Origin: Ignavibacteriae bacterium HGW-Ignavibacteriae-1
GTDB taxonomy: Bacteria; Bacteroidota; Ignavibacteria; Kapaibacteriales; UBA2268
NCBI GenBank assembly: GCA_002839825.1
Contig: PGYU01000009.1
Location: 1-64,000 of the forward strand
Length of the DNA: 64,000 nt
Direction: 5' to 3'
The notes beneath the pieces were generated by a model. It did not search any database. It had not been told where the DNA came from and saw only the letters and a program-made list of their open reading frames with translations. Below are positions 1-64,000 of the stretch, piece after piece; position 1 is the stretch's first letter, and each line of letters starts with the position of its first letter. Made by a program: the position numbers and the translations under genes.

Positions 1-75
1 GGGTTTTGGGGTTTGGGGTTTGGGGTTTGGGGTTTGGGGTTTGGGGTTTGGGGTTTGGGGTTTGGGTTTCGGGGA
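1..75. repeat. GGGGTTT microsatellite (G-tract array)
   Basis: Eight perfect head-to-tail GGGGTTT units run from about position 8 to 63, with degenerate units on both sides. The array touches the left edge of the window, so its true length is unknown. Repeated four-G runs three bases apart could form G-quadruplexes on the + strand. Shorter G-rich text also precedes the hairpin arrays near 5320 and 8690, so this looks like an expanded leader of the same composite repeat. The open frame across it is only a translation of the repeat. Confidence 0.95.
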
Positions 76-85
76 TAGGGGCTTG

Positions 86-238
86 GGATGCTATATCCCG
101 AAGGGATAGAATGTTAATAACCTCGTATGAAATGCGGGGAACGAATAATATTAAACCTATTACAAGCCCGAAGGGCTTGAATATATATAAAAACAAAAAC
201 CTTCCGAAGTTTCCAAAGCTTCGGACACTTTTTTACCT
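86..238. repeat. GAA-loop hairpin repeat array, copy A
   Basis: A string of short hairpins: TATCCC-GAA-GGGATA at 94-108, an imperfect CCtCG/CGgGG hairpin at 121-139, CAAGCCC-GAA-GGGCTTG at 163-179, and a degenerate CTTCCGAAG/CTTCGG hairpin at about 201-226 followed by a T run. The same module order recurs at 5326 and 8690. No gene is visible from here to 484; the stretch 240-484 is AT-rich and I see nothing in it except the AGGAG ribosome-binding site before 485. Confidence 0.8.
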
Positions 239-484
239 CTGAAATTAGCCAAGTATATAGACATCACAGATGTACAAGCGATCCATGATGTATGTAATTA
301 TCATAAATGAATAAAATATAATTTGCGAATATCATAATAGTTTTTTAAATTAGTATTCTGTTACTATGATTTAATTGAAATATGTTTTTTCTGAGTGTTG
401 ATTCTCGTATTTTCAAACAACTTTCCATGCTCAAACTTAATAAAAATATAAAAACTATATTATTGTTTAGATAGGAGTGTATTT

Positions 485-3400
485 ATGAAGAGAATTAATC
501 AAGCTTTATTTATTGTATTCATGTTTTTGTTTGTTTTTGATTACGTTCAAGCACAAACAACATATTTCGTTAAGCATGACGCTGCAGGTGCTAACAACGG
601 TTCAAGTTGGACTGATGCTTATACATCGTTCCAATCGGCTTTAGACAATGCGTCGTCAGGTGATGAAATTTGGGTAGCTGCCGGAACATACAAACCAAGC
701 TATTATTATGATTTGACAGATAGCTCACGTTTCTATCATTTCAGGATGATTGAAGGTGTTGAAATCTATGGTGGGTTTGCCGGAACAGAAAGTAATGTCT
801 CAGAAAGGACAGATTTTGGTGATGGTGGAGCAAATGAGACTATTCTGAGTGGAGACGTTGGTTCTATTGGCGTTCATACTGACAATTGTTACCATGTATT
901 CTATCATCCAAGCGGAATAGGATTGACAAGTAGTGCAGTTCTCGACGGCTTTACTATTCAGTATGGGTATGCAGACGGAGCTGCAGAACATCAGCGAGGT
1001 GGTGGTATTCATAATAATACAGCATCACCCAATCTCAATAACCTAATTATTAAAAATAATTATTCACCAAATCATGGCGGTGGATTGTATAACTTTGCTT
1101 CTGCTCCCAATGTAACAAATAGCGTAATTGAAGATAATACAGCTTATTGGGGTGGTGGAGTCTTTAATGGAGGTGCATCAAGTCCGATTTTAACAAATGT
1201 TATTATTCGCCATAATCAAGCAACATCAGGCGGTGGTGGTTTGTATAGTATTACTAACTCATCGCCAACATTAATAAATGCATTAATTGTGAATAATTCG
1301 GCAGGCAGTAGTGGAGGCGGAATTGAAAATAGTTCTTCTGCTTCTTTTACATTGATTAATGTTACTATTGCTAATAATACTGCGTCTAATGGAGGAGGGA
1401 TATTTTGCATAAGTACAGCTACTTGTGAAATATACAATTCAATCATTTGGGGTAATTATGCCCCATCGCAGGGACACCAAATATATACCGATGGATGTGA
1501 AATAAATTTGTATTATTCCACTTATAATAATAGTAGCGATGATGTACAAATAAATAATTTCGGTGAAGTCAATCCTGTCATCAATACAATATTCTCAGCA
1601 CCGAAATTTGTTGACCCTGATAATGAAGATTATCGCTTAGTTGGGTCATCTCATTGTGTTAATGCAGGAGATAATACTGAAAATTCTGAAACTTATGATA
1701 TAAGAGGAGAAGCCAGGGTTCAAAATACTACTATTGATATGGGGGCTTTTGAATGGACAAGCGGCACCGATCCGGACAATATTTTGATATATGTCAAACA
1801 TGACGCAACAGGAAACAACGATGGCTCAAGCTGGGATAATGCATTAACGTCTTTCCAAGCTGCTCTTGATGCTGCAACTGCGGGTGATATAATATGGGTT
1901 GCCGGCGGAACTTACTTCCCCTCTAAAGAAGCAGATGGTACTACTGATGACCCACTGTTTTTTACTTTTCAAATGATAAGCGGAGTCCAGATATTCGGAG
2001 GGTTTGCCGGAACCGAGAGTGCTGTCAGCGAAAGAACGGACTTCGGGGAAGGTGGCACCAATGAGACAATACTTAGTGGAGACTTGTTGGAAGACGATAT
2101 CTATTCAGGTAGCGGAGAAACATTATCATTTCAAAATATGAGTGATAACTGTTATAATGTAATTTATAATATGAGTGTTGATAATACTGCACTTCTTGAT
2201 GGTTTCACAATTATGGGCGGTAATGCCGTAGGACCATATCCATTGACAGAAGGTGGTGGTATCCATAATGAATTTTCATCGCCTGTTTTTAATAATTTAG
2301 TAGTAAAATATTGCTTTGGAAATATTTATGGAGCTATTTCAAATAGAACTAACTGTTCAATCACAATGAGTAATTCTATCATCAAATTAAACAAAACTAA
2401 TGGTTCAGCTGCTTTGTTTTTATATAATGGTTCAAATGCTACTATTACAAATGTGCTTTTATATGGCAATTTTTCTAATAGCCTTGGAGCAGCCTTCCGT
2501 TCCGAGAATTCAAACACATTATTTAATAATGTAACAATTTCAAATAACCATTCAAATACTGGTGGTGGAGCAGGGTATATTAGAGGAAACACTGCGACAA
2601 TGAATAATTGCATAGTTTATAATAATACGACCAATCAAAACGGTAATGAATTTTATTTAGATAATAACGGCACTTTAAATCTGAATTATTCATGTTATTC
2701 TTCAATAACAAATTATATATATATAGAAGTAGGCAGCACTTTTAATCCGGATATTAATTCAATCACCTCAAATCCGAAATTTGCCAATCCGACATCCGGT
2801 GACTTCCGAATTGCAAGTAATTCACCTGTAATAGATGCCGGTGATGATTCTTATAATTCAGAAGCATTTGATATTCGTGGAAATGTATTCCCAAGAAAAT
2901 TAGATGGTACTGACTATACGCAAGTTGGTACAATTGATATGGGTGCTTATGAATACAATTCAAACACTGACCCTGATGGCACATTTATCTATGTAAAACA
3001 TGACGCAGGCGGCGCCAACAACGGCACAAGCTGGGATAACGCTTTTACTTCGTTCCAATCTGCACTTAATGAGGCAACTGTGGGTGATGAAATCTGGGTA
3101 GCCGCAGGAACTTACAAACCAAGCTATGATTATGGTTTAAATATCGCACCTCCAAATACTGAACGTGGCTATCATTTCAGAATGAAAAATGGAGTAGCTA
3201 TTTATGGTGGTTTTGACGGGACAGAAACTGCTGTAAGTCAACGAACAGATTTTGGCGAAGGTGGAGCCAACGAGACTATACTCAGCGGCGACCTGAACGG
3301 CGATGATATAGTAGATGATTTATTCACAAATAAAACTGACAATTGCTATCATGTTTTCTATCATCCGAATGGATTAGCTTTGACTAATAATGCAGTATTG

Positions 3401-4777
3401 GATGGATTTACAATTTCCGGTGGATATGCTCTTGGTGCAGTTGATGAATTTCGTCGTGGTGCAGGTATTTACAATAATAATTCCTCACCTATATTCTTTA
3501 ATATAATCTTTACAAATAATAGAGCCAGTCAATTTGGTGGTGCAGTATTATTGACTAATTCTTCTTCATCTTTTACAAATTGCAAATTTCTAAATAATAG
3601 AGGAAATTTGGGCGGAGCTGTAATGCAACTTCAAACTTGTAATTCAACTTACACTGATTGTTTGATGGCAAATAATTTCGCAATTGATGGTGGAGGTGGA
3701 ATTGGGCTTTGGAGTGGTGGCGTTACTTCACTTAATAATGTTACATTTGCAAAAAATCATGCAAATAATAAAGGTGGTGCTTTTTGGATTAATGGTTCAG
3801 CACCAATAATTAATAATTGCATTATTTATGAAAATACAACTAATACTAATGGTAATGAAATCTTCATAGAATCTAATGGAACAGTAACTCTGAATTATTC
3901 GTGTTATTCAAACGGGACTAATGATATTTATATCCAAGCAGGTAGTGCTTTTAATCCGGATGCTAATTCAATTACCGACAATCCTTTATTCGTAAACGCT
4001 ACAAATGATGATTTTAGATTATATGGTATTTCTCCGGCTGTAAATTCCGGTAACAATTCATACAATTCTGAAACTTTTGATATTCGTGGCGAAGACCGTA
4101 TCCAGAATACAACTATTGATATGGGTGCTTTTGAATGGACTGACGGAGTTGACCCATTGTGTAATACTGAAGTTTTTGTCAGCGTTGATTATAATTCATC
4201 TACTCCAAATTGGGGCTATACATATTTCGACGAGCTTCAGGACGCACTTATTTCGACTTGCGATGATGCTACTGTCAACATCTCCAATTACACTCATGCA
4301 GGTAACGTTGATATGACCGGCTATACTTTTATTATTGGAGATGGGGATTTTATTTTGACCGGGAATTTGACCGGTGGGTTTATCCAAACTCCAAGTACGG
4401 GAGGATTGATTCTTCCTGCTGTTCAAAATGTTCAACAAGATTATCCGATGGGAGATGGAACTAATAATTATACATTAAAAATTATTCCTTTGAATGCACC
4501 GACTAATCCTATATTTGTAAGATTGCACGAGCAATCAGTACCGGGCGCAATTCAAGACCCGATGCAATTTTGGGACATTGAAGGTGATACTGGTTTAGAT
4601 GCAACAATTATTTTCAGAATAGACAAAGCTGCAATCGCACCTAAAACATTGAATACAAACAGTATATTACGATTTTTCGACGGTAACGGATATATCCCGA
4701 TGACTGAAGAGCAAGTTACGATTAACGACATGGGTACATATTACGAAATAGTAATAATTAATGTAAATCAATTTTAA
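485..4777 (+). CDS. Secreted parallel beta-helix surface protein with three tandem repeats
   Basis: 1430 residues. Residues 1-23 are a signal peptide ending in VQAQ. The rest holds three large repeats of about 400 residues, each opening with a YVKHDA-GxNNGxSW-type motif (near residues 27, 434 and 834). Each continues through ILSGD, LDGFTI and GGGIHNN motifs into many N-rich beta-strand rungs, and ends with FDIRGE and IDMGAFEW. This is the right-handed beta-helix (choice-of-anchor Q-like) pattern of surface proteins and polysaccharide-binding or lyase folds. A unique domain of about 200 residues follows. No T9SS sorting domain is seen at the C-terminus. An AGGAG motif about 8 bases upstream supports the start. 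It lies 18 bp from the next gene, probably in one operon. Its ligand cannot be told from sequence. Confidence 0.85.
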   Translation: MKRINQALFIVFMFLFVFDYVQAQTTYFVKHDAAGANNGSSWTDAYTSFQSALDNASSGDEIWVAAGTYKPSYYYDLTDSSRFYHFRMIEGVEIYGGFAGTESNVSERTDFGDGGANETILSGDVGSIGVHTDNCYHVFYHPSGIGLTSSAVLDGFTIQYGYADGAAEHQRGGGIHNNTASPNLNNLIIKNNYSPNHGGGLYNFASAPNVTNSVIEDNTAYWGGGVFNGGASSPILTNVIIRHNQATSGGGGLYSITNSSPTLINALIVNNSAGSSGGGIENSSSASFTLINVTIANNTASNGGGIFCISTATCEIYNSIIWGNYAPSQGHQIYTDGCEINLYYSTYNNSSDDVQINNFGEVNPVINTIFSAPKFVDPDNEDYRLVGSSHCVNAGDNTENSETYDIRGEARVQNTTIDMGAFEWTSGTDPDNILIYVKHDATGNNDGSSWDNALTSFQAALDAATAGDIIWVAGGTYFPSKEADGTTDDPLFFTFQMISGVQIFGGFAGTESAVSERTDFGEGGTNETILSGDLLEDDIYSGSGETLSFQNMSDNCYNVIYNMSVDNTALLDGFTIMGGNAVGPYPLTEGGGIHNEFSSPVFNNLVVKYCFGNIYGAISNRTNCSITMSNSIIKLNKTNGSAALFLYNGSNATITNVLLYGNFSNSLGAAFRSENSNTLFNNVTISNNHSNTGGGAGYIRGNTATMNNCIVYNNTTNQNGNEFYLDNNGTLNLNYSCYSSITNYIYIEVGSTFNPDINSITSNPKFANPTSGDFRIASNSPVIDAGDDSYNSEAFDIRGNVFPRKLDGTDYTQVGTIDMGAYEYNSNTDPDGTFIYVKHDAGGANNGTSWDNAFTSFQSALNEATVGDEIWVAAGTYKPSYDYGLNIAPPNTERGYHFRMKNGVAIYGGFDGTETAVSQRTDFGEGGANETILSGDLNGDDIVDDLFTNKTDNCYHVFYHPNGLALTNNAVLDGFTISGGYALGAVDEFRRGAGIYNNNSSPIFFNIIFTNNRASQFGGAVLLTNSSSSFTNCKFLNNRGNLGGAVMQLQTCNSTYTDCLMANNFAIDGGGGIGLWSGGVTSLNNVTFAKNHANNKGGAFWINGSAPIINNCIIYENTTNTNGNEIFIESNGTVTLNYSCYSNGTNDIYIQAGSAFNPDANSITDNPLFVNATNDDFRLYGISPAVNSGNNSYNSETFDIRGEDRIQNTTIDMGAFEWTDGVDPLCNTEVFVSVDYNSSTPNWGYTYFDELQDALISTCDDATVNISNYTHAGNVDMTGYTFIIGDGDFILTGNLTGGFIQTPSTGGLILPAVQNVQQDYPMGDGTNNYTLKIIPLNAPTNPIFVRLHEQSVPGAIQDPMQFWDIEGDTGLDATIIFRIDKAAIAPKTLNTNSILRFFDGNGYIPMTEEQVTINDMGTYYEIVIINVNQF
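557..4160 (+). repeat. Three ~1.2-kb intragenic repeats in the beta-helix gene
   Basis: Repeat units begin near 557, 1785 and 2985. The similarity is visible in the DNA as well as the protein: the opening segments, the ACxGAGACTAT-like segment before the ILSGD motif, and the closing segments before the FEW/YEY motifs all recur. Repeats 1 and 3 look closest to each other. Such an arrangement allows unit loss or gain by recombination. Confidence 0.8.
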
Positions 4778-4795
4778 ATAAATAGGAATAGAAAA

Positions 4796-5284
4796 ATGAA
4801 AAAATTAATTATATACATCGCAATATTATTATTTGCAAATGTCGCTATGAGAGCAGATTGGGGATTATTTGAAGCAATGATTTCGACCCAACCGGTTTAT
4901 AATATCACAAATAATTCTGCAATAAGTGGTGGCTCCATCAACTTAACCGAAGATGATAACGATGTCCTCGAAAAAGGAGTCGTATGGTCAACTTCATCAA
5001 TGCCAACAACTTTAGACAACGACGGCAAAACAGAACAAGGCGCAGGACCAACGAGTGGAAATTCAACAATATTTGCATCAAATTTGACGGGTATGCAATT
5101 AGGCACAAAATATTATGTCCGAGCTTACCTTATCACAACGGATGAATCAGAAGCAGAAGTTGCCTTTTACGGTCAGCAGCGCATCTTCACAACCATCCCA
5201 ACTCTCGGCGAATGGGGCTTAATTGCTCTCGGACTTCTTTTCGCAAGCATCGGTGGCTGGTTCCTAATGCGGAGAATGGTGTAA
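4796..5284 (+). CDS. Small exported protein with IPTL-CTERM anchor
   Basis: 162 residues. An N-terminal hydrophobic signal (residues 3-18) is followed by one module of about 100 residues with the GVVWSTSSMPT and YYVRAYLITTD motifs, a pattern typical of Fn3-like repeats in Bacteroidota surface proteins. The C-terminus is IPTLGEWGLIALGLLFASIG (134-153) followed by GWFLMRRMV: motif, transmembrane helix, then basic tail. That is the IPTL-CTERM signature, a PEP-CTERM-like sorting signal normally processed by an exosortase-type enzyme. It lies 18 bp after the beta-helix gene, so the two may work together at the cell surface. No exosortase is in the window. Confidence 0.8.
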   Translation: MKKLIIYIAILLFANVAMRADWGLFEAMISTQPVYNITNNSAISGGSINLTEDDNDVLEKGVVWSTSSMPTTLDNDGKTEQGAGPTSGNSTIFASNLTGMQLGTKYYVRAYLITTDESEAEVAFYGQQRIFTTIPTLGEWGLIALGLLFASIGGWFLMRRMV

Positions 5285-5325
5285 TATATGAAATCTGCTC
5301 CCTGAGCTTGTCGAAGGTTGGGTCC

Positions 5326-5480
5326 TGGGTCTTTACCACGAAGTGGTTAAATATCAATAGCCCCGTATGAAATGCGGGAAACGAAGCATACGCCCCCACT
5401 TACAAGCCCGAATGGCTTGATATTTATAAAAAACACTCAAGCTTCCGAAGGTTCCAAAGCTTCGGAAGCTTGTTTAATAC
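5326..5480. repeat. GAA-loop hairpin repeat array, copy B
   Basis: Same module order as the array at 8690: ACCAC-GAA-GTGGT (5335-5347), CCCCG/CGGGa hairpin with the TATGAAATG loop (5361-5379), AGCCC-GAA-tGGCT (5403-5417), then the long AAGCTTCCGAAG/CTTCGGAAGCTT hairpin (5439-5471). It follows the IPTL-CTERM gene on its 3' side. Confidence 0.85.
5438..5476 (+). terminator. Hairpin terminator candidate closing array B
   Basis: A 12-bp perfect stem, AAGCTTCCGAAG (5439-5450) with CTTCGGAAGCTT (5460-5471), followed by a short weak T stretch. It lies between the convergent IPTL-CTERM gene and the DUF5320 gene and could stop transcription from either side. Confidence 0.5.
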
Positions 5481-5535
5481 GGTCAGTTTGAAATCATCCA
5501 TATTCCTGTCAGCAGGATTTAACTAAACTTTGAAG

Positions 5536-5793
5536 TTACGCTTTGTTTTCTAACTTGTGCAATCTGTCCTTTAATTCACTGATTTCCAAAATTAGTTTTT
5601 CTGTTGTGGAATCATGTGAGTGCCCATGTCCATTTTCTTTGCAGCACTGCCCATGATGTTCTTCCTTCCTGCCCACTCCACGAACTTCACCGGCGTTGCC
5701 CGAATGATTATGTGAATGATTATGGCACTTTCCGCCTCCATGACCTGTCATGGCACCTTCAGATGAAGGTCCTGTTCTGTCTAAACCAGGCAT
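5536..5793 (-). CDS. DUF5320-family His/Cys-rich small protein
   Basis: 85 residues. The N-terminus MPGLDRTGPSSEGAMTG matches the MPGxDxTGPxGxGPxTG opening of DUF5320 proteins. The centre is rich in His and Cys (HNHSHNHS, QCCKENGHGHSH), suggesting metal binding, and the last 30 residues look like a coiled coil. It starts inside the stop codon of the DUF134 gene (TAATG overlap), with AAAGGAGG just upstream, so translation is coupled. In many anaerobes these two families sit together near iron-molybdenum cofactor-related (NifX/NafY-like) proteins, but none is seen here. Confidence 0.85.
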   Translation of the reverse strand: MPGLDRTGPSSEGAMTGHGGGKCHNHSHNHSGNAGEVRGVGRKEEHHGQCCKENGHGHSHDSTTEKLILEISELKDRLHKLENKA

Positions 5794-6245
5794 TATAGCC
5801 TCCTTTTGTTATTATTTATACAACATCTCCCATGCCCATAAGCCCCTGCTATGTTCATGATATTAACATTTCCACAATTTGGACATTCAACTATTTGTTT
5901 GTCCATTTCTATTTCAAACAATTGTTCGCATTTCAAACATTTCATAATATTATTTTTAAAATGAAAATTACCACCATCAATTTTGAGTAGAGCTCCTCGC
6001 ACCAATAATGTGCTCAGTTTGTAGCGAGCTTTTTCGAGCATTTTAGTAAAAACCGGTCTCGAAATGCTCATTTCATCGGCAGCTTCTTCGTGACTGTGTT
6101 TGCAGTAATCTACCAATCTGATGGATTCGTATTCATCAATACTCAACACGACCTCCTCCAGAATATTCCCTGCAACACCGGTAGGCTTGAATACTTTGAA
6201 TAGTGGTGGTTTGTGCACTGTTCTTTCTATTTCTTTTCTGCCCAT
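5793..6245 (-). CDS. DUF134 putative DNA-binding protein
   Basis: 150 residues from MGRKEIER. The DUF134 core holds a sigma-70-region-4-like helix-turn-helix (HSHEEAADEMSISRPVFTKM), and the C-terminus has a zinc-ribbon-like CxxC...CPNCG pair. A longer frame reaches 6329, but those 28 extra codons lie across a perfect promoter (6281-6312), so 6245 is the true start. It overlaps the downstream DUF5320 gene. The palindrome in the promoter and the HTH domain suggest autoregulation, which is inference. Confidence 0.88.
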   Translation of the reverse strand: MGRKEIERTVHKPPLFKVFKPTGVAGNILEEVVLSIDEYESIRLVDYCKHSHEEAADEMSISRPVFTKMLEKARYKLSTLLVRGALLKIDGGNFHFKNNIMKCLKCEQLFEIEMDKQIVECPNCGNVNIMNIAGAYGHGRCCINNNKRRL

Positions 6246-6280
6246 GTTGCTATTTCTAAATTTGTAAATAAATTCTAATA

Positions 6281-6312
6281 CAAATATAACGAACATATGT
6301 TCACTAACCAAA
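6281..6312 (-). promoter_or_regulatory. Consensus Bacteroidota promoter of the DUF134-DUF5320 operon
   Basis: Read on the minus strand: TTTG (6312-6309), a 20-base spacer, then TATATTTG (6288-6281). This is a perfect match to the Bacteroidota consensus TTTG-N19-21-TAnnTTTG. Predicted transcription starts a few bases downstream, near 6274, leaving a leader of about 28 bases before the ATG at 6245. Confidence 0.8.
6291..6302. promoter_or_regulatory. Palindromic operator candidate GAACATATGTTC
   Basis: A perfect 12-bp palindrome centred in the spacer between the -33 and -7 boxes of the DUF134 promoter. Its position would let a bound dimer block RNA polymerase. The DUF134 product is the obvious candidate ligand, but nothing in the sequence proves it. 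Confidence 0.5.
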
Positions 6313-6431
6313 TAATATTTTTGATTCATATGAAATACTTTCCCATTAATGAATAAAAATTTGTTTGCAACAAATAAAAAATATTTTCGTAATACCTACC
6401 AAATTAATAGAAAATTTTAAAAAGATAAAAT

Positions 6432-8645
6432 ATGAACACTTTAAAAATCATAACTTTTATGATAGCTCTAATGCTGTTTTTAGCATCATGTGCAAGTTCT
6501 ACAGACAAAAACATAAGTAAGGAACAGCAACAGAAAGAAATAACTCGAAAGTATGATTTGAGATTAAAAAGAGCGATTGCTCTGCATAATCAGCAAATTC
6601 TTGAAAATAAATTCAACAGCTCTAATAATAAACCAATGCTCAATTTAATGATTAGCGGTGAAACAAAGACAATCAGAAATCATGTTGTTAACGCCGGCGG
6701 CAAAGTCAATTCGGTATTCAACAATATGCTGACAGCGCATATTCCAATTGATGAAGTCTATGATTTAGCTAAACTTGAGTCCGTTCGAAAAATGGAGCTC
6801 GGAGCAGAATTTGAACTGCATAATGACAGTGCTATAGTCTTAGTTCGTGCTGATATGGTTCATAAAGGTTATACGCCTTTGGAAAAGAAATATACAGGTA
6901 AAGGTGTTGTAGTGGGAATTATTGATACTGGAATTGATATATACCATGATGAATTTAGACTCCCTAGCGATAGTACTAAATCGAGGATTGCATATTTATG
7001 GAGCCAGCTTGCCCAAAATGGGAAAAAACCAAACGGATTTGAATACGGTGTTGAGTTGAGCAAAACAGAAATCGAAAGCGATTTAGCAAGGCAGACTGAA
7101 TTTTTTGTTGATACATTATTCGATACTCAGGGGCATGGGACTCATGTCGCAGCTACTGCTGCAGGAAATAAGGGTTTAGCACCGGAATCTGAAATTATCA
7201 TGGTGCAAGTGGATTTTAACAATGAAAATCAGTTTCTGTCTGCTTCAATACTCGATGCTGTGAAGTATATCTACGATAAAGCTGAGGATATGGGTATGCC
7301 TTGTGTGATAAATACTTCATTTGGGCAAAGAATTGGAATACCACATGACGGTTCGGACAGCTTTTCTAAAGCAATTGACGAAATGATTTCATCAAAAAAA
7401 GGTCGCGCCTTGGTTGCTTCAGCCGGCAACGACGGACAAAAGAATATTCATTGGGGTGAATTTCAATTAGAGCAAGACTCACTTTGGGTCTATAGTTGGC
7501 GTAGTCGCATGTATATTCATTTCCCTACAGAATTTGCCGACAAAATGGAATTCAAAATTGAAGTTGATTCAGTTCAGTTTCCGAATATTTTGAAATCGGG
7601 TGTCAAAACTGAATGGATGAAACTTTCTTCAGTAATCGAACAAAGTAGTTTAGTCGAGGATACCTTGTATTATGATTACTCCCCAACTGATACCGCATGT
7701 TTCTTTTCATATGGGGGTTCCGGCATATCAGATACTCACTCCGAATTTGAAATTAATCTTCGCGAACCAAGAAAAGTGTTCAACATTTATAAAATCTTAT
7801 TCAGAGGTAGCGGAAGTTTCAATAGTTGGAATTATAAGTTTGTAGCTGACCCTGCACTCGCAAATGGAGGGCTACCATCAAATGACAGGTATGTTTACCC
7901 AAATAGTAAATATAGCATAAGTTCCCCCGCAGTTGCACATAATACCATTGCTGTCGGCTCTTACGTAAACAGAGTACAATACAAGGACATAAAAGGCAAT
8001 TTGCAACCTACTTTTCCCTATCAGACTGAAGGGGACTTATCAACTTTTTCAAGTATCGGACCGGCAACCGACCTTCGAATGAAGCCGGATATTGTGGCAC
8101 CGGGAGAAACGATAATATCAGCACGTTCATCCACTAAAAAGCAGCACGACTCAACTAAATTGGTTGGCGATGGCACTTATATTATGTTTTCAGGAACAAG
8201 CATGTCAACTCCGGTTGTCACCGGAGCAGCAGCCTTGTTTTTTGAGAAATATCCCGATGCAGATGTTTTTGAACTTCGAGATGCTATGATGAGTACTGCA
8301 ATCAAAGATGAGCAAAGCCAATCCAAAGGTGAATTGCCAAATGCATATTGGGGCAACGGCAAATTGGATGTTTTCGCTTTGCTGAACAAATCTATAAGTA
8401 GTGTCGAAAATGATAATCCTTATAATAACTTAAATAATATTTCAATATCGCCCAATCCTGCAAATGATTTTATAGAAATAAATTTGCATGACATTAATAA
8501 AGAAGTGGAAATAATCAATTTGCATGGTGAAATTGTCCTGTCAATCGATTCGAATAGCAACAATAGAATTTATGTTTCATCATTATCATCAGGTATGTAT
8601 TTCGTAAAAACAGGAAAGCAGGTACAGAGATTTATAAAATTGTAG
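6432..8645 (+). CDS. Subtilisin-like (S8) serine protease with T9SS sorting domain
   Basis: 737 residues. The signal ends in a lipobox-like LASC (Cys20). The S8 triad is intact: Asp165 in IIDTGID, His235 in GHGTHVAA, Ser590 in SGTSMSTP. An insert of about 250 residues separates His and Ser, as in Bacteroidota-type subtilases. Residues from about 670 on (ISPNPANDFIEI to VQRFIKL) form a T9SS type-A sorting domain, so the enzyme is probably exported and attached at or released from the cell surface. A lipobox and a T9SS domain together are unusual; the LASC may simply be part of a type I signal. It stands alone in its operon. Confidence 0.92.
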   Translation: MNTLKIITFMIALMLFLASCASSTDKNISKEQQQKEITRKYDLRLKRAIALHNQQILENKFNSSNNKPMLNLMISGETKTIRNHVVNAGGKVNSVFNNMLTAHIPIDEVYDLAKLESVRKMELGAEFELHNDSAIVLVRADMVHKGYTPLEKKYTGKGVVVGIIDTGIDIYHDEFRLPSDSTKSRIAYLWSQLAQNGKKPNGFEYGVELSKTEIESDLARQTEFFVDTLFDTQGHGTHVAATAAGNKGLAPESEIIMVQVDFNNENQFLSASILDAVKYIYDKAEDMGMPCVINTSFGQRIGIPHDGSDSFSKAIDEMISSKKGRALVASAGNDGQKNIHWGEFQLEQDSLWVYSWRSRMYIHFPTEFADKMEFKIEVDSVQFPNILKSGVKTEWMKLSSVIEQSSLVEDTLYYDYSPTDTACFFSYGGSGISDTHSEFEINLREPRKVFNIYKILFRGSGSFNSWNYKFVADPALANGGLPSNDRYVYPNSKYSISSPAVAHNTIAVGSYVNRVQYKDIKGNLQPTFPYQTEGDLSTFSSIGPATDLRMKPDIVAPGETIISARSSTKKQHDSTKLVGDGTYIMFSGTSMSTPVVTGAAALFFEKYPDADVFELRDAMMSTAIKDEQSQSKGELPNAYWGNGKLDVFALLNKSISSVENDNPYNNLNNISISPNPANDFIEINLHDINKEVEIINLHGEIVLSIDSNSNNRIYVSSLSSGMYFVKTGKQVQRFIKL

Positions 8646-8689
8646 AAATTATCTGCACCTAAACCAGCCTAAGGGTCAGGATAGTTGGT

Positions 8690-9036
8690 TGGGTTTTTGG
8701 GGCTCGGGGCTTTTACCACGAAGTGGTAAAATATCTATAAAACAATGGATTTAGGTGTGGTCGCTTTTACCACGAAGTGGTTAAATATGAATAACCCCGT
8801 ATGAAATGCGGGGAAAGAAACATCGCGACATTTTCAAACCACGAAGTGGTTAAAGATCTATAACAACAATGGATTTCAGTGTGGGGCTTTTACCACAAAG
8901 TGGTTAAATATTAATAACCCCGTATGAAATGCGGGGTAAGAAATTGCGACATATTCAACAAGCCCGAAGGGCTTGAATATCTCTAATAAAACATACAACC
9001 TTCCGAAGGTTCCAAACCTTCGGAAGGTTTTTTTGT
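8690..9036. repeat. GAA-loop hairpin repeat array, copy C (longest)
   Basis: Two and a half rounds of the modular array. Hairpins: TTTTACCAC-GAA-GTGGTAAAA (8711-8731), ACCAC-GAA-GTGGT (8769-8781), CCCCG-TATGAAATG-CGGGG (8795-8813), ACCAC-GAA-GTGGT (8838-8850), a variant with loop AAA (8892-8904), CCCCG/CGGGG again (8918-8936), CAAGCCC-GAA-GGGCTTG (8959-8975), and the long terminal hairpin (8997-9029). Linkers such as TTAAATATnAATAA and ACAATGGATTT are also repeated. No gene is seen between 8646 and 9204. Confidence 0.9.
8997..9036 (+). terminator. Strong hairpin terminator ending array C
   Basis: A perfect 15-bp stem, AACCTTCCGAAGGTT (8997-9011) with AACCTTCGGAAGGTT (9015-9029), a CCA loop, and a run of seven T. 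Each arm is itself nearly palindromic, so a cruciform is also possible. It would terminate transcription coming from the subtilase gene. Confidence 0.75.
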
Positions 9037-9204
9037 TATATTTTCAAAACCCTTCATTATGTTGTGAAACTTTTCTCGCAAAAGCATCAGAATTATGAAT
9101 TTTGTGTCATAATCATTTTGTTTTGTGCCGTCTTTTTTTATTAGCAAAAAAAGTCGTAATTTAGTAGTGTTAAATGAATTACATAAACATTGCATAGTAA
9201 CAAT

Positions 9205-10083
9205 ATGAACAAAATATTAGAAGCGAAATTTATAGGACCGGACATCAAATTATTCAAAATTGATGCTCCAAAGATTGCCCTCAAGCAGAAAGCCGGGCAA
9301 TTCATTATTCTTAGAATCGCCGAAAATGGCGAACGAATCCCCCTTACCATTGCTGATTCGGACAAAACTGAAGGCTGGATTACATTAATCGTCCAAGGAA
9401 TTGGCGCTACTACAAAGGCGTTAAACCAACTTGAAGCAGGCGATTTTGTCCGCGACCTCGTTGGTCCTCTCGGGCAAGCCTCGCACATCGAAAACTTCGG
9501 AACGGCTGTCAGTATCGGCGGCGGTGTTGGAACAGCGATTGCTTATCCAACTGCAAAGGCACTCAAAGAAGCGGGTAATAAGGTCATTTCGATAATCGGC
9601 GGCAGAAGCAAACAGCACGTGATTCTTGAAAATGAACTTGCAGCAACCTCTGATGAAGTTTATCCTTGTACAGATGACGGTTCCTACGGTTTCCATGGAT
9701 TTGTTACCCAAAAGTTGCAGCAATTGATTGATAGTGGCGAAAAAATTGATTTCGTTCTCGCGATTGGTCCTATTCCGATGATGTCGGCGGTGGCTGAAGT
9801 TACTCGCCCACATGGAATTAAAACAGTTGTGAGCCTCAATCCGGTAATGGTTGATGGCACCGGAATGTGCGGTGGTTGCAGAGCTTACGTTGACGGTAAA
9901 CAAGTTTTCGTCTGTGTTGACGGTCCTGAATTTGACGCACACCTTGTTGATTTCAAAATTTTACAACAACGCAATAGAACATACGGTATCCAAGAACAAG
10001 CCGCTTTGGAAGCACATATGTGTAATATTGATGTAGTTTATAACGAAGAATTAAAAAATAAAAAAATAGCGGAGTCTATATAA
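9205..10083 (+). CDS. NfnA/SudB-like FAD/NAD-binding iron-sulfur oxidoreductase subunit
   Basis: 292 residues from the ATG at 9205; a TTG at 9190 would add five residues and is less likely. An N-terminal FAD-binding barrel (GQFIILR, RIPLTIAD) is followed by an NAD-binding domain (SIGGGVGTAIAYP). A [2Fe-2S] site of the dihydroorotate-dehydrogenase-electron-transfer type lies at Cys222, Cys225 and Cys237 (MCGGCR...FVCVDGPEFD). This family makes the small subunit of electron-bifurcating NfnAB or of sulfide dehydrogenase. The next gene starts directly after its stop and encodes the matching large subunit, so this is a two-gene operon in central redox metabolism. Confidence 0.9.
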   Translation: MNKILEAKFIGPDIKLFKIDAPKIALKQKAGQFIILRIAENGERIPLTIADSDKTEGWITLIVQGIGATTKALNQLEAGDFVRDLVGPLGQASHIENFGTAVSIGGGVGTAIAYPTAKALKEAGNKVISIIGGRSKQHVILENELAATSDEVYPCTDDGSYGFHGFVTQKLQQLIDSGEKIDFVLAIGPIPMMSAVAEVTRPHGIKTVVSLNPVMVDGTGMCGGCRAYVDGKQVFVCVDGPEFDAHLVDFKILQQRNRTYGIQEQAALEAHMCNIDVVYNEELKNKKIAESI

Positions 10084-11508
10084 ATGGCTGATTTGAAAAC
10101 TAAAGAGAGAATGCAAATTCCCAGGCACGATATGCCTGAGCAAGAACCACACGAGAGAGCAGCGAATTTTGAAGAAGTAAATTTGGGCTATTCGATTGAA
10201 ATCGCCATGGAAGAAGCCGAAAGGTGTATCAGATGCAAAAATCCTGTTTGCGTGGATGGTTGCCCTGTTTCGGTGAAAATACCGGAATTTATCAAAATGA
10301 TTGCCGATGGAAAATTTGACGAAGCTGCTGAAATTTTGAAAACCGATAACGCACTTCCGGCAGTTTGCGGGCGCGTTTGTCCACAAGAAGAACAATGCGA
10401 AGCTGTTTGCGTGCTTGCCAAAAAGGGCAAACCGGTTGCAATTGGATATTTGGAACGCTTTGCGGCAGATTGGCAACGCAACCACTCAAATTTGAAACAT
10501 GTTCACGTTCAGGAAAAAACAGGCAAGAAGGTAGCAATCGTGGGTGGTGGTCCGGCAGGACTCAGTTGTGCCGGAGATTTAATCCAAATGGGACACGACG
10601 TCACAGTTTTCGAAGCGCTCCACGAAATTGGCGGTGTGCTTGTATATGGAATTCCCGAATTTAGATTACCAAAAGAAATTGTGCGCGCCGAAGTTGATGC
10701 TTTGCATGAGCTTGGCGTTGAATTTGTCACAAATTACGTAATCGGGTTGACCGAAACTATCGAAGAGCTTCAAGCCCGTTTCGATGCGATATTTATCGGT
10801 GTCGGTGCAGGTTTACCGTATTTTCTAAATGTTCCGGGTGAGCATTTGAACGGTGTTTACTCGTCTAACGAATTTTTGACACGAGTGAATTTGATGAAAG
10901 CCTATGATTTCCCGAATAATGTAACTCCAATTTATGATTTGAAAGATAAAAATGTGGCAGTTTTCGGTGGTGGAAACACTGCGATGGATGCCGTTAGGAC
11001 TTCAAAACGCATGGGTGCCAAACGTGCGATGATTTGCTATCGCCGTACCGAAAAGGAAATGCCTGCCAGAGTTGAAGAAATCAAACACGCCAAAGAAGAA
11101 GGCATAGAATTTATGCTACTTGTGGCGCCCTTGGAACTTGTGGGCGATGACAATGGCGTACTCAGAGCCATCAAATTACAACAAATGGAACTTGGCGAAC
11201 CTGACAGTTCAGGGCGTCGCCGTCCCGTGCCTATCAAAGATGCTATCGAGGAAATCCCTGTTGATGCAGTAGTAATTGCTATCGGCAATGGCTCAAATCC
11301 AATTATCAGCCAGACAACCCCTGAACTCATCGTAAATAAATGGGGAAATATTTTGGTTGATGAATCAAATATGAAAACTAACATGAAGGGCATTTTTGCA
11401 GGTGGTGATATTGTAACGGGTGGTGCAACGGTAATTCTCGCTATGGGTGCCGGCAGAACGGCCTCTAAAGCCATTGACGAATACTTGAAAAATCCTGAAA
11501 CTTGGTAA
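10084..11508 (+). CDS. NfnB / NADPH-dependent glutamate synthase-like flavoprotein
   Basis: 474 residues, the usual length for this family. N-terminal cysteines for [4Fe-4S] binding are at 48, 51, 56, 60 and 95, 99, 105, 109. An FAD-binding GGGPAGLSCAG motif follows near residue 155, an NADPH-binding FGGGNTAMDA motif near 295, and a GDIVTGGATVI C-terminal FAD motif. Homologues are annotated either as homotetrameric glutamate synthase (GltA) or as NfnB. The adjacent NfnA-like gene (stop and start codons abut) favours NfnB, which couples NADH, NADPH and ferredoxin. A clear terminator follows at 11532. Confidence 0.88.
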   Translation: MADLKTKERMQIPRHDMPEQEPHERAANFEEVNLGYSIEIAMEEAERCIRCKNPVCVDGCPVSVKIPEFIKMIADGKFDEAAEILKTDNALPAVCGRVCPQEEQCEAVCVLAKKGKPVAIGYLERFAADWQRNHSNLKHVHVQEKTGKKVAIVGGGPAGLSCAGDLIQMGHDVTVFEALHEIGGVLVYGIPEFRLPKEIVRAEVDALHELGVEFVTNYVIGLTETIEELQARFDAIFIGVGAGLPYFLNVPGEHLNGVYSSNEFLTRVNLMKAYDFPNNVTPIYDLKDKNVAVFGGGNTAMDAVRTSKRMGAKRAMICYRRTEKEMPARVEEIKHAKEEGIEFMLLVAPLELVGDDNGVLRAIKLQQMELGEPDSSGRRRPVPIKDAIEEIPVDAVVIAIGNGSNPIISQTTPELIVNKWGNILVDESNMKTNMKGIFAGGDIVTGGATVILAMGAGRTASKAIDEYLKNPETW

Positions 11509-11531
11509 GTATAAAAAAACAATTATTTTAC

Positions 11532-11570
11532 AAAGGCAATTCATTTAATTATGAATTGCCTTTTTTTTTA
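11532..11570 (+). terminator. Rho-independent terminator after the NfnAB-like operon
   Basis: Stem AAAGGCAATTCAT with ATGAATTGCCTTT, a six-base TTAATT loop, and a run of nine T. It lies 24 bp after the stop codon of the large flavoprotein subunit. Confidence 0.9.
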
Positions 11571-11590
11571 TTTGCATCGGATTTGAGCAG

Positions 11591-11749
11591 CTATTCAACA
11601 TCTGAATGACTTAACAGTTCTTCACCTTTTCACTCGGCAATCACGCGAAGATTCTCGATTTCCTCCAGGATTTCAATGTAATCGGACAAAGGCATCACGA
11701 CATCAGTTCTTTCGCCCTTATCGTTCGTTATGTACTTAACTTCAAGCAT
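11591..11749 (-). pseudogene. Solitary Phd/RelB-like antitoxin gene interrupted by an in-frame TGA
   Basis: Read on the minus strand, the frame from the ATG at 11749 gives 39 residues: MLEVKYITNDKGERTDVVMP, then LSDYIEILEEIENLRVIAE. This is the pattern of small antitoxins that begin M-x3-YITDEKGEKTxVVxP and have an E-rich helix. A TGA at 11632-11630 stops it, but the same frame then continues KGEELLSHSDVE to a TAG at 11593-11591. That tail is what an intact antitoxin of this family would have; a single CGA-to-TGA change explains it. No toxin gene is adjacent. It could be a decayed gene or a shorter functional protein. Confidence 0.7.
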
Positions 11750-11814
11750 TTTTCACAATTCCTTATCAAACAAACTAAGTTTATGGACACCAAAGCAAAA
11801 GTTTATTTTGCTGA

Positions 11815-13752
11815 CTAAAATCCCGTTCTGAATTCAACACCAAATCTCAACCAGCGACCCGGCAAATAAACATTGCCCAAATCCTGATATAATTTATTCA
11901 TAATATTTGATACTTCAGTAAACATTCTAATTTTATTCCAATCATAATACATTTTAAAGTCAATCAAAGTAATATCCTCGTAAGGTACTTCTTGCTCAAG
12001 TTTGTAATTGTAGAATGTGCCGACTCTGCTTTGATAGCTCAATCTGATGTCCATAAATAAATTTTCAATAAAATTAAATTGCGAACTAATTGCAAATTTG
12101 TGCTTCAGATGGTCAAGATTATAAAATGATAAATATTCACCGCTTGATTTTTCAGAGTGTAAATATTGATAACTTAAATTAATGCCTGTCCAAAACTTTG
12201 GAATCTCATTAATATGATGCGGATAAATATTACTCGAGAAAGAAATCCCTGTGGTATTGACTTCGGAAACATTCATGGTCTGCCATAGCAATGTGTCAGA
12301 GAGCCGAGTCCAATCAATTAAATTTTCTCCCACTCTGGTAAAGACCGAAGCACTAAATCGCATAAAATCATTAAAATATTTCGCACCAACTTCATAAGTA
12401 TTTGCATTTTCAGGAATTAGCAATGGATTGCCTCTATTTGTCGGACCTTCGTAATATAAATCGGTAAAATTCGGCAAACGTGTTGATTGATTAATATTAC
12501 CGAATACAGCTAAATTAGAATTTATTTTATAATTTAAATCAATTCCAAAATATGTATTCCAATCCCAGTCTGAGTTCCAATTCATAAATACACCTGCCGA
12601 TGCAGTAAATTTATTATAACTCAAAGTGTGGTCCACAAATATTCCAATATTATTTCTGTTTGCCTCACGGGTGTAGAATTCATCGCTTACTCCACTAACA
12701 GCAATGGGTTCATCCATTAAATCGCCCAAAACGTTGCTCAGAATGCCTTCTTGCCTAATATCAGTTCCAATGCTTGTAATCCCGGGACTCCATTTAATAT
12801 TCAGCTTAAACAAACCGCCATAAATATTTGTTTTGTGATAATTATGTCCCGAATACCACTCTGCAGGATTATCCCTGAAAAGCTCGAATCTATCAGTGTG
12901 TTGGCGAGCATAAATATTTCCGGTGAGATTAATATCATGACCACTGCTGAATGATAATGCACCAAAAAGCCCCCGCACCGCTTCAAATTGATTAGGGAAA
13001 GCCGCTGTATAAAAGCTGTTTGCTCCAAATTCTTTGTCATTGTAGCCAATTTGAAGATTAAAATCAGCAATTTCAGTATTAAGACTTTGTTGAGAGAATA
13101 TATTTAAATTTTTAAAATCCGTATTATCAATATAGCCGTCTGATGCGGATTTTGAGACAGAGAAATAACTTTTTAATTTATTGATATTAAATGCTACCGA
13201 TGAGAAAACGCGATAGAAGCCAAATTCGCCACCATTCAAATTAACACGGAAATTATTACTTTCGGCATTTGTTGTGATAATATTAATTGCCCCCGTAAAA
13301 GCATTCACACCGAGAACACGTGCACCGGGACCTTCCAAAATTTCGATTCTTTCGATATCATAAATATCTATCGGCAAATTCATATTATGATGCCCGGTCT
13401 GAGGGTCATTTACGGGAATTCCATTGAGCAAAATCAGAGCTTGGTCGTAAGTGCCACCCCTGATGCCGATATCCGCCTGCACACTAATATTGCCGCGCTG
13501 CCTGACATCAACCGATGCAGTGTATTCGAGCAAATCTGACAAACTCTGCACTGGAGCAGACTCAATATCCGCCCTGCTTATGGTTTGGATGATACGAGCA
13601 TTTTCGGAGTATAGCGAAGGCGCTCTGTTAGCAGTCACTACGATTTCATCAGTACGGACAGAATCTAACGATGCTTTCACTACGACAGCATTTACAAATA
13701 CGAACAAGCAAAACAACAACAATATTTTCATAATCTTTAGAAATTTATTCAT
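11815..13752 (-). CDS. TonB-dependent outer-membrane receptor (BtuB-like)
   Basis: 645 residues. A signal peptide (about 1-27) precedes a TonB-box-like segment DEIVVTANR near residue 35. The plug domain (VQSLSDLLEYTASVDVRQRG, GIRGGTYDQALILLNGIPVN, RIEILEGPGARVLGVNAFTG) precedes a beta-barrel of about 480 residues ending in aromatic FRTGF, as expected for outer-membrane insertion. Size and plug sequence resemble vitamin B12 or siderophore receptors rather than SusC. No cobalamin riboswitch is visible in the short upstream region, and no partner ABC transporter is nearby, so the substrate is unknown. Confidence 0.9.
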   Translation of the reverse strand: MNKFLKIMKILLLFCLFVFVNAVVVKASLDSVRTDEIVVTANRAPSLYSENARIIQTISRADIESAPVQSLSDLLEYTASVDVRQRGNISVQADIGIRGGTYDQALILLNGIPVNDPQTGHHNMNLPIDIYDIERIEILEGPGARVLGVNAFTGAINIITTNAESNNFRVNLNGGEFGFYRVFSSVAFNINKLKSYFSVSKSASDGYIDNTDFKNLNIFSQQSLNTEIADFNLQIGYNDKEFGANSFYTAAFPNQFEAVRGLFGALSFSSGHDINLTGNIYARQHTDRFELFRDNPAEWYSGHNYHKTNIYGGLFKLNIKWSPGITSIGTDIRQEGILSNVLGDLMDEPIAVSGVSDEFYTREANRNNIGIFVDHTLSYNKFTASAGVFMNWNSDWDWNTYFGIDLNYKINSNLAVFGNINQSTRLPNFTDLYYEGPTNRGNPLLIPENANTYEVGAKYFNDFMRFSASVFTRVGENLIDWTRLSDTLLWQTMNVSEVNTTGISFSSNIYPHHINEIPKFWTGINLSYQYLHSEKSSGEYLSFYNLDHLKHKFAISSQFNFIENLFMDIRLSYQSRVGTFYNYKLEQEVPYEDITLIDFKMYYDWNKIRMFTEVSNIMNKLYQDLGNVYLPGRWLRFGVEFRTGF

Positions 13753-13763
13753 AAAACAAGGTG

Positions 13764-13771
13764 CAAATTTA
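13764..13771 (-). promoter_or_regulatory. Possible -7 box of the TonB receptor gene
   Basis: TAAATTTG on the minus strand matches the Bacteroidota -7 consensus TAnnTTTG and ends 12 bases before the ATG at 13752. No TTTG lies at the right distance upstream, so this is a partial match only. Confidence 0.35.
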
Positions 13772-13831
13772 CGAAATTATCTTGTAAATTGTACTTGATT
13801 TGGAATATTTATTAAATTATCTTCATAATTC

Positions 13832-13862
13832 ATTGTTTGATGATTTCAGTTTATTATATTTG
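13832..13862 (+). promoter_or_regulatory. Likely promoter of the DUF1801 gene
   Basis: TATATTTG at 13855-13862 matches the -7 consensus, with ATTG (three of four matches to the -33 box) 19 bases upstream at 13832-13835. The gene starts 34 bases downstream. Confidence 0.5.
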
Positions 13863-13896
13863 CAATGTAAACATTAATAATTAAAAATAGAAAAAT

Positions 13897-14265
13897 ATGG
13901 AAATAGAAGAATTTATAGAAAGTTTTGATGGAAATCAACGAGAGGTGATACAAATAATTCACAATCTGATGATTGAAATACCCGGAATTGACCCAAAAAT
14001 ACGGTTTAAAGTTCCCTTTTATTACCGCAAGACCTGGGTTTGCTACATGAATCCAATCAAAGGCAACGCTGTCGAATTATGTTTTGTCCGAGCAAAGGAA
14101 CTCGATTATTCGAAAAAATATTTAACTTTCGGCAAGAGAGTTCAAGTCGGCGGAATAATGATGACCAAACCTGACAAAATCGACCTACCCCTTATAGGCT
14201 TAATAGTCGAAGAAGCATTAGCACTCGACGAAAGCACACCCTACACATTCAAGAAGAAGAGGTGA
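13897..14265 (+). CDS. DUF1801 domain protein
   Basis: 122 residues. The sequence EFIESFDGNQREVIQIIHNL, the PGIDPKIRFKVPFYYRKTWV segment and the GKRVQVGGIM region match the DUF1801 (YdhG-like) fold, small cytosolic alpha/beta proteins of unproven function. It is a single-gene unit, followed by a structured inverted repeat. Confidence 0.8.
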   Translation: MEIEEFIESFDGNQREVIQIIHNLMIEIPGIDPKIRFKVPFYYRKTWVCYMNPIKGNAVELCFVRAKELDYSKKYLTFGKRVQVGGIMMTKPDKIDLPLIGLIVEEALALDESTPYTFKKKR

Positions 14266-14272
14266 GAGGAAT

Positions 14273-14309
14273 TCCCGTGCAGTCTTTGTAACAAAGACGG
14301 GGCGCGGGA
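14273..14309. other. Two-part hairpin downstream of the DUF1801 gene
   Basis: An inner perfect stem, GTCTTTG-TAA-CAAAGAC (14282-14298), is enclosed by an outer stem TCCCGTGC (14273-14280) and GCGCGGGA (14302-14309) with one T-G wobble. It starts 8 bp after the stop codon. There is no T run, so it is not a classical terminator; it may stabilise the 3' end. Confidence 0.55.
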
Positions 14310-14345
14310 TACATTGCTTATGATTTTCCTCTTGAATAATAAAAA

Positions 14346-15419
14346 TCAATTTGTAATTTTTAAAAGTTTTAATGATTTCTTATTTGTAATTTTGTAATTA
14401 TCCTCATTTTTGTCATATTCGAGTTGTTTCAAATTCAAAACATTATCATTGAACTTATAATGAAAATATTCATTATATCCATGTCCAGGCTCGATAATTT
14501 CAATATAATCGAAGGATATTGTATGAAATTCTAAACCAATCTTAAAATCTCTTATATTATAGTTCGATAAATGTATTTTATTCTTCGATATTATAACTGT
14601 ATCTTTACTTACTAAATCTAAATAATTACCTTCAAACAATTGCATACAAAATAAATTTTGTAGTAAACTATCATAATCTTGATAAATATTTGCAATCTTT
14701 ATATATTCAAATTCTTTAGAGATTGAATTGTCTTTTAGAAGTAATTGATTATTTTTATAACATAATTCTGTAAGATTATAATCATTCAATCTTAAACATT
14801 TCCTATCATTTCTAACAAAAAGACTATCAACAATGAAAAAAGATAATGCTCCTTCGGTTAAACTGCCGTAAAATAAGTTTAAAGTATCAGAAGTAAAGTG
14901 AAATGAAACAAGTGGATAATATTGCAAATTATCCATTTCATCATATATAGATTTTGTCTTACTAATATTCTCTAATAATGAATTATTAAACCAAGTTCCT
15001 TCAAGAATGTTATCATTTATTTTTTTCCCTTGCTCTATCATTTCTTTAAGTACTCCATCACCACTAACGTTTTCCAATATTTTCAAAGGTTTGGGTAGTT
15101 GATAAAAATCATTCTTGATAAAAAATATACGTTGATCAGGCAAAAACCCCAATTCTAAACTATCATTAAGAATGACTTTGTATAAAGCCGGTGGATACTT
15201 AGTTAGTCTATCCTTCTTGAATTCATCAGCTTCGTTAATTGATTCAATCACACCGAGTATCGTTTCTTCAGTTTCAATAACCTTTAAAGAATTCCAATAT
15301 GTTCCGTTGTAATCAACCTTTTGAATTTCGATTTTCTTAACTTCAAAATGAATCAAATCGACTTGACTACTGCAACCTTTAAGCAGAAACAATACTAATG
15401 TTAACATTATTAGTTTCAC
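14346..15419 (-). CDS. Lipoprotein of unknown function
   Basis: 357 residues. It has a short signal with a lipobox (LLKGC, Cys16). The remainder is rich in Asn, Lys, Leu and Ile, with many short beta-strand-like stretches and no motif I recognise. GC is visibly low. The next gene upstream is another lipoprotein in the same orientation, about 70 bp away, so the two may be co-transcribed. Confidence 0.7.
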   Translation of the reverse strand: MKLIMLTLVLFLLKGCSSQVDLIHFEVKKIEIQKVDYNGTYWNSLKVIETEETILGVIESINEADEFKKDRLTKYPPALYKVILNDSLELGFLPDQRIFFIKNDFYQLPKPLKILENVSGDGVLKEMIEQGKKINDNILEGTWFNNSLLENISKTKSIYDEMDNLQYYPLVSFHFTSDTLNLFYGSLTEGALSFFIVDSLFVRNDRKCLRLNDYNLTELCYKNNQLLLKDNSISKEFEYIKIANIYQDYDSLLQNLFCMQLFEGNYLDLVSKDTVIISKNKIHLSNYNIRDFKIGLEFHTISFDYIEIIEPGHGYNEYFHYKFNDNVLNLKQLEYDKNEDNYKITNKKSLKLLKITN

Positions 15420-15488
15420 TTAATTGCCTCCGTAAAATTCCACGAAGCCATTAACACTATCGAGTACAAGCAAAAAAGTATTATGATT

Positions 15489-16241
15489 TTAATTAAACGC
15501 ATTTTCGTCCGTTATCTTTTTATCTATATCAAAAATTATGTCAACTTTTACATTACACATTTCATTAATCACTAAAGACTGAAATTCACCAATTTTGAAT
15601 TCTGATAGAGGAAAAGTTTCATTTATGATCATATCCATTTTATCGGATGTAATTTTAAGAGTATCAATATGCTGAACAAATTTTTCTAAATGCTTGTGAA
15701 CTGAAATCACTTCTAATAATTGAACAAACTTGCTTTCTTTAATGATGGCTAATTTCATATGAGCAGTATATTGTACTGTATCAATTAATCGTTTTCTTAT
15801 TTCACCATTATTAATAAACTTTTTCGGAAAAGAAATAATAAATGTAGTTGATTCATTCGGCTTAATTCTCAAAAAATTAGGCATGCTGTCTGTTACTACG
15901 CCACCATTCATATGGCTTAAACTTGTAATGGAAATATTACGAGGGTAGATATAAATTGTATTATATATAAATGTGTTATCAAAAGTATTATCAGGAGAAG
16001 TAAACAACATTTCACCTAAACTACTTTGAATCTGGAAAAATGCTATCGGGATATATAAATTCTGCTTCTCCGAATTAGTGATTTTGCATTGCAGCAAAAT
16101 TATACTATCTAATTCAAAGGCAGATGATTCGCTTGAAAATTTTACAACCGTATCTTTATAAACTATATCTAAAACAATTTCAGTTTTATCATCACAAGAA
16201 ACGATAAACAGTCCAATTAATATTATTAAGATTTTATTCAT
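15489..16241 (-). CDS. Lipoprotein of unknown function
   Basis: 250 residues from MNKILIILIGLFIVSC, which gives a clean lipoprotein signal. A longer frame reaches 16301 but would put 20 hydrophilic residues before the signal, so the internal ATG is preferred. The body has alternating hydrophobic stretches that suggest a beta-sandwich, with no recognisable family motif. Confidence 0.7.
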   Translation of the reverse strand: MNKILIILIGLFIVSCDDKTEIVLDIVYKDTVVKFSSESSAFELDSIILLQCKITNSEKQNLYIPIAFFQIQSSLGEMLFTSPDNTFDNTFIYNTIYIYPRNISITSLSHMNGGVVTDSMPNFLRIKPNESTTFIISFPKKFINNGEIRKRLIDTVQYTAHMKLAIIKESKFVQLLEVISVHKHLEKFVQHIDTLKITSDKMDMIINETFPLSEFKIGEFQSLVINEMCNVKVDIIFDIDKKITDENAFN

Positions 16242-16299
16242 TTCCATCGTATTCCAATTTTTTAAATTGTCAGTTATTAGTTTCCCCCATCTCTTTAAC

Positions 16300-16338
16300 A
16301 ATGACGGGACAAGCTTATTTACTCCTCATCCCGTCATT
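16300..16338. other. Inverted repeat downstream of prkA
   Basis: A 10-bp perfect inverted repeat, AATGACGGGA (16300-16309) and TCCCGTCATT (16329-16338), with a 19-base loop, lies 19 bp past the prkA stop on the minus strand. There is no T run, so it may be an inefficient terminator or a 3' stabiliser. Confidence 0.45.
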
Positions 16339-16357
16339 TATTAAATATTAAGTGGCT

Positions 16358-18436
16358 CTACGAAGCGTCCTCCGGAGTGCAGAAGTATTCGATAGTTTTT
16401 TCGGCGCAAGTGACGTCGTAGCCGAGCTTTTCAATCATCGTTTTTATCATCCGATTGTAAAGGTTTTGGTTTTCGTCGTTTGTACGGTTTGAGAGCGCCC
16501 CCACAAGGCTTCCTGCTCCGGCAATGTCGGATTTGAGCCTAACGTCAGTGACCGCTTTGACCAAATCGTTGTTGTCCATGAAATCGTAGTTGGGGTCTTG
16601 AATCATCTTCTGCCCGTAGATTTTGGAAATCGTGGTGCGGTACGACTGCTTCTGCTCCTTGCTTTTCAGCCCGAGCCGCGATTCGACGCTGTCAATGAAG
16701 TTTTCGTCAATTTTGAGCGAAATAATTTTGCCTGTTTGCGGGTCGCGATAAGTCCAGACCTTGTTTGGGCTGAGGTTTTTGGCATCAATCCCGATAATCA
16801 TGTTGACGTAATTCAGCACGTCCTTTTGGATGGCATCGGGCTCGTCCATGTAGGCGTTGAAAATTGAGGTCATGATATTTTCGCGGTGCAAGGATTTCGC
16901 GATTTTCAAATCGTTCAGGTATTTGGCGCGGTCGTTGGGGTCCTGCACATAGTCCAGAATCACGGCTTCAATCGCGGGGAACACGTCTCCGGCGTACATA
17001 CATTTGCCTTCTTGAGTCTCGGATTTTTCGAGCAAAATTTGGATGGCACGTCCCAAATTACGGTGCCCCATGCCCTTTTGCCCAAATCGCTTCGTGATGT
17101 CGGTTTCGCGGTTTAGTTGGTCAATCACTTCTGACAGTGTTTTGACGCTCTTTTCGCCCGCAACTTCGCCTGCGGACAGCTTCATCATCTCGATGGAAGT
17201 CAACTTGTCCGTATGCGGCATACGCGACAAAATGAAGGAAATCGAAAGTGCGTAATTCAAATTCGGGTCAATATGCAGCTTTTCGCCCGCGAAAGTAGTT
17301 TTTTCGAGACTACCGATTGAAAGCCTCGTAAGTTCCTTTTGCAATTGATAGTTAGTGTTGTGAGCCATGTAGCACAAACGGCAACGGTCAACGATTGGAG
17401 CTTGTTCTTTTTCTTCTAAAAATCTTTGGAATTCCGCATTATTACTTGTTGCGATGATTAAAGTGTCGAGGGGCCACTTGAAGCCTTCGATTTCGATAGA
17501 ACGATTTTGGATGACGCCGAGATAGACTTGGACGAGGTCGCGCTTGTTTTTGAAAATTTCATCCGCGAAATGAATCCCGCCACCTGCAACACGTGCCAAT
17601 GCTCCGCGACGCAGGTCGAATCTGTATGGATTATTTGTGTCGGTGATGTGCAGTAAGCGCGAAATTGATTCATCGCCCAGCAAATCCACTGCCGAAGAGG
17701 TTATTTTGTCCTTTGCGGCATATTTCCCGGTCAGAGTACCACGAGTTTCGCTAATCGGAATCGGGATGATTTCGACGAAGGCTTTCATTTTTTCGATGTC
17801 GCCGTCGCAATAGTTGCGAATCTGGTGGAAAATGTAGTCGGAGCAAGCCCCGAGAGGACGGTACATTTTGAAATAGGACATGATTTGCTCTTCGTCTGCA
17901 CCCATTTTCTCGAAATATTCGATATTCTTGTCGCGGTCCTCAAACAGATTCATCGCCAGTATCAGCGGGTCTTCGAAAGTTTGAGATTCGATAGACGTGA
18001 TTTTGCCGTAGCCGCCGATTTTGTCGAGATACTTCAGTTTGAAAGTGTAGCGCCTATTGGGCTCTTCGGAGCAAAACTCACGGTAGCAACGGTTGAGGTA
18101 ATCCACAAGGAAGGTTTTGCCATTGCCGGGCTCGCCGATAAGCACAAATGCCATTTCGGCTGAAGAACCGCCATCAGCCGCATCTTTGACAAATGACACC
18201 AAGCTGTTGATTTCGTCATACATCCCGACGATATGCTTTCCGGGTTTGCGGAAAAGCTGGAAATCGTAGGTTGGGCGACCATTCACGGTGATTTTGCGGA
18301 TTCCGTTCGGATAATCCAAAATCATCCGAGTGACAGCTTGGAACACGTTCTCGAAACGGCGTTCCCCACTGATTACTTTGCTAACATGAAAATCTAAACT
18401 GTTTGCTGATTCAAGACTATCATTTTTCTCGTTCAT
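16358..18436 (-). CDS. prkA: PrkA-type serine protein kinase (AAA+)
   Basis: 692 residues, slightly longer than enteric PrkA/YeaG. The N-terminal PrkA AAA domain includes Walker A GEPGNGKT (101-108), a long region with ADEIF and TSNNAEFQ motifs, and a C-terminal PrkA domain. Such proteins are linked to stress and nutrient-limitation responses, and usually sit with yeaH (DUF444) and spoVR/ycgB genes. Neither partner is here. The gene is plainly GC-richer than the two AT-rich lipoprotein genes on one side and the methyltransferase operon on the other, so the flanks, or this gene, were acquired separately. Confidence 0.9.
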   Translation of the reverse strand: MNEKNDSLESANSLDFHVSKVISGERRFENVFQAVTRMILDYPNGIRKITVNGRPTYDFQLFRKPGKHIVGMYDEINSLVSFVKDAADGGSSAEMAFVLIGEPGNGKTFLVDYLNRCYREFCSEEPNRRYTFKLKYLDKIGGYGKITSIESQTFEDPLILAMNLFEDRDKNIEYFEKMGADEEQIMSYFKMYRPLGACSDYIFHQIRNYCDGDIEKMKAFVEIIPIPISETRGTLTGKYAAKDKITSSAVDLLGDESISRLLHITDTNNPYRFDLRRGALARVAGGGIHFADEIFKNKRDLVQVYLGVIQNRSIEIEGFKWPLDTLIIATSNNAEFQRFLEEKEQAPIVDRCRLCYMAHNTNYQLQKELTRLSIGSLEKTTFAGEKLHIDPNLNYALSISFILSRMPHTDKLTSIEMMKLSAGEVAGEKSVKTLSEVIDQLNRETDITKRFGQKGMGHRNLGRAIQILLEKSETQEGKCMYAGDVFPAIEAVILDYVQDPNDRAKYLNDLKIAKSLHRENIMTSIFNAYMDEPDAIQKDVLNYVNMIIGIDAKNLSPNKVWTYRDPQTGKIISLKIDENFIDSVESRLGLKSKEQKQSYRTTISKIYGQKMIQDPNYDFMDNNDLVKAVTDVRLKSDIAGAGSLVGALSNRTNDENQNLYNRMIKTMIEKLGYDVTCAEKTIEYFCTPEDAS

Positions 18437-18626
18437 AGTAATTTTCCTCTAATTGAACTCTCTTACATTATAAACAATTTTATAAACCACATATTTTAAA
18501 ATGAGTGGTTTCAATTTGTAAACTTACGAAATTTAGACGATTTGAAACACATTTTTATACAAATTTTTCATTCGGAAGCGATGGAAATGAAACTGAAAAT
18601 TTTAGGAAGATTGACATTGTCAAATA

Positions 18627-18658
18627 TTTGGGTATGTAAAGAGGAATGTGTATATTTG
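18627..18658 (+). promoter_or_regulatory. Consensus promoter of the methyltransferase operon (shared repeat copy 1)
   Basis: TTTG (18627-18630), a 20-base spacer, and TATATTTG (18651-18658) followed by GGGG. The spacer and flanks are nearly identical to two other sites (30341, 32409): all contain TATGTAA...GGAATGTG before the -7 box. The operon's first ATG is 89 bases downstream. The rest of the 310-bp gap 18437-18746 is AT-rich with nothing else recognisable. Confidence 0.8.
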
Positions 18659-18746
18659 GGGGGAGATGGTTTGTAAAAAGATTAAAACTCGCAAATAATA
18701 AACATAAATTGTGAATTTAAAAACTAGTAAAAACAGATAAAATAGA

Positions 18747-20108
18747 ATGAGATTCATAGATTTATTCGCAGGACTTGGTGGCTTTCATAAAGCATTGCAC
18801 GAATTGGGGCACGAGTGTGTTTTTGCTAGTGAACTCGACCCTGTTTTAAGGGAGACCTACAAACAGAATTGGGGGAAAAACATTAACATTCACGGAGACA
18901 TTAGAAAAATTGTCAAGGACAACATAGATTTAATACCTGACCACGACATATTGTGTGCAGGTTTTCCGTGTCAACCATTTTCAAAAGCAGGAAAACAACT
19001 TGGTCGACAGGATTACAGAGGGACATTATTTGACGAAATTGTAAAAATATTAGAAGTACGAAAACCTAAATTTTTCATCTTAGAGAATGTTCGATTCATA
19101 GCTAAGCACGATAATGAAGAAACTTGGAAAGCAATGAAAGTAGAATTTAAAAGATTAGGTTATGAAGTCGAGCATAACGACTACTCACCGCATGAATTTG
19201 GAATTCCACAACATAGACAGAGAATTTTCATTGTCGGTATTTTTGGTAAAAACTCTCATGACAATTTTAGTTTTACTAATGTAGATAAATATAAAAAAAG
19301 TGTTGTTGAACTTGGCAACTTCATTGAAAGTAATCCATTAAATTCTAAAAAACTTCCTAAAGCAAATCAAGATTGCATTAAACTTTGGCAAGAATTTATT
19401 GACGCTTTACCCAAAGATGTGAAAATTCCTGGTTTTCCAATTTGGGGAATGGAATTTGGAGCTGATTACCCTTTTGAAAAACAATATCCTCACTTGCTAT
19501 CTACAAATGAATTATCTCAATATAAAGGAAACTTTGGTATTCCATTAAAAGGAATGACAAAGGAAGAACAGTTGGCAAATTTACCAAGCTATGCAAGGGT
19601 TGAAGGGGAGTTTCCAGGTTGGAAACAGAGATACATAAGGTACAACAGACAATTTTATAAAGACAACAAAATATATATCAAAAAAGTCGTAAAACAAATT
19701 GCAAAGTTGCCATCGCAAAGTTGGCAAAAATTCGAATGGAATGTTGGAGACAATGAACGGATTATCTATAATTACTTATTACAATTTCGAGCTTCAGGTA
19801 TCCGAATTAAAAAGCCTGACTTCTTCCCTTCTTTAGTTTGCACCAATACGCAAATTCCGATTATTGGTTGGGAAAGCAGATATATTACTAGAAGAGAAGG
19901 ATTGAAACTCCAATCATTAACAGGTTTAAAACTACCTGAAAACGATAATGCAGCTTTCAAAGCTTTAGGAAATGCTGTGAATGCCAAAATTGTTAAGCTC
20001 ATAGCAACTCAACTTTTAAGCATCCCACTAAACGGTTTAGCATCAAAAGAAAAAACCATGAATATGGATTTGTACGGAAATAAAGTTCCTCATATTTTGA
20101 CAGCATGA
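18747..20108 (+). CDS. DNA (cytosine-5) methyltransferase
   Basis: 453 residues. C5-methyltransferase motifs are in order: I (DLFAGLGGF), IV with catalytic Cys75 (AGFPCQPFSKAG), VI (ENVRF, 113-117), VIII (QHRQRIFIVG), and IX/X (KALGNAVNA near the C-terminus). The target-recognition region lies roughly between residues 190 and 380. Its stop overlaps the next start by ATGA, so it is translationally coupled to the GHKL ATPase. In this system it would mark self DNA; the recognition sequence cannot be predicted here. Confidence 0.92.
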   Translation: MRFIDLFAGLGGFHKALHELGHECVFASELDPVLRETYKQNWGKNINIHGDIRKIVKDNIDLIPDHDILCAGFPCQPFSKAGKQLGRQDYRGTLFDEIVKILEVRKPKFFILENVRFIAKHDNEETWKAMKVEFKRLGYEVEHNDYSPHEFGIPQHRQRIFIVGIFGKNSHDNFSFTNVDKYKKSVVELGNFIESNPLNSKKLPKANQDCIKLWQEFIDALPKDVKIPGFPIWGMEFGADYPFEKQYPHLLSTNELSQYKGNFGIPLKGMTKEEQLANLPSYARVEGEFPGWKQRYIRYNRQFYKDNKIYIKKVVKQIAKLPSQSWQKFEWNVGDNERIIYNYLLQFRASGIRIKKPDFFPSLVCTNTQIPIIGWESRYITRREGLKLQSLTGLKLPENDNAAFKALGNAVNAKIVKLIATQLLSIPLNGLASKEKTMNMDLYGNKVPHILTA

Positions 20109-21640
20109 ATAACAAAGTAAATATCCGACCGAATGTTTCAATGCTTTCAGTCCTAAAGTTTTTAGAATATGAAACTTGGTTTGCACTTGCAGAATTTGTT
20201 GATAATGCTATTGCAAGTTACCAAACCAATGAAAATAAATTAAAGCAACTTCACGGAGATGACTTTCAACTAGAAGTAGTAATTGAAATCAATGACCCTG
20301 AAAACAAAATCACAATAAGAGATAACGCAGCAGGTATAGAAGAGGCTAATTATGCCCGAGCATTTAGAGCGGCTGAAATTCCCGCTGATACATCAGGACT
20401 TTCTGAATTTGGAATGGGTATGAAATCAGCTTCTTGTTGGTTTTCAGATTTATGGAGCGTCAGAACATCTGCACTTTACGAACCTAATGAGAAAACTGTT
20501 AGGTTTGATATGAACAAAATATTTGAAGATAAAATTGAGGAATTAGAATATGTATCAAAGCCAGCAAATAAAAATCACCACTATACTATCATAGAACTTT
20601 TAAATGTGAACAAAATGCCAAGGAGAAAAGGGCTTGGCAAAGTGAAATCTCACCTAACAAGTATTTACCGAGATTTTTTAAGAAAGGGAATTTTGAAACT
20701 TGTAGTAGAAAACACCGAATTAGAATTTGTTGAACCAAAAATATTAGTCGCCCCACGATATGATGAACAGGATGGTAAAGACATTGAATGGAGAAAAGAT
20801 ATTGACTTTCCTGTTGAAGATGGATTATGTGTAAAAGGTTTCGTTGCAATTAGAGAAACGGGTTCAACCGCAGAGGCTGGATTTGCCTTATTCCGCAGAG
20901 GACGAGTAATAGAAGGGAGTTTTGATAACGGATTTAGACCTGAATTTATTTTTGGAGCACCTAACAGTTTTCGATTTCAAAGAGTATTTGGAGAACTTCA
21001 TTTAGAAGGTTTTGATGTTTCATTTACTAAAAAGGGGATTCAATGGGACGACAATCTTGATGTATTTTTGAAGTGCTTAAGAGATGAATTAACTTCTGAT
21101 AAATTCCCATTGCTTACGCAAGCAGAAAAATATCGAGCAAGAGCCAGTGAAAAGGATTACAAAAATTCAGGTGCTAAAGCACTAAATCAAACAGTTTCAG
21201 ACTTTGAAAATAAAGCACCAAAAGCAATTCAGGAGACTTTCGAAAACCCAACAATCGACAAAGAACTAGAAACACCTTTGGTTGAAACAGAAAAAACAAT
21301 TCATAAAGACTTTCGCGTTAATTTCAACAAAACAGATTGGATTATTTCAATTGAATTATCGTTTGACCCATCATTAAATGAATTACTCGAAGTCGGTCCT
21401 CATTTAATAAAAGAGTATTCAAAGGAAAAAACGGCAAGACAAGTCGGTATTCGATTGTCACTGACCCATCCATTTATGGTAGAATTTGCCGGAACAGATA
21501 ATTCAAAAATAGAACCTATACTAAGAATGGCCGCTGCAATAGGATTGGCAGAGATAATTGCTAAAGAAAGTGGAGCTAAGACACAAGGAGAAATCCGAAG
21601 AAACTTCAATCAGTTAATTACAAAAATTTCACACAAATAA
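20105..21640 (+). CDS. GHKL (MORC/MutL-like) ATPase of a restriction-type system
   Basis: 511 residues. An N-terminal Bergerat-fold ATPase: the N box ALAEFVDNAI (Glu30, Asn34), a G1-like RDNAAGI (72-78), and a G2-like GLSEFGMGMKSA (98-109). A transducer-like middle domain and a helical C-terminus follow. Comparative genomics has linked such MutL/MORC-like ATPases to C5 methyltransferases, Z1 helicases and PD-(D/E)XK nucleases in bacterial restriction-type operons, exactly the neighbours seen here. It overlaps the methyltransferase by 4 bp and is followed 2 bp later by the Z1 gene. It probably acts as an ATP-dependent DNA clamp or switch. Confidence 0.88.
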   Translation: MNNKVNIRPNVSMLSVLKFLEYETWFALAEFVDNAIASYQTNENKLKQLHGDDFQLEVVIEINDPENKITIRDNAAGIEEANYARAFRAAEIPADTSGLSEFGMGMKSASCWFSDLWSVRTSALYEPNEKTVRFDMNKIFEDKIEELEYVSKPANKNHHYTIIELLNVNKMPRRKGLGKVKSHLTSIYRDFLRKGILKLVVENTELEFVEPKILVAPRYDEQDGKDIEWRKDIDFPVEDGLCVKGFVAIRETGSTAEAGFALFRRGRVIEGSFDNGFRPEFIFGAPNSFRFQRVFGELHLEGFDVSFTKKGIQWDDNLDVFLKCLRDELTSDKFPLLTQAEKYRARASEKDYKNSGAKALNQTVSDFENKAPKAIQETFENPTIDKELETPLVETEKTIHKDFRVNFNKTDWIISIELSFDPSLNELLEVGPHLIKEYSKEKTARQVGIRLSLTHPFMVEFAGTDNSKIEPILRMAAAIGLAEIIAKESGAKTQGEIRRNFNQLITKISHK

Positions 21641-21642
21641 TT

Positions 21643-23955
21643 ATGACAGAAATTATAGAAATCACGGGAGTATCAAATCCCAATAACTCAAAATGGCAAC
21701 CTTATCAAGGAGAAGAAATTATTTCTTTGATTAAACATAAAGGTTTTGTTGATAGTACGGGTACAATAAATCCCACAGGTGACAGAGTTATTGATGAGAC
21801 GTTTAAGATTTTGGAAATGTGCGGAGACCCAAATGAACACGCATGTGTTGAAACGGGACTTGTAATTGGGTATGTACAAAGTGGAAAAACCCTTTCTTTT
21901 ACTTCCCTTACCGCTTTGGCAAATGATAACCAATACCAAATAGTTATAATAATTGCAGGTACTTCAATCCCACTTTCAGAACAATCTTATGAACGAATGA
22001 AAAAGGATTTGCAAGTAGAAACAAGGTTTGACAGAAAATGGACTATCATAAAGAACGCTGGTACTTTAGAAGATAGGGATACTATTGAGATGAAATTAGA
22101 GCAATGGGCAGACCTAAATTTTCCAAATGAGAATTGCTCTACTTTGTTAATTACCGTAATGAAAAATGGTACAAGGCTAAATAATCTGACAAGTATTTTA
22201 AGAGGATTACAACTTGAAGGAGTACCAACTCTAATAATTGATGATGAAAGTGACCAAGCCAGTTTAAACACAAGAGCAAGAGCTAATGCCCGTACAGGCA
22301 ATGATGTAAATGAAGGTGAAGCTTCAACGATTTACCGAAGAATAAACGAATTAAGAAGTGTTTTTCCTCATCATACATTTTTACAATATACGGCTACACC
22401 ACAAGCAAATCTATTTATAAATATTATGGACAGGCTTTCTCCAAATTTTATCAAGTTACTTACTCCAGGTGATGGATATACTGGTGGAAACGTTTTCTTC
22501 ATTGAAAACCCACATTTAGTCAAAGCTATACCGACAAATGAGATACCAACAAACCAAAACCCAATTCACGAACCGCCAGAAAGTTTACTTTATTCATTGA
22601 AAATTTTTTTCCTAGGGGTTGTGGTAGGCGAAATTAAACGAGACCAAAGAAATCGCTCAATGATGGTTCACCCCTCTCGTTTGACCAATTCTCAAAACAT
22701 ATTTTTCCATTGGATTAGAAATGTTTGTGAAAGTTGGAAAAGATTACTACAAAGTTCAGACCTATCTGATCAAGCTGAAAAAAATCTTTTGTTAGAAGAA
22801 TTTAAGGAAGCCTATGTCGATTTAAAGTTGACTGTAGATGACTTAACTGATTTTGAAGAATTAGCAACAAGTAGATTGTTACACGCGATTAAAAATACCC
22901 GAATTATGGAAGTAAATGCCAGTAGAGGAAGAACTCCAGAAATTCGATGGAGCGATTTTTACTCTCATATTTTGATTGGTGGTCAGGCAATGGATAGGGG
23001 ATTTACAGTTGAAGGTTTAACAGTAACATATATGCCCAGGCCTTTAGCAACAGGGCAAGTTGACACAACTCTGCAGAGAGCTCGTTTTTTTGGCTATAAA
23101 GGTAGTTATTTAGGTTTCTGTCGAGTATGGCTTGACCAAAATAATATAGAGGCCTTTCGAGCGATTATTGAACACGAAGAAGATGTGAGAAGTAGATTGG
23201 AAGAGTTTGATGTTAACAATAAACATCTTAATGAGTGGGATAGAGAAGCGGTATTAGACAAAATATTAAATCTAACAAGGTCAAACATTCTTTTCAATGA
23301 TATTGATAGGGATTATTTTGGTAACGAATGGTTTATTATTCATGCTCCGCACGATACTGATTCATTAATTCCATATAATAAAAAAATTATTTCAGATTTT
23401 ACTTCAAACCATATAGCTAGTTTTTCAACAGATATAGGACATATTGAAAGAACAGATTTGCAAAAACATTTGCGAGCTGAATTGTCACTTTCAGAGTGTA
23501 TTCAACGTCTTTTAAACAAACTTAAATTTACTCGTGAAAGTGATAGCCGAACATATTCGAGTTTAAGAGGAGTAATAAATGGCTTTGCAGAAGAAAATCC
23601 GAATGAAACTTGTTTGATATATCTAATAAGTTCAAAAATTGAAAGTGGTCAGATTGTGCAGAAAATTAGGCAACGTAGATTAAATCAAAATGATGCCATT
23701 CAGCAACTCTTTCAAGGGGAACAACCTACTTCAAATGGTAGATTGAAAAAAGGTGAAGTGTATCCCGGTGACAGAAATATTAAAAATGATGACAAGGTTA
23801 CAATTCAAATTCACCATTTGAATCTAACTGATGTTAATAGTTACGAGATAGTTGATGAAAATGGAAATCCTTTGTATGAAGACTTAATGAGTATTGCTGT
23901 TTGGATTCCGGAAAGAATTGGTATAGATATAATTAGGCAACCAGATAATATATGA
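21643..23955 (+). CDS. Z1-domain helicase-like ATPase
   Basis: 770 residues. A P-loop GYVQSGKT (76-83) is followed by a helicase-like core with IIDDESDQAS as a Walker-B-type motif, a FLQYTATPQAN segment like helicase motif III, and GGQAMDRGFTVEGL with LQRARFFGYK like motifs V and VI. This matches the Z1 domain of SF2-related endonuclease-associated helicases. It is coupled to the genes on both sides (2-bp gap before, 4-bp ATGA overlap after) and would be the DNA-translocating part of the system. Confidence 0.9.
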   Translation: MTEIIEITGVSNPNNSKWQPYQGEEIISLIKHKGFVDSTGTINPTGDRVIDETFKILEMCGDPNEHACVETGLVIGYVQSGKTLSFTSLTALANDNQYQIVIIIAGTSIPLSEQSYERMKKDLQVETRFDRKWTIIKNAGTLEDRDTIEMKLEQWADLNFPNENCSTLLITVMKNGTRLNNLTSILRGLQLEGVPTLIIDDESDQASLNTRARANARTGNDVNEGEASTIYRRINELRSVFPHHTFLQYTATPQANLFINIMDRLSPNFIKLLTPGDGYTGGNVFFIENPHLVKAIPTNEIPTNQNPIHEPPESLLYSLKIFFLGVVVGEIKRDQRNRSMMVHPSRLTNSQNIFFHWIRNVCESWKRLLQSSDLSDQAEKNLLLEEFKEAYVDLKLTVDDLTDFEELATSRLLHAIKNTRIMEVNASRGRTPEIRWSDFYSHILIGGQAMDRGFTVEGLTVTYMPRPLATGQVDTTLQRARFFGYKGSYLGFCRVWLDQNNIEAFRAIIEHEEDVRSRLEEFDVNNKHLNEWDREAVLDKILNLTRSNILFNDIDRDYFGNEWFIIHAPHDTDSLIPYNKKIISDFTSNHIASFSTDIGHIERTDLQKHLRAELSLSECIQRLLNKLKFTRESDSRTYSSLRGVINGFAEENPNETCLIYLISSKIESGQIVQKIRQRRLNQNDAIQQLFQGEQPTSNGRLKKGEVYPGDRNIKNDDKVTIQIHHLNLTDVNSYEIVDENGNPLYEDLMSIAVWIPERIGIDIIRQPDNI

Positions 23956-24932
23956 GTTTATTACAGAAGTTTAGGGAGTTAAATATTCCAACCACTAAAA
24001 ACTCAAAATTACTCAATGCTTTAACATTGGACAAATTCCCATTTGCCAAAATTGGTGTAAACTTTGAAGGATTACCAGTCATTCTAATCGCATCTATTGC
24101 TGACAGGTCTCATCTATCTCAAAAAAATGTAAGGCTTAAATATTTAGAACTAACTCATAATCTTGAATGTAAAGTTTCGGAAAATAACAAATATGAAATT
24201 GCATTTTTTTCGGTAATAATTTTCAAAAGTTTGCAAAGCAATCTTCAATCGTATTTTCTTGGTATTGCCGAATCATTGTTACAATCACTATCGCTGAGCC
24301 CAACCCAAAATGAAGTTTTTGAGACTTTTAAAAACTTCATTGAAATATTTCGTGCACTTTCCGACAACCCTTCCAAGACTTTACAGGGTCTTTGGGCTGA
24401 AATATTTTTAATTGAAAAAAGTAAAAACCCTGATGTTTTGTTGAACTATTGGCACAACATTCCTGAAGAAAGGTTTGACTTCAATGCTGACATAGAAAAA
24501 TTAGAGGTTAAAAGTAGCAGTAAATTGGAAAGGGTTCACATATTCACTTCAGAACAACTTAATCCTCCAAACGACAAACAAGTAATGATTGCTTCTATTT
24601 TTACTAAACAAACATCAAATGGTAGAAGCATAACGGACTTAATGGAATCAATCCAAATGAAACTTTTGGATAAAACATTAATGGACAAACTTTATTCAGT
24701 TGTTGCTAAAACGCTAGGTAACACGGTTGAACAATCTATAAGAATCAAATATGATTATGGTTTAGCAAATAGCTCTTTAAGGTTTTATCGACATCAAGAC
24801 ATTTCCAAAATAGAGAAACTATACATCCCTGATAGGGTTTCAGAAGTGAAATATAAATCTGACTTGACAAGTACAAATTCAGTTAATTTAGAAACCTTAA
24901 ACGATAAACAAAAACTTTTTAAAGCTTTATAA
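23952..24932 (+). CDS. DUF4420 PD-(D/E)XK nuclease
   Basis: 326 residues. The likely catalytic core is Glu150 (GLWAEIFLIEK), Asp176 (RFDFNAD) and Glu185-Val-Lys187 (EKLEVKSSSK), a PD-(D/E)XK arrangement of the DUF4420 family. The N-terminal 130 residues probably hold the interaction part. It is the last gene of the four-gene operon and its start overlaps the Z1 gene stop by ATGA. It is the likely effector that cuts unmodified DNA. Confidence 0.85.
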   Translation: MSLLQKFRELNIPTTKNSKLLNALTLDKFPFAKIGVNFEGLPVILIASIADRSHLSQKNVRLKYLELTHNLECKVSENNKYEIAFFSVIIFKSLQSNLQSYFLGIAESLLQSLSLSPTQNEVFETFKNFIEIFRALSDNPSKTLQGLWAEIFLIEKSKNPDVLLNYWHNIPEERFDFNADIEKLEVKSSSKLERVHIFTSEQLNPPNDKQVMIASIFTKQTSNGRSITDLMESIQMKLLDKTLMDKLYSVVAKTLGNTVEQSIRIKYDYGLANSSLRFYRHQDISKIEKLYIPDRVSEVKYKSDLTSTNSVNLETLNDKQKLFKAL

Positions 24933-25032
24933 AATAGAACCATGTCAACACTTCACAACCAGCACATTACGATTTCACGATTACAATATTGGGCAAAAAA
25001 TCCCCCAACACACCACCTAATACTATTGCCCC

Positions 25033-25100
25033 TACAGGGACTTTCGAAAACTCTCAACACTGTTGAGAGAAATTAGCCGGTCACATAATATTAAAATTAA
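25033..25100 (+). pseudogene. Fossil fragment of a YhcG (DUF1016) nuclease gene
   Basis: In one frame this stretch reads YRDFRKLSTLLREISRSHNI followed by KIK. The intact YhcG protein at 30408-31391 reads YKDFPKLSALLREISWTNNM at the matching place. Forty-three bases (25038-25080) match that gene with about five differences. Nothing upstream or downstream continues the homology, so this is a small remnant left after deletion or a recombination scar. The rest of the gap 24933-25103 contains only a 44-codon frame that I do not believe. Confidence 0.65.
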
Positions 25101-25103
25101 ACT

Positions 25104-25850
25104 ATGAAACATCAACTAATCCTCCATATCCCTCATTCATCTACTAGGATTCCTATTAGAGAGGGATTTATTGTGAGTAAGAAGGAATTGGAAGAGGAGA
25201 TTTTGAAATTGACAGATTGGCACACTGAAGATTTGTTTCATTCTGATGAGGATGATATGATTATTGCCGATTTTTCAAGAATATTTTGCGACGCAGAGCG
25301 ATTTGCAGATGATTCGCAGGAGATTATGTCGCAATTCGGGATGGGTGTTCTGTACGAGAATAGCGATGATGGCGAGGTGATTAGAACCATTTCACCGGCT
25401 TTGAGAGAAAGAATTTTGCAAGGCTATTATTGGCGTCATCATCAAAAACTCAGCCAATCTGTTAATCAGCAATTGAAATCTTTTGATAAAGCTCTGATAA
25501 TTGATTGCCACTCTTTTCCGAGCACACCACTGATTAGAGACTTGCATAAAAAACTAAATCGCCCGGACTTCAATATTGGCACGGATTCGTTTCATACACC
25601 CCAAAAACTAATTGACATAGCTGTTGCATATTTCGAGAAAGCCGGATATACAGTAGGTATAGACAATCCATACAAAGGTACAATCGTGCCAATAGAGCAC
25701 TATAATAAGAAGCAAAATGTTCAATCTCTTATGCTTGAAATCAACAGAAAGCTATATATGGACGAACCGTCAAATGTGAAGTCTGATGGATATGAAAAAA
25801 TCAAAAAAGTAACGCAAAACTTCATCCGCGAATTGAAAAACTGCTTCTAA
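25104..25850 (+). CDS. N-formylglutamate amidohydrolase family protein
   Basis: 248 residues. The opening LILHIPHSSTRIP, then TDWHTEDLF, RIFCDAERFADD and the later IIDCHSFPS and LEINRKLYMDE segments match the N-formylglutamate amidohydrolase (HutG-type) family. These are zinc enzymes that hydrolyse N-formyl-glutamate or related N-acyl amino acids. No other histidine-degradation gene is nearby, so its role here may be different. The RBS is not obvious, as is common in Bacteroidota. Confidence 0.85.
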   Translation: MKHQLILHIPHSSTRIPIREGFIVSKKELEEEILKLTDWHTEDLFHSDEDDMIIADFSRIFCDAERFADDSQEIMSQFGMGVLYENSDDGEVIRTISPALRERILQGYYWRHHQKLSQSVNQQLKSFDKALIIDCHSFPSTPLIRDLHKKLNRPDFNIGTDSFHTPQKLIDIAVAYFEKAGYTVGIDNPYKGTIVPIEHYNKKQNVQSLMLEINRKLYMDEPSNVKSDGYEKIKKVTQNFIRELKNCF

Positions 25851-26009
25851 AAGTGCAAAAATATAGCATCTTCAAAATATATTTTTCTCAAATGAAATAA
25901 TATTACATCTTATACGTCTTGTTAAGGTAGCGCAAACTGTTATACGTATTCTTCAGACCAAGCGATGGTCCTTTCCTCACTGACAGCACCTACCCAAAGG
26001 ACTTTTTTT

Positions 26010-26570
26010 ATGAAAATCTACGTTAAGAATATGGCTTGCGAAAGCTGTAAAATTTTCGTTTCAGATGCTTTAGATGAACTTGGCATTTCACCAATATATG
26101 TGGAATTAGGAGAAATAGAAACGCACGAAGATGTTTCCGATGAAGATAAAAAGAAACTGAATCACAAACTCAAAGATGCAGGATTGGAGTTGTTAGAAAA
26201 AAAACAAGGTGTGTTGATAGAAAAAATCAGACAAGTCGCGATAGATTACGTTTACAATTCAGACGGACAGCCAAATCACAGGTTTTCATCATTGTTAAGC
26301 AAAGAGTTAGATTACAGTTATACTTATTTAGCCAATTTCTTCTCAGAAGTTCAAGCTACCACAATCGAACAATATATTATCTCACTAAAAATAGAGCGAA
26401 TAAAAGAGTTGATAATTTTTGGAGAAGATACTTTTTCCGAAATTGCACACAAGCTAAATTATAGCAGTGCTCAACACTTATCAATGCAGTTCAAAAAGAT
26501 GACAGGGTTGACACCCTCGCATTTTAAAAATTTGAAGAGCAAAAGAAGGTCAACTTTAAAAAATATTTAA
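26010..26570 (+). CDS. HMA-domain/AraC-type regulator, tandem copy 1
   Basis: 186 residues from MKIYVKNMACESCK. Residues 1-65 resemble a heavy-metal-associated ferredoxin-like fold with a CxxC (ACESC). Residues 70-186 are an AraC-family double helix-turn-helix (TFSEIAHKLNYSSAQHLSMQ, FKKMTGLTPSHFKNLK). Such short HMA-AraC fusions are common in Bacteroidota, often beside metal-efflux genes, but none is seen here. A frame extending upstream to 25965 has no sequence in common with the other copies, so the ATG at 26010 is chosen. It likely senses a metal or thiol ligand, which is inference. Confidence 0.85.
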   Translation: MKIYVKNMACESCKIFVSDALDELGISPIYVELGEIETHEDVSDEDKKKLNHKLKDAGLELLEKKQGVLIEKIRQVAIDYVYNSDGQPNHRFSSLLSKELDYSYTYLANFFSEVQATTIEQYIISLKIERIKELIIFGEDTFSEIAHKLNYSSAQHLSMQFKKMTGLTPSHFKNLKSKRRSTLKNI

Positions 26571-26642
26571 CTACTTTAAAAACGCTACTCAATAACAAGA
26601 TAGCGAAATCAGATATTTTCCCAACATAAGAACAACAGAGAA

Positions 26643-26690
26643 GCGTTAAATAGCCATTTGCTATTAACGCGGTTTTGTGTTTTGGGCACG
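26643..26690 (+). other. Conserved trailer hairpin, cassette 1
   Basis: GCGTTAAATAGC (26643-26654) pairs with GCTATTAACGC (26660-26670) with one bulged A and a CATTT loop. It is followed by the conserved stretch GGTTTTGTGTTTTGGGCA. The equivalent segment occurs in both other cassettes. No T run directly follows the stem. Confidence 0.6.
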
Positions 26691-26857
26691 GTGTATTAAA
26701 AATCGTCAATCTGCCCTCATGTGCAGCCTCCGTGCTTCTAAGTTACTTTTTTGCCTCGAAATCGTCTCATTCATGTAGCTGCAGAATGTTACGGACAAGT
26801 TTTTGACCAAAGGTTGGACCAAGCTTGAATGACAGCAGCTCCCGGAAGGAAGGGTGG

Positions 26858-27418
26858 ATGAAGATCTATGTTAAAAATATGGCTTGTGTAAGTTGCAAAC
26901 TTTTCGTTCAAGATTCTTTAGATGAACTTGGAATAGAGACAATAAAAGTTGAATTAGGGTTCTTTGAAACGAAGAACGATGTTACCGATGAGGACAAAAA
27001 GCAACTGAATAGCATGTTCAAAGAAGCAGGATTAGAGTTATTAGAAAAAAAGCAAGGTGTGTTGATAGAGAAAATCAGACAAGTCGCGATAGATTACGTT
27101 TACCATTCAGACGGACAGCCAAATCACAGGTTTTCATTATTGTTAAGCAAAGAGTTGGATTATAGCTATACATACTTAGCCAATTTCTTTTCAGAGGTCG
27201 AAGCCATCACAATCGAACAATTTATTATTTCATTAAAAATTGAGCGAATAAAAGAGTTGATAATTTTTGGAGAAGACACTTTTGCAGAAATTGCAAACAA
27301 GCTAAATTATAGTAGTTCTCAACACTTATCAATGCAATTCAAAAAAATAACAGGCTTGACGCCAACGCAATTTAAATCATTGAAACAAAAAAGAAGGACT
27401 ACTATTCAAAAAATGTAA
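26858..27418 (+). CDS. HMA-domain/AraC-type regulator, tandem copy 2
   Basis: 186 residues with the same architecture as copy 1: N-terminal HMA-like domain with ACVSC, then AraC-type HTH from about residue 70. The sensor half differs from the other copies (KVELGFFETKNDVTDEDKKQ), while the DNA-binding half is almost the same. GGAAGGAAGG just upstream is a strong Shine-Dalgarno-like motif for the ATG at 26858. An upstream TTG frame (26825) translates the conserved leader and is not preferred. Confidence 0.85.
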   Translation: MKIYVKNMACVSCKLFVQDSLDELGIETIKVELGFFETKNDVTDEDKKQLNSMFKEAGLELLEKKQGVLIEKIRQVAIDYVYHSDGQPNHRFSLLLSKELDYSYTYLANFFSEVEAITIEQFIISLKIERIKELIIFGEDTFAEIANKLNYSSSQHLSMQFKKITGLTPTQFKSLKQKRRTTIQKM

Positions 27419-27489
27419 CTCCTTCTCAAACTCTACTAAATAACAAGAGAACGAAATCAGCTATTTGTCATGAGAAAATACTTCAGAAA

Positions 27490-27535
27490 GCGAAAAATAG
27501 CACAAAATTGCTATTGATGCAGTTTTGTGCTTTGT
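27490..27535 (+). other. Conserved trailer hairpin, cassette 2
   Basis: AATAGC (27496-27501) can pair with GCTATT (27510-27515) as in the other cassettes, but here an alternative perfect 8-bp pairing, GCACAAAA with TTTTGTGC, spans the same region. The conserved downstream text (GCAGTTTTGTGCTTTGTAGG) is present. Confidence 0.5.
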
Positions 27536-27706
27536 AGGGCAAGGTGTAATGACAATATACCTCTGAAAAATAATCAATCGCCTTAACTCTTTATAACTAT
27601 ATTGCTTCGAAATCGTCTCATTATTTAGCAGCAAATGTTATAAGCAAACAAAGGACCAAAGGATGGACCAAGTTTGAATGACAGCAGCTCCCGGAAGGAA
27701 GGATTG

Positions 27707-28267
27707 ATGAAAATCTACGTTAAAAATATGGCTTGTGAAAGCTGCAAACTTTTCGTTAAAGAGGCTTTAGTTGAACTGGGCATACCAATAATTAGAGTTG
27801 AATTAGGGGAAATTGTAACGAAGCAAGATGTTTCCGATGATGAAAAAAGGCAACTTAATAGCAAAATCAAAGAAGCAGGATTGGAGTTATTAGAAAAAAA
27901 GCAAGGTGTGTTGATAGAGAAAATCCGAAAAGTAGCGATAGATTATGTTTACAACTCAGACGGACAGCCAAATCATAGGTTCTCTTCATTGTTAAGCAAA
28001 GAGTTAGATTATACTTATACTTACTTAGCCAATTTCTTTTCAGAAATTCAAGCTATCACAATCGAACAATTTATTATTTCATTAAAAATTGAGCGAATCA
28101 AAGAGTTGATAATTTTTGGAGAAGATACCTTTTCCGAAATTGCACACAAGCTGAATTATAGCAGTGTTCAACATTTATCAATGCAGTTCAAAAAGATGAC
28201 AGGGTTGACGCCATCGCATTTTAAAAAATTAAAAGACAAAAGAAGAATTACATTACAAAATATTTAA
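27707..28267 (+). CDS. HMA-domain/AraC-type regulator, tandem copy 3
   Basis: 186 residues; same layout as copies 1 and 2, with ACESC in the HMA-like half and the AraC HTH in the second half. Its HTH half is closest to copy 1 (SPSHFKK/SPSHFKN-type ends with TGLTPSHFK), and its leader is closest to copy 2, suggesting gene conversion or unequal crossing-over among the units. The same GGAAGGAAGG motif precedes the ATG. Confidence 0.85.
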   Translation: MKIYVKNMACESCKLFVKEALVELGIPIIRVELGEIVTKQDVSDDEKRQLNSKIKEAGLELLEKKQGVLIEKIRKVAIDYVYNSDGQPNHRFSSLLSKELDYTYTYLANFFSEIQAITIEQFIISLKIERIKELIIFGEDTFSEIAHKLNYSSVQHLSMQFKKMTGLTPSHFKKLKDKRRITLQNI

Positions 28268-28328
28268 CTACTTTGAAATCAAGTTAATAACGACAGAGTC
28301 GAATCAAAATTATTAATTATAAGACCGA

Positions 28329-28382
28329 ACTGCGTATAATAGCCATGTGCTATTGACGCAGTTTCGTGCTTTGTGGGCAGAG
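28329..28382 (+). other. Conserved trailer hairpin, cassette 3
   Basis: ACTGCGT (28329-28335) plus AATAGC (28338-28343) pair with GCTATT (28349-28354) plus ACGCAGT (28356-28362). Compared with cassette 1 the outer stem has changed on both sides while pairing is kept. The rest of the gap to 28533 is AT-rich with nothing else recognised. Confidence 0.6.
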
Positions 28383-28533
28383 TGCTGATTCACAATCCAA
28401 AACATCTTTATACCCTTGATGAAAAAAATGCAACAAGAACGTAATACGTCAATATTATTTAGGTTGTGTTATTGATAGATAAACTTATGCACAACGATTT
28501 TCAATAATTGAGTACGGAATTATAAATTTACAA

Positions 28534-29841
28534 ATGAAAAAACTATTATTTATATGGGGTGAATTAAAGGCAACTTTTTGGTTTATACCTGTCATTATAA
28601 TCATTACTTCTATCCTGCTGTCTATAGGATTAGTCTATCTTGACGGACATATCTCCCTTCCACAAAATAGTATCACTCGATTCTTTTTTGTGAACAGCCC
28701 GGATTCTGCCCGTAGTATATTATCCACTATTTCCGCAGCAATGATGGGAGTAGCCGGAACTGTATTTTCCATCACATTAGTAGTACTGACACTCGCCTCT
28801 TCGCAATTCGGTCCGCGACTCATCAAAAATTTCATGTACGTTCGGCTCAATCAGATAGTGTTGGGGGCGTATATTTCTACCTATCTCTATTGCTTGCTTG
28901 TTTTAAATGCAGTCCAAGACTACAATGATTATACTTTCATCCCTTCGATATCAATAATTGTGGCAATTTTAGCCGCAATAACAAATATTATTTTATTAAT
29001 TGTTTTTATTCACAATATTGCAATAAGTCTTCAAGCAGATAAAGTGGTATCCAATATTTCAGCCTTCATCTCGAATCAAGTAGAAACGCTTTTCCCCGAA
29101 AAATTGGAGGAAGAAAAATTAATTGAAAAAAATATTAATATCTCTACCGAATTTTCAGTTTATCAATATCGAATTTCTGTAAAATCACCTAAAAGCGGCT
29201 ATCTTCAGTATATTGATACTGAAGATTTAATCGAATTATTAACCAAGAAAAATTCACTTATGGAGTTGTATCACAGACCCGGGGCGCATTTGGTGGAAGG
29301 TCTGGAAATTGGAATGATTTATTCAAATGACAATTGGGACAAAGATGACTTCGAAAAATTTAATAGCAAATTTGAAATCGGAAAAATCAAAACCGCCCAA
29401 CAAGACCTCGAATTCTCTATCCACCAAATCGTCGAAATAGCTTTACGCGCTATCTCTCCCGGAATAAATGACCCATATACAGCAATCGCCTGCATTGATA
29501 ACCTTACAGCTATAATGTCATATTTAGCACAAGCAAAATTCCCCTCGAAATATCTTTTTGACGAGGATGGCAATCTCAGGGTCATTGCCGATAAATTTGA
29601 ATTCGAGGGTATTCTAGATGCCGCATTCAACCAAATTCGACAGTTCTCAGCTGGAATGCCTGCTGTTATAATAAGGCTAATGGAATCATTAACAACTATA
29701 AATAAATTTACCATTAATGAAAATCAAAAAATAGCAGTTAAAAAACACGCTGAGATGATTTTAAGAATCGGGAAGGAAACTATAAAAGAAGAGCATGATT
29801 TGCAAGACCTAATTAAAAGGTCAAATAAAATAATAAATTGA
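28534..29841 (+). CDS. DUF2254 integral membrane protein
   Basis: 435 residues. Four predicted membrane helices lie in the first 180 residues (about 16-34, 68-92, 107-127 and 138-163). The motifs SAAMMGVAGTVFSITLVVLT and ASSQFGPRLIKNFM are the DUF2254 signature. The cytosolic part ends with the conserved DLEFSIHQIVEIALRAISPG and NDPYTA segments. Function is unproven; a channel- or sensor-like role has been suggested for the family. The lipoprotein gene 4 bp downstream is probably co-transcribed. Confidence 0.88.
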   Translation: MKKLLFIWGELKATFWFIPVIIIITSILLSIGLVYLDGHISLPQNSITRFFFVNSPDSARSILSTISAAMMGVAGTVFSITLVVLTLASSQFGPRLIKNFMYVRLNQIVLGAYISTYLYCLLVLNAVQDYNDYTFIPSISIIVAILAAITNIILLIVFIHNIAISLQADKVVSNISAFISNQVETLFPEKLEEEKLIEKNINISTEFSVYQYRISVKSPKSGYLQYIDTEDLIELLTKKNSLMELYHRPGAHLVEGLEIGMIYSNDNWDKDDFEKFNSKFEIGKIKTAQQDLEFSIHQIVEIALRAISPGINDPYTAIACIDNLTAIMSYLAQAKFPSKYLFDEDGNLRVIADKFEFEGILDAAFNQIRQFSAGMPAVIIRLMESLTTINKFTINENQKIAVKKHAEMILRIGKETIKEEHDLQDLIKRSNKIIN

Positions 29842-29845
29842 TAAT

Positions 29846-30340
29846 ATGAAAACAAAAATGATTTTAATTGGACTGGTTTTCCTCTTTAGCGGTTGTGAGA
29901 CCAAACAGCAGGATGAAAAGGCGGCGCGTGAAACAGATGAGAAAAGTGAAACTGTTTCAGAGAGTTCGGCGCTTAATGACACATTAGAAGCGATTTGGGG
30001 ATATGAATTTAACGAGCAAACTTCCGAATTTGAAGTAAAGCAATTACGGACGGTTGACAAAGACGCTCTAAGCGGTGAGACTTTAGAGAAAATAATCAAT
30101 AAAGCGTGGAGCAAAGTTCAGATAAAATTTATCAAAACTTCAAATGACACGGCATATATATCCATTCCGGACAGCAAAGTATTGACACAACAAATGGGAA
30201 GTGCCGGCGCCGAGAGTTTCATGGTTTCCACCACATTTACATTTACCGAACTAAAAGGTATAAACCACCTTTCCTTCGCCTTTGAAGAAGGAGACCACGC
30301 AGCGCCCGGCGTTTACAACCGCAAATCGTGGAACCGATAA
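29846..30340 (+). CDS. Small lipoprotein of unknown function
   Basis: 164 residues. The signal ends in FLFSGC (Cys17), followed by a charged linker and a compact domain with no recognised motif. It starts 4 bp after the DUF2254 stop, so it is likely the second gene of that operon. Its stop is immediately followed by the promoter repeat of the YhcG gene. Confidence 0.75.
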   Translation: MKTKMILIGLVFLFSGCETKQQDEKAARETDEKSETVSESSALNDTLEAIWGYEFNEQTSEFEVKQLRTVDKDALSGETLEKIINKAWSKVQIKFIKTSNDTAYISIPDSKVLTQQMGSAGAESFMVSTTFTFTELKGINHLSFAFEEGDHAAPGVYNRKSWNR

Positions 30341-30372
30341 TTTGCTTATGTAATTTGGAATGTGTATATTTG
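30341..30372 (+). promoter_or_regulatory. Consensus promoter of the YhcG gene (shared repeat copy 2)
   Basis: TTTG (30341-30344), a 20-base spacer ending GGAATGTG, and TATATTTG (30365-30372) followed by GGGGG. Same text as the copies at 18627 and 32409. A longer reading frame for YhcG would begin inside this promoter, so the start at 30408 is the better choice. Confidence 0.8.
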
Positions 30373-30407
30373 GGGGAAGTGGGAAAGTAAATAAAACAAG
30401 TATAATC

Positions 30408-31391
30408 ATGGACAAAAGATTTACTGACATTATCCAACTAATTAAGCAATCGCGAACGAATGCTATTAGAGCTGTTAACGCGGAACTGATTGAGCTCTAT
30501 TGGAACATCGGCGAGCATATTAGTAAGAAAATTGAAAAATCGGAATGGGGCGATTCCGTTGTTTCAGAATTAGCTAAATATATCCAACAGACCGAACCCG
30601 AAATAAAAGGATTTTCCGACAAGAATATTTGGCGAATGAAGCAGTTTTACGAGACCTACAAGGACTTTCCAAAACTCTCGGCACTGCTGAGAGAAATTAG
30701 CTGGACCAATAACATGATTATTTTGTCAAGAGCGAAAACCATTGAAGAGCGAGAGTTCTATGTCCATCTTGTGAAGCAAGAAAATTATAGTTCAAGAGAA
30801 CTTGAAAGACAAATATCTTCAAGTATATTTGAGCGTACTATGATTGGTAATCAAAAACTCTCAACACTGCTGAGAGAAATTGGTCAAGATGTAACAAAAG
30901 CCTTCAAGGACAGCTATGTGTTTGAATTTCTGAACCTCCCGGAGCCGCACAGCGAAAGCGAGTTGCAAGGTGGGCTTGTAAGGCAAATGAAAAATTTCAT
31001 ACTTGAACTTGGCAAGGATTTTCTGTTTATCGCAGAAGAGTACAAATTGCAAGTTGGCAACAGCGACTTTTTCATTGACCTGCTTTTCTATCATCGTGGA
31101 CTACAGTGCTTAGTTGCTTTTGAACTCAAGGCGGATAAATTTAAGCCGGATTATTTGGGACAATTGAACTTTTATTTAGAAGCTTTAGACCGAGATGTAA
31201 GAAAGTCGAATGAAAATCCAAGTATAGGAGTTTTGTTGTGCAAAGATAAGGACAGCGAAGTTGTAGAATATGCCTTAAGCAGAAGTCTTTCTCCGACAAT
31301 GGTAGCAGAGTATAAAACACAACTTCCCGACAAGAAACTTTTACAACGAAAATTGCGCGAAATGTTTATTGAAAGAAGTGATGAAAAATAG
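30408..31391 (+). CDS. YhcG/DUF1016 PDDEXK nuclease domain protein
   Basis: 327 residues. The DUF1016 N-terminal domain (about 5-160) is followed by a PD-(D/E)XK nuclease domain (about 180-320) with Asp224 (FFIDLLFYHR), Glu239 and Lys241 (AFELKADKF) and Gln252 (GQLNFYLEA). Proteins of this family often sit with type I restriction genes or in defence islands. Unusually, a 28-bp near-palindrome occurs twice inside the gene (30671-30698 and 30854-30881), each time encoding KLS-x-LLREI in the same frame. It is expressed from its own consensus promoter. Confidence 0.9.
   Translation: MDKRFTDIIQLIKQSRTNAIRAVNAELIELYWNIGEHISKKIEKSEWGDSVVSELAKYIQQTEPEIKGFSDKNIWRMKQFYETYKDFPKLSALLREISWTNNMIILSRAKTIEEREFYVHLVKQENYSSRELERQISSSIFERTMIGNQKLSTLLREIGQDVTKAFKDSYVFEFLNLPEPHSESELQGGLVRQMKNFILELGKDFLFIAEEYKLQVGNSDFFIDLLFYHRGLQCLVAFELKADKFKPDYLGQLNFYLEALDRDVRKSNENPSIGVLLCKDKDSEVVEYALSRSLSPTMVAEYKTQLPDKKLLQRKLREMFIERSDEK
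30671..30881 (+). repeat. Two 28-bp palindromic repeats inside the YhcG gene
   Basis: Copies at 30671-30698 and 30854-30881 differ at two positions; a third copy lies in the fossil at 25047-25074. The core CTCTCAACA-CT-GTTGAGAG-like sequence is a near-perfect inverted repeat. Both copies are in the same reading frame and specify the same nine-residue pattern. Confidence 0.75.
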
Positions 31392-31435
31392 AGTGGTATC
31401 AACACCTTGTAAAATATTTTAAAATATAATAGCAA

Positions 31436-32392
31436 ATGACAGTTGACAATCTCATAATAATTAAAGGAGGAGCTTACAGCGACGTTAAAAAAGCGTTGAG
31501 ACAATGGATTAATCTTTACTCAAATGACCTGGAAGAAGACTTGACCTTTCAACTTTTTAAAAATGGCAAAGGAAGCCATATTATACAAGCCGACAAAAGA
31601 CTTGACAATGTAAGCTTTTACTATCTGGTGAACTATTTGAAATATCCGGAAGGAATTGAATACAAAATTGACATTGAAGGCTTCACCACAGGAGATGAAG
31701 AAAACGAACTGAAAAACAAGAATTTATTGGTTTACATTTTCTCAACTGACAAAGACTATGATAATGTTTTCGTGACTACTTCAGAAAACGAAAATTTCAA
31801 GGTTGATTTTAATGGGAGAATTACTGAAACTAAAGAGATGAAACTTTACAGACTTCCCGGCAACTTAAATTTTGAAGCTGCTGAAAGTATTATTGTTCAG
31901 CATCAGCAGGACTTCCTCCAAGAAAGAAAAACTTCGATAGTCAATTTAGAGAAGCGCTTTAAAATTATTGCCGTAATTATTTTATCCGCATTGGTTTTGA
32001 CATATTTGATATTTAAAACACATGAAGACTTTATGACAATTAATTCTTATCTTGCTTTTGCAGTTTGGGGTTGGCTAGTATTTGATTATAAATTACTTCA
32101 AGTTGACAAATTGTATTATGGTTCTGTCATTCTCGGACTTGTCATTCTTCTTTATGGGAACATATTAAATAACGCGTTTCCAAATGAACCCAAGACGGCT
32201 CTTGTTTTATGTGGTGCAACTATGCCAATTTTCTTTTTAGCCTTACAACGACCTATGCGAATTATATTTAGAAAAATAATGAAGCGAGAGCCTAAAATGG
32301 AAAGACCTACACCGTCAGTTGCCGACTTTATTTATAGTTTTATACTTTTTTTGTTATCGATTACGATACCAATGTATATTTACTTGGTGTGA
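31436..32392 (+). CDS. Membrane protein of unknown function
   Basis: 318 residues. The first 175 residues look soluble and mixed alpha/beta, and four to five membrane helices follow (about 183-200, 203-217, 228-246, 259-275, 298-317). No family motif recognised. It starts 44 bp after the YhcG stop without an obvious promoter of its own, so it may share the YhcG transcript. The N-terminal half is cytosolic if the usual positive-inside rule holds. Confidence 0.7.
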   Translation: MTVDNLIIIKGGAYSDVKKALRQWINLYSNDLEEDLTFQLFKNGKGSHIIQADKRLDNVSFYYLVNYLKYPEGIEYKIDIEGFTTGDEENELKNKNLLVYIFSTDKDYDNVFVTTSENENFKVDFNGRITETKEMKLYRLPGNLNFEAAESIIVQHQQDFLQERKTSIVNLEKRFKIIAVIILSALVLTYLIFKTHEDFMTINSYLAFAVWGWLVFDYKLLQVDKLYYGSVILGLVILLYGNILNNAFPNEPKTALVLCGATMPIFFLALQRPMRIIFRKIMKREPKMERPTPSVADFIYSFILFLLSITIPMYIYLV

Positions 32393-32408
32393 AAGCCACT
32401 CCCAATAA

Positions 32409-32440
32409 TTTGCATATGTAATGAGGAATGTGTATATTTG
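32409..32440 (+). promoter_or_regulatory. Consensus promoter of the TPR gene (shared repeat copy 3)
   Basis: TTTG (32409-32412), a 20-base spacer CATATGTAATGAGGAATGTG, and TATATTTG (32433-32440) followed by GGGGG. Third member of the promoter repeat family. The coding start lies 92 bases downstream, similar to the 88-base leader of the methyltransferase operon. Confidence 0.8.
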
Positions 32441-32532
32441 GGGGTTGGAAGTAATTCATCGAAAAAAGATTGTTTGTTAATTAATATTTTAAAAGTGCGG
32501 AGTCAGCACCATAAACTCTGACAAAAAATCAT

Positions 32533-33558
32533 ATGAAAAAAGCAACATTTATTCTGATTTTTTTCTCAATCTTTACAACCGGATTCTCTCAAAAGATAAA
32601 AACTAACTTTGAGATTCTTCAAATTATGACTAATTCAAAGCTTACTTATGAAATTAATATCTTTGCTAAGACAATCGAATGTAAGGATTACTCAGACAGA
32701 CTAAATTATCATAATTTCTACAATGTTTCTACTGATTCGGGAGTATATGCCTATGAAATTGTTGTCAGTGAAAAGGCGAAACCATTTTTTGATAAAGCTG
32801 AGTTTTACTTTGAAAGAAAAGAAATGGATAGCGCTTTATACTTTTATAAATTAACTATTGAGCAAGATTCAGCACTTTATTATGTTATGACTTACATTGG
32901 ACAGCTTTATGGTGCTAAAGGAGATTTTGCAACAGCAGAAAAATGGTATAAAAAGGTTATAGAAAAGAATTACATTGATTATATGGCTCATTGGTTACTT
33001 GCAGATATCTATCTTGCTACAAATAAAATTAATGAAGCAGTTGATGAAATTACAATTGCCCGGATTTTGAATAGAAATAATCCTCGAATTAAAAAATATA
33101 TGGTTGATATTTTTACAAAAGCAGATAGAGATACTTTAGATTGGTGTTTTAGTCCACAAGTGGAATTTAAAAAAATTGCTGAGAACAAAATAAGTGTTGG
33201 TATTACAAGTGATGGTGTTAACCAAAATTGGATTGGATATGCGATGGCTAAAGCATTATGGGCTTACGAGCCCGGATATAGCGAATCAATGGGTGTTCCT
33301 CATGGGGATTATTCTACAATTGAAGACAAAGAATGTTTGATAGCTTTACTAACAGCACTGAAAAACGCAAAAATTAAAATCAAAAACGAACCTCAATTGT
33401 CAATTTTAAAAGAAGCATTTGAAAATAAGCAAATAGATGAATATATAATGTATGAAATTGTGTTACCCCAAAATCCAATTGTCGCATATCAATTAACTGT
33501 ACAATCAATTCTAAAAATTAAGGATTATATTTTAAATTTCAGGAATCCAGAATTATAA
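32533..33558 (+). CDS. Exported TPR-repeat protein
   Basis: 341 residues with an N-terminal signal peptide (about 1-19, ending GFSQ). Residues 95-215 form about three tetratricopeptide repeats (DKAEFYFERKEMDSALYFYK, IGQLYGAKGDFATAEKWYKK, LADIYLATNKINEAVDEITI). The C-terminal 120 residues are not recognised. It is probably a periplasmic scaffold or part of an unknown surface complex. It is preceded by the third promoter repeat. Confidence 0.75.
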   Translation: MKKATFILIFFSIFTTGFSQKIKTNFEILQIMTNSKLTYEINIFAKTIECKDYSDRLNYHNFYNVSTDSGVYAYEIVVSEKAKPFFDKAEFYFERKEMDSALYFYKLTIEQDSALYYVMTYIGQLYGAKGDFATAEKWYKKVIEKNYIDYMAHWLLADIYLATNKINEAVDEITIARILNRNNPRIKKYMVDIFTKADRDTLDWCFSPQVEFKKIAENKISVGITSDGVNQNWIGYAMAKALWAYEPGYSESMGVPHGDYSTIEDKECLIALLTALKNAKIKIKNEPQLSILKEAFENKQIDEYIMYEIVLPQNPIVAYQLTVQSILKIKDYILNFRNPEL

Positions 33559-33614
33559 GCGGTGCTAAGGGAATTAGTGTTAGAATTTTGTTTCATTAGA
33601 TTAATTTTATAATT

Positions 33615-34217
33615 ATGAAATCTTACTTTGATTTTTCAAAGATGACCATCTATTGGATTGTAAGTATAATACTGCCGGTTTTATACTATACATCGTTCAT
33701 TTTACTAAGAACAACATTTTCATTCTTAAACATTCTTGTTTTTTATTTCTTTGCGCTGTTAATCATATCATTATTAGGTTGGTGCATTTTTTTATTGACT
33801 AAAATAAAATTTCTCAAAATCAAGGTGATACCTCTTTTATTTATAACGTTAATCCCGATTATTGATGTGAATTTTGGCTTTAGTTTTAAGATTGAAGAAA
33901 GTTTTCAAAAAGAAACATTATTTAAAGCGACCTCTACAGCGACTATAACAGGAGAGGATTTGGAATTGTTTGTTGACTATAACTTCAGATTCAAAGAATC
34001 TTCTATATTTGGAACTGAGAAATATTATGGGAGTTACCGCATTTCTAAAGATATCTACGGAATTAAAGATACAATACATTTGAAATTTAATAATGAGCTT
34101 CCATGTTTTTTCAAAGAAGTCAACTCAAGTTGGATCATTTACTATAATACAGATATTGTATCGGATATCAAGACTGGTTATTGGATGGATATTGAGTATA
34201 ATGGCATTCCGTATTAA
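33615..34217 (+). CDS. Small membrane protein of unknown function
   Basis: 200 residues. Three hydrophobic segments cover about residues 10-28, 33-60 and 70-92. The remaining 105 residues are an extracytoplasmic beta-rich domain by composition. No motif recognised. It follows the TPR gene by 56 bp and is probably co-transcribed with it. Confidence 0.65.
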   Translation: MKSYFDFSKMTIYWIVSIILPVLYYTSFILLRTTFSFLNILVFYFFALLIISLLGWCIFLLTKIKFLKIKVIPLLFITLIPIIDVNFGFSFKIEESFQKETLFKATSTATITGEDLELFVDYNFRFKESSIFGTEKYYGSYRISKDIYGIKDTIHLKFNNELPCFFKEVNSSWIIYYNTDIVSDIKTGYWMDIEYNGIPY

Positions 34218-34293
34218 GAATTCACTGATTACAATTCTCCCGATTGATTGAAAACTGAAAAATGAGACAACAATCAACAAATTAACTCTCCCC

Positions 34294-35124
34294 CTAATAC
34301 AACTGCCCGGTGTGGTATTTGATGGATTCGACGATTGAATAGGGAATGTAGAAGTTGCCGAAGTTGAGTTCGTCTTGTTCGCGGTTGCCGTGGAAGTCGG
34401 AGCCGCCCGTTTCGAGTAGCCAATATTGTGCTGCGATTGAGCGGTAGAATTCGCGCTGGGATTGGTTATGCATCGGGTGAATGACCTCAATTCCGTCCAA
34501 ACCGCTTTGAATCATCTTGTAGAGAGTCGGCTGGTCAACAAAATTTGCCGGATGTGCTAACACTGCGACGCCATTTGCCTGATTTATCAATTTTATTGCT
34601 TGGCTCACCGGAAATACTGCTTTGGGGTGGAATGCAGGACCGCTATCGCCAATATATTTATCAAAAGCCTGTCGCAATGTCTCGACGTAGCCCTTTTCGA
34701 GCAGTATCTGAGCGATGTGCGGGCGGGTGATTGGCGCTTGGTCAGCCTTGATTAAAATGTCGTCAAAATCAATCATCATCCCCATATTGCGCAATTTCTT
34801 GTGTATTTGCTTGGCGCGCACAAGCCTGGCATTTCGGAAATTGTGCAGGTGGAATTTGAGGTGCTTATTGTCGGGGTCAACGTTATAGCCGAGTACGTGA
34901 AATTCGCGCTCGACGTCGTTGCAACTGAACTCGCAGCCTGTGATAATTTCGATTCCGTATTTGGGTGCGAGGCTCATAGCATTGATGCACCCATCGAGCG
35001 TGTCGTGGTCAGTAATACTGATTACCGAAAGCCCGACAGATTTTGCCTTAGCCAAAAGCTCCTCAGGAGACAGTGCTCCATCGGAGTAATAGGTGTGCAT
35101 ATGTAGGTCAACTTTCTTTGTCAT
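34294..35124 (-). CDS. PHP-domain phosphoesterase
   Basis: 276 residues. The PHP metal-binding motifs are present: VDLHMHTYYSDG (His8, His10), SITDHDTLDG, GCEFSC, and later LAHPANF and GSDFHG. This is the TrpH/YciV-like group, which includes 3',5'-nucleoside bisphosphate phosphatases. The enzyme is cytosolic and probably uses two or three metal ions. It lies 41 bp after proS in the same direction, but a hairpin sits between them. Confidence 0.88.
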   Translation of the reverse strand: MTKKVDLHMHTYYSDGALSPEELLAKAKSVGLSVISITDHDTLDGCINAMSLAPKYGIEIITGCEFSCNDVEREFHVLGYNVDPDNKHLKFHLHNFRNARLVRAKQIHKKLRNMGMMIDFDDILIKADQAPITRPHIAQILLEKGYVETLRQAFDKYIGDSGPAFHPKAVFPVSQAIKLINQANGVAVLAHPANFVDQPTLYKMIQSGLDGIEVIHPMHNQSQREFYRSIAAQYWLLETGGSDFHGNREQDELNFGNFYIPYSIVESIKYHTGQLY

Positions 35125-35130
35125 ATTACC

Positions 35131-35163
35131 ATTAGGGGAAATTGTGCTGACAATCTCCCCTAC
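35131..35163. other. Hairpin between proS and the PHP gene
   Basis: TAGGGGA-AATTGT pairs with ACAAT-c-TCCCCTA around a GCTG loop, within the 41-bp gap. Without a T run on the minus strand it is a weak terminator at best; it may separate expression of the two genes. Confidence 0.45.
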
Positions 35164-35165
35164 TA

Positions 35166-36863
35166 TTATTTATAAAATTCTTGTATTTCCGTTATTACAC
35201 TACTAATCGAAATAACTTTTCTGTCGCCTGTCTGGCGGTCTTTAACTTCAATATTTCCATCTTTCAAATTCTTATTGCCAACGATGATTTGGAATGGCAA
35301 ACCAATCAAGTCTGCGTCGTTGAATTTGATTCCTGGTGATTCGTCGCGGTCGTCATATAGCACATCAAATCCGGCTTTGACCAAATCGGCATAAATACCT
35401 TCGGCAGCTGCCTTGACTTCGGGGAATTTCGGTTCGTTGATGCCAATCAAATGTGCATGGAATGGTGTCAATGGCGACGACCAAATTATCCCTTTCTCAT
35501 CGTGATGCTGCTCGATATAACAAGCCATGACTCTTTCTACACCAATTCCATAGCTACCCATGATAATCGGGTGCTCTTTGCCTTCGGAATCGAGATAATT
35601 AGCGCCGAGTGCGACTGAATATTTTGTGCCGAGTTTGAAGATATGCCCTAATTCGATAGCTTTCACAACTCGCAACGCTTGACCGCTGATGGGGCAAGGT
35701 TCGCCGGCTTGAACTGTTCGCAAATCGTGGTAATCGCTAATGCTTGTATCGCGAACGAAATCTATATTTTTGTAATGGAAGCCGTCTTCGTTTGCTCCGC
35801 TGACCATTCCATTGGCGTCTTTGAGCAAATTATCGGCAATAATTTTAATTTTTGATTTGAGATTAATCGGACCAATTGAACCGTGGTCTGCACCTGTGAA
35901 TTGAATTAACTCTTCGGAAACGGCAGCACGCACGTTGGCTGTGCCGAGAACGGATTGTAATTTGGATTCGTTCAATTCATCATTGCCACGCATGAAAATC
36001 AATACAGGCGATTCGTCAGCCATATAAACAACCGATTTGGCGCAACGATGTTCGGGAATATTGTATTGTTCAATCAGGTCATCAATAGTTTTAGCGTTGG
36101 GAGTGGCAAATTTTTCAAGAGGCAAATCTTGGTCAATTCTGCCAACAGGCTGGAGATTGGAAGTTGCAACTTCGATATTTGCAGCATAACCCGCATCGCT
36201 GATGGCGCAAGTGTCCTCGCCGGAATCTGATTCGACCATGAATTCTTGCGATTTGCTGCCACCCATTGCACCGCTCGAAGCACCAACATCGAAAAATTTA
36301 ATCCCACATTTGTTGAAAATCGCTTTATATGCTTCGTAATGCTTTTCGTAGCTTAGGTCTAATCCTTCCCAAGAAGTATCAAGGGAGTAGGCGTCTTTCA
36401 TGATGAACTGTCTGCCGCGAAGCACACCGGATTTGGGGCGTGGTTCGTTACGGAATTTAGTTTGGATTTGATACCAAATTTGGGGCATGTCGCGGTATGA
36501 TTTGACGTGTTGGCGAGCATGGTAAGTGATGATTTCTTCGTGAGTAGGAGCTAAAACGAGTCCTTCCCTATTCTTAATATGGAACATGACATCGCCCATA
36601 GCTTCAACTCTGCCGGTTTGCTCCCAAATTTCAATCGGATTGAGTGCCGGAAGCAAAAACTCCTGACCACCGATTGAATTCATTTCATCTCTAATAATAT
36701 TGATAACTTTGTTCAGTACACGGAATCCCATTGGCAGGAAGGAGAATATCCCGGAAGCCAAAGGACGCACTAATCCTGCACGCAGCATTAGTTGATGAGA
36801 CGGAATCGTTGCGTCTGCAGGCGTCTCTTTCAGCGTAGGTACAAAAAATTCAGATTGTTTCAT
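35166..36863 (-). CDS. proS: Proline-tRNA ligase
   Basis: 565 residues, full length for the bacterial-type enzyme with an internal editing domain. The class II synthetase core is shown by RAGLVRPLASGIFSFLPMGF (motif 1), QIQTKFRNEPRPKSGVLRGR (motif 2) and GSYGIGVERVMACYIEQ (motif 3). The insertion domain lies between about 225 and 390, and the anticodon-binding domain is C-terminal (VLYDDRDESPGIKFNDADLI). It charges tRNA-Pro in the cytosol. It is the first gene of a possible proS-PHP unit. Confidence 0.96.
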   Translation of the reverse strand: MKQSEFFVPTLKETPADATIPSHQLMLRAGLVRPLASGIFSFLPMGFRVLNKVINIIRDEMNSIGGQEFLLPALNPIEIWEQTGRVEAMGDVMFHIKNREGLVLAPTHEEIITYHARQHVKSYRDMPQIWYQIQTKFRNEPRPKSGVLRGRQFIMKDAYSLDTSWEGLDLSYEKHYEAYKAIFNKCGIKFFDVGASSGAMGGSKSQEFMVESDSGEDTCAISDAGYAANIEVATSNLQPVGRIDQDLPLEKFATPNAKTIDDLIEQYNIPEHRCAKSVVYMADESPVLIFMRGNDELNESKLQSVLGTANVRAAVSEELIQFTGADHGSIGPINLKSKIKIIADNLLKDANGMVSGANEDGFHYKNIDFVRDTSISDYHDLRTVQAGEPCPISGQALRVVKAIELGHIFKLGTKYSVALGANYLDSEGKEHPIIMGSYGIGVERVMACYIEQHHDEKGIIWSSPLTPFHAHLIGINEPKFPEVKAAAEGIYADLVKAGFDVLYDDRDESPGIKFNDADLIGLPFQIIVGNKNLKDGNIEVKDRQTGDRKVISISSVITEIQEFYK

Positions 36864-36983
36864 TTTCTATTTATTCCGAATGCAATTTTCTAAAGTCTGC
36901 AAAGGTAACTAAAAATCATGACAAATGACTAATATTTAAGTGTTAAGAAACGAAATAACATCAAATATTGTGTTAGATTTATA

Positions 36984-37022
36984 AATAAAAAAAACTGCAC
37001 CTTTGTTTAAAAAGGTGCAGTT
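36984..37022 (-). terminator. Rho-independent terminator of the Fn3/PKD protein gene
   Basis: Perfect 12-bp stem AACTGCACCTTT (36993-37004) and AAAGGTGCAGTT (37011-37022) with a six-base loop, followed on the minus strand by a run of T (36984-36992). It is 22 bp past the stop codon of the 37044 gene. Confidence 0.9.
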
Positions 37023-37043
37023 ATATTAAATTAAAAGTCTAAA

Positions 37044-40000
37044 CTATTCTTTTATGAATGGCTTAACAAAAGTATTGTTTTCAGTTTCAAGAACTAAGTT
37101 GTAGAAACCATTTGTCAAATGACGAAGGCTGATTTCAGTTTCGAGACTCTTCATCGAACCAAGGTTCAGATAAAGAACTTCTTCACCTAACAAATTCATT
37201 ACTCTCAAAGTAGTGTAAGATTGTTCGTCGAATTCAGCAATGACGCTCATGTTGTCAACTACAGGGTTTGGATATGTAAACATGAAACCGGAACCTGTTA
37301 CACCTGCAACGATATCTTCAGGAATACCGTCTTTAGAAGCTGAACGGAATACCATGAATCTCTTTTCGATAGACAAACATCCATTATCATCAATTATTGT
37401 CACGAAATATTTAGTAGTTCCTACAGGAGGATTAACGTTAGTCGGGTCAATTTCCTGACCATTGTTATCTACCCATCTGTGAATATAAGGAGCTTGACCG
37501 TCAGAAACTGAAACAACCAAAATTGATGGATCAGTTAAATCAATCGAACCCATTCCATAGACGACTACAAAGCCTTTGCTTAAAGATGCATTTGGTGAAG
37601 GCAATACTGAAAGGTAAGGATAGGTAACTAAAATTTCGTCGCTTTCGTTGTCAAATATTGTAAGTTTATATTCTTTAGAGAATACTGCTCTCTTAATTGT
37701 TGCGTTCAAAACTGTAGCGTCAACGAAGTCAGTTGTTGGAGCCCAAATATATGAATAATCGCCCGAACCGCCAAATACTACGCTTTGGAATGTCGGGGAA
37801 GTTTCTTTACATGATTCAAGAATAGGATCCGCAAGTATAGTCAACGGGCAATCATCACGAACTTCAATGTCGAAAGTTTGTTCACCACGTTCGCAGAATA
37901 AATCGTTTGTCACAGTTAGAGTAACAGTGTAATCACCGGCAGCTGCATAAACATGTGATACGATTTTGCCTGATTTCATAGTGCCATCGCCCATATCCCA
38001 ACTCCAAACTACAGGATTCACACTACTTGTAGTGCCTGTAAATTTAATTGATTCGTTCATACAAGCGTTGCCTTCATAGTAATGTTCCGCATCAATACCA
38101 ACTGCAATTGTAGTAATTGGAGTTAATGTTACATTCATTGTAGCATTATCAGTATAAGTACCCCATTCAGCTGAGCTGCGAGTTACTTTAACAGAACCGG
38201 TATTGTTTGTTCCCCAATCTACAGTAACTGTAGAAAGAGTTGAAGCACCTACGATTGTACCGCCTGTAACTGTCCATTGATAGTCAATGACATCAAAGAA
38301 TTCAGTCGAATAAATTGCTTGGCTGCTTTGGCAAACAGAATTAGGTCCTGAAACCACCGGAGCTTTGATTGTAGTGAAATTAAATGCTGTTGACCAGTTT
38401 GAAACACCTTGCAAACCGATTGTTTGAACTTGCCAGTAGTATTTTCTGTCTTTGAACAATCCGGTAACGTTGAATGATGTAGTTCCCAAGTTATTGCCTG
38501 AAGCAACGATATTTGTAAATCCGGCATCAGAAGCTAAACGGAAGTTATATCCTGTTGCATCTGTGACTGATTCCCAAGTGAAAGTTACATCAATAAATTG
38601 ATTCAATTTACCATTTACAGGTGATAAAAGTATAGGTGCAGCAAGGCTCATAGTTTCGAAAGAGAAAGCTGTTGACCAATCGCCATAACCACCATTTTTG
38701 ATACCTCTAACTCTCCAGAAATGTTCTTTGTTATTTTCCAAACCAGAATAATTATAAGTAGTAGAAACGTTTGTTGCGTTAATCACAGTAGAGCTGAAAT
38801 TACTGAACAATGAAACTTGAACTTGGTATGAATCAGCACCTGTTACAGTTGTCCAAGTCATTTGACCATCAAGAATCACATCAGTTTCGTTGTCTGCCGG
38901 AGTAAGCAATGTAGGAGCTTCAACTTTTGTTTGGAATGTACGTGAATCACTAAGCGGACCTTCACCATTGTTTGTATTTTGAGCATTTGCTCTCCAATAA
39001 TATGTTTTGTTGAACATTAAGCCGTTAATTACAGTTGAAGTACCTGCAATTCCACTTGTATTGACAACAAAAGAAGAGAAATCAGATTGTTCCGAAATTT
39101 GAAGTCTGTATGATTCAGCACCATTGACAGCACTCCATGAGAAATTAACGCCGTTTAATTCAACGCCGACTGCATTATTAGCAGGAGCTATAAGTGCAAC
39201 TTTGCCAAGTGAAGTTACGAATTGGAATACTGAAGAATTTTGTCCTGCATCGTTAGCATTATAACCGATTACTCTCCAAAAATAAGTAGTAACACTATTT
39301 AAGTTTGTATAATTGAAAGTAGTAGAAGCAATACCATCTTGGTTGATAACAATATTAGCAAAGTTAACATCGGTAGCAACTTGAATGCGATAATTAGAAG
39401 CACCTGATAATGCAGTCCAAGTGAAAGTTCCGTTCAATGGCGAAACACCTGTAGCATTATTAGCAGGAGTATTCAATACCACTTGACCCAACAAAGTAGT
39501 GAAACTTGTGTGAGTTGAGAATGAATTGTAACCTGCAGTTTCGCCGGCTCTGACTCTCCAGAAATATTGAGTGTTGTTATTCAAGCCTGCGTAAGCATAT
39601 GTAGTGTTTGCTGAATTAGCATCTACGATGATATTTGTAAAAGTCGAATTTGTAGAAATTTGAACATTATAAGTAGTAGCACCTGTAACAGCACTCCAAG
39701 TCAAGTTGCCCGCCAAAGGCTGTGCAAATGAACCGTTTGAAGGAGTGAGGTTAGTCGGAATACCAAGAATAGTTCTGAAAGTAACAGTACCGGAAGCATT
39801 TCCTTCGCCATCAACATCGCCTGCAAATACTCTAATGAAATAATTAGTATAGTTGCTCAAACCTGAATAATTTTGGTTTGTAAGTGCGATATTGTTTACT
39901 TCTTGAATAACATTCGTAAACGCTGCATCAGTTGCGATTTGCATACGATATTTTGTAGCACCTGTTACAGCAGTCCAAGCAGCATTGCCATTTACGGCTA

Positions 40001-41042
40001 ATCCTTGTGAACCGTCAACGGGAGCTGTGATAACAGGGCTTCCAACTCTAATTCTAAAGTTTCTGGTAGCTGAAACATCGCCTGTATTAGCGCCGTCTTT
40101 AGCTTGAACTTTCCAATAATAAGTTTCGTAATTATCAAAATTTGTGTAATTATAAGAAGTACCTGACACATTTGTGCTAACAACCACATTTGTAAATCCC
40201 GCATCAGTAGCGATAGTAAGGTCGTAGTTAGCAGCGCCTGAAACCGAGTTCCAAGATAAAGTACCGCTTTCCATCAAACCTGTTGCGCCGTCCGTCGGGC
40301 TAACGAGAGTAACTTGACCTAATTTAGTTTTCCAAGAAACTTCGTCCCAAGCGCCTTCGCCAACGTCATTAACGCCTCTAACACGAACATAATATGTTGT
40401 ATTTAAATTCAAACCAGAGTAAGCAACACTTGTACTTGTTGTATTTGTGTTGATAATAGGGCTTGAAAAATCACTATTTGCAGATAAAACAACGTCATAG
40501 TCATCAGCTCCACCGGCTGCATCCCATTCAATATCACCACTCAAAGCATTTCCAACAGAGTTATCTGCAGGGTCAGTTATATTTGGCTGAGCAGGAACTG
40601 AAAAAGCTTCAAGTGTTGCTACGTTTGGAGAAAAAGAGTTCGCTGAGTATGTACGAGTACCGCCTCCAGCCCAAGTAGCCGTAACGACTGAGTACTCTAT
40701 ATCTTCTGATTTATCCCAAATTCTAAAATGAACTGCTTGTCCGGACACCATCCCGTCAACTACCGCCGTTTGGTCATTATCGCCCCAAACAGTTATAGAA
40801 CGATTGTTTGTTCCTGTCCAAACTGTGGCACCAACACAAAGTCCATTGGGTGTATAAACACCTATCTCATCACCGGCTACTATAGACACACCGCTGATAG
40901 TCGGGTTTACCGCTAAAGGCACGATAACCGTCATGTTATTACCCGTGACACTGGTAAAGGTGAAGTGTACCGGAGTTTGGCTCAATAAAGCCGCTGGTAG
41001 CATGAATATTGCTACCAAAACCAAAAGTTTAATAATTCTCAT
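37044..41042 (-). CDS. Large T9SS surface protein with eight Fn3-like repeats and PKD domains
   Basis: 1332 residues from MRIIKLLVLVAIFMLPAALL; a longer frame to 41090 would put 16 residues before the signal peptide, and AAAGGGGC precedes the chosen ATG. After the signal come a GDEIGVYTPNGLCVGATVW domain, eight Fn3-like repeats of about 88 residues (each ending in a YYxRVRG-like strand, e.g. YFWRVRAGE), a PKD-like region (VWSWDMGDGTMKSG, then VSHVYAAAGDYTVTLTV), and a T9SS type-A sorting domain (TYPNPVVDNMSVIAEF to VKPFIKE). It is a likely adhesin or matrix protein at the cell surface. Confidence 0.92.
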   Translation of the reverse strand: MRIIKLLVLVAIFMLPAALLSQTPVHFTFTSVTGNNMTVIVPLAVNPTISGVSIVAGDEIGVYTPNGLCVGATVWTGTNNRSITVWGDNDQTAVVDGMVSGQAVHFRIWDKSEDIEYSVVTATWAGGGTRTYSANSFSPNVATLEAFSVPAQPNITDPADNSVGNALSGDIEWDAAGGADDYDVVLSANSDFSSPIINTNTTSTSVAYSGLNLNTTYYVRVRGVNDVGEGAWDEVSWKTKLGQVTLVSPTDGATGLMESGTLSWNSVSGAANYDLTIATDAGFTNVVVSTNVSGTSYNYTNFDNYETYYWKVQAKDGANTGDVSATRNFRIRVGSPVITAPVDGSQGLAVNGNAAWTAVTGATKYRMQIATDAAFTNVIQEVNNIALTNQNYSGLSNYTNYFIRVFAGDVDGEGNASGTVTFRTILGIPTNLTPSNGSFAQPLAGNLTWSAVTGATTYNVQISTNSTFTNIIVDANSANTTYAYAGLNNNTQYFWRVRAGETAGYNSFSTHTSFTTLLGQVVLNTPANNATGVSPLNGTFTWTALSGASNYRIQVATDVNFANIVINQDGIASTTFNYTNLNSVTTYFWRVIGYNANDAGQNSSVFQFVTSLGKVALIAPANNAVGVELNGVNFSWSAVNGAESYRLQISEQSDFSSFVVNTSGIAGTSTVINGLMFNKTYYWRANAQNTNNGEGPLSDSRTFQTKVEAPTLLTPADNETDVILDGQMTWTTVTGADSYQVQVSLFSNFSSTVINATNVSTTYNYSGLENNKEHFWRVRGIKNGGYGDWSTAFSFETMSLAAPILLSPVNGKLNQFIDVTFTWESVTDATGYNFRLASDAGFTNIVASGNNLGTTSFNVTGLFKDRKYYWQVQTIGLQGVSNWSTAFNFTTIKAPVVSGPNSVCQSSQAIYSTEFFDVIDYQWTVTGGTIVGASTLSTVTVDWGTNNTGSVKVTRSSAEWGTYTDNATMNVTLTPITTIAVGIDAEHYYEGNACMNESIKFTGTTSSVNPVVWSWDMGDGTMKSGKIVSHVYAAAGDYTVTLTVTNDLFCERGEQTFDIEVRDDCPLTILADPILESCKETSPTFQSVVFGGSGDYSYIWAPTTDFVDATVLNATIKRAVFSKEYKLTIFDNESDEILVTYPYLSVLPSPNASLSKGFVVVYGMGSIDLTDPSILVVSVSDGQAPYIHRWVDNNGQEIDPTNVNPPVGTTKYFVTIIDDNGCLSIEKRFMVFRSASKDGIPEDIVAGVTGSGFMFTYPNPVVDNMSVIAEFDEQSYTTLRVMNLLGEEVLYLNLGSMKSLETEISLRHLTNGFYNLVLETENNTFVKPFIKE

Positions 41043-41317
41043 AAATGCCCCTTTTAAAATAAAGAATGTTATTTTCAAATTGTTATACATAATACCTTAA
41101 TATATAGAATTTAGTTAAACTTAAAACTCTTATTCTAATGTACTAAAATAAACACATTTTTCGAGTTTAGCAAATAAAAATTCAAAATTAAAAAAAATCA
41201 ACTCTATACTAATAAAACTTCCCTACGAAATACAATACTAATAATTGCTTATGTGAATGAAAATGCTTAAAATTGTAGTTGAAAAATTTGCAAAATTAAA
41301 AAATTTAGGAATGTTTA

Positions 41318-44300
41318 ATGAAATTGCGTCTTGCATTGATACTGTTGATGCTTATACCCGCTACTGTTTTAGCCGGTACAAGAATGTTGAGATTCCCTGA
41401 TATTCACAATGACAAAATAGCCTTTGTATATAGCGGCGATATTTATATTGCCTCTTCAACAGGTGGGACTGCTCGCCAATTGACTTCACACTCGGGCAAA
41501 GAACTCTTCCCGAAATTTTCTCCTGATGGCAACTGGATTGCCTTCTCGGCAGAATATACCGGCACACGCCAAGTATATGTAATGCCTGCTGAAGGTGGAA
41601 TACCAACACAACTTACATATTATAATGATGTTGGTGTAATGCCTCCGAGAGGTGGATTTGATAATCAAGTTCTGGGATGGACTACTGACGGAAAGAACGT
41701 TTTATTTATCGCCAATCGTACTCCTTGGAGCAAACGAAATGGTAAATATTATACTGTACCTGTCGAAGGTGGATTGGAAACCCCACTACCATTAATCGAA
41801 GGTGGATATGCAGATTACTCTCCCGATGGTACTAAATTGGCTTTTACCCCAATAGCTCGCGAATGGCGGACATGGAAGAGACATCGCGGTGGACGAGCTC
41901 AAGATGTTTGGATTTATGATTTGAAAACGATGAATGCCGAGCAAATAACAAACCATTTAATGACTGATAACATGCCTGTATGGTATGGCGACAAGGTTTA
42001 TTTCACTTCCGACAGAGATTTCACTCTCAATATATTTGCCTATGATACTAAAACAAAATCTACCGAAAAAATCACAAGTCATGACGATTTCGATGTTCTA
42101 TGGCCCTCAAGTGGTCCCGGCGGGATAGTTTATCAAGCAGGTGGCAGAATTTGGAGACTCAATCCCGATACTAAAAGCACCCAAGCATTAACTATCAACG
42201 TTGCAAACGACGGCGGATTATCAGTTCCTTATTTCAAAAATGTCAAAAGCAACATCCAATCCGCTACAATATCTGCAAATGGCAAGCGAGCAGTTTTTGA
42301 TGCACGCGGAGATTTATTTTCAGTTCCGGCAAAAATCGGCGAAACTTATAATTTGTCGAAAACTTCAGGAGTGCGCGAAATATATCCTACTTGGTCACCC
42401 GACGGCAAAACGATTGCATATTATTCAGATGCAACAGGCGAATACGAACTTTATACCATTAATAATGATGGCTCGGAAAAACCTAAGCAAATCACAAAGA
42501 ATTCAAACCGCTGGAGATTCGCTCCTACATGGTCGCCCGACAGCAAGAAAATGGCTTACGGTGATAAAGACCAAATGCTCAGATGGATTGATATGTCAAA
42601 CGGCAAAATCACGGATGTTGACCACGGGCTATATACCGATATGACTTTCTACCGCTGGTCGCCCGACAGTAAATGGATTGTATATGTAAAGGAAAGCGAA
42701 AACTTCCTGACACAAATTTACGTTTACTCTCTCGACCAGAACAAAACATTTATGCTTACAGACGGATTTGCCAATAATTACGACCCGGTATTTTCCGATG
42801 ACGGGAAATATATGTTCTTTTTGTCAAATCGTGATTACAACATGTCTTTTTCCGGCTACGAATTCGATTATTTTTATACCAATCCTACCAAGATTTATTA
42901 TGCCGCACTCGATGAGGGCATTCCGGCAGTTTTTGAGTATAAAACTGATGAAATCGAAAAAAGTGCCTATGACAAAAAAACTGATGAAAACGTAGTTGTG
43001 AAAATCAAACAAGAGAACTTTGCTCGTCGAATTCAAAGCCTTCCTCTTGCAAATGCAGGATACGGGAATTTGTCATTCTTTAAAGGTAAGTTATATTACC
43101 AGAAAAATTCATCTCTTATGCAATATGATTTAGCCGAAAGTAAAGAAAGCGAAATCATGGCGGGCGTTCAAACTTACGAAATTTCGGCTGATGGTTCATC
43201 AATACTCTATCTATCGGGTGGTTCGTGGGGGATTTGCAAAAACAGCCCTAGCCAAAAAGCCGAAGACGGCAATCTCGATATGGAAAATGTGATAATGCGT
43301 ATCGAGCCCCAAGCAGAATGGAAGCAAATTTATGCAGATGCTTGGAGATTGATGAGAGATTGGTTCTACGACCCAAACATGCACGGCTACGATTGGGAAC
43401 AAATCCGCAAAAAATATGAGCAACTATTACCATCTGTGGCACATCGCAATGATTTGGATTTCATCCTCGGCGAATTAATCGGCGAAGTCAATGCCGGACA
43501 TACATATGTCAATTCAGGCGATGAAGAACAAGTCGAGAGATTCGAAGGCGGAATGTTGGGAGCAGAATTTGCAAATGATGGCAGCAAATATTACAAAATC
43601 GAAAAGATTTTTGAAGGTGAAAATTGGCACGATGTATGGCGTTCGCCGCTTACCGAAATCGGTGTGGATGTCAAACAAGGCGATTATTTAATCAGCATTG
43701 ATGGCGAAGAAGTCTTGACAAAGGAAAATCCATACAAATATTTGCAAAATAAAGCCGGAAAAGTAGTTACAATTCAAGTAAACAGCAAGCCCGACAAAGC
43801 CGGAGCGCGCGAATACAAAATCAAAACAATCAATTCCGAATCTGAACTTCGCTTCTTAGATTGGGTCACCAAAAATCGTGAATATGTTGCCGAGAAATCC
43901 GGTGGCAAAATCGGCTACATTTGGCTGCCAAACACACATATTGAAGGTAATCGCGAACTTTATCGTTGGTTCTACCCACAAGTGGACAAAGATGCCTTAA
44001 TTTTTGATGACCGTTGGAATGGTGGCGGATTTATCCCGAGCATGATGATAAAACTACTCGAACGCCGAGTATTGAATTATTGGGCGAGACGAGGATTGGA
44101 CCCATTGCCCGACCCGACTTTTTCGCACAAAGGTCCGAAAGCATGTCTGATTAACGGATACTCAAGTTCGGGTGGCGATGCTTTCCCCTACTATTTCAAG
44201 TCATTAGGGCTTGGGAAATTAATCGGGACTCGTACTTGGGGCGGATTGATAGGCATTTCCGGCAATCCTGCATTCGTTGATGGCGGACATTTGAACATAC

Positions 44301-44509
44301 CAACATTTAGAATTATGGACCCTGACGGCAATTGGATAATCGAAAATCACGGTGTCGAGCCCGACATTGAAGTCGTTGACCGCCCTGATTTGACTGCGAA
44401 GGGAATAGACCCATCGCTTGATAAAGCAATTGAAGTATTGCTTGAAGAACTAAGATTGAATCCTGTGAAGAAAATCACAGTGCCTCCTGCTCCTGATGAA
44501 TCAAAATAA
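41318..44509 (+). CDS. Tricorn-like S41 protease
   Basis: 1063 residues. A signal peptide (1-19) is followed by beta-propeller regions with WSPDGKTIAYYSD-type blades, a helical linker, a PDZ domain (VKQGDYLISIDGEEV) and an S41 core. The likely nucleophile is Ser951 in GYSSSGGDAFP, with a His in VNAGHTYVN and Glu in GVEPDIEVVD. This is the tricorn layout of propeller, PDZ and core. Because it is exported, it probably degrades peptides in the periplasm rather than the cytosol. The lipoprotein gene that follows at 44565 may belong to the same unit. Confidence 0.9.
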   Translation: MKLRLALILLMLIPATVLAGTRMLRFPDIHNDKIAFVYSGDIYIASSTGGTARQLTSHSGKELFPKFSPDGNWIAFSAEYTGTRQVYVMPAEGGIPTQLTYYNDVGVMPPRGGFDNQVLGWTTDGKNVLFIANRTPWSKRNGKYYTVPVEGGLETPLPLIEGGYADYSPDGTKLAFTPIAREWRTWKRHRGGRAQDVWIYDLKTMNAEQITNHLMTDNMPVWYGDKVYFTSDRDFTLNIFAYDTKTKSTEKITSHDDFDVLWPSSGPGGIVYQAGGRIWRLNPDTKSTQALTINVANDGGLSVPYFKNVKSNIQSATISANGKRAVFDARGDLFSVPAKIGETYNLSKTSGVREIYPTWSPDGKTIAYYSDATGEYELYTINNDGSEKPKQITKNSNRWRFAPTWSPDSKKMAYGDKDQMLRWIDMSNGKITDVDHGLYTDMTFYRWSPDSKWIVYVKESENFLTQIYVYSLDQNKTFMLTDGFANNYDPVFSDDGKYMFFLSNRDYNMSFSGYEFDYFYTNPTKIYYAALDEGIPAVFEYKTDEIEKSAYDKKTDENVVVKIKQENFARRIQSLPLANAGYGNLSFFKGKLYYQKNSSLMQYDLAESKESEIMAGVQTYEISADGSSILYLSGGSWGICKNSPSQKAEDGNLDMENVIMRIEPQAEWKQIYADAWRLMRDWFYDPNMHGYDWEQIRKKYEQLLPSVAHRNDLDFILGELIGEVNAGHTYVNSGDEEQVERFEGGMLGAEFANDGSKYYKIEKIFEGENWHDVWRSPLTEIGVDVKQGDYLISIDGEEVLTKENPYKYLQNKAGKVVTIQVNSKPDKAGAREYKIKTINSESELRFLDWVTKNREYVAEKSGGKIGYIWLPNTHIEGNRELYRWFYPQVDKDALIFDDRWNGGGFIPSMMIKLLERRVLNYWARRGLDPLPDPTFSHKGPKACLINGYSSSGGDAFPYYFKSLGLGKLIGTRTWGGLIGISGNPAFVDGGHLNIPTFRIMDPDGNWIIENHGVEPDIEVVDRPDLTAKGIDPSLDKAIEVLLEELRLNPVKKITVPPAPDESK

Positions 44510-44564
44510 TAAATTGTAAAAACGTTAATAGTCTTTTTGAGTAATATATTTTTGAAGGATAAAT

Positions 44565-45200
44565 ATGAAAAATTTACTGATTTTATTTGCAAGTATCGCT
44601 TTATTCATCTCTTGTGGTGAAAAGGAGAAAGAAGCAGAAACAGACCCAAATGCAGATATGACAAATGTGGACCCGCATCTCGGGGTAATGCCTGACAATA
44701 CGCATATGCTTGACCAATTGGCTACCGGCGAACCTGATTTCGACCCCGAAGACCCGTCTTTGAAATTGTCGAATTTGACTTTCACGGCTCCGAGCACTTG
44801 GATTCGCGAAGCACCGTCGTCCTCGATGAGAGTGGTGCAATATGCCCTGAAAGCGGATAATTCGCTAAAAGTTACGGGATTCTTTTTTGGCGAACAAGAT
44901 TTGGCAGCCGATAATATCGAACGTTGGAAAAATGAATTCAACAAACTTGATAATTCGTCCGTTATTAAAATGAAAGACGGCAAGACCGATTTCGTGATTT
45001 TGGAAGGCACTTATAATCTCAAGCCTTTCCCGATGGCACAGGAATTTGTTCCGACTGCTGATTATATGGTACTTGCGGCAATCGTTCCGTCATCGGAAGG
45101 ACCGTATTACTTCAAAGTCTTCGGACCAAAATCAGTATTGAGCAAAGAAATTGACACTTTCAAAACCTTTTTGAACAGCGTCAGAGTCGAAAGTATGTAA
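44565..45200 (+). CDS. Lipoprotein of unknown function
   Basis: 211 residues, with a lipobox LFISC (Cys17) and an acidic linker. The conserved-looking domain contains TFTAPSTWIREAPSSSMRVV and a DTFKTFLNSV C-terminus, and resembles proteins that bind small peptides or lipids only by general composition; I assign no family. AAGGAT at 44556-44561 serves as RBS. A terminator follows. Confidence 0.75.
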   Translation: MKNLLILFASIALFISCGEKEKEAETDPNADMTNVDPHLGVMPDNTHMLDQLATGEPDFDPEDPSLKLSNLTFTAPSTWIREAPSSSMRVVQYALKADNSLKVTGFFFGEQDLAADNIERWKNEFNKLDNSSVIKMKDGKTDFVILEGTYNLKPFPMAQEFVPTADYMVLAAIVPSSEGPYYFKVFGPKSVLSKEIDTFKTFLNSVRVESM

Positions 45201-45223
45201 ACGCATTTTGAAATAATTTTACT

Positions 45224-45259
45224 AAATAGCTGCCTACAAAGGGTAGCTATTTTTTTTTA
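45224..45259 (+). terminator. Terminator after the lipoprotein gene
   Basis: AAATAGCTgCC pairs with GGgtAGCTATTT around TACAAAG, followed by a run of nine T. Confidence 0.7.
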
Positions 45260-45286
45260 TATTTATGGTGGGCTTAAATTTATAGA

Positions 45287-45345
45287 AAAGTAAAATAAGA
45301 AAATCGCTAATTTACTTTAACAGTGCTAAAGTAAAATAAGAAACT
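45287..45345. repeat. Direct and inverted repeat cluster
   Basis: AAGTAAAATAAGAAA occurs twice (starting about 45289 and 45329). A perfect 9-bp inverted repeat, TTTACTTTA (45311-45319) with TAAAGTAAA (45327-45335), overlaps the second copy. It lies between two converging genes, where an operator would not be expected. Confidence 0.55.
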
Positions 45346-45432
45346 TTAATTTGGATTAATTCAGTTATTAAGAATTACTTAACAACTGCTTGTTTACAAA
45401 GTGGTTGATTTGTTTAGATAAATATGGCTCTC

Positions 45433-46179
45433 TCACAAAAAGCGTGACATACTCCCGAGCAGAATCGGTTCAACGGACAAGAATGGTTCAGCATATTTCA
45501 CCCCGCATAATCCGCCGAAATACCGAGCACGTGCAAATAATTCCTCCATGAATTCAGGGCTCGACAAACGTGTACGTGGTTCGTTTTCGTACTGACCCGG
45601 CACAAAAACTTGCGATGAAAAAGCTTTGATTGCTTGCATTTTAATATCATGAACGTCGGAAATGTCCACGAAAAAGTCCGGCAAACGCGGGAATTGATAG
45701 GCTTGCTGATAACAAAAGATTCGGCGAGTGCGGAAAATATCTTGTGATTTGCCATCGTCTTCAGTGGCAAATTTGCGTAAGCCACTCTTGAACATCGCAT
45801 CTCGGAACAATCTGTGCGTATTTTCGTGGTCGGGGTGCCTTTCGAACCAAGGATGAATGAGAATGATTTTCGGGCGATACTTCCTAATAGTTTGAACCAT
45901 TGTGTATAGATGCTCTTCGTCAATTTTTATGAATCCATCGCGGAATCCAAGATTGATTCTGTTGTGGACGCCAAGTATTTTAGCAGCTTCCTCAGCTTCG
46001 CGAAGCCGCAACTCATCACTGCCGCGAGTACCCATTTCGCCTTTGGTGCAATCCACAAGAACTACTTTTTTGCCTTCCGATGTCAGCTTGGCAATAGTGC
46101 CACCACAGCATAATTCGGCATCGTCGGGATGGGCGCCGATAACCATGCAATCATAATCACCCGGGAATTGGTCTGTCAT
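45433..46179 (-). CDS. bshB1: Bacillithiol biosynthesis deacetylase BshB1
   Basis: 248 residues. MVIGAHPDDAELCCGGTIAK near the N-terminus is the zinc-binding motif of the GlcNAc-PI deacetylase (LmbE) family; GEMGTRGSDELRLREAEEAA and HPWFERHPDHENTH are typical of BshB1. It removes the acetyl group from GlcNAc-malate to give GlcN-malate, the second step in bacillithiol synthesis. bshA and bshC are not in the window. It starts 9 bp after the preceding membrane-protein gene. Confidence 0.92.
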   Translation of the reverse strand: MTDQFPGDYDCMVIGAHPDDAELCCGGTIAKLTSEGKKVVLVDCTKGEMGTRGSDELRLREAEEAAKILGVHNRINLGFRDGFIKIDEEHLYTMVQTIRKYRPKIILIHPWFERHPDHENTHRLFRDAMFKSGLRKFATEDDGKSQDIFRTRRIFCYQQAYQFPRLPDFFVDISDVHDIKMQAIKAFSSQVFVPGQYENEPRTRLSSPEFMEELFARARYFGGLCGVKYAEPFLSVEPILLGSMSRFL

Positions 46180-46188
46180 CTATATTGC

Positions 46189-47193
46189 CTACTCTCTTTT
46201 TTCTGAAATTCTTTCGGGTTTTGGCGACCTGATATAAGCACGGAGCAAGTTTTCGATTTCCTTGGAATTGCCGAATTCGTCCGATAATATATAATTGCCT
46301 GCATATTGATTTTCCTTGTTATTGTCATGTTCGGACTCGTTTTCATTCCGGCTATACATTACCGAGAAAGCGTATGTAAGCAAAACCGAAAATTCAAGCC
46401 CAAGTGCAAAAAATACAAGCGATGGTTGAGTAGAAGGAATAAATTTCAACCCTCTCATTCCAATAATTATAATCAGCACCGCAGCACCAATATAAACCAA
46501 GCCCAGAATTACGTTGCTATATTTTTCGGTAAAATAGAACCTGAGATAGAATTTGAGCCCGCTCCATGGGTGAAAAATCTTGTATCCAACACTGCCATGC
46601 GACCAAAACAATACTTTTTGGAGCGACGCAACGTCTTCGTGAAGCAAATTCCAACGTTCGGCAAAATCATGAGCTGCACGTGTATCTGCGGTTTTAATTT
46701 CGTTCATCAATTCACGGTTTTCGTCGGTTGAATAAAATCCGTGAATTTTATAATGAATGGTATCTAGCACATGAATAATTTCTCGCTCAATTTTATGTCG
46801 GATTAGCCCTAACACAACGGGCATAAATGATGAAATAATCAATGTAATCCATAATGAAAATAGCGAAATTGGCAAAATGAGCGATAAAGTCGGGTTGAAC
46901 CAATATCGCGATTCTTGCGGAGTACCGATATAAATATCAATTGCCCACGATGAATAGTAGGATGTATTTTTTTCTGTACTTTTGGTATCTTTCAGTATAT
47001 TTATCGGCTGTCCCGAATTATACACTTTGCCTTCGAGATATTTTTCAATAACATTTTCTTCCATTATCTTCAAAGTTGCATGGAACGCAAAGAAAAGTAT
47101 AACCGAGAAAATGAGCATAAATATCAAATACTGACCAAGGTTGTGGTCAGTTAATTTATAATATAATTGCCTATCTGTTTTAGAATTTTCCAT
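46189..47193 (-). CDS. Membrane protein of unknown function
   Basis: 334 residues. Four membrane helices lie at about 16-36, 100-125, 224-244 and 254-275. A soluble loop of about 95 residues (130-225) and a charged C-terminal tail face the cytosol. No motif recognised. It lies directly upstream of bshB1 (9 bp) and is probably co-transcribed with it. Confidence 0.7.
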   Translation of the reverse strand: MENSKTDRQLYYKLTDHNLGQYLIFMLIFSVILFFAFHATLKIMEENVIEKYLEGKVYNSGQPINILKDTKSTEKNTSYYSSWAIDIYIGTPQESRYWFNPTLSLILPISLFSLWITLIISSFMPVVLGLIRHKIEREIIHVLDTIHYKIHGFYSTDENRELMNEIKTADTRAAHDFAERWNLLHEDVASLQKVLFWSHGSVGYKIFHPWSGLKFYLRFYFTEKYSNVILGLVYIGAAVLIIIIGMRGLKFIPSTQPSLVFFALGLEFSVLLTYAFSVMYSRNENESEHDNNKENQYAGNYILSDEFGNSKEIENLLRAYIRSPKPERISEKRE

Positions 47194-47303
47194 ATATATA
47201 TTGTTTTAACGTATGAGCTGTAATTACCGTGCCAAAATAATAAAAATATACAAATCATGTCCAATAAATTATCGTATTTTGGTAAAAATTAACAAAGACA
47301 CAA

Positions 47304-48455
47304 ATGAAAATTTATTTAAATAACGGTTCGACGAGTTTTCCGAAGCCTGCCGAGGTTACGGAAGCGATTATTGAGCATTTTCAATCTTTGCCCGGAAATT
47401 ACGGACGAAGTGGCATAGACAAAGGCAAAGGCTCGATTGTTAGCATTACAAGGGCTTTGATTTCCGATTTCTTTAACGCTTCGGAATCGCACAATCTTGT
47501 ATTCACTTCAGGAAGCACCGAAGCACTAAATTTGGCTATTCTCGGTTCAATCACAGAAAAGTGCCACATCGTAACGACTGCTATCGAGCATAATTCGGTT
47601 TACAGACCCTTAGACAAACTTAAGCAAGATTATGGAATTGAATTGACAATCGTTGCTTGTGATGAATATGGCAATGTTGCGACGGATGATATCGAGAAAG
47701 CAATCAAAGCAGACACAAAGATGCTTGTCATCAATCATTGCTCTAATATTACAGGAGCGATAACTGATATTCAAACTGTCTCGGAAATTGCCGAACGGCA
47801 TGACTGCATCTTAGTGATTGACGGTTCGCAATCAGCAGGTGTAATCCCAATTGATTTGCAGAAAATAAATTGCCACTATTTTGCATTTACCGGACATAAA
47901 TCATTGTATGGTTTACAAGGGTGCGGCGGCTTGTTCATACGTAAAGACCAAAATCCCCAACCACTCAAATTTGGCGGCACAGGATTCAAGAGCGATTCCT
48001 TGAGCCAACCACAAGAGATGCCATATAAATACGAATCCGGCACGATGAACATTCCCGGAATTGTCTCGCTAAATGCCGGAATCGAGTGGATAATGGCGAC
48101 AGGAATTGACAAAATTCATGCGAGAAAAGTAGCAATCATTAAAAAAATGGTTGATTCGATTGCAGATTATCGCGGTATCAAACTATATTATTCGAGCATT
48201 AACAATAGCGATACACTCTTGAGCTTTAATATCGGCAAATTACTACCTGATGAAGTGCATTATTGGCTCGAGACAAATTACGATATTATTGCTCGGTCCG
48301 GATTGATGTGTTCGCCGGTCATTCGGAAATATATTGGGACTGCACCACTCGGTGCAGTCAGAATCAGTCCATCCTTCTTCACTACCGATGAAGAAGTAGA
48401 TTATACAATCAATGCAATCAAAAAAATTGCGGATAATGAAGAAAATTTGATATGA
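47304..48455 (+). CDS. Cysteine desulfurase-like aminotransferase (class V)
   Basis: 383 residues. The class V PLP fold is shown by YLNNGSTSFPKP, FTSGSTEALNLAI, IDGSQSAGVIPIDL and the PLP lysine Lys199 in FTGHKSLYG. The likely active-site cysteine is Cys336 in ARSGLMCSP. It resembles IscS/SufS-type desulfurases, which move sulfur from cysteine to a protein persulfide, but no Suf or Isc scaffold genes are nearby. The 96-residue Cys protein that overlaps its stop by 4 bp is a candidate partner. Confidence 0.88.
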   Translation: MKIYLNNGSTSFPKPAEVTEAIIEHFQSLPGNYGRSGIDKGKGSIVSITRALISDFFNASESHNLVFTSGSTEALNLAILGSITEKCHIVTTAIEHNSVYRPLDKLKQDYGIELTIVACDEYGNVATDDIEKAIKADTKMLVINHCSNITGAITDIQTVSEIAERHDCILVIDGSQSAGVIPIDLQKINCHYFAFTGHKSLYGLQGCGGLFIRKDQNPQPLKFGGTGFKSDSLSQPQEMPYKYESGTMNIPGIVSLNAGIEWIMATGIDKIHARKVAIIKKMVDSIADYRGIKLYYSSINNSDTLLSFNIGKLLPDEVHYWLETNYDIIARSGLMCSPVIRKYIGTAPLGAVRISPSFFTTDEEVDYTINAIKKIADNEENLI

Positions 48456-48742
48456 AAGTCGTGTATTTTGAATATGAGGAAGGCTGTTTGGAAGGTTGTA
48501 ACGTTTATTCAGCCTATTTGGATGATTCTATCAACAAGAATTTTATAGATTACTTGGCAAAATTGGGCAAACTCGTTTACATCACGGATATGAAAAAACC
48601 TGTATTTAAAGTAATTGTGCGGGGAAAATATACGATGAAGGGCAACGAAAATGACGACCACTTTTTGATAATTTTGCCTGAAGGCGAGGACATTAGCCCT
48701 CTTCTTACAATAAAAGAATTTATAGCTTCCTATGTCGGATAA
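48452..48742 (+). CDS. Small Cys-containing protein coupled to the desulfurase
   Basis: 96 residues; not a family I recognise. The N-terminus holds EEGCLEGCNVYSAYLDD with a CxxxC pair. The rest is alpha/beta with no signal sequence, so it is cytosolic. It overlaps the desulfurase-like gene by ATGA, which implies coupled translation. A role as sulfur acceptor or regulator is plausible but unproven. Confidence 0.7.
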   Translation: MKVVYFEYEEGCLEGCNVYSAYLDDSINKNFIDYLAKLGKLVYITDMKKPVFKVIVRGKYTMKGNENDDHFLIILPEGEDISPLLTIKEFIASYVG

Positions 48743-48796
48743 ATCAAATTTTTCCTTAAATTAGATGATTATAAAAAAACAAACGGTTGAATTCTT

Positions 48797-49378
48797 ATGC
48801 TTGCATTATACTTAGCAGCACTGATATTTGGCGGTATATTTCTCGGATTCTCCATGTTTTCAGGTTCAGACAGCGAATCGTCAGATTTCTCTCACGATAC
48901 GGATTTGAGCCACGACACAGGAGATTTGGGACATAGTGACATTCCTTCGCACGGCTTAATGACTGAAGCCGCTCAATTTTTCAGTATTAGAAATATCATA
49001 TTCTTCCTGACATTTTTCGGATTGACAGGCTCTGTTTTGCATTGGCTCAATACGAATTCTATCGTCACTTTTCTGTCGTCAATGACGATGGGCGTGTTTT
49101 CTGCCGGATTTGGGTATGCTTTTATGAAATATATCAAAAATTCGGATTCAGGCGAATCAATCTCTATCCAAAGCCTCACCGGTAGAGTTGGCAAAGTAGT
49201 ATTGCCCACTACGAAAAACAAACGCGGCAAAGTGCTCATCAGCTCTTCATCAGGGACGATAGAGCTTACTGCACTCGTTTCCGAAACCTCCGACGAAGAT
49301 GAATTGAAAATCGGCGAAACAATACTTGTGATTGATTTCTCCGGCAATGATGCGATAATTACAAAATCAGATTTATAA
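48797..49378 (+). CDS. NfeD-like membrane protein with OB-fold
   Basis: 193 residues. Three hydrophobic segments are at about 2-21, 57-80 and 87-110, separated by a DS/H-rich loop. A C-terminal OB-fold-like domain (SLTGRVGKVVLPT, GTIELTALVSET, ETILVIDFSGNDAII) resembles the YqiJ/NfeD short form. Such proteins are the usual membrane partner of flotillins; the flotillin gene starts 18 bp downstream. Confidence 0.82.
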   Translation: MLALYLAALIFGGIFLGFSMFSGSDSESSDFSHDTDLSHDTGDLGHSDIPSHGLMTEAAQFFSIRNIIFFLTFFGLTGSVLHWLNTNSIVTFLSSMTMGVFSAGFGYAFMKYIKNSDSGESISIQSLTGRVGKVVLPTTKNKRGKVLISSSSGTIELTALVSETSDEDELKIGETILVIDFSGNDAIITKSDL

Positions 49379-49396
49379 AAATTTTAAGGTAAAACA

Positions 49397-50998
49397 ATGT
49401 TAGAATTAGTATTAACTTTAGTAGCAATAGGCGCAGTTTCCGTAGTAACGATACTTTTCATGATAAGCAGAATGCTGTTAATCGCTCATCCGAACGAAGT
49501 AATCATACTTTCGGGTAGGAAACGAAAAATCGAAACAGGTGAAACTGTTGGCTATCGTGCGATTCGCGGTGGAAGAACATTCAAAATTCCATTGCTCGAA
49601 AAAGCAACGCGTATGTCGCTCGAAACAATTCCGATTGAACTTCAAGTAAGCAATGCCTACTCCAAAGGCGGTATTCCACTGCGGGTAGAAGCTATTGCAA
49701 ATATTAAAATCGCATCTTCGGAACCTGCATTCGGCAATGCTGTCGAAAGATTTTTGACTCGCAGCGACAACGAAATCCATGCAATTGCCAAAGACACTCT
49801 CGAAGGGAACTTACGTGGAATATTAGCATCACTCACTCCCGAAGAAGTAAACGAGGACAGATTGAAATTTGCTGATAGTTTGATGGACGAAGCCGAAATT
49901 GACCTTCAAAAACTCGGTCTCCAACTTGATACTTTAAAAATCACAAATATTTCCGATGATAATGATTATTTGAATTCAATCGGTCGCGGTAAAACGGCAG
50001 AAGTAATAGCTCGTGCCAAGAAAATCGAAGCAGAACAAATGGCAGAATCAAGCGAAGCTGAAGCAACTTCATTGGAGCGCTCCGAAAAAGCAAAAGCAAT
50101 CGCCAAGCAAAACATCGAAAAAGCTCAAATAGAATCTCAACAAAACGTCGCAATCGCACAAGCCATGAAAGATGCTGTGACTTTCGAAGCTCAAGCCCAA
50201 AGTGGCGAGAGAGCCGAAATTGCAAAGACTAAAGCAAAATTGGAGATCGAACAAGCACAGATTCTAACAGCGCAAAGTATCTACATTGCCGAGGCAAACA
50301 AAAAAGCTGCCTCCGAAGAAGCCGAAGCACTTTCTCGCGAACGCTCAGAAAAAGCAAGAGCTACTGCCAAACTCAATATCGAACAAGCTCAAATCAGCAC
50401 CGACCAGAATGTCAAGATTTCTCGTGCTCAAGCGGACCAATTAATCGAAATTGAAAATAATCAATATCGTATCAAAAAAGCTGAACTCGAAAAAACTGCC
50501 GTTGTAAAAGAGCAGGAAGCCGTTGTCGCAGGACACAAGGCGAAGGTGCAATTTGAGCAAGAACTTGAAGAAGAACGCATTGTACTCCAGCAAAAGAGAC
50601 TCATGGCAGACGTAATCGAACCTGCAAAAGCTAAAATGGAAGCAATGGAATTGGAAGCAAAAGGTAAAGCATCGAGCATTCTGGCTGACGGCGACGCAAC
50701 TATACATGTAATCAACCAAAAAATTGCTGCTTACTTATCAGCGAAAGAACAAGGCGACAAAATTTTCATGCTCAATATGTTGCCTGATATTATCAGCCAA
50801 TTAGTTAGCACAGTCAAAGACGTGAAGATAGACAAAATCAGCATTATTGATTCGGGCAATTCCGATTCGACACCTATGTCTCGAGTTGTGAACCAAATTC
50901 CGGGCGCTGTGGTCAATTTGAGCGAAATGATAGAAAATGCGACAGGAGTAGATATATTATCGCAATTTAAAAAGACAAACATAAACAATCAAGACTAA
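49397..50998 (+). CDS. Flotillin-family protein (YqiK-like)
   Basis: 533 residues. An N-terminal membrane segment (2-26) is followed by the SPFH/band-7 domain (IETGETVGYRAIRGGRTFKI, PLRVEAIANIKI, AIAKDTLEGNLRGILASLTP). From about 200 to 420 runs a long coiled coil rich in EA/AKA repeats, then a short C-terminal domain. It assembles into membrane rafts and is partnered with the NfeD-like gene just upstream. It ends in a 4-bp convergent overlap with msrA. Confidence 0.92.
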   Translation: MLELVLTLVAIGAVSVVTILFMISRMLLIAHPNEVIILSGRKRKIETGETVGYRAIRGGRTFKIPLLEKATRMSLETIPIELQVSNAYSKGGIPLRVEAIANIKIASSEPAFGNAVERFLTRSDNEIHAIAKDTLEGNLRGILASLTPEEVNEDRLKFADSLMDEAEIDLQKLGLQLDTLKITNISDDNDYLNSIGRGKTAEVIARAKKIEAEQMAESSEAEATSLERSEKAKAIAKQNIEKAQIESQQNVAIAQAMKDAVTFEAQAQSGERAEIAKTKAKLEIEQAQILTAQSIYIAEANKKAASEEAEALSRERSEKARATAKLNIEQAQISTDQNVKISRAQADQLIEIENNQYRIKKAELEKTAVVKEQEAVVAGHKAKVQFEQELEEERIVLQQKRLMADVIEPAKAKMEAMELEAKGKASSILADGDATIHVINQKIAAYLSAKEQGDKIFMLNMLPDIISQLVSTVKDVKIDKISIIDSGNSDSTPMSRVVNQIPGAVVNLSEMIENATGVDILSQFKKTNINNQD

Positions 50999-51639
50999 TC
51001 TTTTAGCTTATCCTTGAATAGCTTTTCCAATTTCTGAATCTTTGGCGTAATGACAAAGGAGCAGTAAGGTTGGTGGCTGTTATCGTTGTAATAATTTTGG
51101 TGATAATCTTCGGCTTCGTAAAAATTGGTCATGGGACTGATTTCGGTCACAATCGGCGAATCGAAAGTTTGAGCATCGTTGAGTTGCTTTTTGTATCTTT
51201 CGGCGATTTCCTTTTGCGAATCATTATGATAAAAGATTACAGAGCGGTATTGGGTGCCGACATCTGCGCCCTGTTTGTTCAAAGTCGTGGGGTCGTGAGT
51301 CATCCAAAATACTTCGAGCAATTCCTCGAAAGTAATTACTTCAGGTTTATAGAAAACTCTGATAACTTCGGCATAACCTGTTGTGCCGGTAGTTATTTGT
51401 TTATAGGTCGGATTTTCAATTTTACCGCCGGAATATCCGGAAACGACTTTTGCAACGCCTTGAAGACGTTGAAAAACAGCTTCGACACACCAAAAGCATC
51501 CTGCACCTAAAGTTACGGAATCAAAATTTTTGTAAGACATATCATCACCTTTAGCCTCAGCTTTTTGTTGGCTTTTTTCGGCATTGCACGAATTAAGAGC
51601 CACAAAAACAAGCAAAAACACAAATATTATTATTTTCAT
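50995..51639 (-). CDS. msrA: Peptide-methionine (S)-S-oxide reductase
   Basis: 214 residues. The catalytic motif is GAGCFWCVEAVF (Cys48). The family motifs GYSGGKIENPTY, FWMTHDPTT and EAEDYHQNY are present. An N-terminal lipobox LNSC (Cys18) precedes, so this copy is probably a lipoprotein that repairs oxidised methionine in exported proteins. Its stop overlaps the flotillin stop. Confidence 0.95.
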   Translation of the reverse strand: MKIIIFVFLLVFVALNSCNAEKSQQKAEAKGDDMSYKNFDSVTLGAGCFWCVEAVFQRLQGVAKVVSGYSGGKIENPTYKQITTGTTGYAEVIRVFYKPEVITFEELLEVFWMTHDPTTLNKQGADVGTQYRSVIFYHNDSQKEIAERYKKQLNDAQTFDSPIVTEISPMTNFYEAEDYHQNYYNDNSHQPYCSFVITPKIQKLEKLFKDKLKD

Positions 51640-51777
51640 ATAAATATTGACGTTTTAAAGGTGTAAATCTTACGAAAAAAGAAGTGAGAATTAAGATTCT
51701 CTTTTGCCATAAGACACAGATTAATTATATTTAAAGTCTATGATTTTACATATTTACACGAAAGTAATTTTTAACGA

Positions 51778-51785
51778 TAAATTTG
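51778..51785 (+). promoter_or_regulatory. Possible -7 box of the DUF2723 gene
   Basis: TAAATTTG matches the -7 consensus TAnnTTTG, nine bases before the ATG at 51795. The -33 region reads TTTA/TTAC rather than TTTG. If used, the mRNA would have almost no leader. Confidence 0.35.
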
Positions 51786-51794
51786 GATTTTTAG

Positions 51795-54700
51795 ATGGAT
51801 ATGAAAACCCTTCACAGGATATTTGCAGTAGCGTCATTCACACTTGCCGCCATTGTATATCTGATGACAGTTCAACCGACAGTGCCATTTTGGGATACCG
51901 GTGAATTTTCTGCCGCTGCAATTTGGCAACAAGTACCACATCCTCCGGGAGCACCGGCATTTTTGCTCATAGGAAATGTATTCCATACTTTGATTCCTTT
52001 TGGCGATCCGGGCTGGAAAGTAAACCTTGCGGCAGTATTTTCAGGCGCATTTTCGGTACTCTTCATGTATTTAATTACTGTCAAAGTGATTAATAATTTC
52101 TACAAAAAAGCTGAAAACATGGGCGAAGCATTAGCTATATATGGCTCTGCATTCGTAGCCGCCGCCGCATTGACATTCAGCGATACGATGTGGTTCAACT
52201 CTGTCGAATCCGAAGTTTATGCCACGTCTCTAACTTTCGTTGCAGCTATCGTCTGGCTAATGATGATATGGAATGAAAAATATGACGAGCCCGGCAATGA
52301 ACGATATTTATTGCTAATTGCGTACTTGATTGGTCTATCAATAGGTGTCCACTTGCTCAGTATTTTGACGATATTTTCGTTAGCAATGGTAGTTTATTAC
52401 CGTAAATACAAATTCAGTATCGGCTCATTCTTACTGATGACAGTAATTGCCGTTTTAGTCTTTTACTTAATTTACCCTATAATCGTAAAATGGATTCCGG
52501 CATTTTTAGCCGGTCATACAGCAGGCAAATCGCAAGCTCGCGAATATGCAATTGATAACTCATTATTCTTGCAAATAGTTGCAATTGGCTCTGTTGTAGC
52601 GGCAGCTTACGCTTTATACTACGGTTGGAAGAAGAAAATTAGTTGGCTCAACCTTACAGCTACGGCATTTTTGCTTATGATATTCGGGTATTCGACATAT
52701 ACGCAAATATTGCTCCGCTCTAATGCCAATCCACCTATGAATGAAAACGAACCCAAAGATATGACAAGATTGACTTCCTATCTTGGTCGTGAACAATATG
52801 GTGACGCACCGGCATGGCCCCGAAGATACCAAACTGACGATATGTTTGTCCGTAATTACAACAGTCGCGACGAACAAGGGAATTATGTTTACGGTGAATG
52901 GTATCCGCCATCAAGAGGTGAAGCTCGTAGAAAAGATGGAACAGCGATAGGTACAAACGAATTTAACAAAGTTAATTCATCAGGCGAAATCAATTATTTG
53001 GTCAAATATCAGATGAACCATATGTATTGGCGATATTTCGGATGGAACTTCATCGGCAGGAAGAGCGATGTTCAGGATGCGAGAACGGCATGGTTTTCGA
53101 ACAAATCAGACCCTGAAATACAAAAATTGAACTATAAGTCGGGTTATGCTGACCAATTCCCTATTCGATTTTTTGCATTACCGTTGCTATTCGGGTTAAT
53201 TGGGCTTATATTCCATTTCAAAAAAGACCCGAAAATGGCATTCGTCTATCTTATCATGTTTTTATTGATGGGTGTACTGACAGCATTAGCCCAAAATCAA
53301 CAAGACCCTCAACCGCGTGAACGAGATTATTTTTACGCCGGCTCATTCTTTGTCTGGTGCATTTGGATAGGCATTGGAGCATTTAGTTTGAAGGAATCAC
53401 TCGGCAAAGGCAGAATTACTACAACAATTGCAATTCCGGTACTAATTCTTTCATTATTATTGGTTCCTGTCAACATGGCAATCGGAGGTTGGAAAATACA
53501 TAGTCGTGCAGGTAATTATTTACCATTTGATTATTCCTACAACATTTTGCAAAGTGTGGAACCAAATGCGATATTATTCACAAATGGCGATAACGATACA
53601 TTCCCATTATGGTTTATCCAAGATGTGGTAGGCGTTCGTCGTGATGTTAGAGTTGTCAATTTAAGTCTTGGAAATACATTATGGTACGTTGACCAATTGA
53701 AAAATCGTCAACCTTGGGGAACTGACAAAATTCCATTAACCTTTGCTGACGATAGTTTGCAGGTTGAAGATGAAGCGGACACAAGAGCTCTTTCTTACGA
53801 TTTTGGGGAAGCAATAAATGTTGCAATTCCGGTGAAACGTGAAATACTCGAAAAATATACAGACGACCCTGCAATTCTCGCAGACGGACATTTCAGATTC
53901 AAATGGACAGGGAAAGATTATACACAAATGGAAGGAAAAGAAATTTTCCTATTCAGAGTCCAGGACAAACTGATTTTGAATATTTTACAAAATACAAAAT
54001 TTGAACGTCCTGTTTATTTTTCAAATACTGTTGGTCCTGACGCATATTCAGGTTTAGAGGCATTCTTCCGTTACGAAGGAATGGCGATGCGAATTTGCCC
54101 TGTGCCTCAAAATACAGGCAATTCACTTTCGATGGATATAGACATAATGGAAAAATCCTTGATGAACGTTGACAATAGCGACAATTACAGCACTGATTTT
54201 AAGTATGGCTTCAAAATGCGTAATCTGAACGACCCGAGCATCTATTACGATGAAGTTCACCGTAGATTGATGAACACCTATCGCAGTCTATATTTGACTT
54301 ATGCATCATATATGTTGCAAACTCAAAATCAACCGGAAAAAGCTGTTGCAATCTTAGATAAGATGGACGAGCTAATTTCGACAGAACAATTCCCAATGGA
54401 ATTAGATTTTGAAATGCGAATAGCAAAGATGTACGAAACAGCAGGTAAGCAGGAAAAAGCTTACAAATACGCTGATATGTGTATTGCGACCTCGATGGAA
54501 TTAATCAACAAACCGTATCTAAATCCGAATGTGTTCTATTTTGAAGCACTCGGACGACGTATCGGTCCACACCAAGCCGCAGCATATATGTATGAACTAA
54601 AAGGCGAATACAATAATGCAATCGAGATTATGAACAGGCTTGGGGCATATATGGAAGGCATTATTTCGAGAGGCGATGTAAATCTGAGCCAGCAAGAACG

Positions 54701-54935
54701 TGACCAAATCCGATACAATCTAATCGAAGTATTCCGATTTAACGATGAAATGACAGTCGAAAATGTGCTTGCAAGCAAAGGTAAAGATGCTGCAATTGAT
54801 ACTCTGGAGAAGATGATTCAAAATCTTTCGCCGGATAAAATCGAAGACCAGTATCGCAATCAAGCCCTCAGAGCAAAGCTAATGCAGTTGCAACAAGGGA
54901 CTCAAGACAGCACACCGGACTTATTGGATTTTTAG
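51795..54935 (+). CDS. DUF2723 membrane protein (glycosyltransferase-like)
   Basis: 1046 residues. The N-terminal motif MTVQPTVPFWDTGEFSAAAI with PHPPGAPAFLLIG marks the DUF2723 family, whose fold resembles protein O-mannosyltransferases (GT-C). About ten to twelve membrane helices cover residues 10-560, with a large extracytoplasmic loop (about 310-450). The C-terminal 400 residues are soluble and partly helical, with TPR-like repeats. It may glycosylate exported proteins from a polyprenyl-linked sugar. A dolichyl-phosphate-glucosyltransferase-like gene follows, which fits. Confidence 0.88.
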   Translation: MDMKTLHRIFAVASFTLAAIVYLMTVQPTVPFWDTGEFSAAAIWQQVPHPPGAPAFLLIGNVFHTLIPFGDPGWKVNLAAVFSGAFSVLFMYLITVKVINNFYKKAENMGEALAIYGSAFVAAAALTFSDTMWFNSVESEVYATSLTFVAAIVWLMMIWNEKYDEPGNERYLLLIAYLIGLSIGVHLLSILTIFSLAMVVYYRKYKFSIGSFLLMTVIAVLVFYLIYPIIVKWIPAFLAGHTAGKSQAREYAIDNSLFLQIVAIGSVVAAAYALYYGWKKKISWLNLTATAFLLMIFGYSTYTQILLRSNANPPMNENEPKDMTRLTSYLGREQYGDAPAWPRRYQTDDMFVRNYNSRDEQGNYVYGEWYPPSRGEARRKDGTAIGTNEFNKVNSSGEINYLVKYQMNHMYWRYFGWNFIGRKSDVQDARTAWFSNKSDPEIQKLNYKSGYADQFPIRFFALPLLFGLIGLIFHFKKDPKMAFVYLIMFLLMGVLTALAQNQQDPQPRERDYFYAGSFFVWCIWIGIGAFSLKESLGKGRITTTIAIPVLILSLLLVPVNMAIGGWKIHSRAGNYLPFDYSYNILQSVEPNAILFTNGDNDTFPLWFIQDVVGVRRDVRVVNLSLGNTLWYVDQLKNRQPWGTDKIPLTFADDSLQVEDEADTRALSYDFGEAINVAIPVKREILEKYTDDPAILADGHFRFKWTGKDYTQMEGKEIFLFRVQDKLILNILQNTKFERPVYFSNTVGPDAYSGLEAFFRYEGMAMRICPVPQNTGNSLSMDIDIMEKSLMNVDNSDNYSTDFKYGFKMRNLNDPSIYYDEVHRRLMNTYRSLYLTYASYMLQTQNQPEKAVAILDKMDELISTEQFPMELDFEMRIAKMYETAGKQEKAYKYADMCIATSMELINKPYLNPNVFYFEALGRRIGPHQAAAYMYELKGEYNNAIEIMNRLGAYMEGIISRGDVNLSQQERDQIRYNLIEVFRFNDEMTVENVLASKGKDAAIDTLEKMIQNLSPDKIEDQYRNQALRAKLMQLQQGTQDSTPDLLDF

Positions 54936-54960
54936 ATTTGAAGATTAATATTTGAATGAT

Positions 54961-55004
54961 GTGGCTGTTCTCTGACCGATAATCGTGAACAGCCACACTT
55001 TTTT
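54961..55004 (+). terminator. Rho-independent terminator after the DUF2723 gene
   Basis: Perfect 10-bp stem GTGGCTGTTC (54961-54970) with GAACAGCCAC (54987-54996) and a T run. It separates the DUF2723 gene from the following glycosyltransferase gene. Confidence 0.88.
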
Positions 55005-55068
55005 GTAAACTAAACATTAAATTATTACTTTATTTGTCTTTAATAAATTATTAAGAAAGTAGAACCAA

Positions 55069-55767
55069 ATGAGTGTTGAATTAAGTTTCGTGATACCTGC
55101 CTACAACGAGGAATACCGCATTGGGATGACTCTCAAAACGGTTATTGAGTATTTTGCGGAACAAGATTATTCTACCGAAATTATTGTTGTTGACGATGGT
55201 TCTAATGACAAGACTACCGAAATTGTCGCTAAATTCCCGCCGGTGAAATTGATTTGCCAAACTAAGAACATGGGCAAAGGCGCTGCAGTACGACGCGGGA
55301 TGCTCGAGTCAAAGGGAACACACTGCATATTTTCCGACGCTGATTTGTCCACGCCGATTTACGAAACCTCGCGAATCTTGCACGAATTGAAAAACGGTTA
55401 CGATATATGCATTGGCAGCCGAGCTATCGAAAGTGATTTGATTAGGAAGCATCAGCCATTTTATCGAGAGTTCATGGGTAAAACCTTCAATAAAATCGTC
55501 CAGACGCTCGTATTCAAGGGTATTAGCGATACACAATGCGGTTTCAAAGGATTTTCGCAACAGTCGGTTCAAGCAATTTTTCCTCTCACCAAAATTGACG
55601 GCTTTGGATTCGATGTAGAAATTTTATTTCTGGCGTCAAAATTCAAATTCAAGATTAAAGAATTACCCGTCGAATGGTACAATGACGAGCGTAGCAAAGT
55701 GAATCCTGTTACGGATTCATTCAAAATGTTGTTGGAAATACTAAAAATTCGCTCAATTCACAAATAG
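55069..55767 (+). CDS. GT2 glycosyltransferase, dolichyl-phosphate glucosyltransferase-like
   Basis: 232 residues. The GT-A fold is shown by SFVIPAYNEEYRIG, IIVVDDGSNDKT, KGAAVRRGML and the DxD-like FSDADLSTP, then GFGFDVEILFLASKFKFKI. It has no membrane helix. The family transfers glucose or mannose from a nucleotide sugar to a polyprenyl phosphate, possibly the donor for the DUF2723 protein. It converges with queE with a 2-bp gap. Confidence 0.88.
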   Translation: MSVELSFVIPAYNEEYRIGMTLKTVIEYFAEQDYSTEIIVVDDGSNDKTTEIVAKFPPVKLICQTKNMGKGAAVRRGMLESKGTHCIFSDADLSTPIYETSRILHELKNGYDICIGSRAIESDLIRKHQPFYREFMGKTFNKIVQTLVFKGISDTQCGFKGFSQQSVQAIFPLTKIDGFGFDVEILFLASKFKFKIKELPVEWYNDERSKVNPVTDSFKMLLEILKIRSIHK

Positions 55768-55769
55768 CT

Positions 55770-56441
55770 CTATACCCCGCGTTTATCGGGATGCCAAATA
55801 TATTTGTGCATCTGAACTTGCATCCTGACATTCAATCTGTCTGCCAAAATCCATTCAGCCAATTCCAAATTTTCTACTTTGCCAAAAACAGGCGAAAACA
55901 ATATCGAATCACATTTGCTTGAGAGCGAATATTTATTACAAATATCTTTAGCAAAGTCGTAGTCTGCCCTATCGGCAATCACAAATTTAACTTCATCATG
56001 ATTAGTCAAATATTCGAAATTTTCGTATCGATTTTTCTTAGACATACCCGAACCCGGGCATTTGACATCTAATATTTTTATAATCCGATTATCTGCGAAA
56101 GCTAAATCAATATAGCCCGAAGTTTCTACTGCAACAACAAATCCCTCGTCAGCCAAATGTTGCATCACATGATGAATATTAGCTTGTTCAAAAGGCTCGC
56201 CGCCTGTGAATTCGACAAAATTACATCCGTAAGATTTGATTATCTCGATAATTTCAGCGCCGTTCATCAACATTTCCGGTTGATTAATTTCAAGAGCGTA
56301 AGGCGTGTCGCACCAGGAACATCGCAGCCTGCAACCTTGCAATCTCACAAAAACGCAGGGCAAACCAGCTCGGGTTCCTTCACCTTGAATCGAATAGAAG
56401 ATTTCCGAAATATTGAAATTATATTTGCTTAAATCAATCAT
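55770..56441 (-). CDS. queE: 7-carboxy-7-deazaguanine synthase
   Basis: 223 residues from MIDLSKYNFNISEIFYSIQG. The radical SAM cluster is Cys37, Cys41 and Cys44 (GCRLRCSWCDTPYAL), with FTGGEPFEQ next. It makes 7-carboxy-7-deazaguanine for queuosine synthesis. A longer frame to 56573 overlaps rlmD and is rejected; the ATG at 56441 overlaps the rlmD stop (ATGA), so the two are coupled. No other queuosine genes are in the window. Confidence 0.92.
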   Translation of the reverse strand: MIDLSKYNFNISEIFYSIQGEGTRAGLPCVFVRLQGCRLRCSWCDTPYALEINQPEMLMNGAEIIEIIKSYGCNFVEFTGGEPFEQANIHHVMQHLADEGFVVAVETSGYIDLAFADNRIIKILDVKCPGSGMSKKNRYENFEYLTNHDEVKFVIADRADYDFAKDICNKYSLSSKCDSILFSPVFGKVENLELAEWILADRLNVRMQVQMHKYIWHPDKRGV

Positions 56442-57865
56442 TTTATCAGGTCTAAGATTGCGATTGATTCGATATGATAAGTCTGCGGGAACATATCCAC
56501 AGGCAATATCGAAGTTACAGAGTATTTTTCGGTGAGTAGGGCACAATCTCGAGCTTGGGTTGCCGGATTGCAACTAACATAAACAATTCTTCGGCAATCA
56601 CTACTGAGCAAAATATCAATGATGTTTTGTTGAATTCCGGCTCTTGGCGGGTCAACGATGATGACATCCGGAGACGGCAATTGCGAAATAGATTCTGTTG
56701 CGTTTTTGCCATGCAAATCAAGCACCGAGAATACGCAATTTTCAATTCCGTTGAATTCCGCATTAGCTTTAGCATCGGCAATAGATGATTCGGATAATTC
56801 CAAACCATAAACTAATTTTGCAGATTTTGATGCAGGTAATGAAATCGAACCCGTTCCGCAATATAAATCCCATACAATATCGTCGGCACGAATAGCAGCA
56901 GATTCGACGATTTTGCCGATAAATGGATTCAACATATAGGAATTTGTCTGGAAAAATGAAAATGGCGAAATTCGGAATTCCACGCCACAAACGGATTCTA
57001 CCAGATACTCATCACCATGAAGAACCTTGTATGACTCAATCATTACGGCATTATGCGAAATATTGAGAGCGTGAACAAAGGATTTCATATTTGGAATAAT
57101 TTCGATTAATCGTTGGCAAATATCATCCACAAACTTCATTTCGGAATCGTTTGAAATTTCAGCCGTAGTCAAAATAACCATGAAAGCATCTTGTGCCAAT
57201 GAATATCGAATGGTGAGATGTCGCAAAAAACCGTGATGTTTAGTGACGTGATAGGCGCTCATTCCTACTTTAGAACCTTGCGTACGGACTTCATTCAAAA
57301 TAATATTTGCAGTGTCTTGCTGCAAATGACAATTTTCGATATTCAAAATCTTATCAAATCTTCCGGGAAGATGCAAACCCAACGCAAAATTTTTGTCGGT
57401 AATTTCATCATCTTTAGCGATTTCCTCATCGGTCAGCCATCTATTTGCCGAAAATGAAAATTCCATTTTGTTACGATAACCATACATATGCTCGGAGTAA
57501 AGATAAGGCAAATATTCGCCGACTTCGATTTTGGCTATTCTGCGGAACAAATCTTCGATGTTTCGACGTTTCCAGTACAGTTGCTTGTCATAATCGAGTT
57601 GCTGCCAGGTGCATCCGCCGCAAACACCGAAATGAATGCAAGGTGGCTCGACCCTATCAGCAGAAAATTCGTGGATATGTTCCACGCGACATTCGTAATA
57701 TTTTTTCTTTTTGCGTTTGACTTTAGCATCAATCACATCACCGGGAACGGCACCTTTGACAAAACAAACGATTTCCTCGTGTCGCCCAACGGCAACACCT
57801 TCGAATCCAATTGCTTCGATGCTCAAATCCCTGATGATTATATCTTTTTTTCGTTTAGAAGGCAT
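56438..57865 (-). CDS. rlmD: 23S rRNA (uracil-C5)-methyltransferase RlmD-type
   Basis: 475 residues. An N-terminal TRAM domain (about 8-70), iron-sulfur cysteines (Cys76, Cys82, Cys85 in CIHFGVCGGC), a SAM domain (DLYCGTGSISLP), the catalytic-base region VDPPRAGIQ and the nucleophile Cys in YVSCNPATQARD are all present. It belongs to the RumA/TrmA family and methylates uracil in rRNA; the exact target could be U1939 or U747. It is upstream of and overlaps queE. Confidence 0.9.
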   Translation of the reverse strand: MPSKRKKDIIIRDLSIEAIGFEGVAVGRHEEIVCFVKGAVPGDVIDAKVKRKKKKYYECRVEHIHEFSADRVEPPCIHFGVCGGCTWQQLDYDKQLYWKRRNIEDLFRRIAKIEVGEYLPYLYSEHMYGYRNKMEFSFSANRWLTDEEIAKDDEITDKNFALGLHLPGRFDKILNIENCHLQQDTANIILNEVRTQGSKVGMSAYHVTKHHGFLRHLTIRYSLAQDAFMVILTTAEISNDSEMKFVDDICQRLIEIIPNMKSFVHALNISHNAVMIESYKVLHGDEYLVESVCGVEFRISPFSFFQTNSYMLNPFIGKIVESAAIRADDIVWDLYCGTGSISLPASKSAKLVYGLELSESSIADAKANAEFNGIENCVFSVLDLHGKNATESISQLPSPDVIIVDPPRAGIQQNIIDILLSSDCRRIVYVSCNPATQARDCALLTEKYSVTSILPVDMFPQTYHIESIAILDLIK

Positions 57866-57892
57866 TAAAATCCAATATGTTATTGAGAGCTT

Positions 57893-58969
57893 TTAGGAGT
57901 TAATAGTTCGGCGGACGGCTTGAAATATGGCGTCAACAGTTAGATAGTCCATGCAAAAGTACTCGGTATTTTTACATTTCGGGCTGAAATAGCATTCGCA
58001 AGGCTTCGAGGGCATTACAATTTCGCCTCTGCCGTATAATTCAAATTCAGCAGGATTGAAAATATTATTCATCAAAACGAGATTCTTTTTGAGCCCCATT
58101 GCAATGTGCATACCCATCGTCACAGCAGATACAACTGTATCGCAATGATTGACTAATGAGATGAAATTTGGCAATGAAAAATGTCCGAGATAAGCACAAT
58201 TAGTTTTTGCAGCAAAAGATTCGTTTTTTTCGTGCTCTTGCTTGCCACCAAGCAATAAAGGGAAATAACCGGCATCTTGAAGTTTTTCGATAAGAGCTAT
58301 CCAATTAGCATCAGACCATAATCGCGAAACCCAGCGAGCGCCACAACCCGTATTTAAGCCTATAACGGGCTTACCTTGGTTGTGCAATTCCCATTTGACT
58401 GTTGGGTCGCAATCCATGATATACTCTTCACCTGCGAACTTCCAGCCGCATATTTCGAATATTTCTTCTAAGTATGACTTGGTATTTGCTTTACTGACAT
58501 CGTCAAAAAGTCCTGTCAGGAATTTGCCATTTGCTAATTCATCAATCGGTGCCGGAACTGCATTGCCCATAGTGAAACCGCGTTTGACAACTGATTGGAT
58601 TGAAGATGCAAGAGCACAAGCTTGCAAATCTTTATCTAAATTGATTAGCAAATCAAATTTGATAGATTTCAAAATTTCGACAGATTCTGCATCATAGTTC
58701 AGCACTCTGTCCACAGAAGCGGGAATAATATCGGGGCTGTAAGTGAGCCACCAAATGCGATGGTTGGGAAATTCTGCCCATAATTTGTGCAATAGCGGAG
58801 TAGTGCGAATTACGTCGCCAATAGCTCCGAGTTTGATTATGAGAATATTTCCTTCGACTTTTGAATAGTGTTCGCATCCGTCACAATGAACTCCGTAGAG
58901 CTTGTGCGGTTTGCAAGGAATGTAGCCAAGGAAATGCTTACAATCGCTTTTGTATATTGTCAAATCCAT
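57893..58969 (-). CDS. Glycosyltransferase family 9 (heptosyltransferase-like)
   Basis: 358 residues. ILIIKLGAIGDVIRTTPLLH and PVIGLNTGCGARWVSRLW are the GT9 motifs, with SLVNHCDTVVSAVTMGMHIA near the C-terminus. The N-terminal 40 residues (CKHFLGYIPCKPHKLYGVHC) and C-terminus (CECYFSPKCKNTEYFCMDYL) are Cys-rich, suggesting an extra metal-binding element. It probably acts in lipopolysaccharide core synthesis. It starts 2 bp after the preceding gene (58972). Confidence 0.88.
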   Translation of the reverse strand: MDLTIYKSDCKHFLGYIPCKPHKLYGVHCDGCEHYSKVEGNILIIKLGAIGDVIRTTPLLHKLWAEFPNHRIWWLTYSPDIIPASVDRVLNYDAESVEILKSIKFDLLINLDKDLQACALASSIQSVVKRGFTMGNAVPAPIDELANGKFLTGLFDDVSKANTKSYLEEIFEICGWKFAGEEYIMDCDPTVKWELHNQGKPVIGLNTGCGARWVSRLWSDANWIALIEKLQDAGYFPLLLGGKQEHEKNESFAAKTNCAYLGHFSLPNFISLVNHCDTVVSAVTMGMHIAMGLKKNLVLMNNIFNPAEFELYGRGEIVMPSKPCECYFSPKCKNTEYFCMDYLTVDAIFQAVRRTINS

Positions 58970-58971
58970 TA

Positions 58972-59715
58972 TTAAAGATTTAATTGAAGAAGTATAAAAA
59001 CTTGCAAAGTCGTCACAGTTGATTCTTGAGTTTCTAAATCTTTGATAGGAGTAAATAGTTCGCCTCTTTCGTTATCTTTACCGATTAAATTTATAGCCGA
59101 AACAGCAAAGCCGGCATTAACGTGAAGTATTTCAATGAGTTTGCCTTCTACTCCCAATCTAAAAGTGCCACCAATTCTTGACGCCTTTTCTTTTGGAGGG
59201 ACAATCCAAATTTCGTCCGGTTGAATATTTTCCAGGAAATCTCGACTTGCACGAGTATCAATTTTACGTATAAACGAAAGACGTCCTTCGAGTCCGCCAT
59301 AAATTTGTGCATTTGCAAAATCCATCTTGTAAAAATTCACATACAATCCCGAACTGAGACTTACTAAATCAAAAGAATGAGTCCAAATATCTACAATAAA
59401 TTGGCTTCTATTTATACGTTCACGTCCGGTAAAGAAAGCATATTCAAAACTAAAAGGCACATAATATATTTGTTTTTCATCAATAGGCATAGTAACCCTA
59501 AATTCGATACCAGGTTGAGCATGACGCATAGCACCGCCGGTCATAGCATCTTCCTCATCAGTCATAGGCACCATTGGTAGTTTGGCGGGATTATCACCCA
59601 AAATGGAGGTAGTTGTAAGTCCGAGAGCTACTTTTATATCTCCAGAAAATTGAGCCTCAGAAACCGAGGCATTTATCAAAAGTATAGTAAGTATTGTGAT
59701 AATGTATTTTAACAT
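58972..59715 (-). CDS. Exported beta-rich protein of unknown function
   Basis: 247 residues with a signal peptide (1-21, ending VSEAQ). The rest is rich in alternating hydrophobic strands and ends in TTLQVFILLQLNL, a pattern of small outer-membrane beta-barrels. No named family recognised. It is followed 2 bp later by the GT9 gene, so they share an operon. Confidence 0.75.
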   Translation of the reverse strand: MLKYIITILTILLINASVSEAQFSGDIKVALGLTTTSILGDNPAKLPMVPMTDEEDAMTGGAMRHAQPGIEFRVTMPIDEKQIYYVPFSFEYAFFTGRERINRSQFIVDIWTHSFDLVSLSSGLYVNFYKMDFANAQIYGGLEGRLSFIRKIDTRASRDFLENIQPDEIWIVPPKEKASRIGGTFRLGVEGKLIEILHVNAGFAVSAINLIGKDNERGELFTPIKDLETQESTVTTLQVFILLQLNL

Positions 59716-59780
59716 TTTTCCCTTTTCAGTTTTCGTTCCTAATATTATGTATAGACAATCAAAAATGTCGTTTGTTACAT

Positions 59781-60854
59781 TTATAAAATTTTTTCTTTAA
59801 TACTGTAATTAATTGACTGAGATTCGTTCATACCTTTGGTTATGATTTCTGCAATCAATCCAATTGATATGAATTGGACGCCAACAATTATCATACCGAT
59901 TCCAAATAAAGCTAAAGGACGATTACTAAGATAAGTATTGCCCAATGCCCATTCAATTGACAAATAAATATTGATACAAAGACCAATGAGTGCAATCAGC
60001 GAACCCATCCCACCGAAAAAGTGCAGTGGTCGCTTCATATATCTGGTAGTAAGCAATACGGTCAGCAAATCCAAAAATCCGTTGACAAACCTTGACAGTC
60101 CGAATTTTGTCTTGCCATATTGTCTGGGATGATGGCTTACAGGCAATTCTGTGACCTTGAAGCCTTCCCAATGTGCCAAAGCCGGAATGTAGCGGTGCAT
60201 TTCGCCATAAACGTTGACCGTTTTGACAACTTCGCGTCTGTATAGTTTCAATCCGCAGTTGAAATCGTGCAATTTGATTCCGCTTGCAATAGAAGTGACA
60301 AAATTGAAAAACTTAGATGGTAAAGTTTTAGAAATTGGGTCGTAACGTTTCTTTTTCCATCCCGACACCAAATCGTAACCTTCCTTCATTTTGTTTAGCA
60401 AATTCTCGAGTTCTTTGGGGTCGTCTTGCAAATCGGCATCCATAGTTGCGACATATTTACCGCGAGCCTGTCTGAAACCAACTGCAAGAGCAGCAGATTT
60501 GCCGTAATTGCGTCGAAATCTAATGCACTTAAATCGTTTGTTTCGATTGTTGATTTCCTTGATTACCTCGAAGGATTTGTCTTTGGAGCCGTCATCAATG
60601 AAAATGACTTCCCATTTGCTTCCTGCGATTTTACGCAATTCGGACTCGAGCATTACCGATAATTCGGGCAAAGATTCCTCTTCGTCCAACAATGGAATTA
60701 CCACTGACATAAGAATATCTTTGTCAGCTTGGTTGCTGTGAGCATTATCGCGATTTCCAAATGCTTTCTTTTTCTTGGCAATCGGTTCAGAAGCATTCGG
60801 AATACTTGGAATATCTTTTGGTTTAGTCTTAGTTTCTTCGGTTTTTTCAGCCAT
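59781..60854 (-). CDS. GT2 glycosyltransferase, GtrB/DPM1-like, with membrane anchor
   Basis: 357 residues. After a charged N-terminal tail of about 45 residues comes the GT-A domain (SVVIPLLDEEESLPEL, VIFIDDGSKDKS, DADLQDDPKELENLL). Two C-terminal membrane helices follow (about 278-300 and 315-340). This architecture transfers sugars to polyprenyl phosphate, as in GtrB. It lies 6 bp after the T9SS protein gene at 60861. Confidence 0.9.
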   Translation of the reverse strand: MAEKTEETKTKPKDIPSIPNASEPIAKKKKAFGNRDNAHSNQADKDILMSVVIPLLDEEESLPELSVMLESELRKIAGSKWEVIFIDDGSKDKSFEVIKEINNRNKRFKCIRFRRNYGKSAALAVGFRQARGKYVATMDADLQDDPKELENLLNKMKEGYDLVSGWKKKRYDPISKTLPSKFFNFVTSIASGIKLHDFNCGLKLYRREVVKTVNVYGEMHRYIPALAHWEGFKVTELPVSHHPRQYGKTKFGLSRFVNGFLDLLTVLLTTRYMKRPLHFFGGMGSLIALIGLCINIYLSIEWALGNTYLSNRPLALFGIGMIIVGVQFISIGLIAEIITKGMNESQSINYSIKEKIL

Positions 60855-60860
60855 TTGAAC

Positions 60861-61619
60861 TTATTGTTTTATAAATTTTCCGTAATGAATACCATCAATC
60901 AAATAAAAATAAAGTCCTCGTGGCAGATTATTCACCGAAATCACTTCATTACCGGTAAATCGGGCAATCACTCTACCATCAATTGAGTAAACGATTAAAT
61001 CCTTAAAATCCTTTTTTCCAACTGATAAAATGTCAACAACGGGATTAGGAAATACTTCATAATCTGAAATTATCTCATTTTCAATGACACTTGCAGCATT
61101 TTTTGAGTAATATACATGAATGTAAAAAACAGTAAATGCATTATTTGTGAGTAAAAGGGAATCCTTCTTTTTCATATCTGCTTTGACAAATTGCCCATCA
61201 AAAGGGTCTTTGATAAAGATAGAATCAATATGTTCCGAGAAAGCGAGATTATTCCATTTTATATAAACTTCCTTAGAAAAGCTCCATTTAATATTCAATT
61301 TGTGTTTGATATAAAAATGTTCTTCTTCCGGAAGAGCCTTGATGTCCATGTTTGTGGCAATGATTTCATCTACCCCAAATTTGTTGTAGATATATTCAAA
61401 ATAAACATATAAACCTTCGGGAGGAGCGGGAGGCAAATCAAATTCGCCTAATTCTTTATCAACTCCGTCAGTTGCCAGATGAGAAACTCCAAAACCATAA
61501 GTCCAACTTGGCGTAGCTCCACGGTCATTAGTAATATTCAAATTAATGACAGAATGAATTTGTGAATGCACACTTATTGATGCAAACAAAAGCGAGATAA
61601 AAACAATATACTTTTTCAT
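60861..61619 (-). CDS. T9SS cargo protein with ATDGxD domain
   Basis: 252 residues. The signal peptide (1-19) is followed by LNITNDRGATPSWTYGFGVS, HLATDGVDKELGEFDLPPAP and PEGLYVYFEY, a domain shared with the neighbouring gene at 61691. The C-terminus (YEVFPNPVVDILSVGKKDF to GKFIKQ) is a T9SS type-A sorting domain. It is probably a secreted surface protein. It precedes the GtrB-like gene by 6 bp. Confidence 0.85.
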   Translation of the reverse strand: MKKYIVFISLLFASISVHSQIHSVINLNITNDRGATPSWTYGFGVSHLATDGVDKELGEFDLPPAPPEGLYVYFEYIYNKFGVDEIIATNMDIKALPEEEHFYIKHKLNIKWSFSKEVYIKWNNLAFSEHIDSIFIKDPFDGQFVKADMKKKDSLLLTNNAFTVFYIHVYYSKNAASVIENEIISDYEVFPNPVVDILSVGKKDFKDLIVYSIDGRVIARFTGNEVISVNNLPRGLYFYLIDGIHYGKFIKQ

Positions 61620-61690
61620 ATAAATTCCTTATTAAAATAAATGGGCAACAGGATAAATCCGGTTGCCCATATTAAAAGCATGAATACTTA

Positions 61691-64000
61691 TTATTTCACG
61701 ATGTTCAATTTGGCAGCAGTGCTAAATTGACCGGCTACAACTTTCAAAGTGTAGCTTCCTGAAGCATAAGCAGACAAATCAACATTGTGAATAAATTGAC
61801 CGGCAGCAACTTCTTCGTTCAATAAAGTAGCAACTTGATTTCCTAATGCGTCATATAAGCCAACAACTACAATACCGTTTTCAGGTAATTCAATAGTCAT
61901 AGTAGCATTATGAGTAGCAGGATTAGGATAAGTGCTAAATGCAAATGAACTGACGTTGTTACTTGTTGGTTTCATGATTTTCACAGAGTTAAACGGAAGA
62001 TTTCTAATTTGGACCGAACCTGATTTACCGGCTTCGATAGTACCATAAACTTCGCCTGTTACAGGGTCAATAAATGTCAAATTAGTTTCAGCATTGTTAA
62101 CAGTGAATGACACCGGATATGTAGCACCTTGAAGAGTGATAACATTTTCTGTAGCATTGGTCAAATATTTATTCTCGTTAAATCTAACATCAAACAAACC
62201 TAATGGAGGAGTTGGTGGCAATTCAAAATTGTCAATTTCCAAATTAGAATTATTCGATATGTATAATTGTGTATGTTTCTGTGCATTATCACGAACGCTA
62301 ATCATTTGTGATTTGTCAAGAATATTTTGTTTTGTTTCTTGAGGTGAACTCACGCTATTTTTGAAAGGATTCTTAGGTGTATAAATCAACCTTAGGTATC
62401 CATCGCCGGAAGTTTTAATCCAATATCCCATGCCGGGAGTTAACACCGAAACTGCATGGTAACCCAAGTCAGTTTTGTATCCCCAAACATCGTAACGTTT
62501 TGTATATTCAGTATTTGGTAAAGAACCATCCGGTAGTGGAGTGAACAAGATACCTTCGACACTAGTTTCTACCGAAAGAGCACCAATCAAATTCCAACCA
62601 CCTCTGTATTGTGGGTCGCCCGGATCCGGAGCATCGCCACCATAAACTCTAATATAGTCGTTAGGAACGCCAACTTCAGTAATGAAAGCACCGGCAAAAG
62701 TAGTATCAACAGTTTGAGGATATTTTACAAAATAACCTTCGCCAAATTTCAAGATTTCTCTTGGTTGATATTGAGTATTTGTAAATGCGTAAGGGATATT
62801 AATAGCGTTTTTGTAAACGACATCCCATTTACTGTTAGTAGGTTTCAAAGGCATAGAAAGCATGTTCCAACCAAATTTAATTACAGGGAAACCTTCTGAA
62901 TCAACAAAACGAATTGTACTTGGTAAAGTATATTCGATTCTAAATTCTTTGACTCTTGGGTCTTGGATAGTAAATGCACGTGTAGTTGCACCTGTAGGAG
63001 TCGCCAATCTCATATCGGTAGCCGGTGATAATTCACCTTGGAGAACCGAACGAATGAATAATTGAGCTCCATCAGGGAAATCTTGTGTATCCCATTCAAC
63101 AATAATTGGATAATCTTGAGCTGCGTTGTTGAAACGAGCAAGATAAATATAAGAATTAATGTCAGAAGGCATGTCATGATTTCTAATATCACGAGAAATA
63201 CTTCTTGGACCATTCACATTCGGTGCAAAATCTGCAAAACCATAAGGAATAGCAGCATTATCAGGGAATGGGTAGAAACGAACATCGAAGCGGTCAGCAG
63301 CTAAAGGAAAAGTATAAGCTCTTTCACCGTAAAGTAAATCAATGCCATCAGTAGCTCTATGACCTGTACCGAAAACCATATTCAAACTTTGACCGGTTGC
63401 ACCTGCAGAATTTGTAACTTTCAGGTTTATACCGCCTGGAGTAGTCTTAGTCAATGAAGGTTCGAATGGATTAGCCAAGAAATAGAATAATACTCTTACT
63501 CTAACAGGACTAACGATTGCATAATCTGAATGAATTGTGATAAATCCTTCATGAAGACCCCAAGGTTCTTCACCTTTGTTTGTCAATTTTGTAGGGTCAG
63601 CGTCTATTCTTATGAAAATGTCACCATCATCTTGAGTAGATTTCAAAATCGGGTCTAATTCAGTACCTAAAATACCATTGTCTAACCATTTTGCACTACC
63701 ATCACGAGCTGTAGTTCTAAACGTATTGTTTTCATTTAGAATATCGCGACTAATTCTTAACCAATCGTTATCAGTTTCGATACGAATGTTGCTAAGTCTT
63801 GATTTAGTAGTACTGTTTGTGATTTTAATTCTTGCAATACCAAAAACTTCTGGTGAATTATCATCAACTGTAACTACTTGAGGCAAATGATAAAGACTTC
63901 CATTATCAAATGATTCGTATTCATCATCGGTAACTGATGCAACTCTAAATCTTGGCACCGCATCAGAAATCTTCAAAGTAATAACGCCTGGAAGTACCGG
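61691..64000 (-). CDS. T9SS cargo protein, 5' end outside the window
   Basis: At least 769 residues; the frame is open to the right edge with PVLPGVIT before the apparent first codon, so the TTG at 63976 is not the start. It holds a domain like that at 60861 (MVFGTGHRATDGIDLLYGER), a WNMLSMPL-type segment, RGGWNLIGALSVETSVEGIL, a second copy of the LPPTPPLGLFDVRF motif, and a T9SS sorting domain (YPNPATHNATMTIELPENG to AAKLNIVK). The real start lies beyond 64000. Confidence 0.9.
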   Translation of the reverse strand, partial: PVLPGVITLKISDAVPRFRVASVTDDEYESFDNGSLYHLPQVVTVDDNSPEVFGIARIKITNSTTKSRLSNIRIETDNDWLRISRDILNENNTFRTTARDGSAKWLDNGILGTELDPILKSTQDDGDIFIRIDADPTKLTNKGEEPWGLHEGFITIHSDYAIVSPVRVRVLFYFLANPFEPSLTKTTPGGINLKVTNSAGATGQSLNMVFGTGHRATDGIDLLYGERAYTFPLAADRFDVRFYPFPDNAAIPYGFADFAPNVNGPRSISRDIRNHDMPSDINSYIYLARFNNAAQDYPIIVEWDTQDFPDGAQLFIRSVLQGELSPATDMRLATPTGATTRAFTIQDPRVKEFRIEYTLPSTIRFVDSEGFPVIKFGWNMLSMPLKPTNSKWDVVYKNAINIPYAFTNTQYQPREILKFGEGYFVKYPQTVDTTFAGAFITEVGVPNDYIRVYGGDAPDPGDPQYRGGWNLIGALSVETSVEGILFTPLPDGSLPNTEYTKRYDVWGYKTDLGYHAVSVLTPGMGYWIKTSGDGYLRLIYTPKNPFKNSVSSPQETKQNILDKSQMISVRDNAQKHTQLYISNNSNLEIDNFELPPTPPLGLFDVRFNENKYLTNATENVITLQGATYPVSFTVNNAETNLTFIDPVTGEVYGTIEAGKSGSVQIRNLPFNSVKIMKPTSNNVSSFAFSTYPNPATHNATMTIELPENGIVVVGLYDALGNQVATLLNEEVAAGQFIHNVDLSAYASGSYTLKVVAGQFSTAAKLNIVK

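Follow-up and report, generated by a model that had tools for sequence, protein, structure and literature searches.

Three intergenic arrays of very short hairpins, at positions 86-238, 5326-5480 and 8690-9036 of the 64,000-nt stretch of the genome of Ignavibacteriae bacterium HGW-Ignavibacteriae-1 analysed here (the window), raise the question what kind of element they represent and how it came to be repeated. The first-pass annotation had described them as the same ordered modules in varying number and had proposed a non-autonomous mobile element, a family of small structured RNAs or REP-like sites. We consider it probable (roughly seven chances in ten) that the modules belong to a REP-like mobile repeat, non-autonomous and moving as single-stranded DNA, whose units are joined head to tail and whose enzyme is an IS200-like TnpA of subclass 1.2. 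This reading builds on what can be observed directly: a covarying mini-hairpin with a TAR motif on its 3' side, dispersal, an association with subclass 1.2 genes in a defined orientation, and turnover by whole units.

The arrays and their units

All three arrays were found at the places given and lie between listed open reading frames; the neighbouring ORFs are on mixed strands and several arrays come after stop codons. Of the eight GAA hairpins with a perfect 5-bp stem that the + strand of the window contains, seven are in the three arrays, which together make up 655 nt; in 30 single-base shuffles of the window there are 1.7 such hairpins on average. The order of the modules does recur, as the order of repeated units and not of a fixed cassette (short and long units alternate in array 3). 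Each unit closes with a hairpin, hp1, that has a 5-6 bp stem and a GAA loop (rarely AAA or GTAA), with about (T)RAATRTNNATAR behind it. In type A units, which repeat every 66-73 nt, a second hairpin, hp2, stands at the start; it consists of an 8-bp stem and a GAA loop (CCCCGTAT-GAA-ATGCGGGG) and begins directly behind the ATAR of the preceding unit; type B units (51-55 nt) are without hp2. The module that had been written as CCCCG-TATGAAATG-CGGGG actually has a stem of 8 bp, one of them a T.G pair, and its loop is GAA as elsewhere.

As read from the sequence, array 1 (95..190, + strand) contains ATCCC-GAA-GGGAT (95-107), a linker, an 8-bp GAA hairpin (121-139), AGCCC-GAA-GGGCT (165-177) and TGAATATATATAA, with a covariance-model match (see below) at 91-150; an imperfect terminator-like inverted pair, CTTCCGAAG.../...CTTCGG, follows at 201..225. 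Array 2 (+ strand) consists of a first unit end, ACCAC-GAA-GTGGT with TAAATATCAATAG (5335..5360), and an extra type A unit (5361..5429, right edge ±1-2 nt owing to an A run) made up of an 8-bp GAA hairpin, a spacer, AGCCC-GAA-TGGCT and TGATATTTATAA, with a model match at 5331-5390. Array 3 (+ strand, sequence reading) has five unit ends: ACCAC-GAA-GTGGT with AAAATATCTATAA (8715..8740); a type B unit of 54 nt ending in ACCAC-GAA-GTGGT TAAATATGAATAA (8741..8794); a type A unit of 69 nt with CCCCGTAT-GAA-ATGCGGGG, a spacer and ACCAC-GAA-GTGGT TAAAGATCTATAA (8795..8863; model match 8765-8824, across the preceding junction); a second 54-nt type B unit, ending in ACCAC-AAA-GTGGT TAAATATTAATAA (8864..8917); and a type A unit with CCCCGTAT-GAA-ATGCGGGG, a spacer and AGCCC-GAA-GGGCT TGAATATCTCTAATAA (8918..~8989, right edge approximate; model match 8888-8947). 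The modules are thus less uniform than first described: ACCAC-GAA-GTGGT opens arrays 2 and 3, and ATCCC-GAA-GGGAT takes its place in array 1; the arm of the second hairpin is CCTCG in array 1 and CGGGA in array 2, different from the CCCCG/CGGGG noted; and AGCCC-GAA-GGGCT occurs in arrays 1 and 3, array 2 showing AATGGCT.

The terminator-like hairpin that had been counted as a module closes the arrays but also stands alone elsewhere. In array 3 it is the inverted pair ACCTTCCGAAGGTT...AACCTTCGGAAGGT at 8997..9029, a strong terminator-like hairpin by RNA fold, which belongs to a separate dispersed family with matches away from unit matches in both G001 and G002 (two genomes of the same genus as the genome of the window, G000); most of its length is matched at no fewer than nine places in G001, the three unit matches of that genome lying elsewhere. 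Many arrays are preceded, on their own strand, by G-rich, (GGGGTTT)n-like runs (window 1-80 and 8690-8713, and likewise L010, L019, L021, L014 and L013 [C39:8550 and 11450]); such runs are absent from the sequence examined ahead of arrays L009, L017, L018 and L022. Three arrays (array 2 after the gene at 4796-5284, C36 and C39:11450) directly follow the stop of a gene with the near-identical tail TLGEWGLIALGLLFAS..GGWF..MR, which we take to be IPTL-CTERM and which also precedes unit ends in G001.

The stems of the units covary while the loop stays constant. Alignment A1, a set of 17 hand-picked sequences (16 of the 32 listed places plus a C12 stem variant, near-identical rows omitted; the 32 include a single chance match in coding sequence and two places from one truncated copy), has 95.4% of its cells paired and 9 of 14 pairs altered on both sides; none of 500 shuffles reached either value and slid controls were 29-56% paired, while a further measure, of further pair types, was matched by 13 of 500 shuffles. 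With DNA parameters hp1 by itself folds no better on one strand than on the other, and the T.G pair of hp2 on the + strand is A.C on the other, where the fold has 5 pairs versus 8. Since hp1 folds alike on both strands and a 101-nt piece reaches -15.5 (+) versus -14.7 kcal/mol (-), the strand preference derives from hp2 and the loop and motif and not from overall energy.

The unit stems fold as RNA too, and this, together with the strong terminator-like hairpin at the end of array 3 and the position of several arrays behind stop codons, would suit RNA-level elements (small RNAs, or 3'-end processing or termination signals) spread by selection and not as mobile DNA. The stretches scanned gave no Rfam match at gathering score, the terminator is also found without units, and downstream of the G002 transposase gene described below the units are inverted, which makes us regard such an origin as most improbable; the small structured RNAs of the first-pass annotation thus found no positive support, although the units may have a secondary role as RNA. 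Rfam listings below threshold (Acido-Lenti-1, microRNA families and the like) were taken as chance. A CRISPR array was rejected, as the sequence between the hairpins itself recurs from unit to unit.

Dispersal and whole-unit turnover

A search of the whole 3.23-Mb genome, as had been proposed, showed that the strings recur over its length and are not unique to three places: ACCACGAAGTGGT has 19 exact copies in G000 versus 0 for a reversed-pattern control, CCCCGTATGAAATGCGGGG 30 copies at up to 2 mismatches (control 0) and AGCCCGAAGGGCT 9 copies at up to 1 mismatch versus 4, so that the last is not clearly over its control and alone makes a weak marker. The searches made brought up no catalogued repeat family that matches the units. 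The hp1-linker-hp2 junction was turned into a covariance model, which is tied to particular stems; run against 80 genomes at E 0.001, it matched in six of them: G000 (36 matches, including the sequences from which the model was built), G002 (41), G006 (11), G042 (4), G001 (3) and G018 (1). In both G000 and G002 the units are scattered over many distinct places. At two unlinked loci of G002 (L209 and L210; C1:71257 and C2:171377) the same combination is found, namely a hairpin like GGACAGAACAGCGTTCTGTCC, a stretch of CCCACGAATTTATTC and a unit of type A, as if families nest or travel together.

At orthologous sites the arrays differ in the number of complete units, and the junctions fall directly behind ATAR (arrays 2 and 3, and C40/C8). 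The ortholog of array 2 in G001 (C21) has only the first of its unit ends, with TAAATTTCTATAG; behind CTATAG come AAAACATTC and then the terminator. In the window a complete additional type A unit (5361..5429), itself ending in TTTATAA, comes after AATAG. Array 3 has five unit ends in the window versus one in G001. C40 of G000 has two units and C8 of G002, which visual comparison of the upstream sequence indicates to be its ortholog, has three; the two hp2 stems of C40 differ by a compensated pair and the C8 stems have 1-2 mismatches. A clean empty site of a first insertion was not found among the G000 arrays compared with G001 and G002; the C42 and C39:15959 arrays were discarded as candidates, the similarity to G001 and G002 ending at or near the array.

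These differences fit insertion 3' of a TAR target, and unequal recombination could give the same. Units might even multiply only through recombination or replication slippage between direct repeats, with no enzyme and with the transposase gene as one site among many: head-to-tail arrays that differ by whole units also arise from unequal crossing-over, and one C36 copy shows an apparent internal truncation. We hold this to be unlikely, given the many separate places at which units lie in G000 and G002 and the gain of a type A unit in array 2 where G001 has one type B-like end; the distribution of hairpins at transposase genes, discussed in the next section, argues in the same direction.

Gene order between G000 and G001 breaks at arrays (window 8646-9215 versus G001 C21 and C59). 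The protease that precedes array 3 is in G001 followed by a methyltransferase-like gene, which in G000 follows the C39:11624 array, and the gene behind array 3 is preceded in G001 by the sequence that in G000 precedes the C39:8660 array. It looks as if arrays or terminators had acted as recombination points.

TnpA genes of subclass 1.2 and the hairpins that flank them

A search for Y1 transposase genes in 20 relatives recovered a gene in G002 (C5:269571-270017) that lies amid units, with three forward model matches upstream and six inverted ones downstream. The hp2 upstream of this gene reads CCATAGGT-GAA-ACCTATGG and those downstream mostly CCCCGTAT-GAA-ATGCGGGG; the gene is closely framed by the GAA hairpins CAACTCCGAAGGAGTTG, 20 nt ahead of the ATG, and CAACCACGAAGTGGTTG, inverted, 7 nt past the stop. 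The inverted array behind the gene (L079 1939-2482) can be read without a stop for about 148 aa in two frames of the gene strand, and such arrays may therefore be annotated as hypothetical proteins. Of two further subclass 1.2 genes in G002, one (C25) has type B-like units downstream and the other (C14) has copies of CCCACGGTTAAAACCGTGGGCTATG on both sides. The second hairpin family to which the latter belong (CCCACGGTTAAAACCGTGGGCTATG/CCCACGAATAAATTCGTGGGCTATG) flanks the gene at L060 (G002 C14:45264) and also adjoins arrays of G000 (L021, L013 and L214).

The protein encoded at C5 contains YVKNQEEHH and no YxxxNP of class 2, and by this signature it is assigned as a putative IS200-like TnpA of subclass 1.2. 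All four subclass 1.2 proteins scanned scored above the cut-off of the IS200/IS605 model NF033573, with REP_Tyr_transpos below its cut-off, and the PF01797 score of subclass 1.2 proteins is also above cut-off. A profile of 15 proteins matches solved single-strand transposases, including ISHp608 TnpA and structure 2xm3 (presumably ISDra2 TnpA), with E-values of 4e-16 to 2e-9; H55, H57, Y115, Q119, H122 and H123 are invariant in this 15-protein alignment, the members of which were chosen by their HUH and Y---Q--HH signature. The subclass was described in 2018, for Bacteroidetes proteins of about 148 aa with Y---Q--HH and DH[IV]H, and in the passages of PMC6006769 that we draw on it is close to IS200 transposases, generally without terminal secondary structures and entered as 'no' for REP. 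Among the best matches listed in the open-licence PMC literature, no papers were found that tie subclass 1.2 TnpA to repeats.

The genome of the window carries units and no detected subclass 1.2 gene: the 15-protein profile has no match in G000 (98.8% complete, 43 contigs), where the gene could possibly sit in an assembly gap, and recovers a 39-residue piece in G001 and the three genes in G002. Over the 80 genomes the profile matches 33, some weakly or partially, namely five of the six genomes with model matches (one by the G001 piece) versus 28 of the 74 without. As the model recognizes particular stems, little can be read from this co-occurrence in either direction; the 28 genomes are to be expected if stems differ and are not proof.

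The search for a RAYT or TnpA-REP transposase, which the first-pass annotation had recommended, did recover one Y1 gene in G000, with a YIHQNP motif and RAYT-like (L020 2200-3100; C31:25700-26600), and this gene is flanked by a different hairpin, GACTTCCGAAGTC. The flank core CTTCCGAAG of this hairpin resembles the terminator-like hairpin. As the sole Y1 match of the genome, the gene might suggest that the units are REP or BIME sequences of a class 2 RAYT, all the more because REPs are likewise dispersed and intergenic. We judge this very unlikely: its flanks carry GACTTCCGAAGTC and not units, by which this gene was ruled out as the partner, GT[AG]G is missing from the foot of the unit hairpins, and in G002 units surround a subclass 1.2 gene.

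A scan of GTDB species genomes matched at least 589 stretches, at least 575 of which encode relatives of the enzyme, and flanks were analysed for the best 80 of these by similarity to one query, a sample that is mostly Bacteroidota by record title and favours one part of the family. Hairpins with a GTA loop, counted forward upstream and as reverse complement downstream, number 98 in the 47.0 kb within 300 nt of the genes versus 1 in 122.4 kb at a distance of 1.5-2.4 kb; opposite-reading TAC triloops (32 near versus 4 distal) and hairpins of all loops (6.3 versus 1.4 per kb) are also enriched near the genes. Within 120 nt, hairpins with GNA, GTTA or TTTA loops (GNA and TTTA first seen on other loci, GTTA added after viewing the same 80) occur in 79 of 157 flanks and in the opposite orientation in 5 (three of the 160 flanks, shorter than 100 nt, were dropped), as compared to 26 and 22 of 1365 distal windows. 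Of the 77 loci with both flanks, 53 have such a hairpin (24 of these upstream as well as downstream) and 24 have none. The GAA loop, thought to be invariant, is not so in this wider family, where GTA, GTTA, TTTA and GGA are commoner. GNA loops are unusually stable in single-stranded DNA and are favoured for that stability.

The hairpins face the gene from both sides and hence lie on opposite strands. On their 3' side a motif close to GAAATATTGGTAGAAA is conserved (0.94 bits in the best column, 66 loci), and the 5' flank shows no such conservation (at most 0.40 bits); the units of the window fit the wider motif with AAATATGAATAA and AAATATCTATAA. At the 22 loci that have units both upstream and downstream, the two motifs of one gene have an identity of 0.62 versus 0.50 between loci (0/5000 permutations), and motif similarity tracks protein similarity (Mantel r 0.35, 0/2000; 63 of the 66 loci). 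Such concentration and orientation at subclass 1.2 genes, with motifs that follow the relatedness of the proteins, argue against a multiplication by recombination only.

In an earlier set, a flank with two or more hairpins that share the same GNA or TTTA loop was found for 12 of 15 YxxNQxxHH genes and for none of four NP-motif Y1 genes. In G034 the pattern from the units beside the TnpA gene matches 15 places at up to 2 mismatches, eight near the gene on C3 (seven of these in one orientation) and seven on C1, with no match in G000, G001 or G002. The hairpin GGGTGAAACCC stands on both sides of the G018 gene, the upstream copy in an unusual orientation; no matching stem was found in the examined flanks of the G006 and G042 genes.

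A possible mechanism and its relation to known systems

In the mechanism that we propose, TnpA would bind the hairpin on the strand that carries the GNA loop and cut after TAR, and the unit would move as single-stranded DNA and join 3' of another TAR without target duplication. As each unit ends in TAR and so would provide a fresh target at the end of the array, the array would grow head to tail, and the copies in G000 would have been stranded once the enzyme was lost.

The proposal of a mobile element or REP-like sites thus pointed to the right neighbourhood, yet the enzyme found amid units in the sister genome is of subclass 1.2 and not a class 2 RAYT. As in REP/REPIN systems with RAYT (class 2 TnpA-REP, the 'REPtrons'), short dispersed palindromes flank a single low-copy Y1 gene, copies of the repeat lie elsewhere in the genome, and enzyme gene and repeats vary together. 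Unlike there, the enzyme is of class 1 (YxxNQxxHH), the loop and the 3' motif are conserved, the units form head-to-tail arrays, and the GT[AG]G foot is absent, AATAA or AATAG standing before hp2 and varied bases before hp1. With IS200/IS605 and its miniature derivatives the units share an IS200-like class 1 Y1 TnpA, a hairpin about 12 nt ahead of a conserved 3' site and junctions behind a short target-like motif (ATAR, in arrays 2 and 3 and C40/C8), but the end hairpins of IS200/IS605 are on the same strand around the gene and those found here on opposite strands, and the units are gene-less, 51-73 nt long and in tandem arrays, with a low-copy gene. The enzymes agree with subclass 1.2 of PMC6006769 in Y---Q--HH, DH[IV]H, length (about 148 aa) and occurrence in Bacteroidetes, and differ in the hairpins at 53 of 77 loci from the general lack of terminal structures given in those passages. 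Subclass 2.6, according to the same passages, is likewise from Bacteroidetes and has atypical hairpins without GT[AG]G, and the C31 gene has its YIHQNP motif; it is another enzyme class, however, and the hairpins flanking C31 differ from the units. CGTC repeats of Bacteroidetes and Chlorobi, as reported in PMC3733652, have 8-9 bp stems and 4-5 nt loops. The system would work like REP, yet the GT[AG]G foot and the class 2 enzyme were not encountered, and the enzyme is an IS200-family TnpA.

The chances seem to us evenly balanced that subclass 1.2 TnpA gives rise, throughout Bacteroidota, to a class of REP-like systems of its own that has all of the following: a GNA-type mini-hairpin read together with a 3' TAR; insertion sites made by the units themselves, leading to head-to-tail arrays; and arrays that persist after the gene has gone and show where gene order is broken. 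No description of the hairpin units and their pairing with subclass 1.2 was found among the best matches listed in the open-licence PMC literature. The units account for a kind of intergenic repeat without an Rfam family, and they provide a directly testable candidate DNA partner for subclass 1.2 TnpA, an enzyme until now without a known partner that has at least 575 relatives in GTDB species genomes; with this pairing, a third arrangement would stand next to those of insertion sequences and REP systems.
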